Assembly: GCF_002286975.1 (NCBI RefSeq)
Contig: NZ_NSKB01000002.1
Span: forward strand, 1 to 64,000
Origin: Halomonas salipaludis
GTDB lineage: Bacteria > Pseudomonadota > Gammaproteobacteria > Pseudomonadales > Halomonadaceae
Length of the DNA stretch: 64,000 bases
Reading direction: 5' to 3'
This document shows, one piece after another, positions 1 to 64,000 of this stretch. The notes below the pieces were generated by a model. That model was not told where the DNA came from and did no database searches. It saw nothing but the letters and a program-made list of their open reading frames with translations. Every line of letters begins with the position of its first letter. Within the stretch, counting starts at the first letter, position 1. Position numbers and translations under genes: made by a program.

Positions 1-321
1 GGTGCGGCCGCGCTCGCCCTCGAGGCGCGCCTGGGGCAGGCCGGTCTCGGCCATGCCGCGCTGGGTCAGCTCATCGCCGATGGCCTCGATCTCGCTGGCA
101 ATGGTCTCGAGAAAGGTCGCGCGCTCCTCGAGCGTGGTCTCGCGGTAGGCGTCGAAGGCCGCCTCGGCGAGTTCACAGGCGCGCTCGACCTCGGCCTGGC
201 TGCCGCCACGGTAGACCGGCTCGAGGGCCTCGCCGGTGGCGGGATTGGTAGCGCGGATCTCGGCGCGCTCGCCGCTGACGGCCTGCTGGCCGATGAGGAG
301 CTTACCCTCCAGTGACATCAT
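1..321 (-). CDS. 2-oxoglutarate semialdehyde (2,5-dioxovalerate) dehydrogenase, N-terminal part
   Basis: Only the first 107 codons are in the window; the gene runs off the left edge. The translation opens MMSLEGKLLIGQQAV and continues with an aldehyde dehydrogenase N-terminus (IRATNPATGEALEP, then AEAAFDAYRETTLEERATFL). This resembles the NAD(P)-dependent alpha-ketoglutaric semialdehyde dehydrogenase branch. The catalytic Cys and Glu lie outside the window. This enzyme oxidises 2,5-dioxopentanoate to 2-oxoglutarate, the last step of aldarate catabolism, so it fits as the terminal gene of the glucarate operon upstream. The Shine-Dalgarno AAAGGAG overlaps the stop of the GntR regulator 9 bp away, suggesting co-transcription. 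ATG at 318 is an equally possible start. Other aldehyde dehydrogenase substrates cannot be excluded from the N-terminus alone. Confidence 0.85.
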   Translation of the reverse strand, partial: MMSLEGKLLIGQQAVSGERAEIRATNPATGEALEPVYRGGSQAEVERACELAEAAFDAYRETTLEERATFLETIASEIEAIGDELTQRGMAETGLPQARLEGERGRT

Positions 322-330
322 GTTCTCCTT

Positions 331-1068
331 TCATTGATCGCGGTATTTGGCATACATGTTGCGCGCCCGATTGAGGTGCTGGTACATCGTCTCGCGTGCC
401 GCCTCGGCGTCACGCGAGAGGATCGCCTCCAGAATGTAGGCATGCTCTTCCTGCACCCGTTCGAGGTAGCGCGATGAGGCATCGGGGTTGATCTCGATGC
501 TGAGCAGCTTGGCACGTGGAATCACGCTCTGGCTCAACTGCTCGAAAAAGCTGTTGTAAAACGGGTTCTTGGTCGCCTTGGCGATGGCGTGATGGAATTC
601 GTAGTCCTCGACGCGCGCCTGGCTCTTCTCGGCATGCGCCTTGATAAAGGCCGCATGCGATGACTCTAGCAAGACGCGATCGGCATCGTCATGACGCTCG
701 GCGGCCAGCTCGGCAGCGGCCGGCTCCAGTGCCAGGCGCAGTTCGAGCACATGCAGGATGTCCTCGACCGTGGTGGCACTGATGCTCTCGGCCGGCTTGG
801 CTTCAACCGTCGTGGCACGCAGCACCGTCGTGCCTACACCACGACGGGTTTCCACCAGGCCGAGCGACTTGAGATGGGTGATCGCTTCTCTTATCACCGT
901 GCGGCTGACACCGAAGGAGTCGCACAGGCTGTTCTCGGTGGGCAGCTTCTCGCCCACCGCCACCTTGCCCTCGGTAATAAGAGACTCCAGCTGGTCAGCC
1001 ACATGCACGGACAGACTTCCCTCTCGGGTAACCTTGCGTAGATTCAGTCCGGCAACACTGCTTGCCAT
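331..1068 (-). CDS. GntR-family regulator with FCD domain, probable aldarate catabolism repressor
   Basis: A 245-residue regulator. An N-terminal winged helix (about residues 10-80; VADQLESLITEGKVAVGEKLPTE, then DSFGVSRTVIREAITHLKSLG) is followed by an all-helical FCD ligand domain (about 95-235; ILHVLELRLALEPAAAELAA, with later Asp/His metal-site-type positions). This is the FadR/UxuR type that commonly senses sugar acids or their metabolites. I chose ATG 1068 because AGGGA lies 7 nt before it; the longer reading from 1086 or 1107 lacks a good ribosome site. A 16-bp palindrome 40 nt upstream (1108-1123) is a likely autoregulatory operator. The place between transporter/dehydratase genes and the semialdehyde dehydrogenase supports control of glucarate use; this is inferred. 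Confidence 0.9.
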   Translation of the reverse strand: MASSVAGLNLRKVTREGSLSVHVADQLESLITEGKVAVGEKLPTENSLCDSFGVSRTVIREAITHLKSLGLVETRRGVGTTVLRATTVEAKPAESISATTVEDILHVLELRLALEPAAAELAAERHDDADRVLLESSHAAFIKAHAEKSQARVEDYEFHHAIAKATKNPFYNSFFEQLSQSVIPRAKLLSIEINPDASSRYLERVQEEHAYILEAILSRDAEAARETMYQHLNRARNMYAKYRDQ

Positions 1069-1107
1069 AGTCGTTTCCCTGTTCATGAATCGGGCGCCGC
1101 CCCACAA

Positions 1108-1123
1108 AGTATGATGTCATACT
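1108..1123. promoter_or_regulatory. Palindromic operator before the GntR regulator
   Basis: AGTATGATGTCATACT has two perfect 7-bp arms (AGTATGA / TCATACT) around 2 bp. It lies in the gap between the regulator start (1068) and the 3' end of the dehydrogenase gene (1182). The size and symmetry suit a GntR/FCD dimer. GTATGATGT recurs on the minus strand before kdgD (7651-7672), so both may bind the same protein. Confidence 0.65.
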
Positions 1124-1181
1124 ATTGTAGCAGCTAAAGAGGCTATGCATCGCCCTCCGAAATGCTCGGTATGCGTGGGAG

Positions 1182-2198
1182 TCAATCGCCAGCTAACGCT
1201 CTGATCTGTTGCCAAATCTCTTCGCTGACGCGGATGACCTGACTATCTCCAACCCGACGCTGGAAGGTTGAAGCACCCGGCCAGCGAACGCTACCGTCAG
1301 GGGCGTCCGGTGCCAGTGACGACAAGTGTGACGTCATGCCGTCAACCAACTCATTGCACATCTGACGACCGCCTAGGTGTTCAGGATCGAAGACCATGAA
1401 TACTTGGCAACAGCCAGTACCACTCCCGCGTTGCAATTCATCGATGCGGTGACCGCTTCGTCCTTGAGCTAGCATCGCCGCCATGGCATCCAAGAGAATG
1501 GCAAGGCCGGAGCCTTTCCAATATCCCATGGGGAGCAAGCGTCGTGACGACTGGATTGCCTTGGGGTCACGGCTCAAGTCACCATCGACATCAAAGCCCC
1601 CATCGACAGGTAGCGACTCTCCTCGCTCAGCGGTCGATGCCAATCGGCCATAGGAGAATTGCGACATCGCTATATCCAGTACCAACGGAACTGGATCGCC
1701 GGGAACGGCAATGACCAGTGGATTGTTGCCTATACTCTGCTCGACAGCCCCCCATGCCGGCATGCAGGACTCAGTATTCGTCCACATGATGGCAGAAAAA
1801 CCTTGTTCCACCGCATGCCAGGCATAGCTCCCACCTCGCATCCAATGAGTCGTATCGCGTATCGTCACGATTCCAACCCCGTGAACGCGCGCCAATTCCA
1901 TGGCGCGCTGGGTAGCCAGCATTGCATTCCCGACGCCCAGCCCGAACCCTCCATCATAACTCTCGATTGTCCCCATAGAATGGATGAGCGACAAACTTGT
2001 ATAGGGGTTCACCCAGCCTCGCTTGATATAGTCAATCAGTCTGGGGATACGGTTAATCCCGTGCGATGCAACACCATCCCTGGTGCTTTCTGCATGTATC
2101 CTTGCACAGACGGCAGCATCTTCAGCAGACACACCGGCCCGTGACAATGCACGCTCAATCGTGTCGTACAAAGCATCCAAAGAAACAATGGCACTCAT
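1182..2198 (-). CDS. Ldh_2-family NAD(P)-dependent oxidoreductase, 2,3-diketo-L-gulonate reductase-like
   Basis: 338 residues of the malate/L-lactate dehydrogenase type 2 family, which lacks a classical Rossmann fold. Diagnostic stretches are SHGINRIPRLIDYIKRG (about 45-61), TIRDTTHWMRGGSY (about 112-125, with the catalytic-type His), IGNNPLVIAVP and LPMGYWKGSGLAILLD. These match E. coli YiaK/DlgD more closely than ureidoglycolate or malate dehydrogenases. DlgD reduces 2,3-diketo-L-gulonate with NADH. The step it would serve in glucarate breakdown is not obvious; it may act on an uronate or aldonate that enters the same pathway. ATG 2198 overlaps the end of the transporter gene by 4 bp (ATGA), so it is translationally coupled. 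Base composition is lower in GC than in kdgD and the regulator. Confidence 0.85.
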   Translation of the reverse strand: MSAIVSLDALYDTIERALSRAGVSAEDAAVCARIHAESTRDGVASHGINRIPRLIDYIKRGWVNPYTSLSLIHSMGTIESYDGGFGLGVGNAMLATQRAMELARVHGVGIVTIRDTTHWMRGGSYAWHAVEQGFSAIMWTNTESCMPAWGAVEQSIGNNPLVIAVPGDPVPLVLDIAMSQFSYGRLASTAERGESLPVDGGFDVDGDLSRDPKAIQSSRRLLPMGYWKGSGLAILLDAMAAMLAQGRSGHRIDELQRGSGTGCCQVFMVFDPEHLGGRQMCNELVDGMTSHLSSLAPDAPDGSVRWPGASTFQRRVGDSQVIRVSEEIWQQIRALAGD

Positions 2199-3736
2199 GA
2201 TGTATGGCGCTCCATACCATTTTCATCGTGTATCATTTTTCTTTCCTTTTCTTTCTTAGACGTACGATAATTTTGCCAAAGAGTGGCTACCAAAAGCAGC
2301 AATGCCACCCCAAGAAAAATCACACTTAATGGCCTAGTAAAGAATGGCGTCCAGTCCCCCTGAAAGGTTTGTAGTCCACGGCGAAGATTTGACTCAGCAA
2401 TAGGCCCAAGAATCAAACCCAATATAACGGGAGCGGTACCGAAGCCATATCGGTTCAGAAAATATCCAAGCACACCAAACGCCAGCATCAGATATATATT
2501 GAACACATCACCATCGACCGCATAGACACCGATGAAGCAAAAAACCACGATCGCAGCCAGCAACTGCTTCCTGGGCACCATGAGTACTTTCACAAAGACT
2601 TTTATGCCCAGACACATGATGAGCAGCATCGCAAAGTTTGCCACGAGATAGGCCAGGAAAATTCCATATATAGTCCCACTCTGATCCGCGAACAACATCG
2701 GACCTGGCGTGATACCTTGGATCATCAACCCACCCAGCAATACAGCTGTTGCTGCCTCACCAGGAATGCCCAACGCCAGAGTCGGTATGAGAGCACCGCC
2801 CAGCAAGGCATTATTGGCACTTTCGACGGATACGATACCAGCGCTATGTCCGGTACCGAACTTCTCAGGGTGCTTAGAAAAGCGACGTGCTTGGTCATAA
2901 GCAACAAGTGACGCGATGCTACCGCCTGCACCAGGAACCGGGCCAACGACAGAGCCTGACCCAATCCCCGCCAGCAATGCGCGCCAATTACGAAATGTCT
3001 CGACGAATCTGGGGCGTGCAAGGTCAATCTTATGCCTGCCTGCTGTAATCTTTTCGGCAGGATCATACTCAAAAGCATTCTTCAATATCTGAGAAATGGC
3101 GAACAAACCAATCAAGGCCGGAAGAATGTTGATCCCTGTCAGCAACGACAGCTGACCAAAGGTAAAGCGATCCACGCCGACAATTGGATCAGTCCCTATG
3201 GTCGAGGCAAAAAATCCAATCAGACCTGCAATCAAACCCTTGAGAAGAGATTTACCGGCCACTGATGCAATGATTACCAGACCAAAAATACTCAAGGAAA
3301 AATATTCTGCAGCACCGAATCTGAGGGCGAACTCAGCAATTGGTGGAGCCAGCAGGCTGAGGATGATCATACTGGCCACCCCGCCTACGAAAGAAGCGAC
3401 TATAGCCAACCCCAAGGCTCGTCCCGCTTCGCCTTTCTGGGCCATGGGATAACCATCGAAAGTCGTAGCAACAGATGAGGGCGTTCCGGGAATATTCAAT
3501 AGAATCGCAGGAATAGAGCCACTCACACCAGCCCCACACAGGGCTCCTAACAGCATTCCGATCCCCATCACCGGGGGCATCCCGAATGTAACAGGCAGCA
3601 GTAGTGCAATGGCCATGGCTGATGTCAAGCCAGGCAATACCCCCATGATGATCCCCAACAAGGTACCGCCGGCAATCGCCAGCAGAGTACCGAATTGAAA
3701 AACCATTGAGAGACCTTCTATATATCCAGCAAGCAT
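2195..3736 (-). CDS. Tripartite tricarboxylate transporter TctA-family large permease
   Basis: 513 residues, the usual size of the large permease, with about 11-12 membrane segments. Family signatures are visible: GTLLGIIMGVLPGLTSAMAI near the N-terminus, GIPGEAATAVLLGGLMIQGITPGP around residue 330, and the repeated glycine/proline-rich GPVPGAGGSIASLVAYDQAR around 265-285. With TctB and TctC it forms a sodium-coupled secondary importer fed by a periplasmic binding protein. GGAGG lies 7 nt before ATG 3736. It follows tctB by 15 bp and overlaps the next gene by 4 bp. Its cluster suggests an aldarate such as glucarate as substrate, in place of the MFS permease used in enterobacteria; this is inferred. 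Confidence 0.93.
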   Translation of the reverse strand: MLAGYIEGLSMVFQFGTLLAIAGGTLLGIIMGVLPGLTSAMAIALLLPVTFGMPPVMGIGMLLGALCGAGVSGSIPAILLNIPGTPSSVATTFDGYPMAQKGEAGRALGLAIVASFVGGVASMIILSLLAPPIAEFALRFGAAEYFSLSIFGLVIIASVAGKSLLKGLIAGLIGFFASTIGTDPIVGVDRFTFGQLSLLTGINILPALIGLFAISQILKNAFEYDPAEKITAGRHKIDLARPRFVETFRNWRALLAGIGSGSVVGPVPGAGGSIASLVAYDQARRFSKHPEKFGTGHSAGIVSVESANNALLGGALIPTLALGIPGEAATAVLLGGLMIQGITPGPMLFADQSGTIYGIFLAYLVANFAMLLIMCLGIKVFVKVLMVPRKQLLAAIVVFCFIGVYAVDGDVFNIYLMLAFGVLGYFLNRYGFGTAPVILGLILGPIAESNLRRGLQTFQGDWTPFFTRPLSVIFLGVALLLLVATLWQNYRTSKKEKERKMIHDENGMERHTS

Positions 3737-3751
3737 GGGAAAGCCTCCAGA

Positions 3752-4270
3752 CTAGTTTGGCAGCGGAATATTAAATAGGGCTGTAAAAATAAAGAATATA
3801 GAAGAAGACAATATGATAGAGAACACGAGGTAACTCAAGCCACTTTTCAACTTCTCAACAGAACTCATGTTAGAGAACTCTCCGCTCAACACGACCATGC
3901 CAAGCACTGCTAAAAAGCAGAATAAGGTAGTACTCACCAAATAGCCCAAACGTTCGAATATGAGAGCGTAGCCTATAATAAGCACCATGATAAAAAACCA
4001 TTGAGCCACGGCGCTTTTAGGTCCATCACCGCGTACGCCCTCATCCTTATAATCACGCTCCCGCTGCTGCGATAGCCATTCCAGGCTATCGCGGATGAAA
4101 CAGGGCACCGCACAAACGAATATCAGCCCTGACAGTAGTTTTGGAAAAAAGGCGGGAGTGATACCTCCCGCCGATGTGATCGATGGAAGAGTAGTAGCAT
4201 AATAAAAGCCAATTCCTGATGCCACCAAGAGGAAAATATCGAACAAGGGTTTTCCAGTATCTCTATCCAT
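3752..4270 (-). CDS. Tripartite tricarboxylate transporter TctB-family small permease
   Basis: 172 residues with four hydrophobic segments (about 10-27, 40-56, 88-105 and 108-165), the usual TctB architecture of a poorly conserved small membrane subunit. Identification rests on length, topology and its position between TctC and TctA. GGAG lies 8 nt before ATG 4270. The gene is strikingly AT-rich: 19 of the 60 bases at 3781-3840 are G or C, far below most of the window, which hints at recent acquisition of this part of the operon. Confidence 0.85.
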   Translation of the reverse strand: MDRDTGKPLFDIFLLVASGIGFYYATTLPSITSAGGITPAFFPKLLSGLIFVCAVPCFIRDSLEWLSQQRERDYKDEGVRGDGPKSAVAQWFFIMVLIIGYALIFERLGYLVSTTLFCFLAVLGMVVLSGEFSNMSSVEKLKSGLSYLVFSIILSSSIFFIFTALFNIPLPN

Positions 4271-4289
4271 CAGTCAAGCTCCAAAAGAA

Positions 4290-5231
4290 TTACTGTGCAA
4301 GATCGCCTGCAGCCTCTCGCATGATCTGTGCAGAGGTGGTGATGAATTCATCAAGTTCATCGCCATAGAGAGGGGCAATGTCTAACCCAAGGTTGTCAGC
4401 AGTTTCCTGGAAGGATCCCTCTGCCATGATTTCTTCAATGGCACTCACCCACGTTTCCTTGACATTGTCAGGCAGCCCCTTTGGCCCTGCAATTCCGCGC
4501 CAAACAGTCAATGAAAGGTCATAGCCCTCCTCTTTGAACGTCGGGACGTCAGGCAGTGAATCGCTGCGCTCCTCATACGACATCCCAAGCGCCTTGAGAC
4601 GTCCTGATTGCAGTGGTGAGCGAAGCTCCGCACCACCCAACACTACCCCATCAACGTGCCCCCCCATCGCAGCAGAAATCGTTTCCGAGCCTCCTGGATA
4701 AGGAATGATGTTGAATTCAACATCGGCGGCATCGGAGAAGGCGACGGCAGCAATGTGCGCTGACGAACCAACGCCAGATACACCAACCTGTACAGACCTG
4801 CCCTCCTGTGCAGCAGTAACCATAGCCTCGAGGCTGTCAAATTCACTGTCCCCGCTGACAGCAACAACATAAGGCTCTTCCAGAACCTTGGCTATAAAGT
4901 CGAAGTCTTCGCTGGTGAATGCAACATTCCCCATCGCTTCCAAAGTCTGCAATGCATTACTTGCTGCAGCGAGGGTATAGCCATCTGGATCGGATGCCAC
5001 TGCCCGAGTGAGGCCTACAGCGCCACCACCACCGGCGATATTGCGAACCACAATATCGGTATCCAGCTTTTCCTCGAGCAATGGCTGAAGTGCCCTGACA
5101 AAAGTGTCGTTTCCACCTCCAGCAGAGAAAGGCACAATCACTTCTATATTCTTCTCAGGATATTCAGCCATTGCACTAGCCGCAGCCAATACGGTAAATG
5201 CAGTCGCAATACTGACGATACTTTTTTTCAT
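4290..5231 (-). CDS. Tripartite tricarboxylate transporter TctC-family periplasmic binding protein
   Basis: 313 residues. A cleavable signal peptide (MKKSIVSIATAF to about residue 22, cleavage after AMA) is followed by the Bug/TctC fold: YPEKNIEVIVPFSAGGGNDT, IVVRNIAGGGGAVGLTRAVASDPDGYTL, and VQVGVSGVGSSAHIAAV. These proteins bind carboxylates in the periplasm and deliver them to TctAB. The start has GGGGAG 4 nt upstream. It lies between gudD (35 bp upstream) and tctB (19 bp downstream), so the likely ligand is glucarate, galactarate or a related sugar diacid. The ligand cannot be read from the sequence. Confidence 0.92.
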   Translation of the reverse strand: MKKSIVSIATAFTVLAAASAMAEYPEKNIEVIVPFSAGGGNDTFVRALQPLLEEKLDTDIVVRNIAGGGGAVGLTRAVASDPDGYTLAAASNALQTLEAMGNVAFTSEDFDFIAKVLEEPYVVAVSGDSEFDSLEAMVTAAQEGRSVQVGVSGVGSSAHIAAVAFSDAADVEFNIIPYPGGSETISAAMGGHVDGVVLGGAELRSPLQSGRLKALGMSYEERSDSLPDVPTFKEEGYDLSLTVWRGIAGPKGLPDNVKETWVSAIEEIMAEGSFQETADNLGLDIAPLYGDELDEFITTSAQIMREAAGDLAQ

Positions 5232-5265
5232 GTCACTCCCCTTTATTGAGCTTGTTAGTCAACCT

Positions 5266-6612
5266 TTAGCGAACCAAAGCTGGCTTCTTGGGATCGAAAG
5301 TCCATCCTTCAATCAGGTACTTCATTGCAGTAGCGTCATCACGAGCGCCACTTGGTAAATTGTTATAAAGCTTATGCGCCTCCTCTATTGCTGACATATC
5401 AATATCGACACCTAATCCCGGCTTATCACTAACCGCCAGCTTCCCGTTGACGATCTCTGGCGGATCCAGGGTTAGTCGGCTATCGCCCTCTTGCCATATC
5501 CAGTGTGTATCCAACGCCGTAGTATTCCCTATGGCTGCCGCGCCCACCTGGGCAAACATGGCGAGTGATATATCAAAATGGTTATTCGAGTGAGAGCCCC
5601 ATGTCATGCCATGATCTGCACATAGCTGGGAGACCCTTATGGCACCGGATAGTGTCCAGAAATGCGGATCTGCCAGTGGGATATCTACGGATCTGAGCAT
5701 TAACGCATGCGCCATTTCTCGCCAATTGGTAGCTACCATATTGGTGGCAATGGGCATTCCTGTCGCATGACGAAATTCTGCCAATATTTCTCGCCCTGAG
5801 AACCCTTGCTCTGCCCCACAAGGGTCTTCAACATACGCCAAGATATCCTTGAGATTTCGGCACAGTGCTATCGCCTCCTGCAGCGACCAGGCGCCATTAG
5901 GGTCGACTGTAGTGCGCGCCTCGGGAAATGCCTGAGATAACTCAGTGACTATCTCTATCTCTTCAGCTCCAGGAAGCACGCCTCCCTTCAACTTGAAATC
6001 TCGGAACCCATAGCGATCCTGGGCAGCCTGTGCAAGCTCGATTACTGTTGATGACGTAAGGGCTTTTTCATCACGCAGTCGATACCACTCATGCTGCTGG
6101 CTGGCGCTCCCTGCCCGATATTCAAGCGGGGTCGCCTGCCGCTCTCCAATAAAGAACAAGTAACCTAGCACCTCCACATGGTCGCGCTGCTTCCCATCCC
6201 CTAGCAACTCCGCAGCCGGTACACCTAGATGCTTCCCCAGGAGATCGAGTAATGCGGCCTCTAGCGCAGCAACCGCATTCACCCTCAGTTCGAATGTCCA
6301 GGCGCCTTGGCCAAAATCTTCATAATCTTTATTCTGGCCATCCTTATTGAGTGAGGCGACCACTTTTTTCACTCTGCCTAGAGAGCTACCAACGACGAAT
6401 GATTCTGCCTTTTCAAGAGAGCGTTGAATCACCTCACCGCCAGGAGCTTCACCGATACCAACATTTCCAGAGCTATCTTTCAATATCAAAATATTTCTAG
6501 TAAAGAAAGGCGAATGAGCACCACCAATATTCAGCAGCATGCTGTCGCGTCCGGCGACTGGAACCACTCTGTACTCTGTAATAACTGGTGTTGAATTACC
6601 CGCATCAATCAT
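5266..6612 (-). CDS. gudD: Glucarate dehydratase
   Basis: 448 residues, about the length of E. coli GudD (446), and similar to it throughout (FFTRNILILKDSSGNVGIGE; AWTFELRVNAVAALEAALLD). It is a mandelate-racemase-group enolase superfamily enzyme. The K-x-K motif is at K207/K209 (FKLKGG). Mg ligands appear as D237 (VDPNGAW), E262 (VEDPCG) and N291 (ATNMV). The second acid/base His is in GSHSNNHFD at H341. It dehydrates D-glucarate (often also L-idarate) to 5-dehydro-4-deoxy-D-glucarate, the substrate of the KdgD-type enzyme encoded just upstream. AGGTGA lies 4 nt before the ATG. A galactarate preference cannot be excluded. Confidence 0.93.
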   Translation of the reverse strand: MIDAGNSTPVITEYRVVPVAGRDSMLLNIGGAHSPFFTRNILILKDSSGNVGIGEAPGGEVIQRSLEKAESFVVGSSLGRVKKVVASLNKDGQNKDYEDFGQGAWTFELRVNAVAALEAALLDLLGKHLGVPAAELLGDGKQRDHVEVLGYLFFIGERQATPLEYRAGSASQQHEWYRLRDEKALTSSTVIELAQAAQDRYGFRDFKLKGGVLPGAEEIEIVTELSQAFPEARTTVDPNGAWSLQEAIALCRNLKDILAYVEDPCGAEQGFSGREILAEFRHATGMPIATNMVATNWREMAHALMLRSVDIPLADPHFWTLSGAIRVSQLCADHGMTWGSHSNNHFDISLAMFAQVGAAAIGNTTALDTHWIWQEGDSRLTLDPPEIVNGKLAVSDKPGLGVDIDMSAIEEAHKLYNNLPSGARDDATAMKYLIEGWTFDPKKPALVR

Positions 6613-6672
6613 ATTTTCACCTGGGAAGTTTTACAGGCCATTTCAAGACCTCCACAACCGACGCCCTGGAAC

Positions 6673-7584
6673 TTATGAACAGCGCTGGACAAGATCTTTT
6701 AAATGTTCGACTTCAGCGTTACTCGGCATTTCCAGCGGCGCTCTTACATTGCCCGCCGGCCTGCCGATGATTGCCGCCCCGGCCTTGATCAGGCTGACGG
6801 CATAGCCCGCCTTGCGATCCCGTAGGTCCACAAAGGGTATGAAGAAGTCGTTGGTGATCCGCTTGACCGTTGCGCTATCGCCGTTGCGCAGCGCCTTGTA
6901 GAAGGTCACGGCCATGTCAGGCACGAAGTTGAATACCGCAGAAGAGTAGGTGTTCACCCCAATCGAGAGATAGGCCTCGGCGAAGATCTCGGCGGTCGGT
7001 ACGCCGCCGACATAGACCAGCCGGTCACCCACCGTCTTGACGATCTTGTTGAGCAGTTGGATGTCACCCTTGCCATCCTTGAGGCCTACCAGGTTGGAAC
7101 ACTGGTCGGCCAGCGTCTGCGCCGACTCGGCATTGAGAATGCCGTTGCCGCGGTTGTAGTAGATCATCGCCAGCGAGGTCGAGTCGCAGATCTGCTTGGC
7201 GTATTCGACTAGGCCATCCTGCGGGCACTCGGTCAAATAGGGCGGCATCAACAGAATACCGTCGGCGCCCGCCTCTTCCGCGGCCTTAGCAAAGGCCTTG
7301 CCGGTTTCCACGCTCAGGCCAGCGCTGGCGATCACCGGCAGCTTGCCATCGACCACTTCGACCGCTGCCTTGACCACTCGACGGAATTCATCGAGTGACA
7401 GGTTGAAGAACTCCCCCGTGCCACCGGCGACGAAGACCGCAGAGATATCGTGGCCGATGAACCACGCCAGGCGCTCACGATAGCTCGCCTCGTCGAAGCG
7501 GCCTTGCTCATCGAAATCGGTGATGGGGAACGATAACAGCCCATCGCCTACTGCACGTTTCACTGCTTGGTTGGAAAACGTCAC
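6673..7584 (-). CDS. kdgD: 5-dehydro-4-deoxyglucarate dehydratase
   Basis: A DHDPS/NAL-superfamily TIM-barrel lyase. It removes water and CO2 from 5-dehydro-4-deoxy-D-glucarate to give 2,5-dioxopentanoate, linking gudD with the semialdehyde dehydrogenase. Seen: AVGDGLLSFPITDFDEQGRFD at the N-terminus, AGGTGEFFNLSLDEF, the YYNRGNG tyrosine, and the Schiff-base lysine in GLKDGKGD. I selected GTG 7584 (AGAGG 8 nt upstream) because it gives 303 residues, the common family length. ATG 7629, with AAGGA 10 nt upstream, would add 15 residues and is possible. This is the promoter-proximal gene of the cluster and is GC-richer than gudD and the tct genes that follow it. Confidence 0.9.
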   Translation of the reverse strand: MTFSNQAVKRAVGDGLLSFPITDFDEQGRFDEASYRERLAWFIGHDISAVFVAGGTGEFFNLSLDEFRRVVKAAVEVVDGKLPVIASAGLSVETGKAFAKAAEEAGADGILLMPPYLTECPQDGLVEYAKQICDSTSLAMIYYNRGNGILNAESAQTLADQCSNLVGLKDGKGDIQLLNKIVKTVGDRLVYVGGVPTAEIFAEAYLSIGVNTYSSAVFNFVPDMAVTFYKALRNGDSATVKRITNDFFIPFVDLRDRKAGYAVSLIKAGAAIIGRPAGNVRAPLEMPSNAEVEHLKDLVQRCS

Positions 7585-7650
7585 CCGTCTGCCCTCTTGC
7601 TCTGGAGGCTGAGCGCCCCCGGTTTTCATCGACCGCCGATCCTTGTCGGT

Positions 7651-7672
7651 GTCATACATCATACAACATACA
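7651..7672. promoter_or_regulatory. Triple CATACA direct repeat before kdgD
   Basis: CATACA occurs three times with a 7-bp period (7653-7658, 7660-7665, 7667-7672). The minus strand reads GTATGATGT, the same core as the regulator's own palindrome at 1108-1123. It lies just upstream of kdgD, the first gene of the operon, so it is a plausible target of the GntR regulator. Confidence 0.5.
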
Positions 7673-7750
7673 AGCTAAAGACTTTGGCGATGGCGAACAA
7701 GCGGGATGCAGCAATTTCCGACTAAAGTTCAAGCCTGGAAGAAGAGGCGC

Positions 7751-8236
7751 TCAGCGCAGCTCACCCGGCATCGTCAGGCCGCGCAGAGTGGCACAGCCGG
7801 TAGCCCACACTTCCGCCTCGAGGCTGGCTACCGCCGCCGTGGCGAAGCCCAGCCCCCGGCCGCGCGGCCCCTCGACAAGGCAGGCGGTCAGCTCGCCGAC
7901 CAGCGGCATATGGCTGACCAGCAGCAGCGGCCGGCCGGCATTGGCCTGCAGCCAATCGATGACCACCATTGGCGCGTCGTCCGGCGTGATGCAGTCCAGC
8001 GTGTCGAGCTCGCCACCCAGCGTCTCGGCGACCAGCGCGGCACTCTGCTGGGCGCGGGTGAAGGGGCTGGCGACGATGCGTAGCGCCTGGCGCTCGGCGT
8101 CGCTCAGCTCATCGGCCAGCCAGGCGGCCATACGCTGCACTTCAGCCTCACCGCGCGACGTAAGGCGGCGCGCGGCATCCGGCACGCCACGGCCGGCTTC
8201 GCCATGGCGCATGATCCACAGTCGTTCAATCGCCAT
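7751..8236 (-). CDS. sixA: Phosphohistidine phosphatase SixA
   Basis: 161 residues of the histidine phosphatase superfamily. The catalytic RHGEAG motif lies at residues 10-15 ([12 protein letters not shown]). A second conserved arginine is in [10 protein letters not shown] and a late His in [12 protein letters not shown]. SixA removes phosphate from histidine in phosphotransfer proteins; in E. coli it targets ArcB and the nitrogen PTS protein NPr. Its start overlaps the gpsA end by 11 bp. The GAGG ribosome site lies 6 nt upstream, within gpsA. Confidence 0.9.
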
Positions 8237-9293
8237 CCTTGGCCTCCCGGCGGCGTGCCTGCTTGACGTCCTCGCGGGAGAGGATGAACTCCACGTCGCT
8301 GCTCTGCTCGCCCTGCATCAGCATCTTGGCCATCTGACGCGCCGGTACGTCGTTGAACAGCACCTGGTAGAGGCCTTCGGCCAACGGCATGTAGATGCCT
8401 TCGGCGTTGGCCTTGTCGCGCACCAGGCGCACGGTGTTAACGCCCTCGGCGACCTGGCCCAGTGCCTCGACGGCCTCGTCCAGGGTGCGCCCCTCGCCCA
8501 GCGCATGGCCGACCCGGTAGTTGCGCGACAGGTTCGACGAGCAGGTGACGATGAGATCCCCGACGCCGGCCAACCCAAGAAAGGTCATGGGGTTGGCGCC
8601 CTCCTCCACGGCGAAGCGACTCATCTCGGCCAACGCCCGGGTCATCAGCATACTGCGGGTGTTCTCACCCATGCCGAGCGCCGCGGCCATGCCGGCGGCG
8701 ATGGCATAGATGTTCTTGAGCGCGCCGCCCAGCTCGACCCCGTAGCGGTCATTGCTGGCATAGACCCGAAAGTAGTCGCAGCCGAGCACGCTCTGCACCC
8801 GCGCGCGGGTCAGCGGGTCATCGCTGGCGATTACCGTGGCGGTGAGCTGCTTTTGCGCCACCTCGGAGGCCAGGTTGGGCCCCGAGAGCACGCCGATATG
8901 GCCAAAGCCAGTCTCCTCCTCGAGGATCTGGCTCATCAGCTTGAACCCCTCCTCCTGGATGCCCTTGGTGGTACTCACCAGGATCTGCTCGGCATTCAAG
9001 TAGGGGCGCGCCTGGCGCACCACCTCGCGAAACGCCTTGGAGGGGATCGCCACCAGCACCAGCTCGGCGGCGTCGAGCACCTCGGCCATATCGCTGCTGG
9101 CGTGCACCGCGGGGTTGATGGCGTAGTCCGGCAGGTAGCGCGAGTTGCGCTGGTCGCGGTTGATCTCCTCGGCCAGTGCCGCGTCGCGCAGCCACTGGCG
9201 CACCGCACAGCCGTTGTCGGCGGCGATGCTGGCCAGGGCAGTGCCGAAGCTGCCGCCGCCGAGCACCGCCACTCGCGTGGGTTGTTGTGACAT
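8226..9293 (-). CDS. gpsA: NAD(P)-dependent glycerol-3-phosphate dehydrogenase
   Basis: 355 residues. It reduces dihydroxyacetone phosphate to sn-glycerol-3-phosphate for phospholipid synthesis. The N-terminal nucleotide-binding loop is [14 protein letters not shown] (about 8-21). The substrate domain includes the catalytic-type lysine in [13 protein letters not shown], and [23 protein letters not shown] 9293 was chosen over the longer open frame because AGAGG sits 5 nt before it and because an intrinsic terminator lies within the longer frame. Downstream sixA overlaps it by 11 bp. Confidence 0.95.
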
Positions 9294-9343
9294 GGTCGCC
9301 TCTGAGCCTATTGAGGTTAACGTTACGCCGCATGGTAACCAAA

Positions 9344-9365
9344 AACGCCCCTCGAGAGGGGCGTT
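9344..9365 (-). terminator. Intrinsic terminator after pntB
   Basis: A GC-rich self-complementary stem (AACGCCCC / GGGGCGTT around CTCGAG) is followed on the minus strand by TTTTT. It lies 28 bp past the pntB stop and before gpsA, so it ends the pntAB transcript. Confidence 0.85.
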
Positions 9366-9392
9366 GGTGGGCAAAAGATCGCGGCATGGGGC

Positions 9393-10835
9393 CTATTCGA
9401 TCAGCGGGATCAACGTATCGATGCTGTCCCGCGCATCGCCGTAGAGCATGCGCGTGTTGTCCTTGAAGAACAGCGGGTTCTCGATGCCCGAGTAGCCGGT
9501 ACCCTGGCCACGCTTGCACACGAACACCACCCGCGAGCGCCATACCTCGAGCACCGGCATGCCGGCGATGGGGCTGTTGGGATCCTCCTGGGCGGCGGGA
9601 TTGACGATATCGTTGGAGCCGATCACGATCACCACGTCGGTGTCGGGGAAATCGTCGTTGATCTCGTCCATCTCCAGCACGATATCGTAGGGCACCTTGG
9701 CTTCGGCCAGCAGCACGTTCATGTGCCCCGGCAACCGGCCGGCCACCGGGTGAATGGCGAAGCGCACCTCCTTGCCCGCCGCGCGCAGCTTGCGGGTCAA
9801 CTCGCTCACCGCGTTCTGGGCCTGGGCCACCGCCATACCGTAGCCCGGCACGATGACCACGCTGTCGGCGCTGTTGAGCGCCGCGGCTACGCCGCCGGCG
9901 TCGATGGCCACCTGCTCGCCCTCGATCTCCGCCGCCGGCCCGCTGGTGCCGCCAAAGCCGCCGAGGATCACACTGAGGAAGTTGCGGTTCATCGCCTTGC
10001 ACATGATGTAAGAGAGAATCGCCCCGCTCGAGCCGACCAGCGCACCGGTAACGATCAGCAGATCGTTGGAGAGCGTGAAACCGATGGCCGCCGCCGCCCA
10101 GCCGGAGTAGCTGTTGAGCATCGATACCACCACCGGCATGTCGGCACCGCCGATGCCCATGATCAGGTGATAGCCGATGAAGAACGACAGCGCCGCCAGC
10201 ACCAGCAGCGTCCAGAAACCGGCGCCGTTCAGGTAGGCGATCGCCAGCAGCAGGCACAACCCCGCCGCCACGGCATTCAGCAGATGGCCACCGGGCAGCT
10301 GCTTGGGCTTGCCATCGACCTTGCCGGCCAGCTTGCCGAAGGCGATCACCGAGCCGGTGAAGGTCACCGCACCGATGAAGATGGCGAATACCACTTCGAG
10401 CTGCAGGAAGGTCAGCTCGTCGGGCGCCTTGGTGGCGACCAGCGCGGCGAAGGCCGAGAACTCCTCGGCCGCCCCTTCGGTGGCGCGTACCGCCAGCACC
10501 CGGCGCCGCTCCAGGTCGGCGCTCCAGGCCACGAACACCGCGGCCAGGCCGACGAAGCTGTGCAGCGCCGCGACCAGCTGCGGCATCTCGGTCATCGCCA
10601 CGCGCTTGGCGACCCACCAGCCGATCACCGCGCCGGCAACGATCATCGGGATCATTAGCCAGTAGGCGCCGATGCCCGGCCCCAGGGCGGTGAACACCAC
10701 CGCCAGCGCCATGCCGACGATGCCGTACCACACTGCCCGCTTGGCTTTTTCTTGATTGCTCAGCCCGCCCAACGACAGGATGAACAGTACACTCGCCGCA
10801 ATTGCCGCGGCAGATACGAATCCTTGACCCAACAT
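9393..10835 (-). CDS. pntB: NAD(P) transhydrogenase subunit beta
   Basis: 480 residues. The first about 270 form membrane helices (for example [57 protein letters not shown]). The C-terminal soluble dIII domain binds NADP(H); it contains [15 protein letters not shown] and later [16 protein letters not shown]. With PntA it couples inward proton flow to hydride transfer from NADH to NADP. It lies 16 bp downstream of pntA and ends in a strong terminator. Confidence 0.96.
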
Positions 10836-10851
10836 AGTCTGTCTCCGCCGC

Positions 10852-12429
10852 TCAGGATTTCTGGAACATGGCCAGCATCCGGCGTGTCACCAGGAAGCCA
10901 CCGACGATATTGATCGTTGCAATCAGCACCGAGATCGCGGCCAGCAGCACCACGACCCAGTTGCCCGAGCCGATCTGCAGCACCGCGCCGAGGATGATGA
11001 TCCCCGAGATCGCGTTGGTGACTGCCATCAGCGGCGTGTGCAACGAATGACTGACGTTCCAGATCACCTGAAAACCGACGAAGCAGGCCAGCACGAAGAC
11101 GATCAGGTGCTGCATGAACGACGCCGGGGCGATCTGCCCGAGTAGCAGCATCAGCGCCCCGCCGGCGCCGAGCAGCGTCAGCTGGCGCTTGGTCTGGGCC
11201 TTGAAGGTGGCAAGTTCGGCGGCCTTCTTCTCCTCCGGGGTCGGCGCTTTCTCCTTGGGCTTGGGTTTGGCCGCGGCAATCGCCTTGACCTTGGGCGGCG
11301 GCGGCGGGAAGGTCACCTCGCCCTGGTGGGCCACCGTGGCGCCGCGGATCACGTCATCTTCCATGTCGTGGACGATGGCGCCGTCCTTCTCCGGCGTCAG
11401 GTCGGTGAGCATATGCCGCACGTTGGTGGCGTAGAGCAGCGAGGCCTGGGTCGCCATGCGCGAGGGGAAGTCGGTATAGCCGACCACCACCACGCCGTTG
11501 TCGCTGACCACCCGCTGGTCGGGCTGGGTCAGGTCGCAGTTGCCGCCCTTCTCGGCGGCCAGGTCGATGATCACCGAGCCCGGTTTCATTGCCGCGACCA
11601 TGTCCGCCAGCCACAGCTTAGGGGCCGGCTGGCCGGGGATCAGCGCGGTGGTGATGACGATATCCACCTCCGGCGCCTGCTCACGGAACAGCGCCAGCTG
11701 CTTCTCGCGGAACTCGGGGCTGGAGGGCTTGGCGTAGCCGCCGCTCTCGGAACCGTCGGCGCTGTCATCGAAGTCGAGGAACAGGAACTCGGCGCCCATG
11801 GATTCGATCTGCTCGGCCACTTCGGGGCGCACGTCAAAGGCGCGTACCACCGCGCCCAGGCTGGTCGCGGTGCCGATGGCGGCGAGCCCCGCCACCCCGG
11901 CGCCGATTATCAGCACCTTGGCCGGGGGCACCTTGCCGGCGGCGGTCACCTGACCGGTGAAGAAGCGCCCAAAGTTGTTGCCGGCCTCGATCACCGCGCG
12001 GTAGCCGGCGATATTGGCCATCGAGGAGAGCGCATCCATCTTCTGGGCCCGCGAGATGCGCGGCACCATGTCCATGGCGATCACGCTGGCGCCGCTAGCC
12101 CGGCAGCGCTCCAGCAGCGCCTCCTGCTGGGCCGGCCAGAAGAAGCTGATCAGCGTCTGCCCCTCGCGCAGCAGGTCGGCCTCGGCCCGCGACGGCTCGC
12201 GCACCTTGATCACCACCTCGGCCTCGCGCCACAGTGCCTCGGCGCTATCGACCAGGGTAACGCCGGCCTCGCGGTAGGCGTCGTCGTCAAAGCCGGCGGC
12301 CAGGCCGGCGCCGCGCTCCACCAGGCACTCGTGGCCGAGCTTGTGGATGTGTCCAGCGCTCTCCGGGGTCAAGGCCACTCGGGCCTCACCGGCAAACGTC
12401 TCCTTGGGTGCTCCAATTTTCACGTGCAT
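10852..12429 (-). CDS. pntA: NAD(P) transhydrogenase subunit alpha, one-piece form
   Basis: 525 residues. The NAD-binding dI domain is N-terminal ([20 protein letters not shown]; nucleotide loop [15 protein letters not shown] around 180). A charged, proline-rich linker of about 40 residues (about 375-415, [14 protein letters not shown] then [16 protein letters not shown]) joins it to a C-terminal membrane part of four segments. Many bacteria split these into two genes; here they are fused as in E. coli. ATG 12429 follows AGGAGGGG; the longer frame to 12528 has no ribosome site and enters the intergenic region. Confidence 0.95.
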
Positions 12430-12484
12430 TCCCCTCCTTGTCATCGAAGCTAGGCGTGATGGCGTATTGTTGTGGGTCGAGCCG

Positions 12485-13084
12485 TCAGTAGTGCCTGACG
12501 ACCTCCAGGGTCGAGGCGATCTCTGCATATTCGCCGTCGAGCAGTGCCAGGTTCAAGCGGTGCACTTCTTCGGCAGGCCAACGCTGGCCGTGGCGATCTT
12601 CCACCGCAAAGGTAGCGCAGGCATCCTCGACCACGCTGACGGCGAAGTCGAGGCAGGCAGCATGACGCACCGTGGTGCTCACTGAATGCGCGGTGGCGAC
12701 ACCGGCCACGACCAGACGCGCCACGCCGTAGCGGCGCAGCCAGCTTTCGAGGTCGGTGCCGATGAAGGCGCTGTTGACGTGCTTGGTGACCACGCGTTCG
12801 CCCTGTCGTGGCATCACGCACGCCTTGAAGTCGGCACCGGGCTGGCCCGAACGATAGGGCGAGCGCGGCGTGCGCGAGAAGTGTCGCACGTGCACGATAT
12901 TGCCGTTGCCACCGCGCCAGCAGGCCAGCAGATCGGCCAGCCGCGCCTCCATCTCGGGATTGTTGCGCTCGCCCCAGTAGCGGGTGTCGTCGATGGCCTG
13001 CTGGACATCGATGATCATCAGCGCCGCACCCTCGTCGCGGGCATCGCAGATGCGTAGCTTGGTCTGGCCGACCTGACGATTCAT
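12485..13084 (-). CDS. Isochorismatase-family hydrolase with Ser in place of the nucleophilic Cys
   Basis: 199 residues of the isochorismatase/nicotinamidase fold. The expected triad positions are D26 ([10 protein letters not shown]), K101 ([10 protein letters not shown]) and residue 134 in [13 protein letters not shown]. The last should be Cys in an amidase; here the codon TCA gives Ser. Related proteins without the Cys exist (EntB isochorismatase also lacks it), so the protein may be a hydrolase on a non-amide substrate or have altered activity. It ends 56 bp before pntA and may be read together with it. No substrate can be assigned. Confidence 0.8.
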
Positions 13085-13186
13085 TGCGCTGCCTCTTGCG
13101 GGAATTCACTGCAGCATAGGCGTTGAACGGCGACTCTGCCGACCGCCCAGCCAACGCGTGCGACATTCGCTGCCCCAGACGCAGAA

Positions 13187-13215
13187 GGCCCCGCCAGCGT
13201 AGTGCCGGCGGGGCC
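13187..13215 (-). terminator. Hairpin downstream of htpG
   Basis: GGCCCCGCC and GGCGGGGCC form a 9-bp stem around an 11-nt loop, 35 bp after the htpG stop. The tail on the minus strand (TTCTG) is poor in T, so termination may be partial. Confidence 0.55.
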
Positions 13216-13249
13216 ATCGATGCTTACTTACTACGTGAGGTCTGGGATG

Positions 13250-15154
13250 TCAGGCGGTGAGCAGCGCGTTGAGGCGCTTGACGTAGGCCGCCGGGTCGTC
13301 GAGATGACCACCCTCGGCGATGATCGCCTGGTCGAGCAGGATCCGCGCCAAGTCGCCGAACGCCTCGCCCTCGGCGCCCTCCAGGCGGCCCACCAGGGCG
13401 TGCTCAGGGTTGAGTTCGAGGATCGGCTTGACCTCCGGCAACGGCTGGCCGGCGGCTTCCATGATGCGACGCATCTGGAAGCCCATCTCGTTCTCCGGTA
13501 GTACCACGCAGGCCGGCGAGTCGGTCAGGCGGTGGGTCACCTTGACCTCCTGGACCTCTTCGCCCAGCGCCTCCTTGACGCGCTTGAGCAGGTCTTCCTT
13601 GGCCTTGGCGGTCTCCTCCTGGGCCTTCTTCTCCTCCTCGCCTTCGATCTCGCCGAGATCCAGCTCGCCCTTGGCCACATCGACGAAGGCCTTGCCATCG
13701 AACTCGGTGAGGTGGCTCATCAGCCACTCGTCGATGCGATCGGAGAGTAGCAGCACTTCGATGCCCTTCTTGCGGAAGATCTCCAGGTGCGGGCTGTTCT
13801 TGGCTGCATTGAAGCTGTCGGCGACGATGTAGTAGATCTTCTGCTGGCCTTCCTGCATGCGCTCGACGTAGGCCGCCAGCGACTGATCCTGGGTAGTGCT
13901 GTCGGTGTGGGTGGTGGCGAAGCGCAGCAGCCCGGCGATCTTGTCGCGGTTGGCGTAGTCCTCGGCGGGGCCCTCCTTGAGCACGCTGCCGAAGGTGTTC
14001 CAGAAGGTCTGGTAGGCGTCGTCGTCCTTGGCCAGCTTCTTGAGCATATCCAGCGAGCGCTTGGTCAGCGCGCTCTTCATCTTCTCGACCTGCGGGTCCT
14101 GCTGCAGCAGCTCGCGGGAGACGTTGAGCGACAGGTCCTTGGTGTCCACCACGCCCTTGATGAAGCGCAGGTAGAGCGGCAGGAACTGCTCGGCGTCGTC
14201 CATGATGAACACGCGCTGCACGTAGAGCTTGACGCCACGCGCGCCATCGCGCTCGTAGAGGTCGAAGGGCGCGCGGCCGGGCACGTAGAGCAGGCTGGTG
14301 TACTCGAGCTTGCCCTCGACCTTGTTGTGGCTCCAGGTCAGCGGATCGCTGAAGTCGTGGGCGACGTGCTTGTAGAAGGCCTTGTAGTCGTCGTCGCTGA
14401 GGTCGCTCTTGGGTCGCACCCACAGCGCGGTGGCCTCATTGACGGTCTCCCAGGTGGTGACGTCGCTGCCCTCGATGGGGTTGCCGTCGTCGTCCTTGGC
14501 GGACTCGACCTTGGGCATGCGCACCGGCACGTCGATATGGTCGGAGTATTTGCGGATCAGGCTCTTGAGCCGGAAGTCGTCGGCGAACTCCTTAGCGTCG
14601 TCCTTGAGGTACAACACGATCTCGGTCCCGCGGGCGGGACGCTCGATCTCGCCGATGGTGAACTCGCCCTCGCCCTTGGAGCGCCACTCGACGCCGGCCT
14701 CGCTGGGCTCGTCGGCGCGGCGTGTACGCACGATAACCTCGTCGGCGACGATGAATCCGGAGTAGAAGCCGACCCCGAACTGGCCGATCAGCTTGGCGTC
14801 CTTCTGCTGCTCACCAGAGAGCTGCTGGAGGAACTCGGCGGTACCGCTGCGGGCGATGGTGCCGAGGTTCTTGATCACCTCGTCGCGGTTCATGCCGATG
14901 CCGGTGTCGCGCAGGGTCACGCTATTGGCCTCGGCGTCGACCTCGATCTCGACGCGCAGCTCGCTGTCATTCTCGTACAGCGCATCGTTGTCCAGTGCCT
15001 CGTAGCGCAGCTTGTCGCAGGCGTCGGCGGCATTGGAAATCAGCTCACGCAGGAAGATCTCCCGGTTGGAGTACAGGGAGTGGATCATCAGATGCAGTAG
15101 CTGCTTGACCTCGGTCTGAAAACCCAGGGTTTCTTCTTGAGTGGCAGTGGCCAT
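13250..15154 (-). CDS. htpG: Molecular chaperone HtpG (Hsp90)
   Basis: 634 residues. The GHKL ATPase domain comes first (LQTEVKQLL-type N-terminus; [53 protein letters not shown]). The middle domain follows ([43 protein letters not shown]), then a C-terminal dimerisation domain ([16 protein letters not shown]). ATG 15154 has GAGGG about 9 nt upstream and gives [12 protein letters not shown], the usual start; ATG 15169 has no ribosome site. A sigma-32 promoter lies upstream. Confidence 0.97.
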
Positions 15155-15223
15155 GGAACGAGCCCTCATAGGATCACAGTGAAAAAAGGCGGCCTCTCGG
15201 CGCCAGGTCGTAACGTGATCGTG

Positions 15224-15251
15224 ATATGGGGCTCAGCGTGCGCTTTTCAAG
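15224..15251 (-). promoter_or_regulatory. htpG: Heat-shock (sigma-32) promoter of htpG
   Basis: On the minus strand the -35 element CTTGAA (15246-15251) and the -10 element CCCCATAT (15224-15231) are separated by 14 bp. Both match the sigma-32 consensus. The -35 contains the TGA stop of the upstream thioesterase gene. The first transcribed base would be near 15217, about 60 nt before the ATG. Confidence 0.85.
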
Positions 15252-15726
15252 CGTTGCGGTTGATCAGCGAGGCGTCGTCCGGGTCGGCCAGGGCGAAGTG
15301 CAGTCGCGCCGTGGCCACCGGCTGCGCCTCGCTCTGCTGCCATGCGGTCACCTGGACGTTGGCCATGCGCTTGCCTTCACGCAGCAGCCGACAACGCGCC
15401 TGGGTCGGCGCCAACCGCGCCGCCTGCAGGAAGTCGATGGAGAAGTCGATGATCTTGGGCAGCCGCGGCTCGCGTGTCGCCAGCATCAGATCCAGGGAGG
15501 CGGCAGTTTCCATGAAGGCTGCCACGACCCCGCCGTGCAGGGCCGGCAGCAGCACATTGCCCACGTTGCCCTGCTGCGGTGCCAGGTGGAAGAGCACGCC
15601 GTGGTCGTCGACCTCGGCGCTGACGCCGATACGCCGGGCATAGGGAACCAGCGCCAACCATGCCGCCAGATCGCCATGTTCGCGGGTGTGAGCCAACCAC
15701 TGGCTAGCGGTGAAGGTCTCAAACAT
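15247..15726 (-). CDS. PaaI-like hotdog thioesterase (second of a tandem pair)
   Basis: 159 residues with a hotdog fold. The core reads LPALHGGVVAAFMETAASLDLM (the HGG motif and following helix) and IIDFSIDFLQAARLAPTQARCRLLREGKRMANVQV. Such proteins hydrolyse acyl-CoA or aryl-CoA thioesters. ATG 15726 was chosen over a longer frame because it has GAGG 9 nt upstream and opens MFETFTASQWL. It overlaps the upstream thioesterase by 8 bp (ATGTTTGA), implying coupled translation and perhaps a heteromer. Its stop lies inside the htpG promoter. Substrate unknown. Confidence 0.85.
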   Translation of the reverse strand: MFETFTASQWLAHTREHGDLAAWLALVPYARRIGVSAEVDDHGVLFHLAPQQGNVGNVLLPALHGGVVAAFMETAASLDLMLATREPRLPKIIDFSIDFLQAARLAPTQARCRLLREGKRMANVQVTAWQQSEAQPVATARLHFALADPDDASLINRNA

Positions 15727-16216
15727 TCGCCGACACCTCTCCAAACAGCGCCGCGGCAAAGCCCGACGGCGTATTGCGCGGCCCCAGCCGCACGAAGTTG
15801 CCGATACCGCGGGCCACGATGCGTTCCGGCTGCTGCCAGACGCGCCCCTCGGTAAACACCACCGACTCGGAGCTGCGTACCACCCAGGCCTCACCGTGCA
15901 GGCCGTGGCCGGCCAGCGCCGGCCGGTAGTGGTCGACGCGCAGATCGAGTGTCGGACACACCTCCGGCTCAGGCAGGCCGCACAGCACCGCCGAGCCGCA
16001 CAGAGTATCCAGTAGCATGCTCAGCACGCCGCCATGGACCAGCCCACGCTGGCTGTCGCCAAGCAGGTCGTCGTGCCACGGCAGGCGCATGGTCACCCTG
16101 GGCGGTGCTACCTCCATCACCTCGAGCCCCAGTGCCTGGGTATGGGGAATCACCTGGACGAAGCGCGTCAGCGCCGCCTGCCAGGCCTCGGGGGTACGCT
16201 CATCGCCACTATTCAT
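15719..16216 (-). CDS. PaaI-like hotdog thioesterase (first of a tandem pair)
   Basis: 165 residues with the hotdog core GDSQRGLVHGGVLSMLLDTLCGSAVL and LDLRVDHYRPALAGHGLHGEAWVVRSSESVVFTEGRV, as in the PaaI/DUF4442-type acyl-CoA thioesterases. It is related to, but not a close copy of, the protein encoded next to it. ATG 16216 precedes NSGDERTPEAW. Divergently oriented slt starts 173 bp away on the other strand. The exact acyl substrate cannot be inferred. Confidence 0.85.
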   Translation of the reverse strand: MNSGDERTPEAWQAALTRFVQVIPHTQALGLEVMEVAPPRVTMRLPWHDDLLGDSQRGLVHGGVLSMLLDTLCGSAVLCGLPEPEVCPTLDLRVDHYRPALAGHGLHGEAWVVRSSESVVFTEGRVWQQPERIVARGIGNFVRLGPRNTPSGFAAALFGEVSANV

Positions 16217-16388
16217 TGCTGCCCCAGCCAGTATTCAAACGTATGACTTAACATTTAGCGTCAAATCCAGTGCGTCGGCAACGTCGACCTTAGCCGCCCC
16301 TGTCGCCGCTGCGCGACACTACTCAGCGGGCGGCGCATCGGCGAGGATAGGCGGGTCGAGTTCGCACGCACCGAGAGGCACCGCCGTC

Positions 16389-18338
16389 ATGCAACACATC
16401 CGTCTCGCCAGGGGTGCCGTCACCCTGTTTACCGCCCTGGCACTCAGCCTGCCACTTCACGCCGACCAGAGCCGCGACCAGGCCATGCGCGACGCCCTGG
16501 AGGCGGCCCGTAACCAGGAGTGGAGCCGCGTCGATGCCGCCGGCATCGACGACCACCTGCTGGCCGGCTACGTCGAGTACCATCGCCTGCGCGCGCGCCT
16601 GCCCCAGGCCGAGCCGGGGCAGATCCTCGACTTCATGGAGCGTCACGCCGACTCGCCGCTGGCCGAATGGATGCGCGGCCAGGCCCAGACCCGCTACGGC
16701 CAGGCCGGCCGCTTCGGCAGCCTGTTGGCGGTCAGCGACGGCGTGCCCAGTGGCGGCGAACGCCAGTGCTACTATTACACCGCCCTGCTGGGCAGCGACC
16801 CTGCCGCCGCCACCGAGGGCGGTCGCGAACTGTGGATGGTCGGGCACTCCCAGCCCTCGGCCTGCGACACCCTGTTCGACCGCCTGCGTGCCAGCGGCGA
16901 GATCAGCGCCGAGGACGTCTGGGGGCGCAAGATGCTGGCCTGGCAGAACGGCGAAAGCGGCCTGATGCGCTATCTCGGGCGGTTGCTCGGCAGCGACTGG
17001 GACGACGCCCGCGACGCCGTAGAGCGGCTGCGCGGCGACTACTCAGCGGTGACCCGAGTGCCCGCGCAGGTCGGCCCCGGGGGGCGCGGCAGCAGCGCGA
17101 TGTTCGCCGCCGCCATGCACGGTTTTACCCGCGCCGATACCGAAGCGGCACTGGAGGCGTGGCGCAAGATCGCGCCGCATCTCAGCATCGACAGCGACGC
17201 CCGCCACGACATCGAACACGACCTGGCGTTCTACTCCATGGTCCGCGACGTCCGCCAGAACCTGGCCTGGGTCGACGAGGCCCTGCCGCGGCTGGTCAGC
17301 GGCAGCCTGTATGAGCTGCGCGTGCGCAACGCCCTGGCTCGGCGCGACTGGCAGGACGCCCGGCAGTGGCTGGAGAGAATGCCCGAGGATACCCTCAGCG
17401 ACAGCCGCTGGCAGTACTGGCTGGCACGCAGCAACGAGATGCTGGGCAACAGCGAGGCGGCCAACGCAGCTTATGCGCGTGCTGCCGAGGGCCGCAATTT
17501 CTTCGCCTTCGCCGCCGCCGACCGCCTCGACCAGCCCTATGCGCTGAACATGGAGCGCGCCGCGTTCAACGACGACTACCGCCAGGAAGTCGCCAATTGG
17601 CCGGTGGTACAGCGCACCGAGGCGCTGATGCGCATCGGCGAGCAGGGCCTGGCCAACAGCGAGTGGTATGCCGCCGTGGCACGCGCCAGCAACCAGGAGG
17701 CCCACGCCCTGGCCGACTACGCCCAGCGCCAGGGCTGGTACGCCAAGCTGGTGCAGACCACCATCACCGGCCAGATGTGGGATGCCCTGGAGTGGCGCTT
17801 CCCGCAGGCTTTCCGCGAGGACTTCATGCACTGGGGGCGCATGACCGGCGTCGACCCCTACCTGCTGATGGGCATCGCCCGCCGCGAAAGCGCCTACAAT
17901 ACCGAGGCGCTGTCGCCGGCCGGTGCCCGCGGCCTGATGCAGCTCATGCCCGGCACCGCCACCCAGCTCAGTCGCCAGCTGGGCATCAGCGACCCGGGCC
18001 CCTACGGCGTGCTCGACCCGGCGCTCAATATCCGCCTTGGCAGCACCTACATCCGCGACATGACCAACCGCTACAGCGGCAACCGCCTGGCCGCCGCCGC
18101 GGCCTACAACGCTGGCCCCGGCCGGGTCGACCGCTGGCTGCGCGATTCGCCGCAGGAGTTCGACCTGTTCGTCGAGAGCATCCCGTTCCGCGAGACTCGC
18201 GACTACGTGCAGGCGGTGCTCGCCTACCGGGTGATCTTCGAGAGCCTGGCCAACGGCGGCGACAGCCGCGGCGTGGCAATGCTCACCCCGGCTGAGCGCA
18301 ACGTGCGCTATGACGCCTCGCTGCTGGCCCGCAACTGA
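16389..18338 (+). CDS. slt: Soluble lytic murein transglycosylase
   Basis: 649 residues, as expected for Slt70. A signal peptide (MQHIRLARGAVTLFTALALSL, cleavage near HADQ) leads into a long alpha-superhelical U/L domain of TPR-like repeats (about 30-460). The C-terminal lysozyme-like domain has the catalytic glutamate at E500 in GIARRESAYN, then LSPAGARGLMQLMPGTA and AAAAAYNAGPGRVDRWL. It cleaves peptidoglycan glycan strands to 1,6-anhydro ends in the periplasm. ATG 16389 follows GAGAGG by 10 nt; the open frame extends upstream across the antisense thioesterase gene but is not credible there. A structured repeat follows the stop. Confidence 0.95.
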   Translation: MQHIRLARGAVTLFTALALSLPLHADQSRDQAMRDALEAARNQEWSRVDAAGIDDHLLAGYVEYHRLRARLPQAEPGQILDFMERHADSPLAEWMRGQAQTRYGQAGRFGSLLAVSDGVPSGGERQCYYYTALLGSDPAAATEGGRELWMVGHSQPSACDTLFDRLRASGEISAEDVWGRKMLAWQNGESGLMRYLGRLLGSDWDDARDAVERLRGDYSAVTRVPAQVGPGGRGSSAMFAAAMHGFTRADTEAALEAWRKIAPHLSIDSDARHDIEHDLAFYSMVRDVRQNLAWVDEALPRLVSGSLYELRVRNALARRDWQDARQWLERMPEDTLSDSRWQYWLARSNEMLGNSEAANAAYARAAEGRNFFAFAAADRLDQPYALNMERAAFNDDYRQEVANWPVVQRTEALMRIGEQGLANSEWYAAVARASNQEAHALADYAQRQGWYAKLVQTTITGQMWDALEWRFPQAFREDFMHWGRMTGVDPYLLMGIARRESAYNTEALSPAGARGLMQLMPGTATQLSRQLGISDPGPYGVLDPALNIRLGSTYIRDMTNRYSGNRLAAAAAYNAGPGRVDRWLRDSPQEFDLFVESIPFRETRDYVQAVLAYRVIFESLANGGDSRGVAMLTPAERNVRYDASLLARN

Positions 18339-18387
18339 GCTTCGCGCTGCGAGCAATATGAGGCAAACATCAGCGCGTAGCCCGCAT

Positions 18388-18600
18388 GCTCGGCGCTGAT
18401 CCGGTGATAGGCCTACGAGAGGGCGCTACAAGCTGTCCCTAGGCGCTCCCGATGCCCTGCTGCGCTCTCGCATCCTGCTCCGCTTGCAGGACCGGGGCTG
18501 GCCATCCATGGCCAGCCCGTTCGGAGGAATCCTCCTCACCCATGGCATCGGAACCCTCTCTACGGCCTATCCCCGGCGCCCCTCGCTGATATGCCGCAGC
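18388..18600 (+). repeat. Intergenic quasi-palindromic element, copy A (long form)
   Basis: A complete element between the convergent slt and RhtB genes. Nested stems: outer GATAGGCC (18406-18413) with GGCCTATC (18564-18571); middle GAGAGGG (18417-18423) with CCCTCTC (18554-18560); inner CCGATGCC (18449-18456) with GGCATCGG (18544-18551). The centre carries an extra 87 nt with its own hairpin, GGGCTGGCC / GGCCAGCCC around ATCCAT (18495-18518). Compare copies at 27638, 56549 and 60814. Confidence 0.85.
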
Positions 18601-18618
18601 CCGTCGTCCATAGCAGTA

Positions 18619-19263
18619 TCAAACCGGACGCTGCTCCAGGGCCAGCTTGACGCCGAAGGCGATCAGCACCGTGCCGGTGGCGCCCTCCAGGCAGCGCGAC
18701 ACCCAGCGCTTGGCCAGCCACTGGCCGGCGCGCCCTACCGTCAGCACGATGGCGATCTGCCACAGGTTGGCGATCAAAAAATGCACCCCGGCCAGCCATA
18801 GCGACTTGAGCAGGGCCGGGTCGCTGGGCGCGATGAACTGCGGCAGAAAAGCCATGTAGAAGACCACCGTCTTGGGGTTGAGCACATTGGACAGCAGCCC
18901 CTCGCGCAGCGGTACCCAGGCTGGCACCAGCGAGCGCTTGGTGCCCATGGCGGCAACAGGAAGCGCCACGCCGCGCCGTGCGCTGAGCAGGCTCTGAACA
19001 CCAAGCCAGATAAGGTAGGCGGCGCCTACCAGCTTGAGCAGGTGAAAGGCCCAGGCCGATTGCAGCAGGATCAGCGAGATCCCCAGCGCCGACACCGCGG
19101 CGTGCACGAACAACCCACAGCAGATCGCCAGGCTGGTCAGTACACCGTCGCGCACGCCTCCCCGCGCAGTGTTGCGAATCACCAGCAGGGTATCCACTCC
19201 GGGGCTCATGGTGAGCAGGGTGATGGCGATCAGAAAGGGCCAGAACTGGGCATCCAGCAGCAT
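18619..19263 (-). CDS. LysE/RhtB-family amino-acid exporter
   Basis: 214 residues with six predicted membrane segments. Family signatures are TMSPGVDTLLVIRNTARGGVRDGV near residue 20, LLKLVGAAYLIWLGVQSL around 75-92, and LLSNVLNPKTVVFYMAFLPQF around 123-143. Members export homoserine, threonine, lysine or related metabolites. No neighbouring gene suggests the substrate. It is transcribed towards slt, with the long palindromic element between the two 3' ends acting perhaps as a shared transcript end. Confidence 0.9.
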   Translation of the reverse strand: MLLDAQFWPFLIAITLLTMSPGVDTLLVIRNTARGGVRDGVLTSLAICCGLFVHAAVSALGISLILLQSAWAFHLLKLVGAAYLIWLGVQSLLSARRGVALPVAAMGTKRSLVPAWVPLREGLLSNVLNPKTVVFYMAFLPQFIAPSDPALLKSLWLAGVHFLIANLWQIAIVLTVGRAGQWLAKRWVSRCLEGATGTVLIAFGVKLALEQRPV

Positions 19264-19609
19264 GCAGGCAATCCTCCGGGCGATAGCGGCGGGCGCTATA
19301 CTACGCTATCTCTGCCAGCGGCGAGAGCCCAACGGCAGGCCCGGAGATTCTCTGGACGCTCTGGTTTTTTCCATCTACAGTTGGGTTGGCGGGCATCGCA
19401 AGCGGAACATCAGCGACATATTGACGCTGATCCGGGCGCCGATGCACCATCCGCTGCGTTGGTTTGCAGGTTGAATGACGTCAGTTGTTGATCGATTCCT
19501 TCGAGACTCCCCGTGCGCTTTCACCTTCGCTCGACCTACGCACTACGGGTTCGCTCATGCCCCGCATGGCGGCCCAGCACCATCATTTAGTTAGTTAAGG
19601 AAATCGACA
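19264..19609. other. Gene-free stretch before the cold-shock gene
   Basis: No convincing ORF, tRNA or repeat is visible in these 346 bp. The right part is probably the long 5' leader of the cold-shock gene, as is common for csp mRNAs. The left part holds the RhtB gene promoter. A T6 run occurs at about 19365-19370 without a strong stem before it. Confidence 0.5.
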
Positions 19610-19816
19610 ATGGCAACTGGCACTGTCAAGTGGTTCAACGACACCAAGGGCTACGGCTTCATCTCTCCGGACGACGGCGGCGATGACCTGTTCGCGCACT
19701 TCTCCGAGATCCAGGCTGAAGGCTTCAAGACCCTGCAGGACGGCCAGAAAGTGACCTTCGAGGTCACTCAGGGCAAGAAAGGCCTTCAGGCCGCCAACAT
19801 CAAGGTTTCCAACTAA
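19610..19816 (+). CDS. Cold-shock protein, CspA family
   Basis: 68 residues forming a single OB-fold cold-shock domain. RNP1 (KGYGFISPD) and RNP2 (DLFAHFSEI) are both intact, and the start [14 protein letters not shown] is typical. It binds single-stranded RNA/DNA and melts RNA structure. AAGGA lies 8 nt before the ATG. The gene stands alone, with a long leader and its own strong terminator. Whether it is cold-induced or constitutive cannot be seen. Confidence 0.96.
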
Positions 19817-19918
19817 GCGTTGCTGCCTTGATCCCCGCCAGTTGCCCAGGCCAGATGTGCGTCGCATGACTCGACTGATGTGATATGCATCGACGCTGCA
19901 AGCAAGTGGTAGGAAAAA

Positions 19919-19946
19919 GGGCCACCCTTCGGGGTGGCCCTTTTTT
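19919..19946 (+). terminator. Intrinsic terminator of the cold-shock gene
   Basis: GGGCCACCC, a TTCG tetraloop and GGGTGGCCC, followed by TTTTTT. A run of five A before the stem gives the minus strand a T5 as well, so it can also end the convergent lipoprotein transcript. Confidence 0.93.
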
Positions 19947-19981
19947 GTAGCGTCGCCGCCTGAATGGCGCACGGTATAAGA

Positions 19982-20605
19982 TCAGTTCTGGGTGTCCGGC
20001 GATTGGAACTCGTCGTCGAAGGCGCCATCCGACGACTGGTCGTCCGGCTGATCATCAAGGCCCGGTTCGTCGAACTGACTCTCGTCGAGGTCGAAGTCGT
20101 CATCAATGCCCGGCTGCTGGCTCTCGACCTCCTCGAACTGCTCATCGATCCGGCGCTGCGCTTCTTCGAAGCGACGCTCGGTCTCTTCCATGAAGGCTTC
20201 GATATCGGAGTCGCTGGTCTCACCCGGCAGGGCCGTGTCGTCGTCCAGGGTACCCGGACCTTCGCCAAGGGTCTCGCCGGTATCGAGATCCTCGGCCGCT
20301 TCGGCCTCGAAGGGGGCCTCGTCGCTAGCCAACGGCTCGCCGTCGCCCACGGCCGGCTGTTCGGCCGTGGCATCGGCAGGCTGCTCCTGCGGATCGGCCG
20401 CCTCGGGTTCACCCATGGCGTCATCGTCCTGGGTGTCCGGCATGCTGAACTCGTCGTCGGCAGTGTCGTCGACCGACGCCTCACCTGTTGTCTCTTCGAC
20501 CGGCTCGTCTTCCACCACCGGTTCATCATCGCCGTTACCACAGGCGGCCAGTCCCAGGCTCAGCGCCAGCGCCATGGCTGCCGGTATCCAGGGTTTATGC
20601 CTCAT
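19982..20605 (-). CDS. Acidic low-complexity lipoprotein
   Basis: 207 residues. A lipoprotein signal (MRHKPWIPAAMALALSL) ends in the lipobox LAAC at about Cys22. The rest is very rich in Asp and Glu (for example VVEDEPVEETTGEA), with no recognisable domain except a short predicted coiled coil (IEAFMEETERRFEEAQRRID, then EQFEEV) near residue 140. A motif DDEF-x2-PDTQ appears near residue 50 and again at the C-terminus (DDEFQSPDTQN). ATG 20605 was chosen because GGAG lies 8 nt upstream; the GTG at 20611 is too close to it. I recognise no family; extreme acidity is common in halophile surface proteins. Confidence 0.75.
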   Translation of the reverse strand: MRHKPWIPAAMALALSLGLAACGNGDDEPVVEDEPVEETTGEASVDDTADDEFSMPDTQDDDAMGEPEAADPQEQPADATAEQPAVGDGEPLASDEAPFEAEAAEDLDTGETLGEGPGTLDDDTALPGETSDSDIEAFMEETERRFEEAQRRIDEQFEEVESQQPGIDDDFDLDESQFDEPGLDDQPDDQSSDGAFDDEFQSPDTQN

Positions 20606-20686
20606 CTCCACCTCTCCTTTGATATCACGGCGTTACGGTTGGACAGTATTTGACCAGAGGCGTGCCCTGGCCACAAGTCCGATCAA

Positions 20687-21607
20687 TCAACCGCCTGGGT
20701 CCACGCTCAGCAACGGGCACTTGGCCGGCAGCAGCAGCGCCAGCTCGCCGGGCAGCACCTCCGCCTCGAACCTTGTCCACTCGAAGGGCTCGCCATCGAG
20801 GGTCAGCGGCAGCTCTGCGTCACTGTCGAAACGTAGCCGCGTGGTCTGAAAGTACTCCACGTAGTCGCCACAGGCCGGCAGTGCTTCGAGCTCGTCGAGG
20901 GCCTGCCTGAGGCCGCTGAGCGATTCGAAGTCGCGCACGATCAGTACCTCCAGCAGGCCATCGTCGAGCTTGGCCGAGGGCGCCAGGCGCTGGCCGCCGC
21001 CGGCCTGGCAGCCGTTGCCGATGGCCAGCAGGAACAGCGGCGCATCGCTTTCGCCCTCCGGCCAGCTCAGCCGCCCCTGGTAGGGCTGGTAGCGCCAGGC
21101 CTGCAGCGCGCCCATCAACGAGTAGGCACCGCCGCCCAGTAGCCGCTTCAAGGCCTTAGGGGTGCTCGAGGTGACCTCGGCACCAAAACCGCAGGAGGCC
21201 ATGTTCAGATAGTACTGGCCGCCTAGCCGCACCACATCGGCCCACCGCGGCCTGGCCTCGAGTGCCAGCGCCAGCGCCAGGCGCGGCTCCAGCGGAATGC
21301 CTGCGCCGTTGGCGAAGTCGTTGGCACTGCCCAGCGGCAGCACCCCGAGCGCCGGGCGCTGGGCGCGGTCGAGCTGCATCAGGCCGTTGACCAGTTCATT
21401 GACGGTGCCGTCACCACCGCCGGCAATCAGCCGCGAGACACCCTCGCGGCTGGCTTCGACGCAGAACCGCAGCGCATCGCCAGCCTCCCAGGTGACCCGC
21501 ACCTCGAGCTTGGCGCCCGCTTTACGCAGCGCCTTGATCGCCGTCCGGACCTCCGTTATCTGGGCCGACTTGCCGTTGAGAATCACGCGTGCTTTGTCGT
21601 CTGTCAT
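20687..21607 (-). CDS. yegS: YegS/BmrU-type lipid kinase
   Basis: 306 residues of the diacylglycerol-kinase catalytic family. The nucleotide-binding GGGDGT motif is in SRLIAGGGDGTVNELVNGL (about 79-97), followed by LGVLPLGSANDFANGAGIP. The C-terminal beta-sandwich includes LFLLAIGNGCQAGGGQRLAPSAKLDDGLLEV and LTLDGEPFEW. E. coli YegS phosphorylates phosphatidylglycerol in vitro; the physiological lipid is uncertain. It lies 63 bp downstream of the M48 peptidase gene on the same strand and 82 bp before the lipoprotein gene. Confidence 0.92.
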   Translation of the reverse strand: MTDDKARVILNGKSAQITEVRTAIKALRKAGAKLEVRVTWEAGDALRFCVEASREGVSRLIAGGGDGTVNELVNGLMQLDRAQRPALGVLPLGSANDFANGAGIPLEPRLALALALEARPRWADVVRLGGQYYLNMASCGFGAEVTSSTPKALKRLLGGGAYSLMGALQAWRYQPYQGRLSWPEGESDAPLFLLAIGNGCQAGGGQRLAPSAKLDDGLLEVLIVRDFESLSGLRQALDELEALPACGDYVEYFQTTRLRFDSDAELPLTLDGEPFEWTRFEAEVLPGELALLLPAKCPLLSVDPGG

Positions 21608-21669
21608 GAGTTCCGTCTCATGGGTTTACACCGCCATCATGCCGCGCCGTGCGCGGCTTGGCCAGCCAC

Positions 21670-23592
21670 TCAGTGGGTATCGAGCAGCGGCGGCAGCGGG
21701 CAATCCAGCGCCTCGGCCAGGGCCCGGAACAGCTCGGCTTCGCGCACACTGACCCGCCCATCGTGCTCGACGCATCCGGCCAGGGCTGCGAGCAGCTGGC
21801 GGCGGCCCTCGCCGTTGAGCCGCTGCAGGCGATCGAGGCTCATGTCGAGCTCAGCGAAGGCGGTCGGCCCTGGCACATAGTCGAGTGCCAGCGGTGCCAG
21901 TTCCGCCACGCCGGCGGCGAAAGCGCGGCGCGCCTCGTCGTCGTCATCGCTGCCGGCGCGCGCCATGCTCGACAGCAGCACCGCCGCCGGTTCGGTCAGG
22001 GCCGTGAGAGCACGGTCACGACGGCGGCTGTGGCGCCCTTCAACGCCCTGCACCAGCACTCGATAGAGTGCCCAGTGCAGGGCACCCGGCGCCGCTTCGG
22101 CGGCGATCAGCCGCTCCAGGCAGAGCTTGAAGGTGGCGTACTGCGCGGTAGAGAGCTGCTTGAGCAGCGGGATGGCCAGTTCCAGCAGTACCAGCCGCTG
22201 GTCGGCAGGCAATGCCGCCAGCGGCTCCTCGAGGGCATCCAGCTCGCGCAGCACGCCGGGGTCGGCAACGCCCTCGAGCAGCTCACGCTGGGCCGCGCGG
22301 GTACCGGGCTCGAGGTGAATCAGCACGCCGTAGGCCACCGCCCGCGCCGCGCCGGGATCATGGGCGGCCTCCAGCAGACGTGGGTCGAGGGCGTCCAGGC
22401 GCCGGCGCGCATCGTCGAGGTGGGCCTGGTCGAGCTGGCCGATGGTGGCCAGCGCCATGGCCATCAGTTGCCTGGCGTCGCGCCCGCGGGACTCGCCGCT
22501 GGACGCCGGGCCAGCGGCCGTCTCCTCGCCGCTGTCGCGGCGCTCGGCGCTGCTCGGCAGCTCGCCGTCCCACTGCGGGTCGACGCGGCGGATGCGCTCG
22601 TCGAGGGGTGGATGGGTCGCCAGCATGCCGCTGGCGGCGCGAATCCCGCGGCTGAAGTAGAGGTGGCTGAACTCGGCGGCGTTGCTGGCCTCCAGCTGCG
22701 AGCCCTGCTGGTGGTCGCCGATCTTCTTCAGCGCACCGCCGATGCCGTTCGGGTCACGGGTGAACTGCACCGCCGAGGCATCGGCCAGGAACTCGCGCTG
22801 ACGACTCACCGCGGCCTTGATGATGTTGCCGCACAGGGTGCCGACATAGCCGACGACCATCAACGCCGCACCCAACGCCAGCATCGCCGCCTGGCCGTTG
22901 TTGTTGCGATTGCCGCCACCGAGCATGCGCCGGCCGGCGGTGCCACGCAGCACCATGTGGCCGACCAGGCCGATCAGCAGCAGGCCGTGGAGCAGCGCCA
23001 CCAGGCGCAGGTTGAGGCGCATGTCGCCGTTGAAGATATGGCTAAACTCGTGGGCCACTACCCCCTGCAGCTCGTCGCGGTCGAGCCGCTCGATGGCACC
23101 GCGGGTGATCCCGACCACCGCATCCTGGGGCGAGTGGCCGGCGGCGAAGGCGTTGATCGCCGGCTCCTCGAGCAGGTAGACCGCCGGCACCGGCGTGCCC
23201 GAGGCAATCGCCATCTCCTCGACCACGTTGAGCATGCGCTGCTCGTCGGCATCGCGCACGTTGCCATTGAGCAGCCGCCCGCCCATCGCCTCGGCCACTG
23301 CGCGGCCGCCGGCGCGCAGCTGCAGGTGCTTGAACAGGCTGCCCAGTACCACCAGCGCCAGCACGCCCAGCGCCACGCTGCCCAGCAGGTAGGGGTCGAG
23401 GGCGCGGGCCAGCGGTTCGCCGCCGGCCTGCTGCTGCCCGCCTTCGCTGATCACCATGACCAGCGCCACCGCCAGGGTCGCCATCGCCACCAGCGACACC
23501 ACGGCAACGACCAGCAGCAGCACCAGGCGTCCGGTATTGCGCCGGGCGCGATCCTGGGCGGCAAAGAAGTCCATAGAACTCGGCGCCGCCAT
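21670..23592 (-). CDS. HtpX-like M48 membrane metallopeptidase with long C-terminal extension
   Basis: 640 residues, about twice the size of HtpX (near 290). Two N-terminal membrane segments (about 22-48 and 67-87) precede the zinc site HEFSH at 171-175, two further membrane segments (about 182-202, 218-240), and the third ligand region REFLADASAVQFTRDP. After about residue 330 a further 310 residues of alpha-helical sequence follow. The end (LLAALAGCVEHDGRVSVREAELFRALAEAL) resembles the TerB-like helical motif. The start follows directly on the lemA stop (TAG then ATG), so the two are coupled; LemA-M48 pairs are common. Role in membrane protein quality control is inferred. Confidence 0.88.
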   Translation of the reverse strand: MAAPSSMDFFAAQDRARRNTGRLVLLLVVAVVSLVAMATLAVALVMVISEGGQQQAGGEPLARALDPYLLGSVALGVLALVVLGSLFKHLQLRAGGRAVAEAMGGRLLNGNVRDADEQRMLNVVEEMAIASGTPVPAVYLLEEPAINAFAAGHSPQDAVVGITRGAIERLDRDELQGVVAHEFSHIFNGDMRLNLRLVALLHGLLLIGLVGHMVLRGTAGRRMLGGGNRNNNGQAAMLALGAALMVVGYVGTLCGNIIKAAVSRQREFLADASAVQFTRDPNGIGGALKKIGDHQQGSQLEASNAAEFSHLYFSRGIRAASGMLATHPPLDERIRRVDPQWDGELPSSAERRDSGEETAAGPASSGESRGRDARQLMAMALATIGQLDQAHLDDARRRLDALDPRLLEAAHDPGAARAVAYGVLIHLEPGTRAAQRELLEGVADPGVLRELDALEEPLAALPADQRLVLLELAIPLLKQLSTAQYATFKLCLERLIAAEAAPGALHWALYRVLVQGVEGRHSRRRDRALTALTEPAAVLLSSMARAGSDDDDEARRAFAAGVAELAPLALDYVPGPTAFAELDMSLDRLQRLNGEGRRQLLAALAGCVEHDGRVSVREAELFRALAEALDCPLPPLLDTH

Positions 23593-24189
23593 CTAGAACG
23601 AGACCTTGGGCGCTTCCTGGATCGCCTCGCTGTCCTCGAACTCGAGCAGCGCGGCATCCTCGCCGTGGCCGAAGGTCCCGGCCAGCAGCACCGTGGGGAA
23701 GCGCTGGCGGTAGGTGTTGTACTGCATCACCGCGTCGTTGAAGGCCTGGCGAGCGAAGGCGACACGGTTCTCGGTGCTGGTCAGGGTCTCGCTGAGCTGC
23801 TGCATATTCGCCGAGGCCTTGAGATCGGGATACGCCTCCATCACCACGTTGAGCCGCCCCATCGCCGAGCCCAGCGCACCCTCGGCACTGGACAGCTGGG
23901 CCATGGCCTGGGGATCACCGGGTTTCTCGGCAGCCGCCGCGAGGCCATCCATGGCACCCTGGCGGGCCTGGACCACCGCCTCCAGGGTGTCACGCTCATG
24001 CGACATATAGGCCTTGGCGGTCTCGACCAGGTTGGGGATCAGGTCGTAGCGGCGCTTGAGCTGCACCTCGATCTGGGCGAAGGCGTTCTGGTAGCGATTG
24101 CGCAGCGCCACCAGGCTGTTGTAGATGCTGACGCCGTAGAAGATCAGCGCCACCACGATCACGAGTAGAACAATGCTGGTAATCGACAT
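23593..24189 (-). CDS. lemA: LemA family protein
   Basis: 198 residues. One N-terminal membrane helix (SITSIVLLVIVVALIFYGV) is followed by the conserved LemA helical bundle: YNSLVALRNRYQNAFAQIEVQLKRRYDLIPNLVETAKAYMSHE, then YPDLKASANMQQLSETLTSTENRVAFARQAFND and YNTYRQRFP. The N-terminus is thought to face the periplasm. Function is unknown; it is typically encoded with an M48 peptidase, as here with no gap. ATG 24189 was chosen over the upstream ATG at 24231 because it places the membrane helix at the N-terminus; the ribosome site is weak for both. Confidence 0.92.
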   Translation of the reverse strand: MSITSIVLLVIVVALIFYGVSIYNSLVALRNRYQNAFAQIEVQLKRRYDLIPNLVETAKAYMSHERDTLEAVVQARQGAMDGLAAAAEKPGDPQAMAQLSSAEGALGSAMGRLNVVMEAYPDLKASANMQQLSETLTSTENRVAFARQAFNDAVMQYNTYRQRFPTVLLAGTFGHGEDAALLEFEDSEAIQEAPKVSF

Positions 24190-24370
24190 AACCGGTCTCT
24201 GGTCCGTGGCGCAGTGCGCCGTGAAAATCAACTGCTGCAGATAGAGAGATTACACTACAACAGGGTAGTCTGATGGTCGGAACAGCGGCAGCGATCAACG
24301 CTCGACGCTTGACCCCGCCGCTACAAGCCCGCAAATTCTTGGGCTTGCTCCGCCGTGACACAGGATACAC

Positions 24371-24661
24371 ATGGAAGACTTCTTCAACTGGCTAGGCACC
24401 CTGATCGGCGAAACCCTGCGCTGGATCGTCGATCTGTTGGTGATCTTCTTCTCCAGCCTGCGCGGCGCCGTCGAGGGTTTCATCGGCGGGCTCAGCGATG
24501 CCATGGGCATCAACCCTACCCTGTTCAGCCTGCTGCTGCTGATCGTCGGCGTGTGGATGCTCTACTGCGCGCTGCGTGCGCTGCTCGCCCGGCGCCTGAT
24601 CGCCACCCTGGTCTGGGCCTTCCTTGGCCTGGTAGTCCTCAGCTGGCTGATCGGTCGCTAG
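24371..24661 (+). CDS. Small membrane protein of unknown function
   Basis: 96 residues, divergent from lemA. Three hydrophobic stretches are visible (about 17-33, 50-70 and 74-93), with an amphipathic start MEDFFNWLGTLIGETLRW. No family was recognised. AGGA lies 6 nt before the ATG. Its TAG stop is formed by the CTAG at the left end of the MITE-like element that follows (24658-24870), so the original C-terminus may have been changed by that insertion. Confidence 0.7.
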   Translation: MEDFFNWLGTLIGETLRWIVDLLVIFFSSLRGAVEGFIGGLSDAMGINPTLFSLLLLIVGVWMLYCALRALLARRLIATLVWAFLGLVVLSWLIGR

Positions 24662-24870
24662 GCTTGTCCGAAAAGTGTCTGCGCTTGGTCATACGGCGTT
24701 AAAAATCAGCTCAAAGTACTCATTTACACCCCGTAAACTCGTGTGCGAGCCCAGTCCGTCTTCACGCCGATTTTTGCTTTGCGACCCACATGGATGTGGG
24801 GAGTGCGTTGGCCCGTCGGGAACGGGCCTAGCTCTGACCTTCGCTCGCCGACTTTTCAGACGAAGCCTAG
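24658..24870. mobile_element. MITE-like element 1, 213 bp with CTAG ends
   Basis: The left end CTAGGCTTGTCCGAAAAGT and the right end (reverse complement CTAGGCTTCGTCTGAAAAGT) form terminal inverted repeats with one gap and one mismatch. There is no transposase. Inside are AT-rich runs (GTTAAAAATC near 24698, GATTTTTGC near 24770) that can pair. CTAG at both edges suits a 4-bp target duplication of IS5-type transposases; that link is inferred. It sits between two convergent genes. Confidence 0.75.
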
Positions 24871-24893
24871 TCTGCAGCTGACAACTGGCAGCC

Positions 24894-27536
24894 CTACTCG
24901 GCTAGAGCCTTCTCCACCACCTCGAAGACGTTGGGCGACAGCTCCTCGGCGCGAATCCGCTCCAGCTCGGCTTTCATCAGCGCCTGGCGCTGCTCGTCGA
25001 AACGCTGCCAGCGGGTCAGCGGGGTGATGATGCGCGCGGCGATCTCCGGATTGAGGCGGTTGAGCTCGATCACCACATCGGCCAGCAGTCGGTAGCCGGC
25101 GCCGTCGATGCGGTGGAAGTTGACGCGGTTCTGTCCGGCGAAGGCGCCGATCAGTGCGCGTACCCGATTGGGATTTTTGAGCGAGAAGGCCGGATGATCC
25201 ATCAGGAATGTCACACGATCGAGCACGTCGGATTGCGGACGCGTCACCTGAATGCTGAACCACTGGTCCATCACCAGCGGGTCGTGGGCCCACTTCTCGC
25301 TGAACAGCCTGAGCGCCGGGTCGGCCAGATCGCCGCGTGAGCTGTGGGTCAGCAGGGTCAGTGCGCAGCGCACGTCGGTCATGTTGTGGCCGGCGCTGAA
25401 CTGGCGCTGGGCCAGCTCGATGCCCTCTTCGTCCTCGATGCTCATCAGATACGACAGCGCCACATTCTTGAGGCTGCGCGCAGCGATCTGCTCGGGCTCA
25501 GGCGCATAGGCCGCGTCGCTGGCGTTGTCGTGATAGACGCGCAGGAAGTCGTCGCGCAGCGCCACCGCCAGCGACTGCTTGACGAAGGTGCGCGCCGCGT
25601 GGATCGCATCGACGTCGACCAGCGGCTGCTGCTCGGCGATATACGCCTCGGAGGGCAGCGTGAGCATCTCGGCAAGTACCGCCTTGTCGTCCGTTTCGGC
25701 ATGCAGCAGGCCGCGGAAGGCCTCGACCACGCGCACGTCCATGACCTTCTCGACGCCGTTGCGGTGGGCGGCGATCAGGTCATCCAGCGCCAGCAGCGCC
25801 AGGCGCTGGCCGGCGTCCCAGCGGTTGAAGCCGTCGGAGTCGTGAGTCAGCAGGAAGGCCAGATCCTCCCGCGAATAGGGGAAGCGCAGCTTGACCGGCG
25901 CCGAGAAACCGCGCAGCAGCGACGGCACCGGGGCCTCGGCGATATCGGTGAACACGAAGTGCTGCTCCTCCTCGCGTAGATGGATCACCGCATCGCGGCC
26001 CAGCGCCTCGCCGTCGAGGGTCATGCGCAGGTCATCGCCGGACTTGGTACCGACCATGCCCAGGCGCACCGGGATGTGCAGCGGCAGCTTGTCGGGCTGG
26101 CCGGGCGTGGCCGGGGTGCGCTGGCGCAGGGTCAGGTGATACTCGGACTTGGCGTAGTCGTACTCGCCGTGGGCGTCGATCTCCGGGGTGCCGGCCTGGG
26201 AGTACCAGCGCATGAACTGGCTGAGGTCGAGCCCCGAGGCCTCGGCCATGCAGTCGACGAAGTCCTCGATGGTCACCGCCTGGCCATCGAAGCGCTCGAA
26301 GTAGCGATCGCTGCCCTGGCGGAAGGCCTCCCAGCCGACCAGGTTGCGCAGCATGCGCACCACCTCAGCGCCCTTCTCGTAGATGGTCAGGGTGTAGAAG
26401 TTGGTGATCTCGATGTAGTGGTCGGGGCGAATCGGGTGGGCGGTGGGGCCGGCATCCTCGGCGAACTGGGCGGTGCGGAAGAACGCCACGTCCTCGATGC
26501 GCTTGACCGGCGCCGAGTTGGTGTCGGCCGAGAAGCACTGGTCGCGGAAGACCGTGAAGCCCTCCTTGAGCGAGAGTTGGAACCAGTCGCGGCAGGTCAC
26601 CCGATTGCCCGACCAGTTGTGGAAGTATTCGTGGGCAACGATGCCCTCGACACGCTGGAAGGCCGCGTCGGTGGCGGTCTGCGGGTGGGTCAGCACCGCC
26701 GCCGAGTTGAAGATGTTGAGGCCCTTGTTCTCCATCGCCCCCATGTTGAAGTCGTTGACCGCGACGATCATGAACAGGTCGAGGTCGTACTCACGGCCGT
26801 AGGTCTGCTCGTCCCAGGCCATGGCGCGCTTCAGCGACGCCATGGCGTGGTCGGTCTTGTCGAGGTTCTCCTCCTCGACCCAGATCTGCAGTGCCACCTC
26901 GCGCCCGCTCACGGTGGTGAAGCTGTCCTCGACCTTCTCCAGATCGCCGGCCACCAGCGCGAACAGGTAGCAGGGCTTGGGGTGAGGGTCTTCCCAGGTC
27001 ACGAAGTGGCGCCCGCCCGGCAGTTCGCCGCGCTCCACCGGGTTGCCGTTGGAGAGTAGCACCGGCTCGCGCTGGGCGTCGCCGATCAGCGTGGTGGAGA
27101 AGGTCGCCATGACGTCGGGGCGGTCGGGGTAGTAGGTGATGCGCCGGAAGCCTTCGGCCTCGCACTGGGTGCAGTACATGCCGCTGGACTGGTAGAGGCC
27201 CTCCAGGGCGGTGTTCGCTTCGGGGGCGATCTCCACCTCGGTGTCGAGCAGGAAACGCTTGGGCACCCGGTGCACGATCAGTTGGGTGTCGCTGACCCGG
27301 TATTCGTCGGGGTCGAGGGGCTGGCCGTCGATGGCGATGGCCTTGAGTGACAGCTGCTCGCCGTCGAGGGTCAGCGGCGACTCGGCGGCATCATCACGCT
27401 CAGGATGACGCTCCACATGCAGCCGCGCCTTGACCCGAGTGGCCCCGGGGGCGAGGTCGAAGGTCAGTTCGGTGTGGGTGACCCGGTGGGCAGGCGGCTG
27501 ATAGTCATGCAGATACGTCGGCTGGGGTGCTGACAT
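24894..27536 (-). CDS. pepN: Aminopeptidase N
   Basis: 880 residues, the size of E. coli PepN. It is an M1 zinc aminopeptidase that removes N-terminal residues from cytosolic peptides. Seen: the substrate-anchoring GAMENKGLNIFNSA, the zinc motif HEYFHNWSGNR (HExxH with the later Glu in LSLKEGFTVFRD), and the catalytic Tyr region near FYTLTIYEKGAEVVRML. The C-terminal alpha-helical domain is complete. ATG 27536 has AGGAG 9 nt upstream. It is monocistronic; repeat copy B lies in its upstream region. Confidence 0.97.
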   Translation of the reverse strand: MSAPQPTYLHDYQPPAHRVTHTELTFDLAPGATRVKARLHVERHPERDDAAESPLTLDGEQLSLKAIAIDGQPLDPDEYRVSDTQLIVHRVPKRFLLDTEVEIAPEANTALEGLYQSSGMYCTQCEAEGFRRITYYPDRPDVMATFSTTLIGDAQREPVLLSNGNPVERGELPGGRHFVTWEDPHPKPCYLFALVAGDLEKVEDSFTTVSGREVALQIWVEEENLDKTDHAMASLKRAMAWDEQTYGREYDLDLFMIVAVNDFNMGAMENKGLNIFNSAAVLTHPQTATDAAFQRVEGIVAHEYFHNWSGNRVTCRDWFQLSLKEGFTVFRDQCFSADTNSAPVKRIEDVAFFRTAQFAEDAGPTAHPIRPDHYIEITNFYTLTIYEKGAEVVRMLRNLVGWEAFRQGSDRYFERFDGQAVTIEDFVDCMAEASGLDLSQFMRWYSQAGTPEIDAHGEYDYAKSEYHLTLRQRTPATPGQPDKLPLHIPVRLGMVGTKSGDDLRMTLDGEALGRDAVIHLREEEQHFVFTDIAEAPVPSLLRGFSAPVKLRFPYSREDLAFLLTHDSDGFNRWDAGQRLALLALDDLIAAHRNGVEKVMDVRVVEAFRGLLHAETDDKAVLAEMLTLPSEAYIAEQQPLVDVDAIHAARTFVKQSLAVALRDDFLRVYHDNASDAAYAPEPEQIAARSLKNVALSYLMSIEDEEGIELAQRQFSAGHNMTDVRCALTLLTHSSRGDLADPALRLFSEKWAHDPLVMDQWFSIQVTRPQSDVLDRVTFLMDHPAFSLKNPNRVRALIGAFAGQNRVNFHRIDGAGYRLLADVVIELNRLNPEIAARIITPLTRWQRFDEQRQALMKAELERIRAEELSPNVFEVVEKALAE

Positions 27537-27637
27537 CGAGGAAGGCTCCTGATCGGAAATTGCCCCCATTGTACGGCCCAGCGGTTGTCAGACTCAAAGT
27601 ATCGTCAGCCTGCTCGAGTGCTATTACAAATAGCTGC

Positions 27638-27764
27638 TGCTCGGGACTGATCCGTGGGCAGGCCTACAAGGAGGCGCTGTAAACCATCCCTGGGCGCTAC
27701 CTGCGCCATCCATGGCGCAGAACCTCCTTTTCGACCTGCCCCCGGCGTCCCTCGTGCGTAGCAA
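27638..27764 (+). repeat. Intergenic quasi-palindromic element, copy B
   Basis: A complete copy upstream of pepN and downstream of the DUF454 gene. Stems: outer GGCAGGCC (27657-27664) with GACCTGCC (27733-27740), one mismatch; middle AAGGAGG (27668-27674) with CCTCCTT (27723-27729); inner CTGCGCC (27701-27707) with GGCGCAG (27714-27720) around ATCCAT. Differences from copies C and D fall on both sides of each stem so that most pairing is kept. Confidence 0.88.
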
Positions 27765-27824
27765 CGACAATAGCCCAACTGCCGTGACGACGCGCAAGGT
27801 AAAACAGTTGATGTATTGGCAAGC

Positions 27825-28250
27825 CTATGGCGAGAGGTGCCCCGGCGCCGGGCGGGTCACTATCCACAGCGCCAGCAGACCAAGCCCGGCGACCAGCGCC
27901 AGCTTGACGATCGGGCTGGGCACCGTCAGCAGCAGTACTACGACCGAGAACGCCAGCATCACCACGGCAATGCCCTTGGCACGCCGCGGAATCGCCCGCT
28001 CGCTCTCCCAGGCCACCACCGAGGGGCCGAAGCGCGGGTGCTCGCGGATCCACTGGGCAAAACGCGGCGAGCCGCGCGAGGCAGCCCATACCGCCAGCAG
28101 CATGAAACAGGTGGTCGGCATCAGCGGCACGAACACGCCAATCACGCCCAGCGCGAAGCTGCACCAGGCAAGCACCAGATACAGCGCATTGCGCAGAGTG
28201 CGCAGCCCTCCGGCGGGGGCGTCCATGCTTGTCGGCAGTGTCACTCGCAT
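27825..28250 (-). CDS. DUF454 (YbaN-like) inner membrane protein
   Basis: 141 residues. The family hallmark GVIGVFVPLMPTTCFMLLAVWAASRGSPRFAQWIREH lies at about 38-75, followed by RFGPSVVAWESERAIPRRAKGIAV and two C-terminal membrane segments (about 93-112, 116-133). Function of the family is unknown. The start is notable. Its ATG and the ribosome site GAGGAGG (8 nt upstream) lie in a half copy of the palindromic element. A second in-frame ATG eight codons later (MDAPAGG) lacks such a site. Confidence 0.88.
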   Translation of the reverse strand: MRVTLPTSMDAPAGGLRTLRNALYLVLAWCSFALGVIGVFVPLMPTTCFMLLAVWAASRGSPRFAQWIREHPRFGPSVVAWESERAIPRRAKGIAVVMLAFSVVVLLLTVPSPIVKLALVAGLGLLALWIVTRPAPGHLSP

Positions 28251-28310
28251 GGCGCAAACCTCCTCTTCGGCCTGTCCCCGGCGTCCTTGGCTTAGAGGCA
28301 GTTGCGATCA
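28248..28310 (+). repeat. Half copy E of the palindromic element at the DUF454 start
   Basis: Only the right half is present, from the central CATGG through CCTCCTC, GGCCTGTC and CCCCGGCGTCC to about 28310. The break coincides with the ATG of the DUF454 gene. On the minus strand this half supplies GAGGAGG 8 nt before that ATG. Confidence 0.8.
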
Positions 28311-28388
28311 CCCTGCTTCCGCCGGGCAGCGCTCGGGCCACAGTCTTGTAACTGCTATCATTGAAGCGCGAACGTCGAGCAGTTTGAA

Positions 28389-28410
28389 ATGCCTAGTCCC
28401 TATCAGGCAT
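28389..28410. promoter_or_regulatory. Inverted repeat upstream of the metal transporter operon
   Basis: ATGCCT and AGGCAT are separated by 10 bp, about 100 bp before the transporter start. It may be an operator, but it does not match the E. coli MntR, Fur or Zur patterns I know. CTAG flanks it at 28393 and 28411. No clear -35/-10 pair is visible around it. Confidence 0.35.
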
Positions 28411-28506
28411 CTAGCCTGGTTCAATTAGCATCTCTTCGAAAAAAGTGTAGCGTAAGTTCGGCTTGAACAGGCGGTCGTCGAACAGCAGTAGATATAAGGA
28501 TTCCGG

Positions 28507-29486
28507 ATGCGTGCCAAGACACGGTTGTTTTTCACCACTCTGCTGGCGAGCCTGATGGCGCTACCGGCGGCCGCCGAGGAGGACGCCCGCCCCAATGTGG
28601 TTGCCACCACCGGCATGATCGCCGATAGCGTACGCCAGGTGGCCGGCGAGCACGTCGAGGTTCGCGGCCTGATGGGGCCGGGTGTCGACCCGCACCTCTA
28701 TCGCCAGACGCGCAGTGATATCTCGGCCATGACCCGTGCCGACGCGGTGTTCTGGAACGGCCTCTATCTCGAAGCCCAGCTCGATGACTTTCTCGCCCGC
28801 CTGGCCTCGCGCAAGCCGGTGGTCGCGGTCGCCGAGGCGGTGCCTGCCGAGCAGCGTCGTGCCGATGACGAGAGCCCCGATCAGCCCGACCCGCATGTGT
28901 GGATGGACCCCAATCGCTGGCAGCACGCGGTGGACGCCATCGAGGTCGCCCTCAGCGAACTGGCCCCCGAGCATGCCGACGACTTCGCCGCCAACGCCGA
29001 CGCCTTCAAGCAGGAGCTAAGCGCCCTCGACGACTACGCTCGCGAAATACTCGCCAGCGTGCCCGAGGACTCGCGGGTACTGGTCACCGCCCACGACGCC
29101 TTCGGTTACTTCGGCGACGCCTACGACTTCGAGGTGCTGGGTATCCAGGGCTTCTCCACCGAGAGCGAGGCCGGCTTGTCGCGTATCGAGGAGCTGGTCG
29201 CGATGCTGGTCGAGCGCCGCATCGGCGCCATCTTCGTCGAGTCCTCGGTTTCCGAGCGCAACGTCCGCGCCCTGGTCGAAGGCGCTGCCGCGCAGGATCA
29301 CCAGGTACGTATCGGCGGCGAGCTCTACTCCGACGCCATGGGCCCGCCCGGCAGCTACGAAGGCAGCTACCTGGGCATGCTCGATCACAACATGACCGTG
29401 ATCGCCCGCGCCCTGGGCGGCGAGGCCCCCGCCGCCGGCCGACTCGGCAGACTCGCTCAGGCCAACGCAGAAAACGAGGACGACAA

Positions 29487-29490
<4 letters not shown>
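28507..29490 (+). CDS. Manganese/zinc-type ABC transporter substrate-binding lipoprotein-like protein (cluster A-I)
   Basis: 327 residues. A signal peptide (to about residue 23, ALPAAA-EE; no lipobox Cys) precedes a TroA/MntC/ZnuA fold. Metal ligands are suggested by GPGVDPHLYRQ (His about 67), DPHVWMDPNRW (His about 131) and the late Glu/Asp region FVESSVSERN and GSYLGMLDHN. The lack of a His-rich loop argues for Mn or Fe rather than ZnuA-type zinc uptake. AAGGA lies 6 nt upstream. It starts a tightly packed operon with ATPase and two permeases. Confidence 0.88.
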
Positions 29491-30284
<794 letters not shown>

Positions 30285-30287
30285 CCC

Positions 30288-31514
30288 ATGCTGACCACCT
30301 GGCTCGAACCCTGGGGACGCGCGCTGCTCTTCGGCGCCGGCTACAACACCAGCCTGGTAACGCTGGGCGCCATGATCCTCGGCGCCAGCGCCGGCATGAT
30401 CGGCAGCTTCATCCTGCTGCGCAAGCGCTCGCTGGTCAGCGACGCGGTCAGCCACGCCACCCTGCCCGGCCTGACCCTGGCCTTCATCCTGATGGCCACG
30501 CTGTGGGGCGACGGCCGCTGGTTGCCGGGGCTGCTGATCGGCGCCGCGGCCAGTGCCGCCTTCGGCCTATGGGCGGTGCAGACCATTCGCGACCGCACCC
30601 GGCTCGGCGAGGACGCTGCCATCGGCGCCATTCTCTCGACGCTGTTCGGCTTCGGCGTGGTACTGATCACCGCCATTCAGTCGATGAACGTCGGCGGCCA
30701 GGCCGGCCTGACCGGCTACCTGGTCGGCGCCACCGCCGGCATGCTGGCCTCGGAAGCCACCCTGATCACCGCCTGCGCGCTGCTGCTGCTGGTCGCGGTG
30801 TTCGTCATGCGCCGCGCCTTCCTGCTGGTGTGCTTCGACGCCGACTACGCCACCACCCGCGGCCTCAACGCCCGGCACATCGATCTCATCATGCTGATGC
30901 TGCTGCTGGCGGTAGTGGTCATCGGCCTCAAGGTCACCGGCTTGATTCTGATCGTCGCGCTGACCATCATTCCCCCGGTGACCGGCCGCTTCTGGACCGA
31001 TCGACCGCTGCGCATGGTGGCCATCGCCGCACTGTGCGGCGCCCTGGCCGGCTATCTCGGCGTGACCCTGTCGAGCGTGCGCAGCGGGCTGCCCACCGGG
31101 CCGCTGATCGTGCTGGCTGCCTTCCTGCTGTTCGCCGTGTCGCTGCTGTTCTCGCCGCGCCGCGGCATCGTTGCCACCCTGGCCGCCCACCAACGCTTCA
31201 AACGGCGCGTGCACCTGCGCCAGGGGCTGCTGGCGCTGGCCCGCGACGACGCCATCTACGACGACCTGACGCTGCGCGTGCTGCGCCGCCGCGGCTATAT
31301 CCGTCGCGACGGCGTGGCCACGCCGCTCGGCGCGAGCGCGGCCCGCGATGCCGAGCACGAGGAGCGGCTGTGGGCGCTATATCGCAACCGCTATCCGGAT
31401 GAAGCCGCCCAGCTCGACCACCAGGGGCTGGTGCCGATCAACAGCGCCCTGCCGCCGGACACGGTGATCACCCTGGAAAGCGACCTGCAGCGCATCCCTG
31501 GGAGCGTGCAATGA
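30288..31514 (+). CDS. Manganese/zinc-type ABC permease with C-terminal DtxR-like extension
   Basis: 408 residues. The first 285 are a standard ABC-3 permease with about eight membrane segments (SFILLRKRSLVSDAVSHATLPG near 45, LLAVVVIGLKVTGLILIVALTIIPP near 205). About 120 soluble residues follow. They include LTLRVLRRRGYIRRDG, then A-x3-EERLWALYRNRYP and LPPDTVITLESDL, which resemble the winged-helix and dimerisation parts of DtxR/MntR metal regulators. Similar fusions occur in Mn transporters such as B. subtilis MntC. It begins 3 bp after the ATPase gene and overlaps the second permease by 4 bp. Confidence 0.9.
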   Translation: MLTTWLEPWGRALLFGAGYNTSLVTLGAMILGASAGMIGSFILLRKRSLVSDAVSHATLPGLTLAFILMATLWGDGRWLPGLLIGAAASAAFGLWAVQTIRDRTRLGEDAAIGAILSTLFGFGVVLITAIQSMNVGGQAGLTGYLVGATAGMLASEATLITACALLLLVAVFVMRRAFLLVCFDADYATTRGLNARHIDLIMLMLLLAVVVIGLKVTGLILIVALTIIPPVTGRFWTDRPLRMVAIAALCGALAGYLGVTLSSVRSGLPTGPLIVLAAFLLFAVSLLFSPRRGIVATLAAHQRFKRRVHLRQGLLALARDDAIYDDLTLRVLRRRGYIRRDGVATPLGASAARDAEHEERLWALYRNRYPDEAAQLDHQGLVPINSALPPDTVITLESDLQRIPGSVQ

Positions 31515-32431
31515 GCGATTTCGTGATGCTCAGCCTGGTGCCGATGACCATCGCCGCCATCACCTGTCTGAGCTGTGCGCTGCTCGGCAACTTCCTGGTG
31601 CTGCGTCGCCAGAGCCTGATCGGCGACGCCATCAGCCACGTGGCGCTGCCCGGCATCGTCGCCAGCTTCCTGATCACCGGCACCCTGGCCGCCTCGGCGA
31701 TGATGATCGGTGCCGGGGTCGCGGCGCTGATCACAGTGGTGATGATCGAACTGATCAAGCGGCTTGGTCAGGTCGAGGCCAGCGCGGCGATGGGCGTGGC
31801 GTTCACCGCAATCTTCGCCCTCGGCGTACTGATGCTCGAGTGGCACGGCGCCAGCGGCGTGCACCTCGACGTCGAGCACGCCCTGTACGGCAACCTCGAG
31901 AGCCTGATCTGGTTCGAGGGCCTCGGCTGGCATTCGCTGTTCGACCGCCAGGCACTGGCCGACCTGCCCCCGCAGCTGGCGCGGGTCAGCTGGGTGGCGC
32001 TGCTAGTAGTAGTATTCCTGGTGGTGTTCCGCCGTGCGCTGGTAATCGGCAGCTTCGACGCCGAGTTCGCCACCAGCATCAAGGCGCGCCCTGCCGTCGT
32101 CGACCTGCTGCTGGTAGTGATGGTGGCCATCACCGCGATTGCCGCCTTCGAGGCCGCCGGCTCGATCATCGTCATCGCCATGTTCATCTGCCCCGCCGCC
32201 AGCGCCCGACTGTTGACCAACCACCTCGGCCAGCAGATCGCCTGGAGCCAGGTCCTGGCACTCATCTCGGCGCTGCTCGGCTATGTGCTGGCCGGCTACG
32301 GCCCCGGCTGGTTCGGCCTCGACATGTCGCTGAGCGCCGCAGGCATGATCGCGACGCTATCGGGACTGATCCTGCTGCTGGCCTGCCTGTTCGGCCCCTA
32401 TCGCCAGCGCGACGGCGCCGCCCGCGCCTGA
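31511..32431 (+). CDS. Manganese/zinc-type ABC permease, second subunit
   Basis: 306 residues, ABC-3 family, with about eight membrane segments. Conserved stretches are LLGNFLVLRRQSLIGDAISHVALPGIV near residue 25-50 and TAIAAFEAAGSIIVIAMFICPAASARLLT near 205-235. Two distinct permeases with one ATPase and one binding protein match TroABCD/MntABCD/SitABCD manganese systems rather than ZnuABC, which has one permease. ATG 31511 overlaps the previous stop (ATGA). Confidence 0.92.
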   Translation: MSDFVMLSLVPMTIAAITCLSCALLGNFLVLRRQSLIGDAISHVALPGIVASFLITGTLAASAMMIGAGVAALITVVMIELIKRLGQVEASAAMGVAFTAIFALGVLMLEWHGASGVHLDVEHALYGNLESLIWFEGLGWHSLFDRQALADLPPQLARVSWVALLVVVFLVVFRRALVIGSFDAEFATSIKARPAVVDLLLVVMVAITAIAAFEAAGSIIVIAMFICPAASARLLTNHLGQQIAWSQVLALISALLGYVLAGYGPGWFGLDMSLSAAGMIATLSGLILLLACLFGPYRQRDGAARA

Positions 32432-32471
32432 GCCAACCCCGAGCCTGGCCATCGATACCCAGCATTGCCGG

Positions 32472-32494
32472 ATGGCGAATGGTGCATTCGCCAT
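32472..32494. other. Short perfect hairpin after the metal transporter operon
   Basis: ATGGCGAATG and CATTCGCCAT form a 10-bp stem around GTG, with a further CCGG/CCGG pair outside. There is no T run, so it is not a classical terminator; it may protect the 3' end or be a REP-like unit. Confidence 0.5.
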
Positions 32495-32564
32495 TCACCG
32501 GCTGTCGCGGCGCCACCGTCAGCGTAGTCTGGGTGTAGATTCCTCTAACGCCTTGGAGGCTAGG

Positions 32565-33365
32565 ATGCAACCGTCACTGTTTATCTCTCATGGCTCTCCC
32601 GCGTTGGTCATCACCGACCACCCGGCGCGGGACTTCCTCGTCGCGCTCGGCCAGCGGCTGCCGCGTCCGCAGGGCGCGCTGGTGATCTCGGCCCACTTCG
32701 AGACGCCCGGGGTGACCCTCGGCAGCGCCATGGCACCGGCCACCCTGCACGACTTCTACGGCTTTCCCGACTCGCTCTATCAGCTGCGCTACCCGGCCCC
32801 GGGCATGCCCGACACCGCCCGGCAGCTGGCAGACACCCTGCAGGGCCACGGCATCGCGGCTAGCCTCGACCCCGAGCGGCCCCTCGACCACGGCATCTGG
32901 TCGCCGCTGTCGCTGGTCTGGCCCAAGGCCGAGGTGCCACTGCTGCCGGTCAGCGTGCCCATGGCAATGACCGCGCAGCAGCAGCTCGAGGTCGCACGCC
33001 GGCTCGGCGAGTTCGCGGATGCCCATGGGCTATGGCTGATCGGCTCCGGTGCGGCCACCCACAACCTCGGCGACCGCCGGGCGGAAGGCTCGCCGCCGGA
33101 CGCCTGGGCGCTGGCCTTCCACGACTGGGCCTGCGAGGTGGCCGAGCGCGGCGACCTGGCGGCCCTCGCCGACTGGCAGCGTCAGGCGCCACAAGCCCGG
33201 CATGCCCACCCCACCCCCGAGCACTTCCTGCCGCTGCTGATGGTGGTCGGCGCCATGCAGGGCGAGCCGCTGCGCGCGCTGCACCAGAGCTTCAGCTTCG
33301 GCAACCTCAGCATGCTGACCCTGGCCAGTCAGGCACTGGCAGATCAGTGGTCGGCTAGCGCCTGA
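32565..33365 (+). CDS. ygiD: Class III extradiol ring-cleavage dioxygenase, YgiD (4,5-DOPA dioxygenase) type
   Basis: 266 residues of the LigB-like family. N-terminal PSLFISHGSPALVITDHPARDFL carries the first metal His (about 9), then GALVISAHFETPGVTLGSA (His about 47) and ERPLDHGIWSPLSLVWPKAEVPLLPVSVP (His about 108). The late His is in AHPTPEHFLPLLMVVGA. E. coli YgiD cleaves L-DOPA at the 4,5 position; here the substrate is unproven. ATG 32565 has GGAGG 5 nt upstream. It is monocistronic and ends near the convergent Hsp20 gene. Confidence 0.92.
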   Translation: MQPSLFISHGSPALVITDHPARDFLVALGQRLPRPQGALVISAHFETPGVTLGSAMAPATLHDFYGFPDSLYQLRYPAPGMPDTARQLADTLQGHGIAASLDPERPLDHGIWSPLSLVWPKAEVPLLPVSVPMAMTAQQQLEVARRLGEFADAHGLWLIGSGAATHNLGDRRAEGSPPDAWALAFHDWACEVAERGDLAALADWQRQAPQARHAHPTPEHFLPLLMVVGAMQGEPLRALHQSFSFGNLSMLTLASQALADQWSASA

Positions 33366-33378
33366 GTGGTAAAAAAAA

Positions 33379-33398
33379 AGCTCGCCAGCCGGCGAGCT
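33379..33398 (-). terminator. Intrinsic terminator of the Hsp20 gene
   Basis: AGCTCGCC / GGCGAGCT stem with a 4-nt loop, followed on the minus strand by nine T. It lies 22 bp after the Hsp20 stop and 14 bp after the convergent dioxygenase stop. Confidence 0.9.
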
Positions 33399-33419
33399 CC
33401 ATGACGTCATCAACCGCGC

Positions 33420-33953
33420 TCACTGAATGGGGATTTCACGGCGGGCCACCTTGGCTTGCTCACTGCGTGGCACCCGAACCGTCAACACCCCATTGTTGAA
33501 AGAGGCCTTGATCTCCTCGTCCTTGGCATCCGAGGGCAGGTCCAGCACGCGACGGAACCGGCCGTAGGAGCGCTCGATACGATGGAGCTGGTTGTCTTCG
33601 GTGCGGCTCTCCTGGCGCTTCTCGCCTTCGATGACCAGGCGGTGGTCGTCCAGGGACAGGGAGATATCCTTCTCCTCTACCCCCGGCACCTCGACGCTGA
33701 TCACATACTCGCTGGCACGCTCGGCAATATCGAGCTGCGGCTGCAGCAGGCCGGGCATGCCACCCAGGCGACTTTCCAGGGACGGCATACCGAACTGTCG
33801 CATGACGCCATCCATCCAGCGATCCAGCTCCTGGTGCATACCGAGCAAGGGAGTGATTTCACCGCGCCGAGGCTCCACTGCGGACGGCGCAGCCGGTGCA
33901 TCGGCGTTCTCGCTCTTGAACCAGTTCCAGGGAGAGAGTTTCTGCAGGTTCAT
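33420..33953 (-). CDS. Hsp20 small heat-shock protein
   Basis: 177 residues. A variable N-terminus (MNLQKLSPWNWFKSEN) leads into an alpha-crystallin domain (about 65-165). The domain shows LDIAERASEYVISVEVPGVEEKDISLSL, DHRLVIEGEKRQE and the conserved GVLTVRVPR near the C-terminus, then an I-P-I tail (REIPIQ). It holds unfolded proteins during stress. ATG 33953 was chosen because AGGAGG lies 7 nt upstream; the open frame to 33992 lacks one. A weak sigma-32-like promoter lies upstream. Confidence 0.95.
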   Translation of the reverse strand: MNLQKLSPWNWFKSENADAPAAPSAVEPRRGEITPLLGMHQELDRWMDGVMRQFGMPSLESRLGGMPGLLQPQLDIAERASEYVISVEVPGVEEKDISLSLDDHRLVIEGEKRQESRTEDNQLHRIERSYGRFRRVLDLPSDAKDEEIKASFNNGVLTVRVPRSEQAKVARREIPIQ

Positions 33954-34039
33954 ACGCCACCTCCTGTTCGATCTTTCCAACATGTGACGCAAATCGGAAT
34001 ATTCAGCGCCGTCGGGTTGCCCCTTGGCACAACAAGATT

Positions 34040-34064
34040 TGATGGCGGACGAGAAGATTTCAAG
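34040..34064 (-). promoter_or_regulatory. Possible sigma-32 promoter of the Hsp20 gene
   Basis: On the minus strand CTTGAA (34059-34064) is followed after 11 bp by CGCCATCA (34040-34047), against consensus CCCCATnT. The -35 is perfect, the -10 has two differences, and the spacer is shorter than usual, so the assignment is tentative. Confidence 0.45.
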
Positions 34065-34144
34065 TCCCTCTAACCCATTACCTGATCTGCATCAAGCGGC
34101 ATGCAGCAGGCCGTCGAGCGGATGGTATCGGCATAGTGAAAAAA

Positions 34145-34164
34145 GGCGGCCCAAGCGGGCCGCC
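34145..34164 (-). terminator. Intrinsic terminator of the acyl-CoA dehydrogenase gene
   Basis: GGCGGCCC / GGGCCGCC stem with a 4-nt loop, followed on the minus strand by six T, 52 bp after the dehydrogenase stop. Confidence 0.9.
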
Positions 34165-34215
34165 TCAAGCGGTTCAGTCAGAGCGCCTGACCGAGAGAGA
34201 CAATCGCGAAGCAGG

Positions 34216-36021
34216 TTATATCTCGAAGCCCAGGCCGAAGTCGTCGGCGGAGATCGCCATCAGCGAGCCGGCGCCGGCCTGCACCATGGCGGCATGGGCG
34301 CGGGTGCGCGGCAGCAGCCGCTGGTAGTAGAAGCGCGCGGTATCGAGTTTAGCCTGGTAGAAAGCATGCTCGTCACCCTCCAGCGCGGCACTGGCGTGCT
34401 TGGCGGCGCGGGCGAACAGGTAGGCCAGGGTCACATAGCCCGAGTACATCAGGTAGTCGACGCTGGCCGCGCCGACTTCCTCGCGGTCCTGCATCGCCTT
34501 CATGCCCACGCCCATGGTCAGCTCGCCCCACTCGGCGTTGAGCTTGGCCAGCGGCTTGATGAATTCGGCCAGCACCGGGTTATCGGCCTCGGCCTGGCAG
34601 AACTTGTGGATCTCCTTGGTGAACACCTTAAGCGTCTCGCCCTGGCTCATCAGCACCTTGCGGCCCAGCAGGTCGAGGGCCTGGATGCCGGTGGTGCCCT
34701 CGTAGAGGCGGGTGATACGCGCATCGCGCACCAGTTGCTCCATGCCCCACTCCTGAATAAAGCCGTGCCCCCCAAAGACTTGTACACCTTCATTCGTCGC
34801 CTCGAAGCCGACCTCGGTGAGGAACGCCTTGACGATCGGCGTCAGCAGGCCCAGCAAGGTCTCGGCGCGCTCGCGTTCGGCGGCGTCCTGGCCGTGCTCG
34901 ACAACGTCGACCATCTGCGCGGTGTATAGCACCAGCATCCGGCCGCCCTCGGCGAAGGCCTTCTGGGTCAGCAGCATACGCCGCACGTCGGGGTGGACGA
35001 TGATCGGATCGGCGGCCTTTTCCGGCGCCTTGGGGCCGGACAGCGCACGCATCTGCAGGCGGTCCCGAGCATAGCCAAGCGAGTTCTGGAAGCTCGCCTC
35101 GGTCAGGCCCAGGCCCTGGATGCCGACCCCGATACGCGCCACGTTCATCATCGTGAACATGCAGGCCAGGCCCTTGTTGGGCGCGCCGACCAGGTAGCCC
35201 TTAGCGGCGTCGAAGTTCATCACGCAGGTGGCGTTGCCGTGGATGCCCATCTTGTGCTCCAGCGAGCCGCACACCACACCGTTGCGCTCACCGGGCTCGC
35301 CCGCCTCGTTGGGTAGATACTTCGGCACCACGAACAGCGAGATGCCCTTGGAGCCCTGCGGGGCATCGGGCAGCTTGGCCAGCACCAGGTGGACGATGTT
35401 CTCGGCCAGGTCGTGGTCGCCGGCGGAGATAAAGATCTTGGTGCCGGTGATTTCAAAGGCGCCATCGGCCGTCGGTACGGCACGGGTCTTGATCAGCCCC
35501 AGGTCGGTACCGCAGTGCGGCTCGGTGAGGCACATGGTGCCGGTCCACACGCCCTCGACCAGCTTGGTCAGGTAGGTGGCCTTCTGCGCATCGCTGCCGT
35601 GGTGGCGCAGCGCATCGGCGGCGCCGTGGGAGAGCCCCGGGTACATGCCCCAGGCCAGGTTGGTGGCGCAGATCATCTCGGACAGCACCATGCCCAGCGA
35701 GTGTGGCAACCCCTGGCCGCCGAACTCGGGCTCGGCGGAGAGGCTCGGCCAGCCGCCTTCGACGTACTGCTGGTAGGCCTGCTTGAAGCCCTTGGGCGCC
35801 TTGACGTCGCCGCCCTCCAGCAGGCAGCCCTCACGGTCGCCGCTCTGGTTGAGCGGCAGCAGCACCTCGCGGGAGAAACGTGCGCCCTCCTCGAGGATCG
35901 CCGCAACCACGTCCGGCGAGGCGTCGTCGCCTCCCGGCAGCGCAGCGTAGTGGCTGGGGAAGTCGAACATCTCGTCCATCACGAAGCGCAGGTCGCGCAG
36001 CGGGGCCTGATAGTCGGGCAT
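34216..36021 (-). CDS. Acyl-CoA dehydrogenase, large (about 600-residue) type
   Basis: 601 residues, longer than classical acyl-CoA dehydrogenases (about 380), in the group with an N-terminal helical leader and a C-terminal extra domain (DmdC/AidB-like). FAD-binding and active-site stretches are TGTMCLTEPHCGTDLGLIKTRA, FEITGTKIFISAGDHDLAENIVHLVLA and the C-terminal VQVFGGHGFIQEWGMEQLVRDARITRLYEGTTGIQALDLLGRK. It oxidises a CoA thioester at the alpha-beta bond, passing electrons to ETF. The chain type cannot be read. GAGGAG lies 8 nt before the ATG. Two PsrA-like boxes precede it, with a TetR gene behind. Confidence 0.93.
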   Translation of the reverse strand: MPDYQAPLRDLRFVMDEMFDFPSHYAALPGGDDASPDVVAAILEEGARFSREVLLPLNQSGDREGCLLEGGDVKAPKGFKQAYQQYVEGGWPSLSAEPEFGGQGLPHSLGMVLSEMICATNLAWGMYPGLSHGAADALRHHGSDAQKATYLTKLVEGVWTGTMCLTEPHCGTDLGLIKTRAVPTADGAFEITGTKIFISAGDHDLAENIVHLVLAKLPDAPQGSKGISLFVVPKYLPNEAGEPGERNGVVCGSLEHKMGIHGNATCVMNFDAAKGYLVGAPNKGLACMFTMMNVARIGVGIQGLGLTEASFQNSLGYARDRLQMRALSGPKAPEKAADPIIVHPDVRRMLLTQKAFAEGGRMLVLYTAQMVDVVEHGQDAAERERAETLLGLLTPIVKAFLTEVGFEATNEGVQVFGGHGFIQEWGMEQLVRDARITRLYEGTTGIQALDLLGRKVLMSQGETLKVFTKEIHKFCQAEADNPVLAEFIKPLAKLNAEWGELTMGVGMKAMQDREEVGAASVDYLMYSGYVTLAYLFARAAKHASAALEGDEHAFYQAKLDTARFYYQRLLPRTRAHAAMVQAGAGSLMAISADDFGLGFEI

Positions 36022-36064
36022 CTTGCAATCTCCTCACGTCGGGCGCAGAAAGCATCGGCGGCGC

Positions 36065-36122
36065 TTTCAAACATGTGTTTGAAATTAGCGTCCGAGCCAC
36101 TCGGAGTCAAGCGTTCGTTTGA
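36065..36122. promoter_or_regulatory. Two PsrA/TetR-like operators before the acyl-CoA dehydrogenase gene
   Basis: TTTCAAACATGTGTTTGAAA (36065-36084) is a perfect palindrome with 9-bp arms. It contains CAAAC-N4-GTTTG, the pattern reported for the Pseudomonas fatty-acid regulator PsrA. A second, weaker site CAAGC-N4-GTTTG lies at 36108-36121. A related box precedes fadD. The adjacent TetR protein or a PsrA homologue elsewhere could bind. Confidence 0.65.
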
Positions 36123-36169
36123 TGATTGACCTACCACCTTGGTGGTAGCCGGGACGCGCCCCGGCGGGG

Positions 36170-36748
36170 TCAGGAGGCGGGGCTCAGCACCATGTTGGCC
36201 AGCTCATCCGCCAGTTGGGCAGTGTTCATCGGCCCCTCGGGGTCGTACCAGCGCGCCGTCCAGTTGAGCGCGCCCAGGGCGAAGCGGGTGACGGTCGCCG
36301 GGTCGCCGTGTACCAGCCCCAGCTCGCGGGCTTCGACGATGACCTGATGCCATAGCGCTTCGTAGGCGTCACGCAGATGGGTCAGATGCTCGCGGTCCTC
36401 GTCGTTGAGGCGCCGCCACTCATAGAGCGCCACGCCGTGGGCATGGCGATCGTCGTGCAGGGTCTCGAGGTGAACCCGGGCCAGCGCCACCAGCCGCGCG
36501 CGGGGCGTCGGCACGGCCTCGGCCATGGCCCGGCGGGCGCTGACCAGGGCGTTGCGGGTACTCTCCTCGATCACCGCACAGAGAATCTCCTGCTTGTCGG
36601 CGAAGTGGTGGAACAGGCTGCCCGACTTGATGCCCATCTCCTCGGCCAGCATGCGCACCGTGGTGCGGTCGAAGCCTTGCTGCATGAACAGCCGCGCGGC
36701 GATTTGGGTCAGCTGCTGGCGGCGGGGCGAGTCGGTCGCTACATTCAT
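36170..36748 (-). CDS. TetR-family transcriptional regulator
   Basis: 192 residues. The N-terminal helix-turn-helix is RQQLTQIAARLFMQQGFDRTTVRMLAEEMGIKSGSLFHHFADKQEILCAVIEES (about 9-62). The C-terminal part (about 65-190) is a helical ligand domain ending ALGALNWTARWYDPEGPMNTAQLADELANMVL, as in TetR regulators of acyl-CoA metabolism such as KstR2-type proteins. It lies 148 bp upstream of the acyl-CoA dehydrogenase gene on the same strand, with the palindrome between them. A 271-bp MITE-like element lies only 10 bp before its ATG, so its natural promoter may have been displaced. The ribosome site is poor. Confidence 0.88.
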   Translation of the reverse strand: MNVATDSPRRQQLTQIAARLFMQQGFDRTTVRMLAEEMGIKSGSLFHHFADKQEILCAVIEESTRNALVSARRAMAEAVPTPRARLVALARVHLETLHDDRHAHGVALYEWRRLNDEDREHLTHLRDAYEALWHQVIVEARELGLVHGDPATVTRFALGALNWTARWYDPEGPMNTAQLADELANMVLSPAS

Positions 36749-36758
36749 CGCATTTACA

Positions 36759-37029
36759 CTAGGGTCTGTTGACGTTTCATCGCGAACCGCGTTGCTGCCT
36801 CAAAGAGTGCCAGACAAGGCGCAAAACGCTGGGAAGGGTGGTTCCCTTTTCAAGTTTTGCAACGCCGTATGGCACTCTTTGAGGCGCAACCCGAAGGGCT
36901 GGGCCCGTTTTTACCCGCGGCGGCGTTAGTCGTCGTTCATTTGGAATAACCAAACATCTCTCCTCCTGCCTTGCCGCGAATAAAAACGGGCTCCAGCGCG
37001 ACCGTGAGCGAAACGTCAACAGACCCTAG
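36759..37029. mobile_element. MITE-like element 2, 271 bp with perfect 20-bp inverted ends
   Basis: CTAGGGTCTGTTGACGTTTC (36759-36778) is repeated exactly in inverted form at 37010-37029. If CTAG is a target duplication, the ends are 16 bp. No transposase ORF fits. Inside, GCCTCAAAGAGTGCCA (36797-36812) and its exact reverse complement (36870-36885) form a second 16-bp stem; GCAAAAC/GTTTTGC and GGGAA/TTCCC pair inside it. It occupies the divergent promoter gap between the TetR gene and the thiolase gene. IS5-like mobilisation is inferred. Confidence 0.88.
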
Positions 37030-37105
37030 CGCTTGCTTGGTTATGCTGGAGCAAAGCATAGCCCCGCACGACGGGTCAATTGTCACCGCCATCGAGGAGA
37101 TCCCC

Positions 37106-38293
37106 ATGGCAGCATCCAACGATATCGTGATTCTTTCCGCCGCCCGCACCCCGATGGGCGGCATGCTGGGCAGCCTGTCGAGCCTCACTGCTCCCGCACT
37201 CGCCGCAGTGGCGATCCGCGCCGCTATAGAGCGTGCCGGCATCGAACCCGACGAGATCGACGAGGGCTTTCTCGGCTGCGTGCTGCCCGGCGGGGTCAAG
37301 CAGGGCCCGGCGCGCCAGGCGATGCGCCAGGCCGGGATTCCCGACCAGATCGGTGCCACCACCATCAACAAGCTGTGTGGCTCGGGCATGAAGGCGGTGA
37401 TGCTGGCCCACGACCTGATCCGCGCCGGTAGCGGCGAGCTGATCCTGGCCGGCGGCATGGAGTCGATGTCCAACGCCCCGCATATACTGACCAAGGCGCG
37501 CAGCGGCTATCGCCTGGGCCACGGCGAGCTCAAGGACCATATGTTCCACGACGGCCTCGAGGACGCCGAGACCGGCCAGCTAATGGGCGCCTTCGCCCAG
37601 CAGGTCGCCGACCAGCGCGGCTACGGCCGCGAGCGCATGGACGACTTCGCCATCGCCTCGCTGGAGCGCGCCATGGCCGCTCATCAGGCCGGCCACCTGG
37701 CCGCCGAAATGGCCCCGGTGACGGTTACCTCGCGCAGCGGCGAGACGCTGGTGGAGCACGACGAGCAGCCATTCCAGGCCAAGCTCGACAAGATCCGCAG
37801 CATGCGCCCGGCGTTTGCCAAGGACGGCACCATCACCGCCGCCAACGCCAGCTCGATCTCCGACGGCGCCTCGGCGGTGATTGTCGCCAGCCGCGCCGCG
37901 GCCCAGGCCCACGGCCTGACACCGATTGCCCGAGTGCTCGGCCACAGCACCTTCTCGCGCCACCCCAGCGAGTTCACCATTGCCCCGGTGGGCGCCATCG
38001 CCGCGCTGCTCGAGCGCCTCGACTGGACGGTGGAGGACGTCGACCTGTTCGAGGTCAACGAGGCCTTCGCCGTGGTCACCCTGATGGCCATGGACGACCT
38101 CGAGATCCCCCATGCCAAGGTCAACATCTTCGGCGGCGCCTGCGCCCAGGGCCACCCGGTGGGCTCTACCGGCTCGCGGATCATCGCCACCCTGATCAAC
38201 GCCCTGCGCGTCACCGGCGGCAAGCGCGGTGTTGCCAGCCTGTGCATCGGCGGCGGCGAGGCGACCGCCATCGCCGTGGAGCTGAGCGACTAA
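37106..38293 (+). CDS. Acetyl-CoA C-acetyltransferase (thiolase)
   Basis: 395 residues. The acylated cysteine is C91 in INKLCGSGMKAV. Downstream conserved features are EVNEAFAVVTLMAMDDL, GGACAQGHPVGSTGSR with the catalytic His, and LCIGGGEATAIAVEL with the second Cys. It condenses two acetyl-CoA or cleaves acetoacetyl-CoA; PhaA/AtoB-type biosynthetic thiolase and degradative roles cannot be separated by sequence alone. ATG 37106 follows GAGGAG by 6 nt. Its upstream region is largely replaced by MITE-like element 2, whose right end is 76 bp from the start. Confidence 0.93.
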   Translation: MAASNDIVILSAARTPMGGMLGSLSSLTAPALAAVAIRAAIERAGIEPDEIDEGFLGCVLPGGVKQGPARQAMRQAGIPDQIGATTINKLCGSGMKAVMLAHDLIRAGSGELILAGGMESMSNAPHILTKARSGYRLGHGELKDHMFHDGLEDAETGQLMGAFAQQVADQRGYGRERMDDFAIASLERAMAAHQAGHLAAEMAPVTVTSRSGETLVEHDEQPFQAKLDKIRSMRPAFAKDGTITAANASSISDGASAVIVASRAAAQAHGLTPIARVLGHSTFSRHPSEFTIAPVGAIAALLERLDWTVEDVDLFEVNEAFAVVTLMAMDDLEIPHAKVNIFGGACAQGHPVGSTGSRIIATLINALRVTGGKRGVASLCIGGGEATAIAVELSD

Positions 38294-38374
38294 ACGCTTT
38301 CTGACCACTCGCGGCGCCCTCCTCCGAGGGCGACCGCTCCGCCCTCGCTCCTCACTACATGCGATGGACACCTC

Positions 38375-38411
38375 ATATACGCTTGAGCATATATGGTATT
38401 GCGCATATCAT
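38375..38411 (+). promoter_or_regulatory. Promoter and ArsR-type operator of acr3
   Basis: -35 TTGAGC (38383-38388) and -10 TATCAT (38406-38411) are 17 bp apart. The 20-bp operator-like ATATACGCTTGAGCATATAT (38375-38394) covers the -35. The same outline, ATATA-N8-CATATAT, occurs before arsC at 44992-45011. Confidence 0.72.
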
Positions 38412-38443
38412 GGCGACATCGTTTCTCCGCCAGGAGTCAGGCC

Positions 38444-39535
38444 ATGAGCGCACACCAGGACACCCAAGCACCCAGCGTCGCCGAGGGCATGGGCCTGTTC
38501 GAGCGCTTCCTGTCCCTGTGGGTAGCGTTGGCCATCGTCGCCGGCATCCTGCTCGGCCAGTTCGCTCCTGCGGTGCCCGAGGCGCTGTCGCGCTTCGAGG
38601 TTGCCCAGGTCTCCATTCCGGTGGCGATCCTGATCTGGGCGATGATCTTTCCCATGATGCTGCAGATCGACTTCACCTCGGTCCTCGGCGTGCGCCGCCA
38701 GCCCAAGGGACTGTTGATCACCACCTCGGTGAACTGGCTGATCAAGCCCTTCAGCATGTTCGCTATCGCCTGGTTCTTCCTGATGGTGGTATTCGCCCCG
38801 CTGATCCCCGCGGAACGCGCCAGTGAGTACCTGGCCGGCGCTATCCTGCTGGGCGCCGCGCCGTGTACCGCCATGGTCTTCGTATGGAGCTACCTGACCC
38901 GCGGCGACGCCGCCTATACCCTGGTGCAGGTGGCGGTCAACGACCTGATCATGCTGTTCGCCTTCGCCCCCATCGTGGTCTTCCTGCTCGGCATATCGAA
39001 TATCCAGGTGCCCTGGGACACGGTCATTCTGTCGGTGGTGCTGTATATCGTCATCCCGCTGACGGCCGGCTACCTGACCCGCCAGGCGCTGATCAAGCGG
39101 CGCGGCAGCGAGTGGTTCGACGGCGTCTTTATGAAACGTATTGGCCCAGTGACGCCGGTGGGATTAATTATCACCCTGGTGCTGCTGTTCGCTTTCCAGG
39201 GCGACGTGATCATCGCCAACCCGCTGCATATCGTGCTGATCGCCATCCCGCTGATCATCCAGACGGTGCTGATCTTCTTTATCGCCTACGGCTGGGCCAA
39301 GGCGTGGAAGGTGCCCCACAACGTGGCCGCCCCCGGGGCGATGATCGGCGCCAGCAACTTCTTCGAGCTGGCCGTGGCGGCGGCCATCGCGCTGTTCGGC
39401 CTGCAGTCCGGTGCGGCGCTGGCCACGGTGGTAGGCGTACTGGTGGAAGTGCCGCTGATGCTGGCCCTGGTGCGCATCGCCAACAAGACCCGACACCACT
39501 TCCCGGCGGCCGACACCCGCGCCGCGCAGGCCTGA
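38444..39535 (+). CDS. acr3: ACR3-family arsenite efflux permease
   Basis: 363 residues with ten predicted membrane segments. Family signatures are [21 protein letters not shown] around 60-80, [30 protein letters not shown] around 132-161 (the Cys in [11 protein letters not shown] is required for arsenite transport in studied ACR3 proteins), and [27 protein letters not shown] with the conserved acidic residue. It exports As(III) using the proton-motive force. ATG 38444 follows AGGAG by 7 nt. Control by the arsR product from 42 kb is suggested by the matching operator. Confidence 0.95.
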
Positions 39536-39630
39536 AGCCTAGCCCTCCGTTCGACACGTTGAACCGCCGCACTTGGCCCGGACGACGACAGCTTCTAGTC
39601 TCGGTAGACGTTCCCTTGCCTGGCCCCGAC

Positions 39631-40863
39631 ATGCACCCGCAACGCGCCCGACTGCACAATGAGCTCCACGCCCGGCCCTCGATCTACTTCGAGGATCCGG
39701 CGCATCTCCACCACTACGCCTTCCTCGACGAGGACGGTATCGCCGCGGACATTCTCGAACGAATCGCCGAGGTGGCAGGCAAGAACCCCGACATCGAGGC
39801 AGCCCAGGAGATTCTCGAGCTCGGCGACCAGACCCTGAAGTGGGAGCGCCATACCGAGTTTTTCACCCTCACGCTGCTGGTCCCGCGAACCGAGCGCGGC
39901 GAGCAGTGGCCATCGCCCCCGCCGCTGCTCGCCGACATCGCCGCCAAACACAGCCGGGCGCTGATCAATGCCAGCCTGATCCTGGTCGAGGCCGAAGCCA
40001 CCTGGGGCGGCGACGCCGAATCCTACGGCTTCCGCGACCCCGCCGGCTCGAGCCTGGGCGATGGCGGGGCCACCGTGTGGAGCGATTTCCGACTCACTGC
40101 GGCAGGCGTGAACCGCCTGCTGTTGATCAACCGCGGCCTGAATGCCTTCCGCCTGGGGCGCATGACCCGACGGCTGCTGGAGATCGAGACCTATCGCATG
40201 ATGGCGTCGCTGGCCCTGCCGGTGGCCAAGGAGATGAGCCTCGAGCTGCACGCTTACGAGCTCGAGCTCGGCGCGCTCTCGCAGCGTAATACCGAGGACA
40301 AGGAGACCAGCTACCGGCCGCTGCTGGCGGCGATTTCCGCGCTCTCAGCACGCCTCGAACATAGCGGCGCCCGCTCGCGCCAGCGCTTCAGCGCCACCGA
40401 GGCCTATGCGCGGATCGTGCTCAGTCGCATCGAGGAACTGCGCGAGGAGCGCTTGGGCGACCGACCTCGCCTGGGGACCTTCGTGCTGAGGCGCTTCCGG
40501 CCGACAGTGCACTATTGCGCCGCCATCAATCAGCGCCAGCAAGATCTGGCCGAAAGCGTGGCGCGGCTCAACGATCTGCTGCGGACCCGCGCACAGGTCG
40601 AGATCGAGGAGCAGAACTCCGCGATCCTGCACAGCCTCAACGAGCGCACCAGCAGCCAGTTGAAGATCCAGAAGGCGGTCGAAGGGCTGTCGATCATCGT
40701 CATCAGCTACTACCTCTTCAGCCTGTTCAAGCTGGGGCTGCAGAGCCTCGGCGCCCTGGGGGTGGTCATCGAGCCGATCGTCGCCGCTGCGGTGCTGGGC
40801 CCCCTGGGGCTGGGGATCATCGGCCTGCTGGCCTGGCGCATACAGCGCGTCAAAAATCACTGA
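39631..40863 (+). CDS. DUF3422 family protein
   Basis: 410 residues. The start MHPQRARLHNELHARPSIYFEDP is the typical opening of DUF3422 proteins. A long soluble part (about 1-345), with helical, coiled-coil-prone segments around 265-340 (LAESVARLNDLLRTRAQVEIEEQNSAILHSL), leads to two C-terminal membrane helices (about 352-372 and 378-400). Function is unknown. No ribosome site is visible before ATG 39631, but no better start exists. It sits between two arsenic-type permeases, 95 bp after acr3 and 18 bp before the second, so it may be in the same transcript. An arsenic role is inference only. Confidence 0.85.
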   Translation: MHPQRARLHNELHARPSIYFEDPAHLHHYAFLDEDGIAADILERIAEVAGKNPDIEAAQEILELGDQTLKWERHTEFFTLTLLVPRTERGEQWPSPPPLLADIAAKHSRALINASLILVEAEATWGGDAESYGFRDPAGSSLGDGGATVWSDFRLTAAGVNRLLLINRGLNAFRLGRMTRRLLEIETYRMMASLALPVAKEMSLELHAYELELGALSQRNTEDKETSYRPLLAAISALSARLEHSGARSRQRFSATEAYARIVLSRIEELREERLGDRPRLGTFVLRRFRPTVHYCAAINQRQQDLAESVARLNDLLRTRAQVEIEEQNSAILHSLNERTSSQLKIQKAVEGLSIIVISYYLFSLFKLGLQSLGALGVVIEPIVAAAVLGPLGLGIIGLLAWRIQRVKNH

Positions 40864-40881
40864 CCGCTAAGGCGAGTGTTG

Positions 40882-41847
40882 ATGCGCGAGCGAATGGAGC
40901 GCCACCAGGCCTGGATCTACCTTGCCTTCATCCTGGCCGGGCTGGCACTGGGGCTGGGGCAACCGACGCTGGCGGCGATGCTCGAGCCACTGCTGTGGCC
41001 GCTGCTCGGTACGCTGCTGTATGCCACCTTTACCCAGATTCCGCTGACCCACATACGCCGCGGCGCTAGCGACTGGCGCTTCATGGCCGCGCTGTTGCTG
41101 GGCAATTTCGTGGTGATTCCGCTGCTGGTGGGGGCCGGCATGGCGCTTCTGCCGCTGTCGCCGGCGGTGCAGGCGGGCGTCCTGCTGGTGCTGTTGGTGC
41201 CCTGTACCGACTGGTTCATCAGTTTCACCCACCTCGGCAAGGGCGAAGTGGGTCGCGCCATCGCCGCGGCGCCGTTGCTATTGCTGGTGCAGATCGTCGC
41301 GCTGCCCGCCTATCTATGGCTATTTCTCGGCCCGGGGTGGTTTCAGATCGCGCTCAGCGCCCAGTTGCTCGGCGCCTTCGCTGGGCTGATCCTCACGCCG
41401 CTGGCACTGGCCTGGCTAACCGAGCGCCTCTCCGAGCGCCAGCCGGCGGCCAGGCGCGCGGTAAATAGGCTCGGCCTGCTGCCGGTGCCGCTACTGGCGC
41501 TGGTGGTGTTAGTGATCGCCGCCTCCCAGGTCAACAGCGTGGTCGGGCTCGGCGGAGTGCTGCTGCAGGTGCTGGCGATCTTCATCGCCTACCTGCTGTT
41601 CGCCGCCCTGCTCGGCAAGCTGCTCGGCCGCGGCTTCGGCTTGGCCCCGGGGCCGGCCCGCACCCTGACCTTCAGCTTCGGCACCCGCAACTCCTTCGTG
41701 GTGCTGCCGATTGCCCTGGCCCTGCCCGAGGCGTGGCAGGCCGCCGTGGTGGTGATCGTCTTCCAGTCGCTGGTCGAACTGTTCGGCATGGTCGCCTATC
41801 TGCGCTGGGTACCCGGTCGGCTGATTCCTTCGCGAACCGAAGCGTAG
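40882..41847 (+). CDS. ACR3/bile-acid-symporter-like arsenic resistance permease
   Basis: 321 residues with about ten membrane segments. It has the two-fold BASS/ACR3 outline: LEPLLWPLLGTLLYATFTQIP near 40-60, VLLVLLVPCTDWFISFTHLGKGE around 104-126 (with a Cys where ACR3 has its transport Cys), and ARTLTFSFGTRNSFVVLPIALALP near 270-293. It resembles proteins annotated as arsenic resistance permeases that are distinct from ACR3 proper. ATG 40882 was chosen (AAGG 9 nt upstream); GTG 40876 and ATG 40894 are alternatives. It converges on arsR with 2 bp between stops. Confidence 0.85.
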   Translation: MRERMERHQAWIYLAFILAGLALGLGQPTLAAMLEPLLWPLLGTLLYATFTQIPLTHIRRGASDWRFMAALLLGNFVVIPLLVGAGMALLPLSPAVQAGVLLVLLVPCTDWFISFTHLGKGEVGRAIAAAPLLLLVQIVALPAYLWLFLGPGWFQIALSAQLLGAFAGLILTPLALAWLTERLSERQPAARRAVNRLGLLPVPLLALVVLVIAASQVNSVVGLGGVLLQVLAIFIAYLLFAALLGKLLGRGFGLAPGPARTLTFSFGTRNSFVVLPIALALPEAWQAAVVVIVFQSLVELFGMVAYLRWVPGRLIPSRTEA

Positions 41848-41849
41848 CC

Positions 41850-42194
41850 TCAGCACAGCGCCGCGCGGCGCTCCGGGCGATTGCCCATCGCCGCCAGCCG
41901 CGACCATGCCGCCTGAATACGCTGGCGATCGCCTTCGGCGGCGGCGGCCAGGACGTCTAGCACCCACTGCGGCAACGTCGGCGCCAGCCGGTAGTAGACC
42001 CACTGGCCGTCGCGCCGGTCGACCACCAGGCCGCAGCCGCGCAGCTGGGCCAGGTGCCGCGACACCTTGGGCTGCGACTCCTCGAGCACGTGGGTCATTT
42101 CGCATACGCACAGCTCGCCCTCCTGCTGGATCAGCAACATCAGCATCAGGCGGGTGTCGTCGGCCAGGCATTTGAACAGGCGTAGCGGTTGCAT
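41850..42194 (-). CDS. arsR: ArsR arsenite-responsive repressor
   Basis: 114 residues, a winged-helix metalloregulator. The As(III) site is ELCVCEM with C29 and C31, as in the E. coli ArsR type. The recognition helix is QPKVSRHLAQLRGCGLV, and the wing is VDRRDGQWVYYRLAP. It releases operator DNA when arsenite binds. It is the last gene of the arsC-GAPDH-arsJ-arsR run. No ArsR-like palindrome lies directly upstream; instead the leader is a half copy of the palindromic element, whose break point coincides with the ATG. The ribosome site GAGGAG is about 12 nt away, longer than optimal. Confidence 0.95.
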   Translation of the reverse strand: MQPLRLFKCLADDTRLMLMLLIQQEGELCVCEMTHVLEESQPKVSRHLAQLRGCGLVVDRRDGQWVYYRLAPTLPQWVLDVLAAAAEGDRQRIQAAWSRLAAMGNRPERRAALC

Positions 42195-42256
42195 GGGGTT
42201 CTCTCTCCTCGTCGACCTGTCCCCGGCGTCCTTCGCATAGGGACAATGGCGGTCAC
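42191..42256 (+). repeat. Half copy F of the palindromic element at the arsR start
   Basis: The right half only, from the central CATGG (42192-42196) through CTCCTC, GACCTGTCCCCGGCGTCC and TTCGCATAGGGAC. It fills the 68-bp gap between arsJ and arsR. It breaks at the same central point as half copy E and likewise places the minus-strand GAGGAG upstream of an ATG. Confidence 0.78.
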
Positions 42257-42262
42257 CCTACC

Positions 42263-43495
42263 CTAATCGGCGACCGCGGTATCGGCCTGGCGCGGCAGCG
42301 CCAGGGCCATCAAGGCGCTGGCGGCGACCAGCCCCGCCGCCGCCCACAGGCAGGCGCTGAGGCCGTGGGCCATGTACAGCCAGCCGGAGAGCAGCGTGCC
42401 GATCAGCCGGCCCATGGCGTTGGCCATGTAGTAGAAGCCGACGTCCATCGACACGCCGTCGGCACGCGCATAGTGCACGATCAGATAGCTGTGCCAGCTG
42501 GAGTTGATAGCGAACAGCACCCCAAAGGCCAGCAGCCCCGCCACCAGCCAGCCCACCGCGGTCAGCGGCAGCAGCGCCAGGGCCACGCCAAGCAGCGCCA
42601 GGGCCGCGGCCCAGCCGGCGGTGATCACCCGCGCCTCGCCGCTCATCAGCCGGGTCAGCCTGGGCGCCTGGGTCTGCACCCCGCCGTAGCCGATCACCCA
42701 CAGCGCCAGCAGCCCGCCCACCGTCCACTGGCTCCAGCCGTGCTGCTCGTAGAGAAACACCGGCAGCGCCACCACGAACCACACGTCGCGGGAGGCGAAC
42801 AGGCACAGCCGCGCTGCCGACAGCACGTTGACCGCCCGCGACTTGGAGAACACCTCGGAGAACTTGGGCTTGACCTTCTGACGGCCCAGGTCGGCGCGCA
42901 GCCGCCACAGCGACAGCCCCAGCACCCCGCTGAGCATCAACGCCATGGCCAGTACCGCGCCCTGAAAGCCGATCAGCGTCAGCAGCAGCCCGCCGAGAAA
43001 GAACCCCAGCCCCTTGAGGGCATTCTTGGAGCCGGTCAGCATCGCCACCCAGCGGTAGAGCGCGCTGCCGGCGCTGGCGCTCTCCTTGGGCACCAGCACC
43101 TTGACCGCGCTCTTGGCGCTCATCTTGTTGAGGTCCTTGGCGATCCCCGACAGCGCCTGGGCGGCCATCACCCACACCACCGTCAGCATGCCGGCGGGTA
43201 CCAGCAGCATCGCCAGGGCGACGATCTGCAGGCCAAGGCCGACGTTCATGGTGCGGTTGAGCCCCAGCCGCGCGCCGAGCCAGCCGCCCACCAGGTTGGT
43301 GACCACGCCGAACGCCTCGTAGAACAGGAACAGCATGGCCACTTCCAGCGGCGAGTAGCCCAGCTGGCTGAAGTAGAGCACCACCAGCATGCGCAGCGCG
43401 CCGTCGGTGAGGGTGAAGGCCCAGTAGTTGCCGGTGATCAGCAGGTACTGACGCACCTCGAAGGGCAGCTGCCTCACCCGCGCCAGCAACGACAT
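42263..43495 (-). CDS. arsJ: ArsJ organoarsenical MFS efflux permease
   Basis: 410 residues, about 12 membrane segments, matching ArsJ throughout: VRQYLLITGNYWAFTLTDGALRMLVVLYFSQLGYSPLEVAML, FYEAFGVVTNLVGGWLGARLGLNRTM, and LSGIAKDLNKMSAKSAVKVLVPKE. With the co-encoded GAPDH it gives arsenate resistance: GAPDH forms unstable 1-arseno-3-phosphoglycerate, which ArsJ exports and which then falls apart outside the cell. ATG 43495 lies 4 bp after the GAPDH stop. Confidence 0.95.
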   Translation of the reverse strand: MSLLARVRQLPFEVRQYLLITGNYWAFTLTDGALRMLVVLYFSQLGYSPLEVAMLFLFYEAFGVVTNLVGGWLGARLGLNRTMNVGLGLQIVALAMLLVPAGMLTVVWVMAAQALSGIAKDLNKMSAKSAVKVLVPKESASAGSALYRWVAMLTGSKNALKGLGFFLGGLLLTLIGFQGAVLAMALMLSGVLGLSLWRLRADLGRQKVKPKFSEVFSKSRAVNVLSAARLCLFASRDVWFVVALPVFLYEQHGWSQWTVGGLLALWVIGYGGVQTQAPRLTRLMSGEARVITAGWAAALALLGVALALLPLTAVGWLVAGLLAFGVLFAINSSWHSYLIVHYARADGVSMDVGFYYMANAMGRLIGTLLSGWLYMAHGLSACLWAAAGLVAASALMALALPRQADTAVAD

Positions 43496-43499
43496 CGCC

Positions 43500-44531
43500 T
43501 CAGCCACGGGCCACCTGCACGCCACCGACCTTCAGCGCCAGCTCGGCAGTGCGGTTGGCATAGCCGAACTCGTTGTCGTACCAGGCGTAGAGCTTGAGCT
43601 GGGTGCCGTTGACGACCATGGTCGAGAGCGCGTCGATGATCGAGCTGCGCGGGTCGCTGCGGTAGTCGATGGAGACCAGCGGCCGCTCCTCGTAGCCGAG
43701 TATGCCGGCCAGCGGGCCGTCGGCGGCAGCCTTCAAGGCGGCATTGACCTCCTCCACCGTGACCTCGCGCTCGAGCTCGAAGACCATGTCGGTGAGCGAG
43801 GCGTTGGCCAGCGGCACGCGAACCGCGTGGCCGTTCAACTTGCCCTCGAGCTCGGGGAAGATCGCGGTGATCGCCTTGGCCGAGCCGGTGGTGGTGGGAA
43901 TCAGGCTCATGCCGCAGGCCCGGGCGCGACGGAGATCCTTGTGTGGGGCATCGAGGATGGTCTGGGTGTTGGTGATGTCGTGCACCGTGGTCATCGAGCC
44001 GTGGCGAATGCCGTAGGTCTCGTGGATCACCTTGACCACCGGCGCCAGGCAGTTGGTGGTGCAGCTGGCCGCGGTGACGATGCGATGTGTCGCCGGGTCG
44101 TAGAGGTCGTCGTTGACGCCGACCACCAGGTTGAGCACCCCCTGCTCCTTGACCGGCGCACTGACCACCACGCGCTCGACGCCCTGATCGAGATAGGCGT
44201 TGAGCTTGTCCTGCGTCTTCATCTTGCCGGAGCACTCGATGACCACCTGGCAGCCCGACCAGTCGCTGTCGCCGAGCTCACGGTTGGCGCTGAAGGCGAT
44301 ACGCCGGCCGTCGATGACAATGGCATCCTGCTGCGCCACGATGCCCTGCCCCGGCGACCAGTGGCCGTGCACCGAGTCGAACTCGAGCAGGTGGGCGAAG
44401 GTAGCGGCGTCGCCGCCCGGGTCGTTAATGCGCTTGATCTCCACCGCGCCGGCCTCGAGGCTGGCCCATAGGCTACGCAGGGCCAGACGGCCGATACGCC
44501 CGAAGCCGTTGATGCCGATCGGGAGTGTCAT
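43500..44531 (-). CDS. Glyceraldehyde-3-phosphate dehydrogenase of the arsJ type
   Basis: 343 residues. The NAD-binding loop is [15 protein letters not shown], the catalytic Cys is in [11 protein letters not shown] (about 157), and the phosphate-site stretches [22 protein letters not shown] and [13 protein letters not shown] are intact. The C-terminal [17 protein letters not shown] is canonical. Its place between arsC and arsJ, with 4 bp to arsJ, indicates a dedicated paralogue that uses arsenate in place of phosphate, rather than the central glycolytic enzyme; this follows from the known gapdh-arsJ pair. AAGGAG lies 5 nt before ATG 44531. Confidence 0.93.
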
Positions 44532-44550
44532 GGCGACTCCTTGGTTGTGT

Positions 44551-44976
44551 TCAGTGTTGACTAGCGTCGCGTTCCTTGAGCGGCAGCCACAGCGACAGGC
44601 GTTGCCGAATCTCCTGTAGGGTCTGGGCATAGGCATCCGCGCGCTCGATCAACCGAGGGTCGCGAATATCCCAGAACAGTCGCTCGGCGCTTTGCCCCGG
44701 CCAGTCGCGACAAGCCTGATGCGCCTTGTCGCAGAGTACGATCACGGCGTCGAAATACTGGCCCTCGAACTCATCCAGCGACTTGCTGGCCAATCCATGC
44801 GTGGCGATACCCTGCTTCTGCAGCACCTCCAACGTCAGCGCATGAGGCTTGTCAGGCTGTGTTCCAGCACTGAAGGCATCGAAACGCTCGCCCGCCATGT
44901 GTCGCAGTAGGGCCTCCCCCATCAGGGAACGGGCAGAGTTAGCATTGCACAGGAATAGAACTCGCAGCTTACCCAT
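44551..44976 (-). CDS. arsC: Arsenate reductase of the low-molecular-weight phosphatase type
   Basis: 141 residues with the P-loop C-x5-R at C10-R16 ([15 protein letters not shown]) and a distal cysteine pair in [17 protein letters not shown], as needed for a Cys relay to thioredoxin or another thiol partner. It reduces arsenate to arsenite, which the ACR3-type pumps export. The P-loop sequence CNANSAR is slightly unusual (often CTGNSCR). GGAG lies 8 nt upstream. It is the first gene of the minus-strand ars operon, behind an ArsR-type operator. Confidence 0.93.
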
Positions 44977-44991
44977 CGCAGTGTCTCCAGC

Positions 44992-45029
44992 ATATATGAA
45001 ATGTCATATATAAAGGGACACGATGTCAA
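44992..45029 (-). promoter_or_regulatory. Promoter and ArsR operator of the arsC operon
   Basis: ATATATGAAATGTCATATAT (44992-45011) has 8-bp perfect arms. A consensus -35 TTGACA lies at 45024-45029 on the minus strand, and the operator covers the likely -10 (TATGAC or similar). It is 16 bp from the arsC ATG. Confidence 0.78.
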
Positions 45030-45046
45030 TTCAATGACAATCCGAC

Positions 45047-45066
45047 GGGGAGATCGCACTCTCCCC
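45047..45066 (-). terminator. Hairpin after pstB
   Basis: GGGGAGA / TCTCCCC stem with a 6-nt loop, 22 bp after the pstB stop. It lacks a T run, so termination may be incomplete or factor-assisted. Confidence 0.5.
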
Positions 45067-45088
45067 ACCAGAGGCACGGCAAGCCGGA

Positions 45089-45928
45089 TTACCCGTAGCG
45101 GCCGGTGATGTAGTCTTCGGCCTTCTTGGTGGCCGGGTTGGAGAACAAGGTCTTGGTATCGTTGTACTCGATGATCTCACCGAGATGGAAGAAGGCCGTG
45201 TAGTCTGCCACCCGTGCCGCCTGCTGCATGTTGTGAGTCACGGTGATGATGGTAAATTGCTTCTTCAGCTTATCCATCAGGTCCTCGATGGTCGCCGTGG
45301 AGATGGGGTCCAGCGCCGAGGTCGGTTCATCCATCAGGATGACGTCCGGCTGTACGGCGATTGCCCGGGCGATACACAGACGCTGCTGCTGCCCCCCGGA
45401 CAGCGAGGTCCCAGGCTCATGCAGCTTGTCCTTGACCTCGTTCCACAGGCCCGCATCGCGCAGCGCCTTCTCCACCAACTCCTCCTGCTCCCCCTTACGG
45501 CTGACAATGTCGTGCATGCGCGGTGCGTAGGCAACATTTTCAAAAATTGACTTAGGGAACGGATTCGGCTTCTGGAACACCATGCCTACTCGACGGCGTA
45601 GCGCCACCTCGTCCATTTTAGCCGCGTTGACGTCACGGCCATCCATTTCGACTAATCCTTCAATTCTGACGCTAGGAATTAGATCATTCATACGGTTCAG
45701 GCAGCGCAGAAACGTAGACTTGCCACAGCCAGAAGGCCCGATCAATGCCGTGACATTCTTCTGGTAAAGATCAATATTGAGACCATTCAGCGCTTGCGCC
45801 TTACCGTACCAGAGGTTCAAATCCCTCACACGGATACTCAGATCGTGACACGCGTCATCATTACGCGTAAAGGGCTGTCCAACCGCCGAGGCTTGCTGTT
45901 TACTCATTTCAGGCACTTGACTGTTCAT
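45089..45928 (-). CDS. pstB: Phosphate ABC transporter ATP-binding protein PstB
   Basis: 279 residues. Walker A is GPSGCGKST, the Q-loop is [13 protein letters not shown], the signature is [15 protein letters not shown], Walker B is [13 protein letters not shown], and the end DYITGRYG is characteristic of PstB. It powers high-affinity phosphate uptake with PstA, PstC and PstS. ATG 45928 follows AAGGAAAC; a longer frame overlapping pstA is less likely. The gene is last in the operon: no phoU follows before arsC, although phoU usually does. Confidence 0.96.
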
Positions 45929-45953
45929 AGTAGTTTCCTTGAAAACAGTCGGC

Positions 45954-47123
45954 TTACCACCGACGTTCAAATTTCTTGCGTAACAGGACAGCGGCGGCGT
46001 TCAGTGAGATCAGAACTGCTAGGAGCACTATGATCCCGCCTGCAGTTTTTTCAACAAAGGCACGGCTGGGTTCGCCTGACCAAGTAAATACCTGGGCGGG
46101 CATGACCGTCGCCGCTTGTGTAAACGACGCTGTCACGTCCGGAATAAATGCCACCATGCCAACGATAATCAGTGGCGCCGTCTCCCCCATGGCCTGTGCC
46201 AAACCAATGATCGACCCGGTCATAATGCCAGGCATGGCCAGCGGCAACACATGGTCTTTCACCACTTGCCAACGCGAGCAACCGACACCAAAGGCCGCAT
46301 GGCGAATGGATTCTGGTACGCTGCGAAGCGCGGTACGGGTGGAGATAATAATCACCGGCAAGGTCATCAGTGCCAGCGTCATACCCCCTACTAGTGGCGT
46401 TGAACGTGGCACCCCGAAGAAGTTAATGAATATCGCTAGCCCGAGCAAACCAAACAGAATCGAGGGAATGGCAGCAAGATTATTAATGTTAATTTCAATT
46501 AGCTGAGTAAGTTTATTATCGGGGGCAAACTCTTCCAAATAAACCGCCGTCATCACACCGATAGGAAAAGCAATACCCAGGGTGACGATCATGGTCATGA
46601 CCGTACCCACGACGGCTGACATGATGCCCGCCAATTCAGGCATCTTGGAATCGCCGCGAGAAAAGAAGCCGGCATTGAACTGCATCTCAACCCTACCATC
46701 TTCTACCAAGCGATCAATTCTTGCCTTTTCTTCGTCATCAAGACCACGGACGGGATTTCCCTTTAGATATTGATCCACATTAGCGCTTGCCAACACCCAA
46801 CGTTGAACCGTCGTTCCCAACAATGAAGGATCGTTACGCATTTCAAGAGGAATGACCCGCACCACGCTGCGACTAATGATGGTAGATAAATCTTGATCAA
46901 CGGCTGCGCGACCGTTGCTGGCCGCATCTTCAGTGTAATTTATTTCTATATTGATCATCGCCTGTTTGAAGGCTGGCAAGCCCTTACTCAACATATCGGC
47001 AAAAAATATCAGCAAAAAGGCACCCGCCAGCGCCAGAGCCCCCATCGACATGTATTTCAGACGGGTAGATTTACGATGGCGGCTCTTGAGCTGCTGACTA
47101 ATCTGGTCGTATGAATCACTCAT
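45954..47123 (-). CDS. pstA: Phosphate ABC transporter permease PstA
   Basis: 389 residues, longer than E. coli PstA (296). An N-terminal membrane helix (about 23-45) is followed by a periplasmic-type insertion of about 130 residues, then the permease core. The core has [47 protein letters not shown], and the EAA-like loop [48 protein letters not shown]. It lies 25 bp before pstB and 15 bp after pstC. Confidence 0.95.
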
Positions 47124-47138
47124 TGGGATATCCTGGCG

Positions 47139-48389
47139 TTACAGATTGTTGACGCGGTACTTGTTGCGGAAGCGACGAATCATGATCACCGACACAAGAT
47201 TAAGCGAAAGTGTCACTACGAACAGCACCAGCCCCAGTGCAAAAGCCGAGAGCGTTTCTGCGCTATCAAACTCCAGATCACCGGTCATAGCGGCAACAAT
47301 CCGCACGGTGACAGTCGTCATCTCTTCCAAAGGATTAATGGTAAGGTTGGGACGCATACCCGCTGCCATCACAACAATCATTGTTTCGCCCAACGCCCGC
47401 GACATACCCAAAAGAGAAGCAGAAATAACCCCTGGCAAAGCCGCTGGAATAACCACATCACGAATGGTTTCACCTTTGGTCATGCCCAGTGCCAGCGAGC
47501 CCTGACGCATACTATCAGGCACAGCGTTAATGACGTCATCGGAAAGTGAAGAAATAAAAGGAATAATCATGATCCCCATAACAATCCCAGGGGCCAGTGC
47601 ATTGTTGAATGACGCATCCAGGCCGACGCTATCCGCTAACCGCACAATAAATGGCGCTACAGTAATCGCCGCAAAGAAACCATATACAACGGTCGGAATA
47701 CCGGCGAGAACTTCCAGCATAGGTTTAGCAACTGAACGCACCCGAGCTGGTGCGAATTCCGCCATATAAATTGCCGATAGCAGGCCAATAGGCACCGCCA
47801 CCGCCATAGCAATGGCGGTAATCATAAAGGTGCCGGCAAACAGTGGTACCGAGCCAAACTCGGCACCTGATCCGTCACCCCTGCCTGCGGCGGCCAAGAA
47901 GCTATTGCCGGGTGCCCAGGTAGTACCGGTAATAAAGTTCCAGAAACTATGTATCTGGAAGAAATTAATCGCTTCACCGATGATTGATATCAAAATACCC
48001 AAGGTTGTCAGGATCGAAATCGTCGCGGCACCTGCGAGCACCCAAAGAATGACCGACTCAATCGCCCGACGTGCATGAAAATCAGAGCGAATAAACTTCA
48101 TGCCCACGCCAAGCCCCACCAGAGCCACGGCGAGACTTAACAAAAGCAAAGAAAACGTAGGAATCTCGCTGCCTAACAAGAGCATAACGAAGGCGCCAAG
48201 CGCGCTCAACAAAATGGCTGGCCCTGCTGTCGACACTACAGCAAACCAAGCATATTGGTCGGGCTGCGCATGCATCGCTATTCCTGAGGCACGAACACGA
48301 GTGGCTTTGCTTCGCCCAACAAAGAAGGCGGCAAGGCCTAGCAGCAAAAGTACGCTGCAAAATATCATGAGTATATGATTGGTCTGCAT
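47139..48389 (-). CDS. pstC: Phosphate ABC transporter permease PstC
   Basis: 416 residues, again longer than E. coli PstC (319), with two extra N-terminal membrane segments (about 5-25 and 47-70). The core shows MAVAVPIGLLSAIYMAEFAP, LEVLAGIPTVVYGFFA, and MRQGSLALGMTKGETIRDVVIPAALPGVISASLLGMSRALGETMIV. The extended N-terminus is common in marine and halophilic gammaproteobacteria. A terminator-like hairpin separates it from pstS, so permease expression may be lower than that of the binding protein. Composition is AT-richer than the ars genes. Confidence 0.95.
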   Translation of the reverse strand: MQTNHILMIFCSVLLLLGLAAFFVGRSKATRVRASGIAMHAQPDQYAWFAVVSTAGPAILLSALGAFVMLLLGSEIPTFSLLLLSLAVALVGLGVGMKFIRSDFHARRAIESVILWVLAGAATISILTTLGILISIIGEAINFFQIHSFWNFITGTTWAPGNSFLAAAGRGDGSGAEFGSVPLFAGTFMITAIAMAVAVPIGLLSAIYMAEFAPARVRSVAKPMLEVLAGIPTVVYGFFAAITVAPFIVRLADSVGLDASFNNALAPGIVMGIMIIPFISSLSDDVINAVPDSMRQGSLALGMTKGETIRDVVIPAALPGVISASLLGMSRALGETMIVVMAAGMRPNLTINPLEEMTTVTVRIVAAMTGDLEFDSAETLSAFALGLVLFVVTLSLNLVSVIMIRRFRNKYRVNNL

Positions 48390-48510
48390 CGTAGGTATCT
48401 CAGGTTAACCAATGGAACCGTTTGCCGAGTCACCCTAAGGCAAAAATATGACATCTATGTTACAGCCGTGTCATCATTCAGCGGTTGCAGCAAAACCTTA
48501 TGAAAAGCAA

Positions 48511-48540
48511 AAAGCCGACAGCACTGTTAGCTGCCGGCCT
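48511..48540 (-). terminator. Terminator-like hairpin between pstS and pstC
   Basis: On the minus strand GCCGGCAGC pairs with GCTGTCGGC (one mismatch) around a 7-nt loop, followed by TTTTT. It starts 20 bp after the pstS stop and would attenuate read-through to pstCAB. Confidence 0.75.
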
Positions 48541-48560
48541 TCTACTATCTAAAGGCTAAC

Positions 48561-49589
48561 TTACTCCAGATCTTCCTTTGTAAGCTGCTTACGATCCGCC
48601 AAATCTTGCTGAACACGAGCAAGCGCATCGGCGGTGGGAAGGATCAGGCCAATATCGGCGAGCAAACCACCGTCACCCAGCATCATGTCCGATACAAACA
48701 TCTCGGCATAATCGTACATCACCGGCACTTCATCAGCGTGCTGATTCTTGACATAGAAGAACATTGAACGGGCAATGGGATAATCGAAACTAGAGATCGT
48801 TTCAGGCGTCGGTTCAACACCGTCGATGCTAGAACCAATCAGGACGTCGTCGTTTTCTTCAAGGAAAGAAAAACCGAAAATACCGAAAGCGGTGTTGTCT
48901 TGGGTCAGACGCTGAACGATCAGGTTATCGTTTTCACCGCCGTCAATCCAAACACCGTCAACACGCACATCTGAGTAATCTTCATCGCCGTATTCTGAGA
49001 AGTCACTGGCAACCGCTTCCAACACCAGCTCTTCAAAAGCATCACGAGTACCCGAGGTGGTCGGCGGTCCGACAATGACGATTTCACGATCCGGCAGAGA
49101 GTCGTCGATCTCGCTCCAGTTGGTGTAGGGGTTTTCTACCAACTCACCATCAACCGGAATCAGCTGAGCAATCGCCATGAACAGCTGCTCGCGAGTAACT
49201 GGCATCGGCTCGTTGTCAGCGGTTTGCGCAAAAGCGATACCATCACTACCGATGTAGACTTCGGTAATATCGGTAACACCGTTTTCTGCACAGCGCTCAA
49301 ACTCACCGACATGCATACGACGAGAAGCGTTAGTGATATCCGGCGTGCCTTCACCTACGCCGTTACAGAACAAACGCAAGCCACCACCTGAACCGGTACT
49401 TTCAATCACTGGCGTTGGATAATTAGTGGTCGCGCCGAACTCTTCCGCCACGAAGCTGGCGAACGGATAAACGGTACTGGAGCCTACGATGTTGATTTGC
49501 TCACGGGCTTGGGCCACACCGGCCACGCCAATGACGGCGGCAGCGATCACTGTGGCCTTGAATACGCGGGTCTTGAGGATGCGGTTCAT
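48561..49589 (-). CDS. pstS: Phosphate-binding protein PstS
   Basis: 342 residues. A signal peptide (MNRILKTRVFKATVIAAAVIG, cleavage after AQA near 29) precedes INIVGSSTVYPFASFVAEEFG, the phosphate-loop region of PBP-like PstS proteins. Later come SRRMHVGEFERCAENG, VGPPTTSGTRDAFEELVLEAV and RSMFFYVKNQHADEV. The protein is acidic, as expected for a halophile periplasmic protein. GGAG lies 8 nt before ATG 49589. A Pho box lies about 60 nt upstream, so induction by phosphate starvation is likely. Confidence 0.95.
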   Translation of the reverse strand: MNRILKTRVFKATVIAAAVIGVAGVAQAREQINIVGSSTVYPFASFVAEEFGATTNYPTPVIESTGSGGGLRLFCNGVGEGTPDITNASRRMHVGEFERCAENGVTDITEVYIGSDGIAFAQTADNEPMPVTREQLFMAIAQLIPVDGELVENPYTNWSEIDDSLPDREIVIVGPPTTSGTRDAFEELVLEAVASDFSEYGDEDYSDVRVDGVWIDGGENDNLIVQRLTQDNTAFGIFGFSFLEENDDVLIGSSIDGVEPTPETISSFDYPIARSMFFYVKNQHADEVPVMYDYAEMFVSDMMLGDGGLLADIGLILPTADALARVQQDLADRKQLTKEDLE

Positions 49590-49650
49590 GCGGATAGCTC
49601 CTGTCGATGAGAGTGTGCAACCTTCGCAAGGCACAAGATGCCTAATCAAA

Positions 49651-49668
49651 GTGACAACTTCATGACAG
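49651..49668 (-). promoter_or_regulatory. Pho box before pstS
   Basis: On the minus strand CTGTCAT-GAAG-TTGTCAC gives two 7-bp PhoB half sites with 4-bp spacing, 62 bp before the pstS ATG. The first half site is perfect and the second differs at two positions. Confidence 0.85.
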
Positions 49669-49682
49669 GTGCAGACGAGATA

Positions 49683-50417
49683 TCACATCAGCAACCCCAG
49701 CGCCGCCAGGGTGGAGAGCGCCATCGACGACCAGGTCAGCGCACGGCGGTCGAAACGGTGGGCACAGGCATTGGCCAGGGCGTTGCCGACCAGCAGCCAG
49801 GGGAACAGGCTGGCGGCGAGCAGCAGATGCCAGGCGCGCACCTGCCCGGCCAGGGCCAGGGCCAGCAGCGTCATCAGCGAGCTGCAGATGAAGTAGGCGG
49901 CGAGATTGCCCCGCGCGCTGTCCGGTGGCAGGCGGTGCATCAGCATGGCGATGGGCGGCCCACCGATCGCCGAGACGGTACCGAAGATGCCCGACAGCAC
50001 CCCGGCAATGAACAGGCTCACACGATTGACCGGCAGGCGGATCTTGAGCAGGCTGACCGCCACCGCACTGAGCACGATCAGCGCGATGGCGTTCTCGAGC
50101 AGCGCCAGCGGTGCCGCCAGCAGCAGCCAGATGCCCAGCAGCGTGCCCGGCACCCGCCCCACCAGCGCCGCACCGATGAAGGTCACGCGCACCTCGTGGC
50201 GATACTTACCGACCATCATCAGCGACACCGTGAAACCGAACAGCACCAGGATCACCGGCACCAGGCGCGGCTCCAGCATCAGCAGCAGTGGCGCACCGAT
50301 CACGGCCAGGCCAAAGCCGGTGGCGCGCTGCACGAAGGCCCCCACCAGCAGCGTCAGGCCACAGCCGGCCCATACCAGCGGCGCCATGTCGAGGGCGGCG
50401 AACAGCCCCTCAGGCAT
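49683..50417 (-). CDS. TauE/SafE (TSUP) family permease
   Basis: 244 residues with about eight membrane segments. The family outline is visible in LVWAGCGLTLLVGAFVQRATGFGLAVIGAPLLLML near the start and in LFIAGVLSGIFGTVSAIGGPPIAMLMHRL at mid-length. TSUP proteins move sulfite, sulfonates or other small organic anions; nothing here defines the substrate. ATG 50417 was chosen because GGAGG lies 8 nt upstream. It overlaps the upstream MFS gene by 8 bp, so the two transporters are coupled. Confidence 0.88.
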   Translation of the reverse strand: MPEGLFAALDMAPLVWAGCGLTLLVGAFVQRATGFGLAVIGAPLLLMLEPRLVPVILVLFGFTVSLMMVGKYRHEVRVTFIGAALVGRVPGTLLGIWLLLAAPLALLENAIALIVLSAVAVSLLKIRLPVNRVSLFIAGVLSGIFGTVSAIGGPPIAMLMHRLPPDSARGNLAAYFICSSLMTLLALALAGQVRAWHLLLAASLFPWLLVGNALANACAHRFDRRALTWSSMALSTLAALGLLM

Positions 50418-51597
50418 CCGCGCGGCCTCCCACCAGCCAGCGCAGCGCGACGTTGCCGAAGATCGACACACCAAGCATGGTCAGTACCATCGGCCACAGG
50501 TTCTCGATCTCGAAGGCGCTGACCATCACCCCGGCGAGACCGGCGGCACCGAACTTGATACCGCCCATCACCGCCGTGGCGGTGGCGCTGATATGGCCGA
50601 AGTGGTCGAGCAGCGACGACATGGCATTGGGGGTGATCAGCCCGACCATGCCGGCATAGATCATGATCAGCGGCACCAGGGTATACAGCGAATCGAGCCC
50701 GAGTATGGTGACTGCAACCAGTGCCGTGGCCGCGCCCAGTTGGATGCCCAGCCCCAGGTACATATTCTGCTGCGGCGTGCGCTTGCCGCGCAGCAGGCGG
50801 ATATTGACCCAATTGGAGAGCGCGATCACCACCACATTGACACCGAACACCAGCGGATACATCGCCGGCGACAGGCCGAAGTAGTCGAGATACAGAAACG
50901 GCGAGAAGGTCACGAAGGCGAACAGCCCGGCAAACGAGGCCGCCACCGCGCAAATATAGCCCATGCCCTGGCGATGGCTCAGCACGCTGGCATAGTTGGC
51001 CAGCACCTGGCGCGGGCTGGCCGCCGGCAGGCTGGGATCGCGGGTCTCGGGTAGCTGGGTGCTGAGCAGCCAGATCAGAAACGCCGCGTAGGCCGCCAGG
51101 AACACAAAGATCAGCCACCAGTCGGCGAGATACAGCAGCCCGCTGCCCACTACCGGTGCCACCAGCGGCGCCAACATCATGATCATCGCCATGGTCGACA
51201 TCACGCTGGCCGCCTGGCGGCCGCTGAAGCAGTCGCGCACGATGGCTGCGGAATTGACCACGCAGGCACCGCCGCCCAGTGCCTGCACGAAGCGCCAGGC
51301 CAGCAGTTCGGTGAGCGAGCCCGCCGTGGTGATCATCAAGCTGGCCAGCAGAAACACCACCAGGCCGCCAATCAGCACCGGCTTGCGACCGAGGCGGTCG
51401 GAGAGCGGCCCGAACACCAGCTGGCCCAGCGCAAAGCCGAACAGGAACACGCTGATCGACAGTTCGGTACGGTGAATGCTGGCACCTACCGATGCGGCCA
51501 GCCGCGACATCGCCGGCAGATAGGCATCGATGGCAAAGGGGGCTAGAGCAGTGTTGGCCGCCACCAACCAGGCAACCCGGCGAGCATTGAGCGTCAC
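50410..51597 (-). CDS. Bcr/CflA-family MFS drug exporter
   Basis: 395 residues with 12 membrane segments. Diagnostic stretches are APFAIDAYLPAMSRLAASVGAS (motif D1-like start), FGFALGQLVFGPLSDRLGRKPVLIGG (MFS motif A), and LLAWRFVQALGGGACVVNSAAIVRD (motif B). Members export bicyclomycin, chloramphenicol, sulfonamides or cysteine/dipeptides. It is translationally linked with the TSUP permease. The substrate is not determinable. Confidence 0.92.
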   Translation of the reverse strand: MTLNARRVAWLVAANTALAPFAIDAYLPAMSRLAASVGASIHRTELSISVFLFGFALGQLVFGPLSDRLGRKPVLIGGLVVFLLASLMITTAGSLTELLAWRFVQALGGGACVVNSAAIVRDCFSGRQAASVMSTMAMIMMLAPLVAPVVGSGLLYLADWWLIFVFLAAYAAFLIWLLSTQLPETRDPSLPAASPRQVLANYASVLSHRQGMGYICAVAASFAGLFAFVTFSPFLYLDYFGLSPAMYPLVFGVNVVVIALSNWVNIRLLRGKRTPQQNMYLGLGIQLGAATALVAVTILGLDSLYTLVPLIMIYAGMVGLITPNAMSSLLDHFGHISATATAVMGGIKFGAAGLAGVMVSAFEIENLWPMVLTMLGVSIFGNVALRWLVGGRADA

Positions 51598-51782
51598 GAC
51601 GCCTCCTCGAGCCGGCGACGGCGAGCAGCCGGCCAGCGTGAAAAGATAGGCGGCTAATCATACCACTAGATGCGGCCAGGCGCAGGCCTGCCGCGGATTG
51701 ATCGCGAGCGATGCGGCTATCAGCGCGACTCCTGGAATTGATAGAGTAGTAGCGGCTTACCTCACCCACAGGACACACGCCC

Positions 51783-52718
51783 ATGGATCAGGACAAACTG
51801 TCACAGCTCAAGACCATGACCACGGTGGTCGCCGATAGCGGCGATATCGAGGCGATTCGCCGCTTCAGCCCCACCGACGCCACCACCAACCCGTCGCTGA
51901 TTCTGCAGGCCGCCCAGCAGCAGACGCGACGCGCGCGCCTCGCCGAGCTGGCCCGGCAAAGCGTCGATATCGACGACGCCCTGGACGCCGTGGCAGTGGA
52001 GATCGGCAGCGAGATCAGCGAGCTGGTGCCGGGCTATGTCTCGACCGAAGTCAGCGCACGCCTCTCCTTCGACACCAATGCCACCCTGGACCGCGCCCGC
52101 TCGCTGATCGCGCGTTATGAGCGGCGTGGCGTCAGCCGCGAGCGAATCCTGATCAAGGTCGCCTCGACCTGGGAAGGCATCCGCGCCGCCCAGCAGCTCG
52201 AACGGGAAGGGATTCGCACCAACCTCACCCTGTTGTTCAGCTTCACCCAGGCCCAGGCCTGCGCCGATGCCGGGGTCACGCTGATCTCCCCCTTCGTTGG
52301 CCGCATCCTCGACTGGCACAAGGCCGCCACTCCGGACGCCGACTTCAGCGGCGACAACGACCCCGGGGTACGCTCGGTCAAAGCGATCTACGAGCACTAC
52401 AAGGGCCACGGCTACAGGACCATCGTGATGGGGGCGAGCTTTCGCAATAGCGGCGAGATAGAGGCGCTGGCGGGCTGCGATCGGCTGACCATTTCGCCCA
52501 AGCTGCTCGAGGAGCTGGCCGCCGACCGCGGGCCACTGAAGCGTCGCCTGACGCCGTGCGATGCCGAAACCTCGGCTCCCGAGCCTAACGACGAGGCCGA
52601 ATTCCGCTGGGCCATGAACGAGGACGCCATGGCCACCGAGAAGCTGGCCGAGGGCATTCGCAAGTTCATGGACGACCAGCGCAAGCTGGAGAAGCTGCTG
52701 GGCGAACTACGCTGCTGA
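51783..52718 (+). CDS. tal: Transaldolase
   Basis: 311 residues of the TalB/TalA class. The Schiff-base lysine is K125 in [12 protein letters not shown], with [10 protein letters not shown] (about 32-41) and [30 protein letters not shown] as the other active-site stretches. It moves a dihydroxyacetone unit between sedoheptulose-7-phosphate and glyceraldehyde-3-phosphate in the pentose phosphate pathway. It is a single gene. AGGA lies 9 nt upstream. The C-terminal helix ends at LGELRC. Confidence 0.96.
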
Positions 52719-52756
52719 GAGGGGGTTGCTGAAAGCAAGAAGGCTGCGCGAGCCGC

Positions 52757-53287
52757 TCACTTGAGCGGCTCCGGCGTACGTTGGCGCTCGCGCTGCTGCT
52801 CCTCGAGCAGTTCCACCAATGGCTGGAACTCCGAGCGATTGTGCTCACTCATGTGCATCAGGATGCGATGCGCTTCGAGAATGCGCTGCTGGAGTCCCGC
52901 TTCGTCAGCCTCGATCTGCGGCAACTCATCGAGCTCACTCGGCTCGCTGAGCGGTGCCTCGACCAGGGTGAAGTAGTGGGAGAAGCCCATCACATCGAGC
53001 ATGCGCTGCACGTCGGGATGGTCGGCCACGATGGTCGGCGGCTGCTCGACCTTGTCCTTGACCGCCATCGCCACCTTGGCCAGAAACCCCAGCGCCGTGG
53101 AGTCGACATTGCTGGCATCGCGCAGGTCGATCATGACCGCCTTGAGCCCAGGCGTCGCGGCCAGCCGCTGAACCTGATCGTCCAGCGTCGCGCAAAGCGT
53201 CAGGCGTACATCGCCACACAGCTTGAGCACGAACACGCCGGAGTCGAACGCCGCCTTCAGTCGCCCTTCATGCATCATCATCGTCAA
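52757..53287 (-). CDS. STAS-domain anti-anti-sigma factor-like protein
   Basis: 176 residues. A STAS domain (about 5-105) contains the switch region MIDLRDASNVDSTALGFLAKVAMA, whose Ser is the usual phosphorylation site. A further 70 charged helical residues follow without recognised domain. Start choice among ATG 53287, 53281, 53278 and 53275 is open; all lie within the 3' end of the phosphatase gene, so translation is coupled. Together the two genes resemble the Pseudomonas HsbA/HsbR pair, where dephosphorylated HsbA titrates an anti-sigma factor. No anti-sigma kinase is encoded nearby. Confidence 0.87.
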   Translation of the reverse strand: MTMMMHEGRLKAAFDSGVFVLKLCGDVRLTLCATLDDQVQRLAATPGLKAVMIDLRDASNVDSTALGFLAKVAMAVKDKVEQPPTIVADHPDVQRMLDVMGFSHYFTLVEAPLSEPSELDELPQIEADEAGLQQRILEAHRILMHMSEHNRSEFQPLVELLEEQQRERQRTPEPLK

Positions 53288-54464
53288 ATCCGCTCAACGT
53301 CATGATCGTCAGGTCATCCGGAAGCTCATCGTGGCCTGGCGCGCGACCGGCAACGGCATCGTCGTCGTTCTCCGGCACGTCACCCAGTGACAGCTTCCCC
53401 CGCAGTGTGGCCACGTCATCGCTGGCCAACACCAGACGCTCGAGTTCCTTGAGCCGACTATCGAGACTGTCGCCAGACAGCCACTCCAATACTCCATCCG
53501 AACATAGCCAAAGTCGGAAGTTCTGCGGTAGTTCACAACCCAGCGTGGGGTATTCAACGCCTGGAAACAAGCCCACCGGCATACCTTCGCCGTCGAGCAG
53601 GCGCAGCCGACCGTCGCTGACCAGCATCGGCATCGGCAGCTGGGCGCCGAGCGAATAGTGCAGGTAGTGATGCTGGCGGTCAAATACGCCGACGAACAGG
53701 GTCGCATGCTTGCCGATCCCGGCGTCCAGCAGCTCACGGTTGAGCTTGCCAAGCCAGCGTGCCGGCAGGCGCTCCGGATGCTGCCCATCCCACTGCGCCA
53801 GCCAGTGATTGCACAGATACTTGAGCAGCACCGTGACGAACGCCGACGAGGCACCGTGCCCCGAGACATCGGCGAAGTAGAACACGCTGTAGCGCTCGTC
53901 GAAGCGCTGAAAATCGAGGAAATCGCCGGACAGGTAGAGTGACGGCGCCAGCCAGTAGTCGCAGCTCACGCCGTTGAGGGTCAGCGGACGCTGCGGCAGC
54001 AGCTTGCGCTGAATATGCCCGCCGGCCTGCTGGTCGAGGCGCAGCATCGCCAGGTGGGTCTCGAGGTGCTCGTTGAGATCGGCCAGGCGCAGGCGGTCGC
54101 GCTCGTGCTCCCGCGCCAGGCGGTGGTTGTCGATCACCTTGTCGATCATTCGCCGCAGCACGTCACCGTGACGCAGCGGCGCGACGATGTAGTCGGCCAC
54201 GCCGACCTCCACCGCCTTGATCAGCTCGGCGTCGAGTCGCTCATCGCTGACCACCAGCGTCGGCAGACGCCTCGACAGCGCCGCCCACTGGGTCGGTGGC
54301 ACGGCGCGCACATGCGCTACCGCCAGCAGGGTATGGTCAGGTAGCTCTTCCGGATCGGCCACCGCGACGACGGCGAAGTGGCCCTTGGCAATCATATCGG
54401 CCAGCGCATCACGCTCCTCCCCCGGCTGGTCGATGACCCCGATCAAGCGCTTGTCACTAGCCAT
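53268..54464 (-). CDS. SpoIIE-type serine phosphatase with degenerate receiver domain
   Basis: 398 residues. An N-terminal receiver-like domain (about 1-118) is followed by a coiled-coil linker (about 118-140) and a PP2C/SpoIIE phosphatase (about 150-390). The phosphatase shows SGDFLDFQRFDERYSVFYFADVSGHGASSAF (metal-binding Asp residues), LLDAGIGKHATLFVGVF, and LWLCSDGVLEW. In the receiver the phosphoacceptor site is replaced: the expected strand reads LLAVAHVRAVPP with no Asp. Regulation is therefore probably not by phosphotransfer. Its presumed substrate is the STAS protein encoded immediately downstream. Confidence 0.9.
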   Translation of the reverse strand: MASDKRLIGVIDQPGEERDALADMIAKGHFAVVAVADPEELPDHTLLAVAHVRAVPPTQWAALSRRLPTLVVSDERLDAELIKAVEVGVADYIVAPLRHGDVLRRMIDKVIDNHRLAREHERDRLRLADLNEHLETHLAMLRLDQQAGGHIQRKLLPQRPLTLNGVSCDYWLAPSLYLSGDFLDFQRFDERYSVFYFADVSGHGASSAFVTVLLKYLCNHWLAQWDGQHPERLPARWLGKLNRELLDAGIGKHATLFVGVFDRQHHYLHYSLGAQLPMPMLVSDGRLRLLDGEGMPVGLFPGVEYPTLGCELPQNFRLWLCSDGVLEWLSGDSLDSRLKELERLVLASDDVATLRGKLSLGDVPENDDDAVAGRAPGHDELPDDLTIMTLSGFDDDDA

Positions 54465-54473
54465 ATACCACCT

Positions 54474-55211
54474 TCAATCGGCGAAATCGTCATCGTCAAA
54501 GTCGAAATCAAAGTCGTCGCTGGCGAACGGATCGTCGCCCAGCTCCCCGTCGCTGACTTCGAAGCGGCGCTGCTGCAGATAGGAGTCACGAATAAAACTG
54601 TAGCGGTCACCGCGAATCATCTCCTCGAGATCCAGCAGGCCGGCACGCATGTCAACGACCCGCAGCGCCGTCAGAGCAATCTCGAGTTCTGCATCATCCA
54701 GGTAGTAGAGCGGGTAGGTCGCCGCATCGGCTGGCAGGCCACCGGCATCACGCAGCGTGCTCGGGCCCAGGAAAGGCAGCACCAGGTAACGCGACTCCTC
54801 CCACCCCCACACTGCCAGGGTCTGGCCGAAGTCCTCGTCGCGCCCGGTGATCTCCATATGCGTGGCGAAATCCCACAACCCACCGATGCCCACAGTGGTA
54901 TTGATCAGGAAGCGCGTCGCGGCGATGCCGGCATTGCCCGGCTTGCCCTGCAGCAGGCTGTTGAGCGCGGTGCGCGGCTCGCCGAGGTTGGAGAAGAAGT
55001 TGCTGACGCCAGTCTGTACCGGCTGCGGCGTCACCGTGTCATAGCCGCGCGCCACGGGGCGCAGCACGGCGCGGTCGAGCGCATCGTTGAACACGAATAC
55101 CCGCCGGTTGAAGCCCTCCCAGGGGTCATCCGGATTGCGCTCTTCGATGGTCTGAGTCCCTGCACAGCCAGCCAGCACCAGCGCCAGCATTAGCACCGCT
55201 GCCAAGCGCAT
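54474..55211 (-). CDS. mlaA: MlaA (VacJ) outer-membrane lipid asymmetry lipoprotein
   Basis: 245 residues from ATG 55211. The signal and lipobox LAGC (Cys about 16) are followed by the MlaA core: DPWEGFNRRVFVFNDALDRAVLRPVARGYD, VSNFFSNLGEPRTALNSLLQGK, and TLAVWGWEESRYLVLPFLGPSTLRDAGG. It sits in the outer membrane and hands mislocalised phospholipids to MlaC. The tail is unusually acidic (DDPFASDDFDFDFDDDDFAD). A start at 55259 or 55256 would add 16 residues before the signal peptide and has AGGGTG close by, so it cannot be ruled out. It ends 9 bp before the SpoIIE gene. Confidence 0.93.
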   Translation of the reverse strand: MRLAAVLMLALVLAGCAGTQTIEERNPDDPWEGFNRRVFVFNDALDRAVLRPVARGYDTVTPQPVQTGVSNFFSNLGEPRTALNSLLQGKPGNAGIAATRFLINTTVGIGGLWDFATHMEITGRDEDFGQTLAVWGWEESRYLVLPFLGPSTLRDAGGLPADAATYPLYYLDDAELEIALTALRVVDMRAGLLDLEEMIRGDRYSFIRDSYLQQRRFEVSDGELGDDPFASDDFDFDFDDDDFAD

Positions 55212-55346
55212 GTCGGCTGCCAGCTCGTTTCCCCACCCGCGTCCCTTGCCTTGCATCATGTCACCCTGTGGTTACCACTATATTGTAGATGGTTCATCAA
55301 CCCAGCACTGCATCAGCCCGTACAGATTGATCCGAGCGGCCTGCGC

Positions 55347-56468
55347 TCAGGCCCTGCGTACCACCACGCTGCCGGCACTGTAGCCGGCGCCGAACGAACA
55401 CACCACCCCCACATCGCCGGCTTGCAGGTCGTCGCGGTGGAGGTGAAAGGCGATGATCGAACCCGCCGAGCTGGTATTGGCGTAACGATCGAGGATCACC
55501 GGCGCTTCGCTTTCGCTGGGCTCGTGGCCCAGCACCCGTCGCGCGATCAGGTCATTCATATGGCGGTTGGCCTGGTGCAGCCACAGGCGTGCCGGCGGCG
55601 TCTCAGCCAGCCCCAGGCTCTCGAGGTGCTCGCTGATCAGCGCCGCCACCATCGGGCAAACCTCCTTGAACACCCGCCGCCCCTCCTGGATGAACAGCTT
55701 GTCCAGTGCCTGGGGGTCGCTGTCGGTGACTCGGTTGAGGAAGCCGGCATTGTTGCGAATCGCATTGGAGAAGCGCGTGGTCAGTCGCGTACCGAGGATC
55801 TCGAAGCGCCGCTCGCTGCGCGCCACCTCGGTGGCCTCGACCACCACCGCGGTACAGGCATCGCCGAAGATGAAGTGGCTGTCGCGATCGCGGAAGTTGA
55901 GGTGCGCCGAGCAGATCTCGGGGTTGACCACCAGCGCCCGGCGGATACTCCCGGCCCTGATGGCGTTATTGGCCATATCGATGGCGAAGGTTGCCGAGCT
56001 GCATGCCACGTTCATGTCGAAGGCGTAGCCGCCGCTACCCAGCGCCGCCTGCAGCTCCACCGCTACCGCCGGATAGGGGCGCTCGAGATTGGAGCAGGCG
56101 ACGATCAGCAGGTCGATCTCGGTGGCCTCGACGCCAGCGGCGTCGAGCGCATGACGTGCTGCGGCAAGGCCCATCTCACATTGGATGGAGGGCTCGTCGT
56201 TGCCATGCTGAGGCAGCTTGGGGCGCATCCGCTCGGGGTCGAGGATGCCCTCGGCGTCGAGCACGTAGCGGCTGTGGATCCCCGAGGCCTTGACGATGAA
56301 TTCGCTGCTCGAGTGCTGCAGCGGCTCGCGCTCGCCGGCGGCAATGGCCTCGGCATGTAGCGCATTTTCGGCGTCCACCCAGCGATTGAAGGCCGCCACC
56401 AGCGCATCGTTGTCGATCGCCTGGCTGGGGGTGAAAAGGCCGCTGCCGGTGATCACGGCTGAGGTCAT
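55347..56468 (-). CDS. Beta-ketoacyl-ACP synthase III homologue
   Basis: 373 residues, longer than FabH (about 320). The catalytic triad positions are C156 (NVACSSATF), His in LHQANRHMNDLI and Asn in DRYANTSSAGS. An insertion-like N-terminal segment (FNRWVDAENALHAEAIAAGE) distinguishes this group, which resembles P. aeruginosa PA3286, a KAS III that takes medium-chain acyl-CoA into fatty acid synthesis. Such a role is inferred. ATG 56468 has AGGAG 7 nt upstream; the longer frame to 56603 runs through repeat copy C and is rejected. Confidence 0.9.
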   Translation of the reverse strand: MTSAVITGSGLFTPSQAIDNDALVAAFNRWVDAENALHAEAIAAGEREPLQHSSSEFIVKASGIHSRYVLDAEGILDPERMRPKLPQHGNDEPSIQCEMGLAAARHALDAAGVEATEIDLLIVACSNLERPYPAVAVELQAALGSGGYAFDMNVACSSATFAIDMANNAIRAGSIRRALVVNPEICSAHLNFRDRDSHFIFGDACTAVVVEATEVARSERRFEILGTRLTTRFSNAIRNNAGFLNRVTDSDPQALDKLFIQEGRRVFKEVCPMVAALISEHLESLGLAETPPARLWLHQANRHMNDLIARRVLGHEPSESEAPVILDRYANTSSAGSIIAFHLHRDDLQAGDVGVVCSFGAGYSAGSVVVRRA

Positions 56469-56548
56469 GGCATGTCTCCTGGCGACGGCATCGAGACTCC
56501 TGGCCGTCGTATTATCAATCATATTCAGCAGGGCTATCGCTGTTGGCG

Positions 56549-56684
56549 GCATCGCTCGGAACTTATCCGTCGACAAGCCTACGAGGAGGCGCTGTAAACC
56601 CATCCCTGGGCGCTACCTACACCGTCCCTGGTGTAGAACCTCTTCTTCGGCTTGTCCCCGGCGTCCCTCGCTCGGGGGCAACTG
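56549..56684 (+). repeat. Intergenic quasi-palindromic element, copy C
   Basis: A complete copy between the KAS III gene and hrpA. Stems: outer GACAAGCC (56572-56579) with GGCTTGTC (56649-56656); inner CTACACC (56617-56623) with GGTGTAG (56630-56636) around GTCCCT; middle GAGGAGG with CCTCTTC (one G-T pair). Both outer and inner stems carry paired changes relative to copy D. A 3' hairpin GCG-N5-CGC within CCCCG/CGGGG follows. Confidence 0.88.
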
Positions 56685-56701
56685 CTAGCATCCTGTCGTG
56701 T

Positions 56702-59700
56702 TCAGTGGTGTCGGCCGGTGATCTCGGCCCAGCGCCGCGCCAGACGCTTGGTCGATACCGGCATCAGGGTGCCGAGCTGCTGAGCGAACAGCGACACGCG
56801 CAGTTCCTCGATCCACCAGCCGAACTCGTCCAGTGCCGGGTCGCTGACGCCAGCGCGTCGGCTCGCTTCGCGACGCTCCTCCAGGCGGCGCTCGAAGTCG
56901 TGCACCTCGAGCATCAGCATCTGGTCGCGGTTGCGCTCGCGGGGTGCCTTCTCAAGGCGAATCTCGGCGGCCTGCATATAGCGCGGATACTGCTCGAGCC
57001 AGCCCCCGGCGTCAGTGACGAAGCCGGGATAGACCAGCCGCTGCATCTGCGCCTGCAAATCACTGTAAACCAGCGCCAGGGCGAAGCTGAGGTTGCCTTT
57101 CAACGCCTTGGTCACTGCCAGATGGCCCTTGAGTGCCTGCTCCAGGGTCTTCACCAGCGCCTCGGCGTGGGGTACCAGCTCGGCGCGGCTGGCCTCGAGG
57201 CGCGTCTCGAAGTCGCTCCGCGAGCGCGGCAGCGGGTCCACCGCCACCACCTGCTGGACGCTGGCGAACACCACGTCATCGACCAGTTGGCGCTTGCTGC
57301 CAACCTTGGCAAACAGCAGCGCACAGCGCTCGAGCCCCTTGAGGCGGGCGATATGGCGTGCCTGGTCGGGCAGACGCTGGATCGCCAGCTGGGTGACCCC
57401 GCGGCGATGCGCCGCCAGGGCCTTGTCGGGGTGGTCGAACAGCTCCACGGCCAGCGCATCGCCCTTGGCGACCAGCGCCGGATAGGCCTCGACGCGTATC
57501 CCCGCCTGGGTGGTCACCCGCGACTCGGGTAGCGCCTGCTCGGGCAGCGATTCGACCGCTTCGCTGCCGCCAGTGGCGTCGGTCAGCGCTCGCGCGCCCT
57601 GGCTCGCCGCTTCGCTGAAGCGTTCGATCAGCGCCTGCAAGTCACGCCCCTCCCCCAGCACCCGGCCGTCGTGGTCGACCACGCGCAGGTTCATGATCAA
57701 GTGCGGCTCGAGCTGGTCGTGGCGCCAGTCGTCGGGGCTCAGGCGCAGCCCGGTCTTGACGCGCAGAAACTCGCCCAGCGCCGCGCCCAACGGCACGTCG
57801 TCGGGCACCAGGGTCTCGAGGGCAGCGTCCACCCAGTCGGGAATCGGCACCACCTGACGGCGCACCGCCTTGGGCAGCGATTTCATCAGCGCAATGCACT
57901 TCTCGCGCAGCAGGCCCGGTACCAGCCACTCGAGGCGCGCCTCGGGCAACTGCGCCAGCATCGCTGCCGGCACCGTCAGGGTCACGCCGTCGTCGCTGGC
58001 GCCGGGCTGGAAGTGGTAGGCCAGCGGATAGCGCACCCCGCCCAGCAGCAGCTCGTCGGGGTACTGCTCGACGGTGACGTCGCCGGCATCGCGGGCCATC
58101 AGCGCGTCGCGGTCGAACTTGAGGATCGCCGGGTCGTCGGCCTCGGCCTGCTTGCGCCACGCCTCGAAACCCTTGCCGTTGATGATCTCGGCCGGCAGTC
58201 GCTGATCGTAGAAGTCGAACAGCGCCTCCTCGTCGACCAGGATATCGCGCTTGCGAGCCCGGTCCTCGAGGTCTTCGACCTCGTCGATCAGCGCGCGGTT
58301 GTGGGCGAAGAACTCGCCGCGGGTGCGAAACTCGCCCTCCACCAGTGCGCGGCGAATGAAGATCTCGCGGGCCTCGCCGGGGGCGATCGGCCCGTAATGC
58401 ACCTTGCGCCGGTTGACGATCGGCAGGCCGAACAGTGTTACCTGCTCGAAGGCCACCACCTGGGCGCGCTTCATCTCCCAGTGCGGCTCGCTGTAGCTGC
58501 GCTTGACCAGATGCCCGGCCAGCGGCTCGATCCACTGCGGCTGGATGCGCGCCACCTCGCGGGCGAACAGCCGCGAGGTCTCGACCAGCTCGCCGGCCAT
58601 CAGCCACTTCGGCGACTTCTTGGCCAGCCCGGAGCCTGGGTGGATCACGAACTTGCGGTTGCGTGCGCCGAGGTACTCGCGGTTCTCGGTGAGCTGGCCA
58701 AGGTTGGAGAGCAGCCCGGTGAGCAGCGACTGATGCAGCTTGACCGCGCTCTCGCGGCGCGCCTCGGCGCGCTGTTCGGGGTCGTCATCGGCGCTGCGCG
58801 GCGCGGCCGGCGGCACCTGGATCTCCATGTCGCGCAGCAGCTGGCGTAACTGGCGGAAGGTGTCGTGCCACTCGCGCAGGCGCAGGTAGCTCAGGTAGTT
58901 GTCGCGGCACCAGCGCCTGAGCTGGTTGCCGGAGAGTTCGTCGCGGGCCGCCTCGAAGCCGTGCCACAAGTTGAGCCAGGCGACGAAGTCCGACTCCGGG
59001 TCCTGCCAGCGGCGGTGGGCCTGGTCGGCGGCCTGGCGCTTGTCCGCGGGGCGCTCGCGGGGGTCCTGCACCGCCAGCGCCGAGACCACGATCAGCACCT
59101 CGCGCAGTGCGCCCTGCTCGGCGCCGGCCAGCACCATGCGTGCCAGCCGCGGGTCAATGGGTAGTCGTGCCAGGCGCTTGCCGGTAGCGGTCAGGCGCTG
59201 GGCCTCGTCCACCGCCCCCAGTTCGAACAGCAGCCGGAAGCCATCCTTGATGAAGCGCGCATCCGGCGCATCGACGAACGGGAAGGCCTCGATGTCGCCG
59301 AGCCTGAGCGACAGCATCGAGAGGATCACCGAGGCGAGGTTGGTGCGCTGGATCTCGGGCTCGGTGAAGGCCGGCCGCGCCAGGAAATCCTCCTCGGCAT
59401 AGAGACGGATGCAAACGCCCTCGGCGATGCGCCCGCAGCGCCCCTTGCGCTGGTCGGCGCTGGCCTGGCTGACCGGCTCCACCGGCAGGCGCTGGACCTT
59501 GGAGCGGTAGCTGTAGCGGCTGATGCGCACCAGCCCCGGGTCGATCACGTAGCGGATCCCGGGCACCGTCAGCGAGGTCTCGGCGACGTTGGTGGAGAGC
59601 ACGATGCGGCGTCCGGCGTGGGGCTGGAAGACGCGGTTCTGCTCGGCGTTGGAGAGCCGCGCATAGAGCGGCAGGATCTCGGTGCCCTTGAGGTCGGCGC

Positions 59701-60700
59701 GGCGCAGGGTGTCGGCGGTCTCGCGGATCTCGCGCTCGCCGGGCAGGAAGATCAGCACGTCGCGGGGGCCGTGCCACCAACGCTTGTCGCGCTCGATCTG
59801 CTCGATCTCCTCCACCGCCTGCAGGATGCCCTCCTGCAGGGTGCGGTCCTCCTCGTCGTCGGCGTCGCGCACCAGCGGTCGGTAGTGCAGCTCCACCGGG
59901 TAGGTACGCCCGGAGACCTGGACCACCGGCGCCGGGCGGCCCGGCTCGCCGAAGTGGGCGGCGAAGCGCTCGACGTCGATGGTCGCCGAGGTAATGATGA
60001 TCTTGAGGTCGGGGCGGCGCGCGGTGAGGCGCTTGAGGTAGCCGAGCAGGAAGTCGATGTTGAGGCTGCGCTCGTGGGCCTCGTCGATGATGATCGCTTC
60101 ATAGCGACTCAGATCGGGATCGTGCTGGGTCTCGGCGAGCAGGATACCGTCGGTCATCAGCTTGATCAGGGTGCGCTCGTTGCTCTGGTCGCTGAAGCGC
60201 ACCTGGTAGCCGACCTGCTCGCCGAGCGGCACCTCGAGCTCTTCGGCCAGGCGCGTGGCCACCGAGCGCGCCGCCAGCCGGCGCGGCTGGGTGTGGCCGA
60301 TCAGCCCACGCCGCCCCAGGCCCAGCTCCAGGCACAGCTTGGGCAGTTGGGTGGTCTTGCCCGAGCCGGTCTCGCCGGCCACTACCACCACCTGGTGCTC
60401 GCGCAGCGCGGCGAGAATATCGTCGCGGCGCTCGGCCACCGGCAGCTCGGGCGGGTAGCGCAGGGTGACCGGCTGGGCACGCCGCGCGGCGACCTTGCTC
60501 GCCGAGGCCTCGATCAACCGCTCGATCTCGCCGAGGCCACGATCCACCGGCTTGCCATCCCGCGCGCGCCGTTCGAGCCCGGCCAGGCGCTTGCCCAGGC
60601 GCACGGCGTCGCCGCCCAGGCAGTCGCCCAGCCGCGCCTCGAGGTCGCGCAGACGAGTCAGGTCGGGGGATGCAGTGGAGCGGGAAGCGGTGGTGCTCAA
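56702..60700 (-). CDS. hrpA: ATP-dependent RNA helicase HrpA
   Basis: 1332 residues, the size of E. coli HrpA. DEAH-box motifs: VVAGETGSGKTTQLPKL (motif I, near 100), TQPRRLAARSVATRLAEEL (Ia), IIIDEAHERSLNIDFLLGYLK (II), IITSATIDVERFAAHFGE (III), and VLSTNVAETSLTVPGIRYVIDPG (V) with QRKGRCGRIAEGVCIRLY (VI). The long C-terminal DUF3418 part is complete. In E. coli HrpA rescues collided ribosomes. The start is TTG 60700, with GAGG 5 nt before it; no suitable ATG lies near. Confidence 0.95.
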   Translation of the reverse strand: MSTTASRSTASPDLTRLRDLEARLGDCLGGDAVRLGKRLAGLERRARDGKPVDRGLGEIERLIEASASKVAARRAQPVTLRYPPELPVAERRDDILAALREHQVVVVAGETGSGKTTQLPKLCLELGLGRRGLIGHTQPRRLAARSVATRLAEELEVPLGEQVGYQVRFSDQSNERTLIKLMTDGILLAETQHDPDLSRYEAIIIDEAHERSLNIDFLLGYLKRLTARRPDLKIIITSATIDVERFAAHFGEPGRPAPVVQVSGRTYPVELHYRPLVRDADDEEDRTLQEGILQAVEEIEQIERDKRWWHGPRDVLIFLPGEREIRETADTLRRADLKGTEILPLYARLSNAEQNRVFQPHAGRRIVLSTNVAETSLTVPGIRYVIDPGLVRISRYSYRSKVQRLPVEPVSQASADQRKGRCGRIAEGVCIRLYAEEDFLARPAFTEPEIQRTNLASVILSMLSLRLGDIEAFPFVDAPDARFIKDGFRLLFELGAVDEAQRLTATGKRLARLPIDPRLARMVLAGAEQGALREVLIVVSALAVQDPRERPADKRQAADQAHRRWQDPESDFVAWLNLWHGFEAARDELSGNQLRRWCRDNYLSYLRLREWHDTFRQLRQLLRDMEIQVPPAAPRSADDDPEQRAEARRESAVKLHQSLLTGLLSNLGQLTENREYLGARNRKFVIHPGSGLAKKSPKWLMAGELVETSRLFAREVARIQPQWIEPLAGHLVKRSYSEPHWEMKRAQVVAFEQVTLFGLPIVNRRKVHYGPIAPGEAREIFIRRALVEGEFRTRGEFFAHNRALIDEVEDLEDRARKRDILVDEEALFDFYDQRLPAEIINGKGFEAWRKQAEADDPAILKFDRDALMARDAGDVTVEQYPDELLLGGVRYPLAYHFQPGASDDGVTLTVPAAMLAQLPEARLEWLVPGLLREKCIALMKSLPKAVRRQVVPIPDWVDAALETLVPDDVPLGAALGEFLRVKTGLRLSPDDWRHDQLEPHLIMNLRVVDHDGRVLGEGRDLQALIERFSEAASQGARALTDATGGSEAVESLPEQALPESRVTTQAGIRVEAYPALVAKGDALAVELFDHPDKALAAHRRGVTQLAIQRLPDQARHIARLKGLERCALLFAKVGSKRQLVDDVVFASVQQVVAVDPLPRSRSDFETRLEASRAELVPHAEALVKTLEQALKGHLAVTKALKGNLSFALALVYSDLQAQMQRLVYPGFVTDAGGWLEQYPRYMQAAEIRLEKAPRERNRDQMLMLEVHDFERRLEERREASRRAGVSDPALDEFGWWIEELRVSLFAQQLGTLMPVSTKRLARRWAEITGRHH

Positions 60701-60813
60701 GGCAGCCTCACAGGTTGAAATGACACTGCCCGCCCCGGCAGTACCGGAGCGGGCAGCATAGTGTAACGCTTGGGGCCTGGCCGCGCCTAATTCAGTGGTG
60801 TTGCACCAAAACG

Positions 60814-60950
60814 AGCGGCTGCCCCTGAGCGAAGAACGCCGGGGACAGGCCGAAGAGGAGGTTTCGATGCCATGGATGGCATCGGGAGCGCCCAGGGAAG
60901 GTTTACAGCGCCTCCTCGTAGGCCTGTCGACGGATCAGTTCGAGCGGTGC
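60814..60950 (-). repeat. Intergenic quasi-palindromic element, copy D
   Basis: A complete copy in inverse orientation, within the 319-bp gap between hrpA and fadD that holds nothing else recognisable. Stems (plus-strand positions): outer GACAGGCC (60844-60851) with GGCCTGTC (60921-60928); inner CGATGCC (60865-60871) with GGCATCG (60878-60884); middle GAGGAGG with CCTCCTC. It is the most symmetrical copy. The plus strand could encode a 28-residue peptide (60867-60953) behind AGGAGG. Confidence 0.9.
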
Positions 60951-61019
60951 TAGCTGTAGGCGACACTCCCGGATGCCACCCTATGCCGCATCGCTCGGAG
61001 GCTGACTCGACAGCGGCAA

Positions 61020-62693
61020 TCAGGCGCTCTGCTCGGTCTCCTGGTCACGCAGCTCGCGACGCAGCACCTTGCCGACGTTGGTCTTGGGCAGCTCGTCGCG
61101 GAACTCGACGAACTTGGGCACCTTGTAGCCGGTGAGCTCCTTCTTGCACCACTGGCGCAGGCTCTCACCGTCGAGGTCCTGGTTGCGCGACACCACGAAC
61201 AGCTTGATCGCCTCGCCGGCATCCTCGTCGGGCACCCCCACCGCCGCGGCCTCGAGCACGTCCGGATGGCCCGCGACCACGTCCTCGATCTCGTTGGGAT
61301 AGACGTTGAAGCCGGAGACGATGATCATGTCCTTCTTGCGATCGACGATCTTGACGTAGCCATCCTCCTGCAGCACGGCGATATCGCCGGTGCGAATCCA
61401 GCCATCGCTGTCCATCGCCTTGGCGGTCTCCTCGGGCAGGTTCCAGTAGCCCTTCATGACCTGCGGCCCCTGCACGCACAGCTCCCCGGCTTCACCGTAG
61501 GGCAGTGCCTGGCCGTCGGCGTCGATCACCTTGACCGTGGTACCGGCCACCGGCTTGCCGATGGTGCCGAGCTGGATGGCATCGACCGGGTTGAAGGTGA
61601 CGATCGGCGAGGTTTCGGTCATGCCGTAGCCCTCGGCGATGGCACAGCCAGTGACCTCCTCCCAGCGCTGGGCGGCGGCTTTGGTCAGCGCCATGCCCCC
61701 CGACACCGTGAGCTTGAGCCGCGAGAAGTCGAGCTGCTTGAAGTCGTCGCGGTTGCACAACGCATTGAACAGGGTATTGAGGCCGATGAAGCCGCTGAAC
61801 TTGATGCTCTTCAGCTCCTTGACGAAGTTGTCGAGATCGCGCGGGTTGGTGATCAGGATCGAGTGGTTGCCGGTTTCGACCAGGAACAGGCAATTCACGG
61901 TGAAGGTGTAGATGTGATAGACCGGCAGCGGTGCGATCACCGTCTCCTGGCCGTCCTCGAGCGCCGGGCCGATCGCCGCGCGCGCCTGCAACATATTGGC
62001 GATCAGGTTGCGGTGGGTCAGCATCGAGCCCTTGGCCAAGCCCGTGGTGCCGCCGGTGTACTGCAGCGCGGCGACGTCATCGGGGGTGCACTCGACCTCC
62101 TGGTGCGAGAGGTTCGCGCCCTTGCTCAGGGCGTCGCGAAAGCCCACCGCGGTGGGTAGCGAGTAGGCCGGCACCATCTTCTTGACGTACTTGACCACGG
62201 CGTTGATCAGCAACCGCTTGGGGAAGCCGTGCATATCGCCAAGCTCGGTGACCAACACATGCTGGATATCGGTACGCTCGAGCACCTTCTCCAGCTTGTC
62301 GGCCATGTTGGCGAGGATCAGGATCGCCTTGGCACCGGAGTCCTTGAACTGGTGGGCCATCTCGCGCTCGGTGTAGAGCGGGTTGGTGTTGACCACCACC
62401 AGGCCGGCGCGCATGGCACCGAACACCGCCACCGGGAACTGCAGCACGTTGGGCAGCTGTATGGCGATGCGGTCGCCAGGCTCGAGACTGGTTTCATGCT
62501 GCAGCCAGGCGGCAAAGGCCTGGGACTGCTTGTCCAGTTCGGCATAGGTCAGCGTCTGCCCCATGCAGGTGAAGGCCGGCTTGTCGGCGAACTTGCTGGC
62601 CGACACCTTGAAGACGTCCATCACCGACGCGTAGTCGTCGAGGCCTTCCAGGGCCGGGCCATTGAGTACCGGGGCAGTGGCGTGCTCGCTCAT
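61020..62693 (-). CDS. fadD: Long-chain fatty-acid--CoA ligase
   Basis: 557 residues of the adenylate-forming family. The AMP/ATP motif is LQYTGGTTGLAKGSMLTHRNL (about 210-230). Later come EGYGMTETSPIVTFNPVD, the hinge GWIRTGDIAVLQEDGYVKIVDRKKDMIIVSGFNVYPNEIE (the FadD fatty-acyl signature), and the C-terminal lysine region FRDELPKTNVGKVLRREL. It activates fatty acids to acyl-CoA at the inner membrane. GGAGAG lies 6 nt before ATG 62693. A PsrA-like box 55-68 bp upstream suggests induction by long-chain fatty acids. Confidence 0.95.
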   Translation of the reverse strand: MSEHATAPVLNGPALEGLDDYASVMDVFKVSASKFADKPAFTCMGQTLTYAELDKQSQAFAAWLQHETSLEPGDRIAIQLPNVLQFPVAVFGAMRAGLVVVNTNPLYTEREMAHQFKDSGAKAILILANMADKLEKVLERTDIQHVLVTELGDMHGFPKRLLINAVVKYVKKMVPAYSLPTAVGFRDALSKGANLSHQEVECTPDDVAALQYTGGTTGLAKGSMLTHRNLIANMLQARAAIGPALEDGQETVIAPLPVYHIYTFTVNCLFLVETGNHSILITNPRDLDNFVKELKSIKFSGFIGLNTLFNALCNRDDFKQLDFSRLKLTVSGGMALTKAAAQRWEEVTGCAIAEGYGMTETSPIVTFNPVDAIQLGTIGKPVAGTTVKVIDADGQALPYGEAGELCVQGPQVMKGYWNLPEETAKAMDSDGWIRTGDIAVLQEDGYVKIVDRKKDMIIVSGFNVYPNEIEDVVAGHPDVLEAAAVGVPDEDAGEAIKLFVVSRNQDLDGESLRQWCKKELTGYKVPKFVEFRDELPKTNVGKVLRRELRDQETEQSA

Positions 62694-62747
62694 GGGCTAC
62701 TCTCCGCTGTTGAGATGATCGACACCCTGTCGACTCTTGCTGTTCGT

Positions 62748-62761
62748 CAAACGATCGCTTG
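62748..62761. promoter_or_regulatory. PsrA-like operator before fadD
   Basis: CAAAC-GATC-GCTTG matches the PsrA pattern CAAAC-N4-GTTTG except for one base. It resembles the second box before the acyl-CoA dehydrogenase (36108-36121), which carries its one deviation in the other half site. Confidence 0.55.
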
Positions 62762-62839
62762 AAACTGACGTTGGAAGGTGACAGGTCGCGGCGTCAAATG
62801 CCATGCCACTTTAGGCCAGCATTACCCCAAGCCTATGGT

Positions 62840-63637
62840 TTATTGGGCGGTTTCGCCATGATCAAGGTAGCGCGCGACGATCTCGCCATCGCGCCACACC
62901 AGCAACTCGCCGGGCAGCATGCGCACCCACTGCTCGTTATCGGTGAGCGGCTCGGTGGCCAGCACCGAGACCACGTCGTGCTCGGTGGTGTGCTCGACGA
63001 AGTCGACGCTGAGCTCGGCATCCGATAGCTGCGCCTTGCCGAACGGCGCGCGTCGGGTGATATGCGCCAGCTTGGTAGAGCAGTAAGTGTAGAGATGGAC
63101 GCCGTCGGAGAGCAGCAGGTTGAATACGCCGAGGCCGCGCAGCCGCTCGCACAGCGCGTGCAGGCAGGACCAGATCGCCTCGGGCGACGCCGGCAGGTCG
63201 TCGAAGCGCCGGCGCAGCTCGCCAAGCAGGAAGCAGAAGGCGTGCTCGCTGTCGGTGCTACCCACCGGGCGATACACCGCCAGCGGCAGCGACTCCCAGC
63301 CGGCGAGCTGGCCGTTGTGGGCATAGCACCACTGGCGCCCCCACATCTCGCGGGTAAAGGGGTGGGTATTGGCCAGCTGCACCTGGCCGACATTGGCCTG
63401 GCGGATATGGCTGATGACCACATGGGATTTGATCGGATAGTCGCAGATCAAGCGCGCGATCGGCGAGTCTACCGAGGGGTGCGGGTCGCGGAAGTCGCGA
63501 TAGCCACCGGCTTCGTAGAAAGCGATCCCCCAGCCATCGCGGTGCGGGCCGGTGCCGCCACCACGATGCAGAAAGCCGGTGAAGCTAAAGCAGATATCGG
63601 TCGGGACATTGGCACTCATGCCCAGCAATTCACACAT
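62840..63637 (-). CDS. Class II glutamine amidotransferase, YafJ type
   Basis: 265 residues of the Ntn-hydrolase glutaminase fold. After Met removal Cys2 (MCELLGMSANVP) would be the nucleophile. Further conserved parts are GGTGPHRDGWGIAFYE, VVISHIRQANVGQVQLANTHPF and WCYAHNGQLAGWE. Proteins of this size lack a synthase partner domain; the acceptor of the released ammonia is unknown, and hydrolysis of other gamma-glutamyl compounds (EgtC-like) is possible. The start overlaps the upstream membrane-protein gene by 8 bp (ATGTGTGA). Confidence 0.9.
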   Translation of the reverse strand: MCELLGMSANVPTDICFSFTGFLHRGGGTGPHRDGWGIAFYEAGGYRDFRDPHPSVDSPIARLICDYPIKSHVVISHIRQANVGQVQLANTHPFTREMWGRQWCYAHNGQLAGWESLPLAVYRPVGSTDSEHAFCFLLGELRRRFDDLPASPEAIWSCLHALCERLRGLGVFNLLLSDGVHLYTYCSTKLAHITRRAPFGKAQLSDAELSVDFVEHTTEHDVVSVLATEPLTDNEQWVRMLPGELLVWRDGEIVARYLDHGETAQ

Positions 63638-64000
63638 GCGGATCCTCTCGGCGCGCAGGCCGCCGCCGGCTACGCGACCAGCCGCCCAGCACCAGCAGCG
63701 CGATCAGTGCTGCGGCAAGCCCAGCGCCCCAGCGCAGGCTCTGCTCGGCGTCCAGGCCAAGCTCATCGCCGGCCCGTTCGAGGCGCGGCAAGGTATCGCG
63801 CCATAGCGCCTGGGCCTGGCGCGGCAACTGGTTGATGGCGCTTACCAGACGTTCGGCAAGGTCGGGCTCGGGTAACGGCTCGGGCTCCTCGGCCGCCGAT
63901 GCCTCGAGCGCTTCGGCTTCCAGCCTCGCGCCATCACGCAGCGCGGCATCCACGCCGATGCGCGCCTGGGGATTGAGGACCAGCCGCGGCAGACTCAGCT
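63630..64000 (-). CDS. Membrane-anchored protein of unknown function, C-terminal part
   Basis: The last 123 residues of a gene that continues beyond the right edge. The visible sequence begins LSLPRLVLNPQARIGVDAALRDGARL, then has an acidic, Pro/Glu-rich linker (AAEEPEPLPEPD) and helical sequence. A single membrane helix (WGAGLAAALIALLVLGGW) lies near the end, followed by a basic tail (SRSRRRPARR). The frame stays open to the window edge, so the GTG at 63953 need not be the start. No family recognised. Its stop overlaps the amidotransferase start. Confidence 0.6.
   Translation of the reverse strand, partial: LSLPRLVLNPQARIGVDAALRDGARLEAEALEASAAEEPEPLPEPDLAERLVSAINQLPRQAQALWRDTLPRLERAGDELGLDAEQSLRWGAGLAAALIALLVLGGWSRSRRRPARREDPHV

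Follow-up and report, generated by a model that had tools for sequence, protein, structure and literature searches.

An IS5-type MITE with a conserved interior fold splits a predicted thiolase promoter in Halomonas salipaludis

Most bacterial MITEs are viewed as leftovers of insertion sequences (ISs) and are defined by their ends alone. Among the described elements, MITEPsy1 of Pseudomonas syringae is an IS5-family MITE of 100 bp with a reported 4-nt duplication (PMC3189936), and the QMITE1 and QMITE2 elements of Coxiella and the neisserial Correia/NEMIS elements are capable of being transcribed and of influencing adjacent genes (PMC5896051, PMC10969869). Here we describe a MITE in a 64,000-nucleotide stretch of the Halomonas salipaludis genome (contig NZ_NSKB01000002.1, positions 1 to 64,000; hereafter the window). 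It lies between an intact TetR-family regulator gene on the minus strand (36170-36748; domains TetR_N and TetR_C_24) and an intact acetyl-CoA C-acyltransferase (thiolase) gene on the plus strand (37106-38293).

An earlier note on this DNA had described a MITE-like element with perfect 20-bp inverted ends and an independent, perfect 16-bp inner stem with nested pairs, starting 10 bp before the tetR ATG and ending 76 bp before the thiolase ATG. The 20-bp repeats were found at 36759-36778 and 37010-37029, the stems are present where they had been placed, and both distances are correct. Comparison of 57 full-length copies, collected mostly from Halomonadaceae and located at different sites, showed that the constant part is TA-GGG...CCC-TA, with few exceptions. 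The base 5' of the left TA was C, T, A, or G and the base 3' of the right TA was G, A, or C, and the two varied independently; a target duplication of CTAG was therefore rejected in favor of TA, and the terminal inverted repeat (TIR) is 17 bp (GGGTCTGTTGACGTTTC). The outer C and G are target bases, and the flank resembles additional repeat bases because the target CTAG is palindromic. From the copies and from empty sites, the mobile unit was thus delimited as a 265-bp element at 36762-37026 (plus strand), with the left TIR at 36762-36778, a perfect right copy at 37010-37026 on the minus strand, and the TA duplication at 36760-36761 (within CTAG) and 37027-37028. The window copy is crossed by short open reading frames only and encodes no transposase. 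No further end motif was found in the 64-kb window with up to two mismatches or in the whole genome by exact match, and the element is present there as a single copy.

In three members of the same genus (G001, G002, and G003), the region between tetR and the thiolase gene reads TTTACACTAGCGCTTGCTTGG with one CTAG, which represents the empty site. The string CTAGCGCTTGCTTGG was kept in nearly all relatives with a readable site, spanning more than 10 genera, indicating that the insertion hit a conserved regulatory site; the insertion point falls within a 15-bp motif conserved across genera. A consensus scan of the congener sequence returned one promoter in the empty site, TTTACA-16-TATGCT, reading toward the thiolase gene, and the same scan returned none in the occupied site of the window. 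A single base separates the -35 hexamer from the TA target downstream of it; the predicted -35 (TTTACA, 36753-36758, plus strand) therefore now stands left of the element, 283 bp from the predicted -10 (TATGCT, 37042-37047, plus strand). The conserved thiolase promoter, as predicted from sequence, is thus split by the MITE.

The conserved site also contains a presumed TetR site, TTTACACTAGCGCTTGCTTGGT, whose right part, CTAGCGCTTGCTTGGT, is located at 37026-37041 (plus strand). In relatives, related sites of this neighbourhood read CCAAGCGCTTGCTTGG, which forms part of the repeat ACCAAGC-N4-GCTTGGT; the conserved site is therefore likely to be the operator of the adjacent TetR regulator. Through the target duplication, this presumed operator is largely rebuilt beside the predicted -10. 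A second, more palindromic copy of the presumed operator, reading CCAAGCGCTTGCTTGG, was observed in relatives on the minus strand close to the same cluster (L063, 807-822; L064, 807-822; L065, 780-795). The earlier note had held that promoter sequence of both genes must have been separated or replaced, and that control of lipid metabolism genes may have been altered. For the thiolase gene, the promoter predicted in the empty site is gone from the window; for tetR, all sequence beyond 10 bp upstream of the ATG has been displaced. Across genera, the conserved CTAG lies only about 10 bp from the tetR ATG (36746-36762 in the window), and no ribosome site is visible; tetR may therefore lack a leader or begin at a more internal codon.

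Comparison of the tetR-thiolase gap in related strains, as the earlier note had proposed, revealed empty sites in the three congeners and in at least ten other genera. The note had regarded conservation of the sequence at this locus in distant relatives, with no other genomic copies, as evidence against a MITE. Part of that pattern was found, as the genome holds no other copy and one congener, G004 (L061), is occupied at the same site; yet at least 13 genomes are empty here and copies lie at dozens of other sites. The G004 copy shares the TA and the orientation of the window copy but has lost most of its right arm. This shared position would be expected if the insertion were ancestral to the genus rather than recent and most members had since excised it precisely. 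We consider this history highly improbable, since element identity between G004 and the window reaches 98.7% over 150 bp against 85-90% in the flanks, and G002 and G003, which are closer relatives (97-99% in the flanks), are empty, as is G001. An old shared insertion therefore fits poorly, and both an independent insertion at a favored site and transfer on a tract extending less than about 40 bp on each side fit the data. The genome contains very roughly 4000 CTAG sites, as extrapolated from the CTAG density of the window, so chance alone is unlikely to account for the same-site insertion in G004.

The element or parts of it were present in 50 of the 275 Halomonadaceae genomes, with up to several per genome. 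Plasmid copies with 74-93% identity were found in Halomonas, Pseudomonas, and Azotobacter; a search for phage copies found none. At five loci (L096, L097, L127, L128, and L132), copies coincide exactly with the TAG stop of an adjacent gene in the script gene calls, because the CTAG target overlaps stop codons. Right-arm-only elements (L135 and L112) and a 70-bp end-to-end remnant (G001:C11:155116-155185) were also observed, which suggests that whole arms are lost as units.

Relatives carry TA-flanked insertion sequences of the IS5 family, 856-857 bp long, whose ends are those of the MITE. These encode a 249-aa transposase assigned to NF033580 (transpos_IS5_3; 286.7 and 273.6 bits against a cut-off of 110), with the Pfam domains DUF4096 and DDE_Tnp_1. 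Resemblance to the IS is limited to the first ~39 bp of the element (90% identity to one IS copy), and the arms showed no match to it. The autonomous element occurs in multi-copy bursts in G225, G213, and G263, with at least six to nine copies each among the matches listed. Together with the empty sites, the many copies elsewhere, and the copies on Pseudomonas and Azotobacter plasmids, this full-length partner with identical ends and TA flanks bears out the identification of the window element as a MITE, which also fits the failure to find a known cognate transposase in its own genome. The full-length IS that the earlier note had suggested looking for is thus present in relatives, but none was found in the genome of the window: IS and MITE were not found together there, and neither an NF033580 transposase nor one resembling the query proteins was detected. 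The window copy is therefore probably stranded now.

The interior of the element is organized as two arms around a small hairpin. The left arm (P2; 36791-36890, plus strand) has an outer stem with a perfect 16-bp run, a conserved internal loop CAAGGC/GCAACGC, and an apical hairpin AAGGGTGGTTCCCTT; its inner strands lie at 36797-36815 and 36867-36885 and hold the perfect stem GCCTCAAAGAGTGCCA. The mini-hairpin CCCGAAGGG (36890-36898, plus strand), which reads C(GNA)G in most copies, is nearly invariant. The right arm (P3; 36899-36997, plus strand) has a 21-pair stem with 16 covarying pairs, inner strands at 36903-36921 and 36973-36991, and an apical hairpin TTTGGAATAACCAAA at 36940-36954. Compared with dinucleotide shuffles, the fold gave z scores of -12.3 and -13.2 for RNA of the two strands and -11.4 for DNA. 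We assessed covariation in 22 copies that were less than 95% identical to one another (mean identity 77%). The common fold has 94 pairs, distributed over the terminal stem, the two arms, and the mini-hairpin. Pairing was kept in 95.4% of cells, compared with 36-42% when the partners were slid, and compensatory changes on both sides were observed in 45 of the 94 pairs, compared with 27 in shuffles.

Of 390 genomes searched in the order, 38 contained matches to the element, and 35 of these 38 lie outside the family of the window; 20 regions of this wider group were examined. Their elements are approximately 260-300 bp long and nearly all TA-flanked, with the same two arms and other ends; the alternative terminal repeats are GGGCCTGTTCAC, GGGGGCGTTCTC, GGGCGCGTTAAC, GGGGGCGTTACC, and GAGCCTGTTTGAGG. 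Most carry the mini-hairpin AACCCGAAGGG at position 126-129, and many have the right-arm motif GTTTGGT..TTCCAAATGA twice, once per arm and inverted relative to each other. Other copies have a single arm. At loci L188-L207, different terminal repeats are combined with common arms and the CCCGAAGGG mini-hairpin. That a conserved interior fold is common to elements with other ends is a point that the earlier note did not see. We tentatively propose, with slightly less than even confidence, that these elements form a superfamily in several families of the order, in which a single folded core, with two related arms in opposite orientation flanking a nearly invariant mini-hairpin, is combined with several IS5-type ends and acts as a functional DNA or RNA module aiding movement or tolerance rather than as a decayed IS.

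Compensatory changes in inverted repeats can also come from template switching without selection on function. The arms would then be DNA in decay, either derived from an IS or palindromic, in which quasipalindrome correction during replication maintains the pairing, and the fold of an otherwise ordinary MITE would be functionless. The right arm is compatible with simultaneous correction of both arms, as its 101 alternative Watson-Crick cells are accompanied by only 3 G.U and 3 A.C cells, and the persistence of one-armed copies with clean arm loss also favors this explanation. However, unpaired bases of the interior are conserved about as well as paired bases (entropy 0.61 vs 0.57), the length stays at ~265 bp even though identity between copies falls to as little as 63%, and in elements with other TIRs the internal loops and the junction hairpin are found at unchanged positions. 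We regard a functionless fold as unlikely.

The elements also appear to show an orientation bias. With gene calls based on codon usage made by a simple script, and with same-site pairs collapsed, the left end faced a gene start at 33 of 43 independent sites (33:10, p 0.0006), and one orientation was favored 18:4 between co-directional gene pairs (p 0.004). The window copy obeys this rule, with its left end toward tetR. Such a bias would be expected of a mobile gene or leader for a structured RNA: it would be transcribed with its neighbours, and its folded transcript would act on their mRNA through processing, stability, or termination; selection on the RNA would then explain both the loops and the orientation. 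Conservation of the loops GAGGAG and TTCCAAATGA and of the junction hairpin, whose minus-strand sequence is C(UNCG)G in most copies, is consistent with this possibility, as are minus-strand folds that are more stable by 6 kcal/mol on average, although this difference may stem only from the UUCG bonus. The strands conflict, however: the minus strand is favored by orientation and fold energy, the plus strand by left-arm G.U pairs, and the right arm is nearly devoid of wobble, so that the fold is not assignable to one RNA strand. When helices were chosen symmetrically, G.U and A.C over all helices stood at 36 to 19. A strand call from consensus energies was set aside, as the consensus fold of each strand favors its own wobble pairs. 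In Rfam, no family reached the gathering score for the element or the core. A leader peptide was considered for the window copy, in which the SD-like AGGAGGAG on the minus strand is followed by an ATG and a 6-codon frame, but this ATG is not conserved across copies, which speaks against both the peptide and a mobile RNA. A consensus scan found no outward promoter inside the element. Overall, we consider an RNA gene or leader distinctly unlikely.

We prefer the explanation that the element is a MITE mobilized in trans, which has split the promoter and whose interior fold is conserved for mobility or tolerance, and as a whole we judge this explanation to be probable. An IS5-family (NF033580) transposase would move the MITE in trans and insert it at the TA inside CTAG of the tetR-thiolase control region. 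This would leave the -35 of the predicted sigma-70 thiolase promoter on the tetR side, and the -10 with most of the presumed TetR site on the thiolase side; expression of the thiolase gene and tetR would then likely be lower or differently regulated. We read the interior not as a random remnant but as a fold that compensatory change maintains and that elements with other ends have in common; mobility or tolerance of the insertion most likely depends on it. Because the right arm is strand-neutral, the fold may act as DNA, in the form of a hairpin or cruciform; a role as RNA is less likely. The left arm does not fit a purely double-strand explanation, as G.U exceeds A.C there on the plus strand (39 vs 6 among covarying pairs), although these pairs were picked by folding that strand.

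Because the ends differ between lineages while the interior fold is constant, the role of a MITE interior, in folded-DNA transposition or in RNA control of neighbours, becomes directly testable. The locus itself is a clean natural experiment, with one conserved promoter present with and without the element among congeners. In the open-access text (ISfinder being outside the scope), we found no description of this element in Halomonas, Pseudomonas, or relatives, or of a fold common to MITEs with different ends. We read the element as an IS5-type MITE, and as such of a known kind, in an apparently undescribed variant with a fold under selection. It shares its 17-bp ends and TA target with the NF033580 (transpos_IS5_3) IS, whereas the interior of that IS consists of the transposase gene and contains none of the MITE arms. 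Like MITEPsy1, it is non-autonomous and lacks an ORF, with IS5-family-like TIRs, a CTAG/YTAA-type target, and presumed mobilization in trans; unlike MITEPsy1, it is 265 bp long with another TIR and a TA duplication, and no conserved two-arm interior has been reported for MITEPsy1 (PMC3189936). With Coxiella QMITE1 and QMITE2 and the neisserial Correia/NEMIS elements it has in common that it is a highly structured intergenic MITE; those elements have been described in single genera and have other ends and targets, whereas the core fold described here spans many genera and is combined with different TIRs (PMC5896051, PMC10969869).
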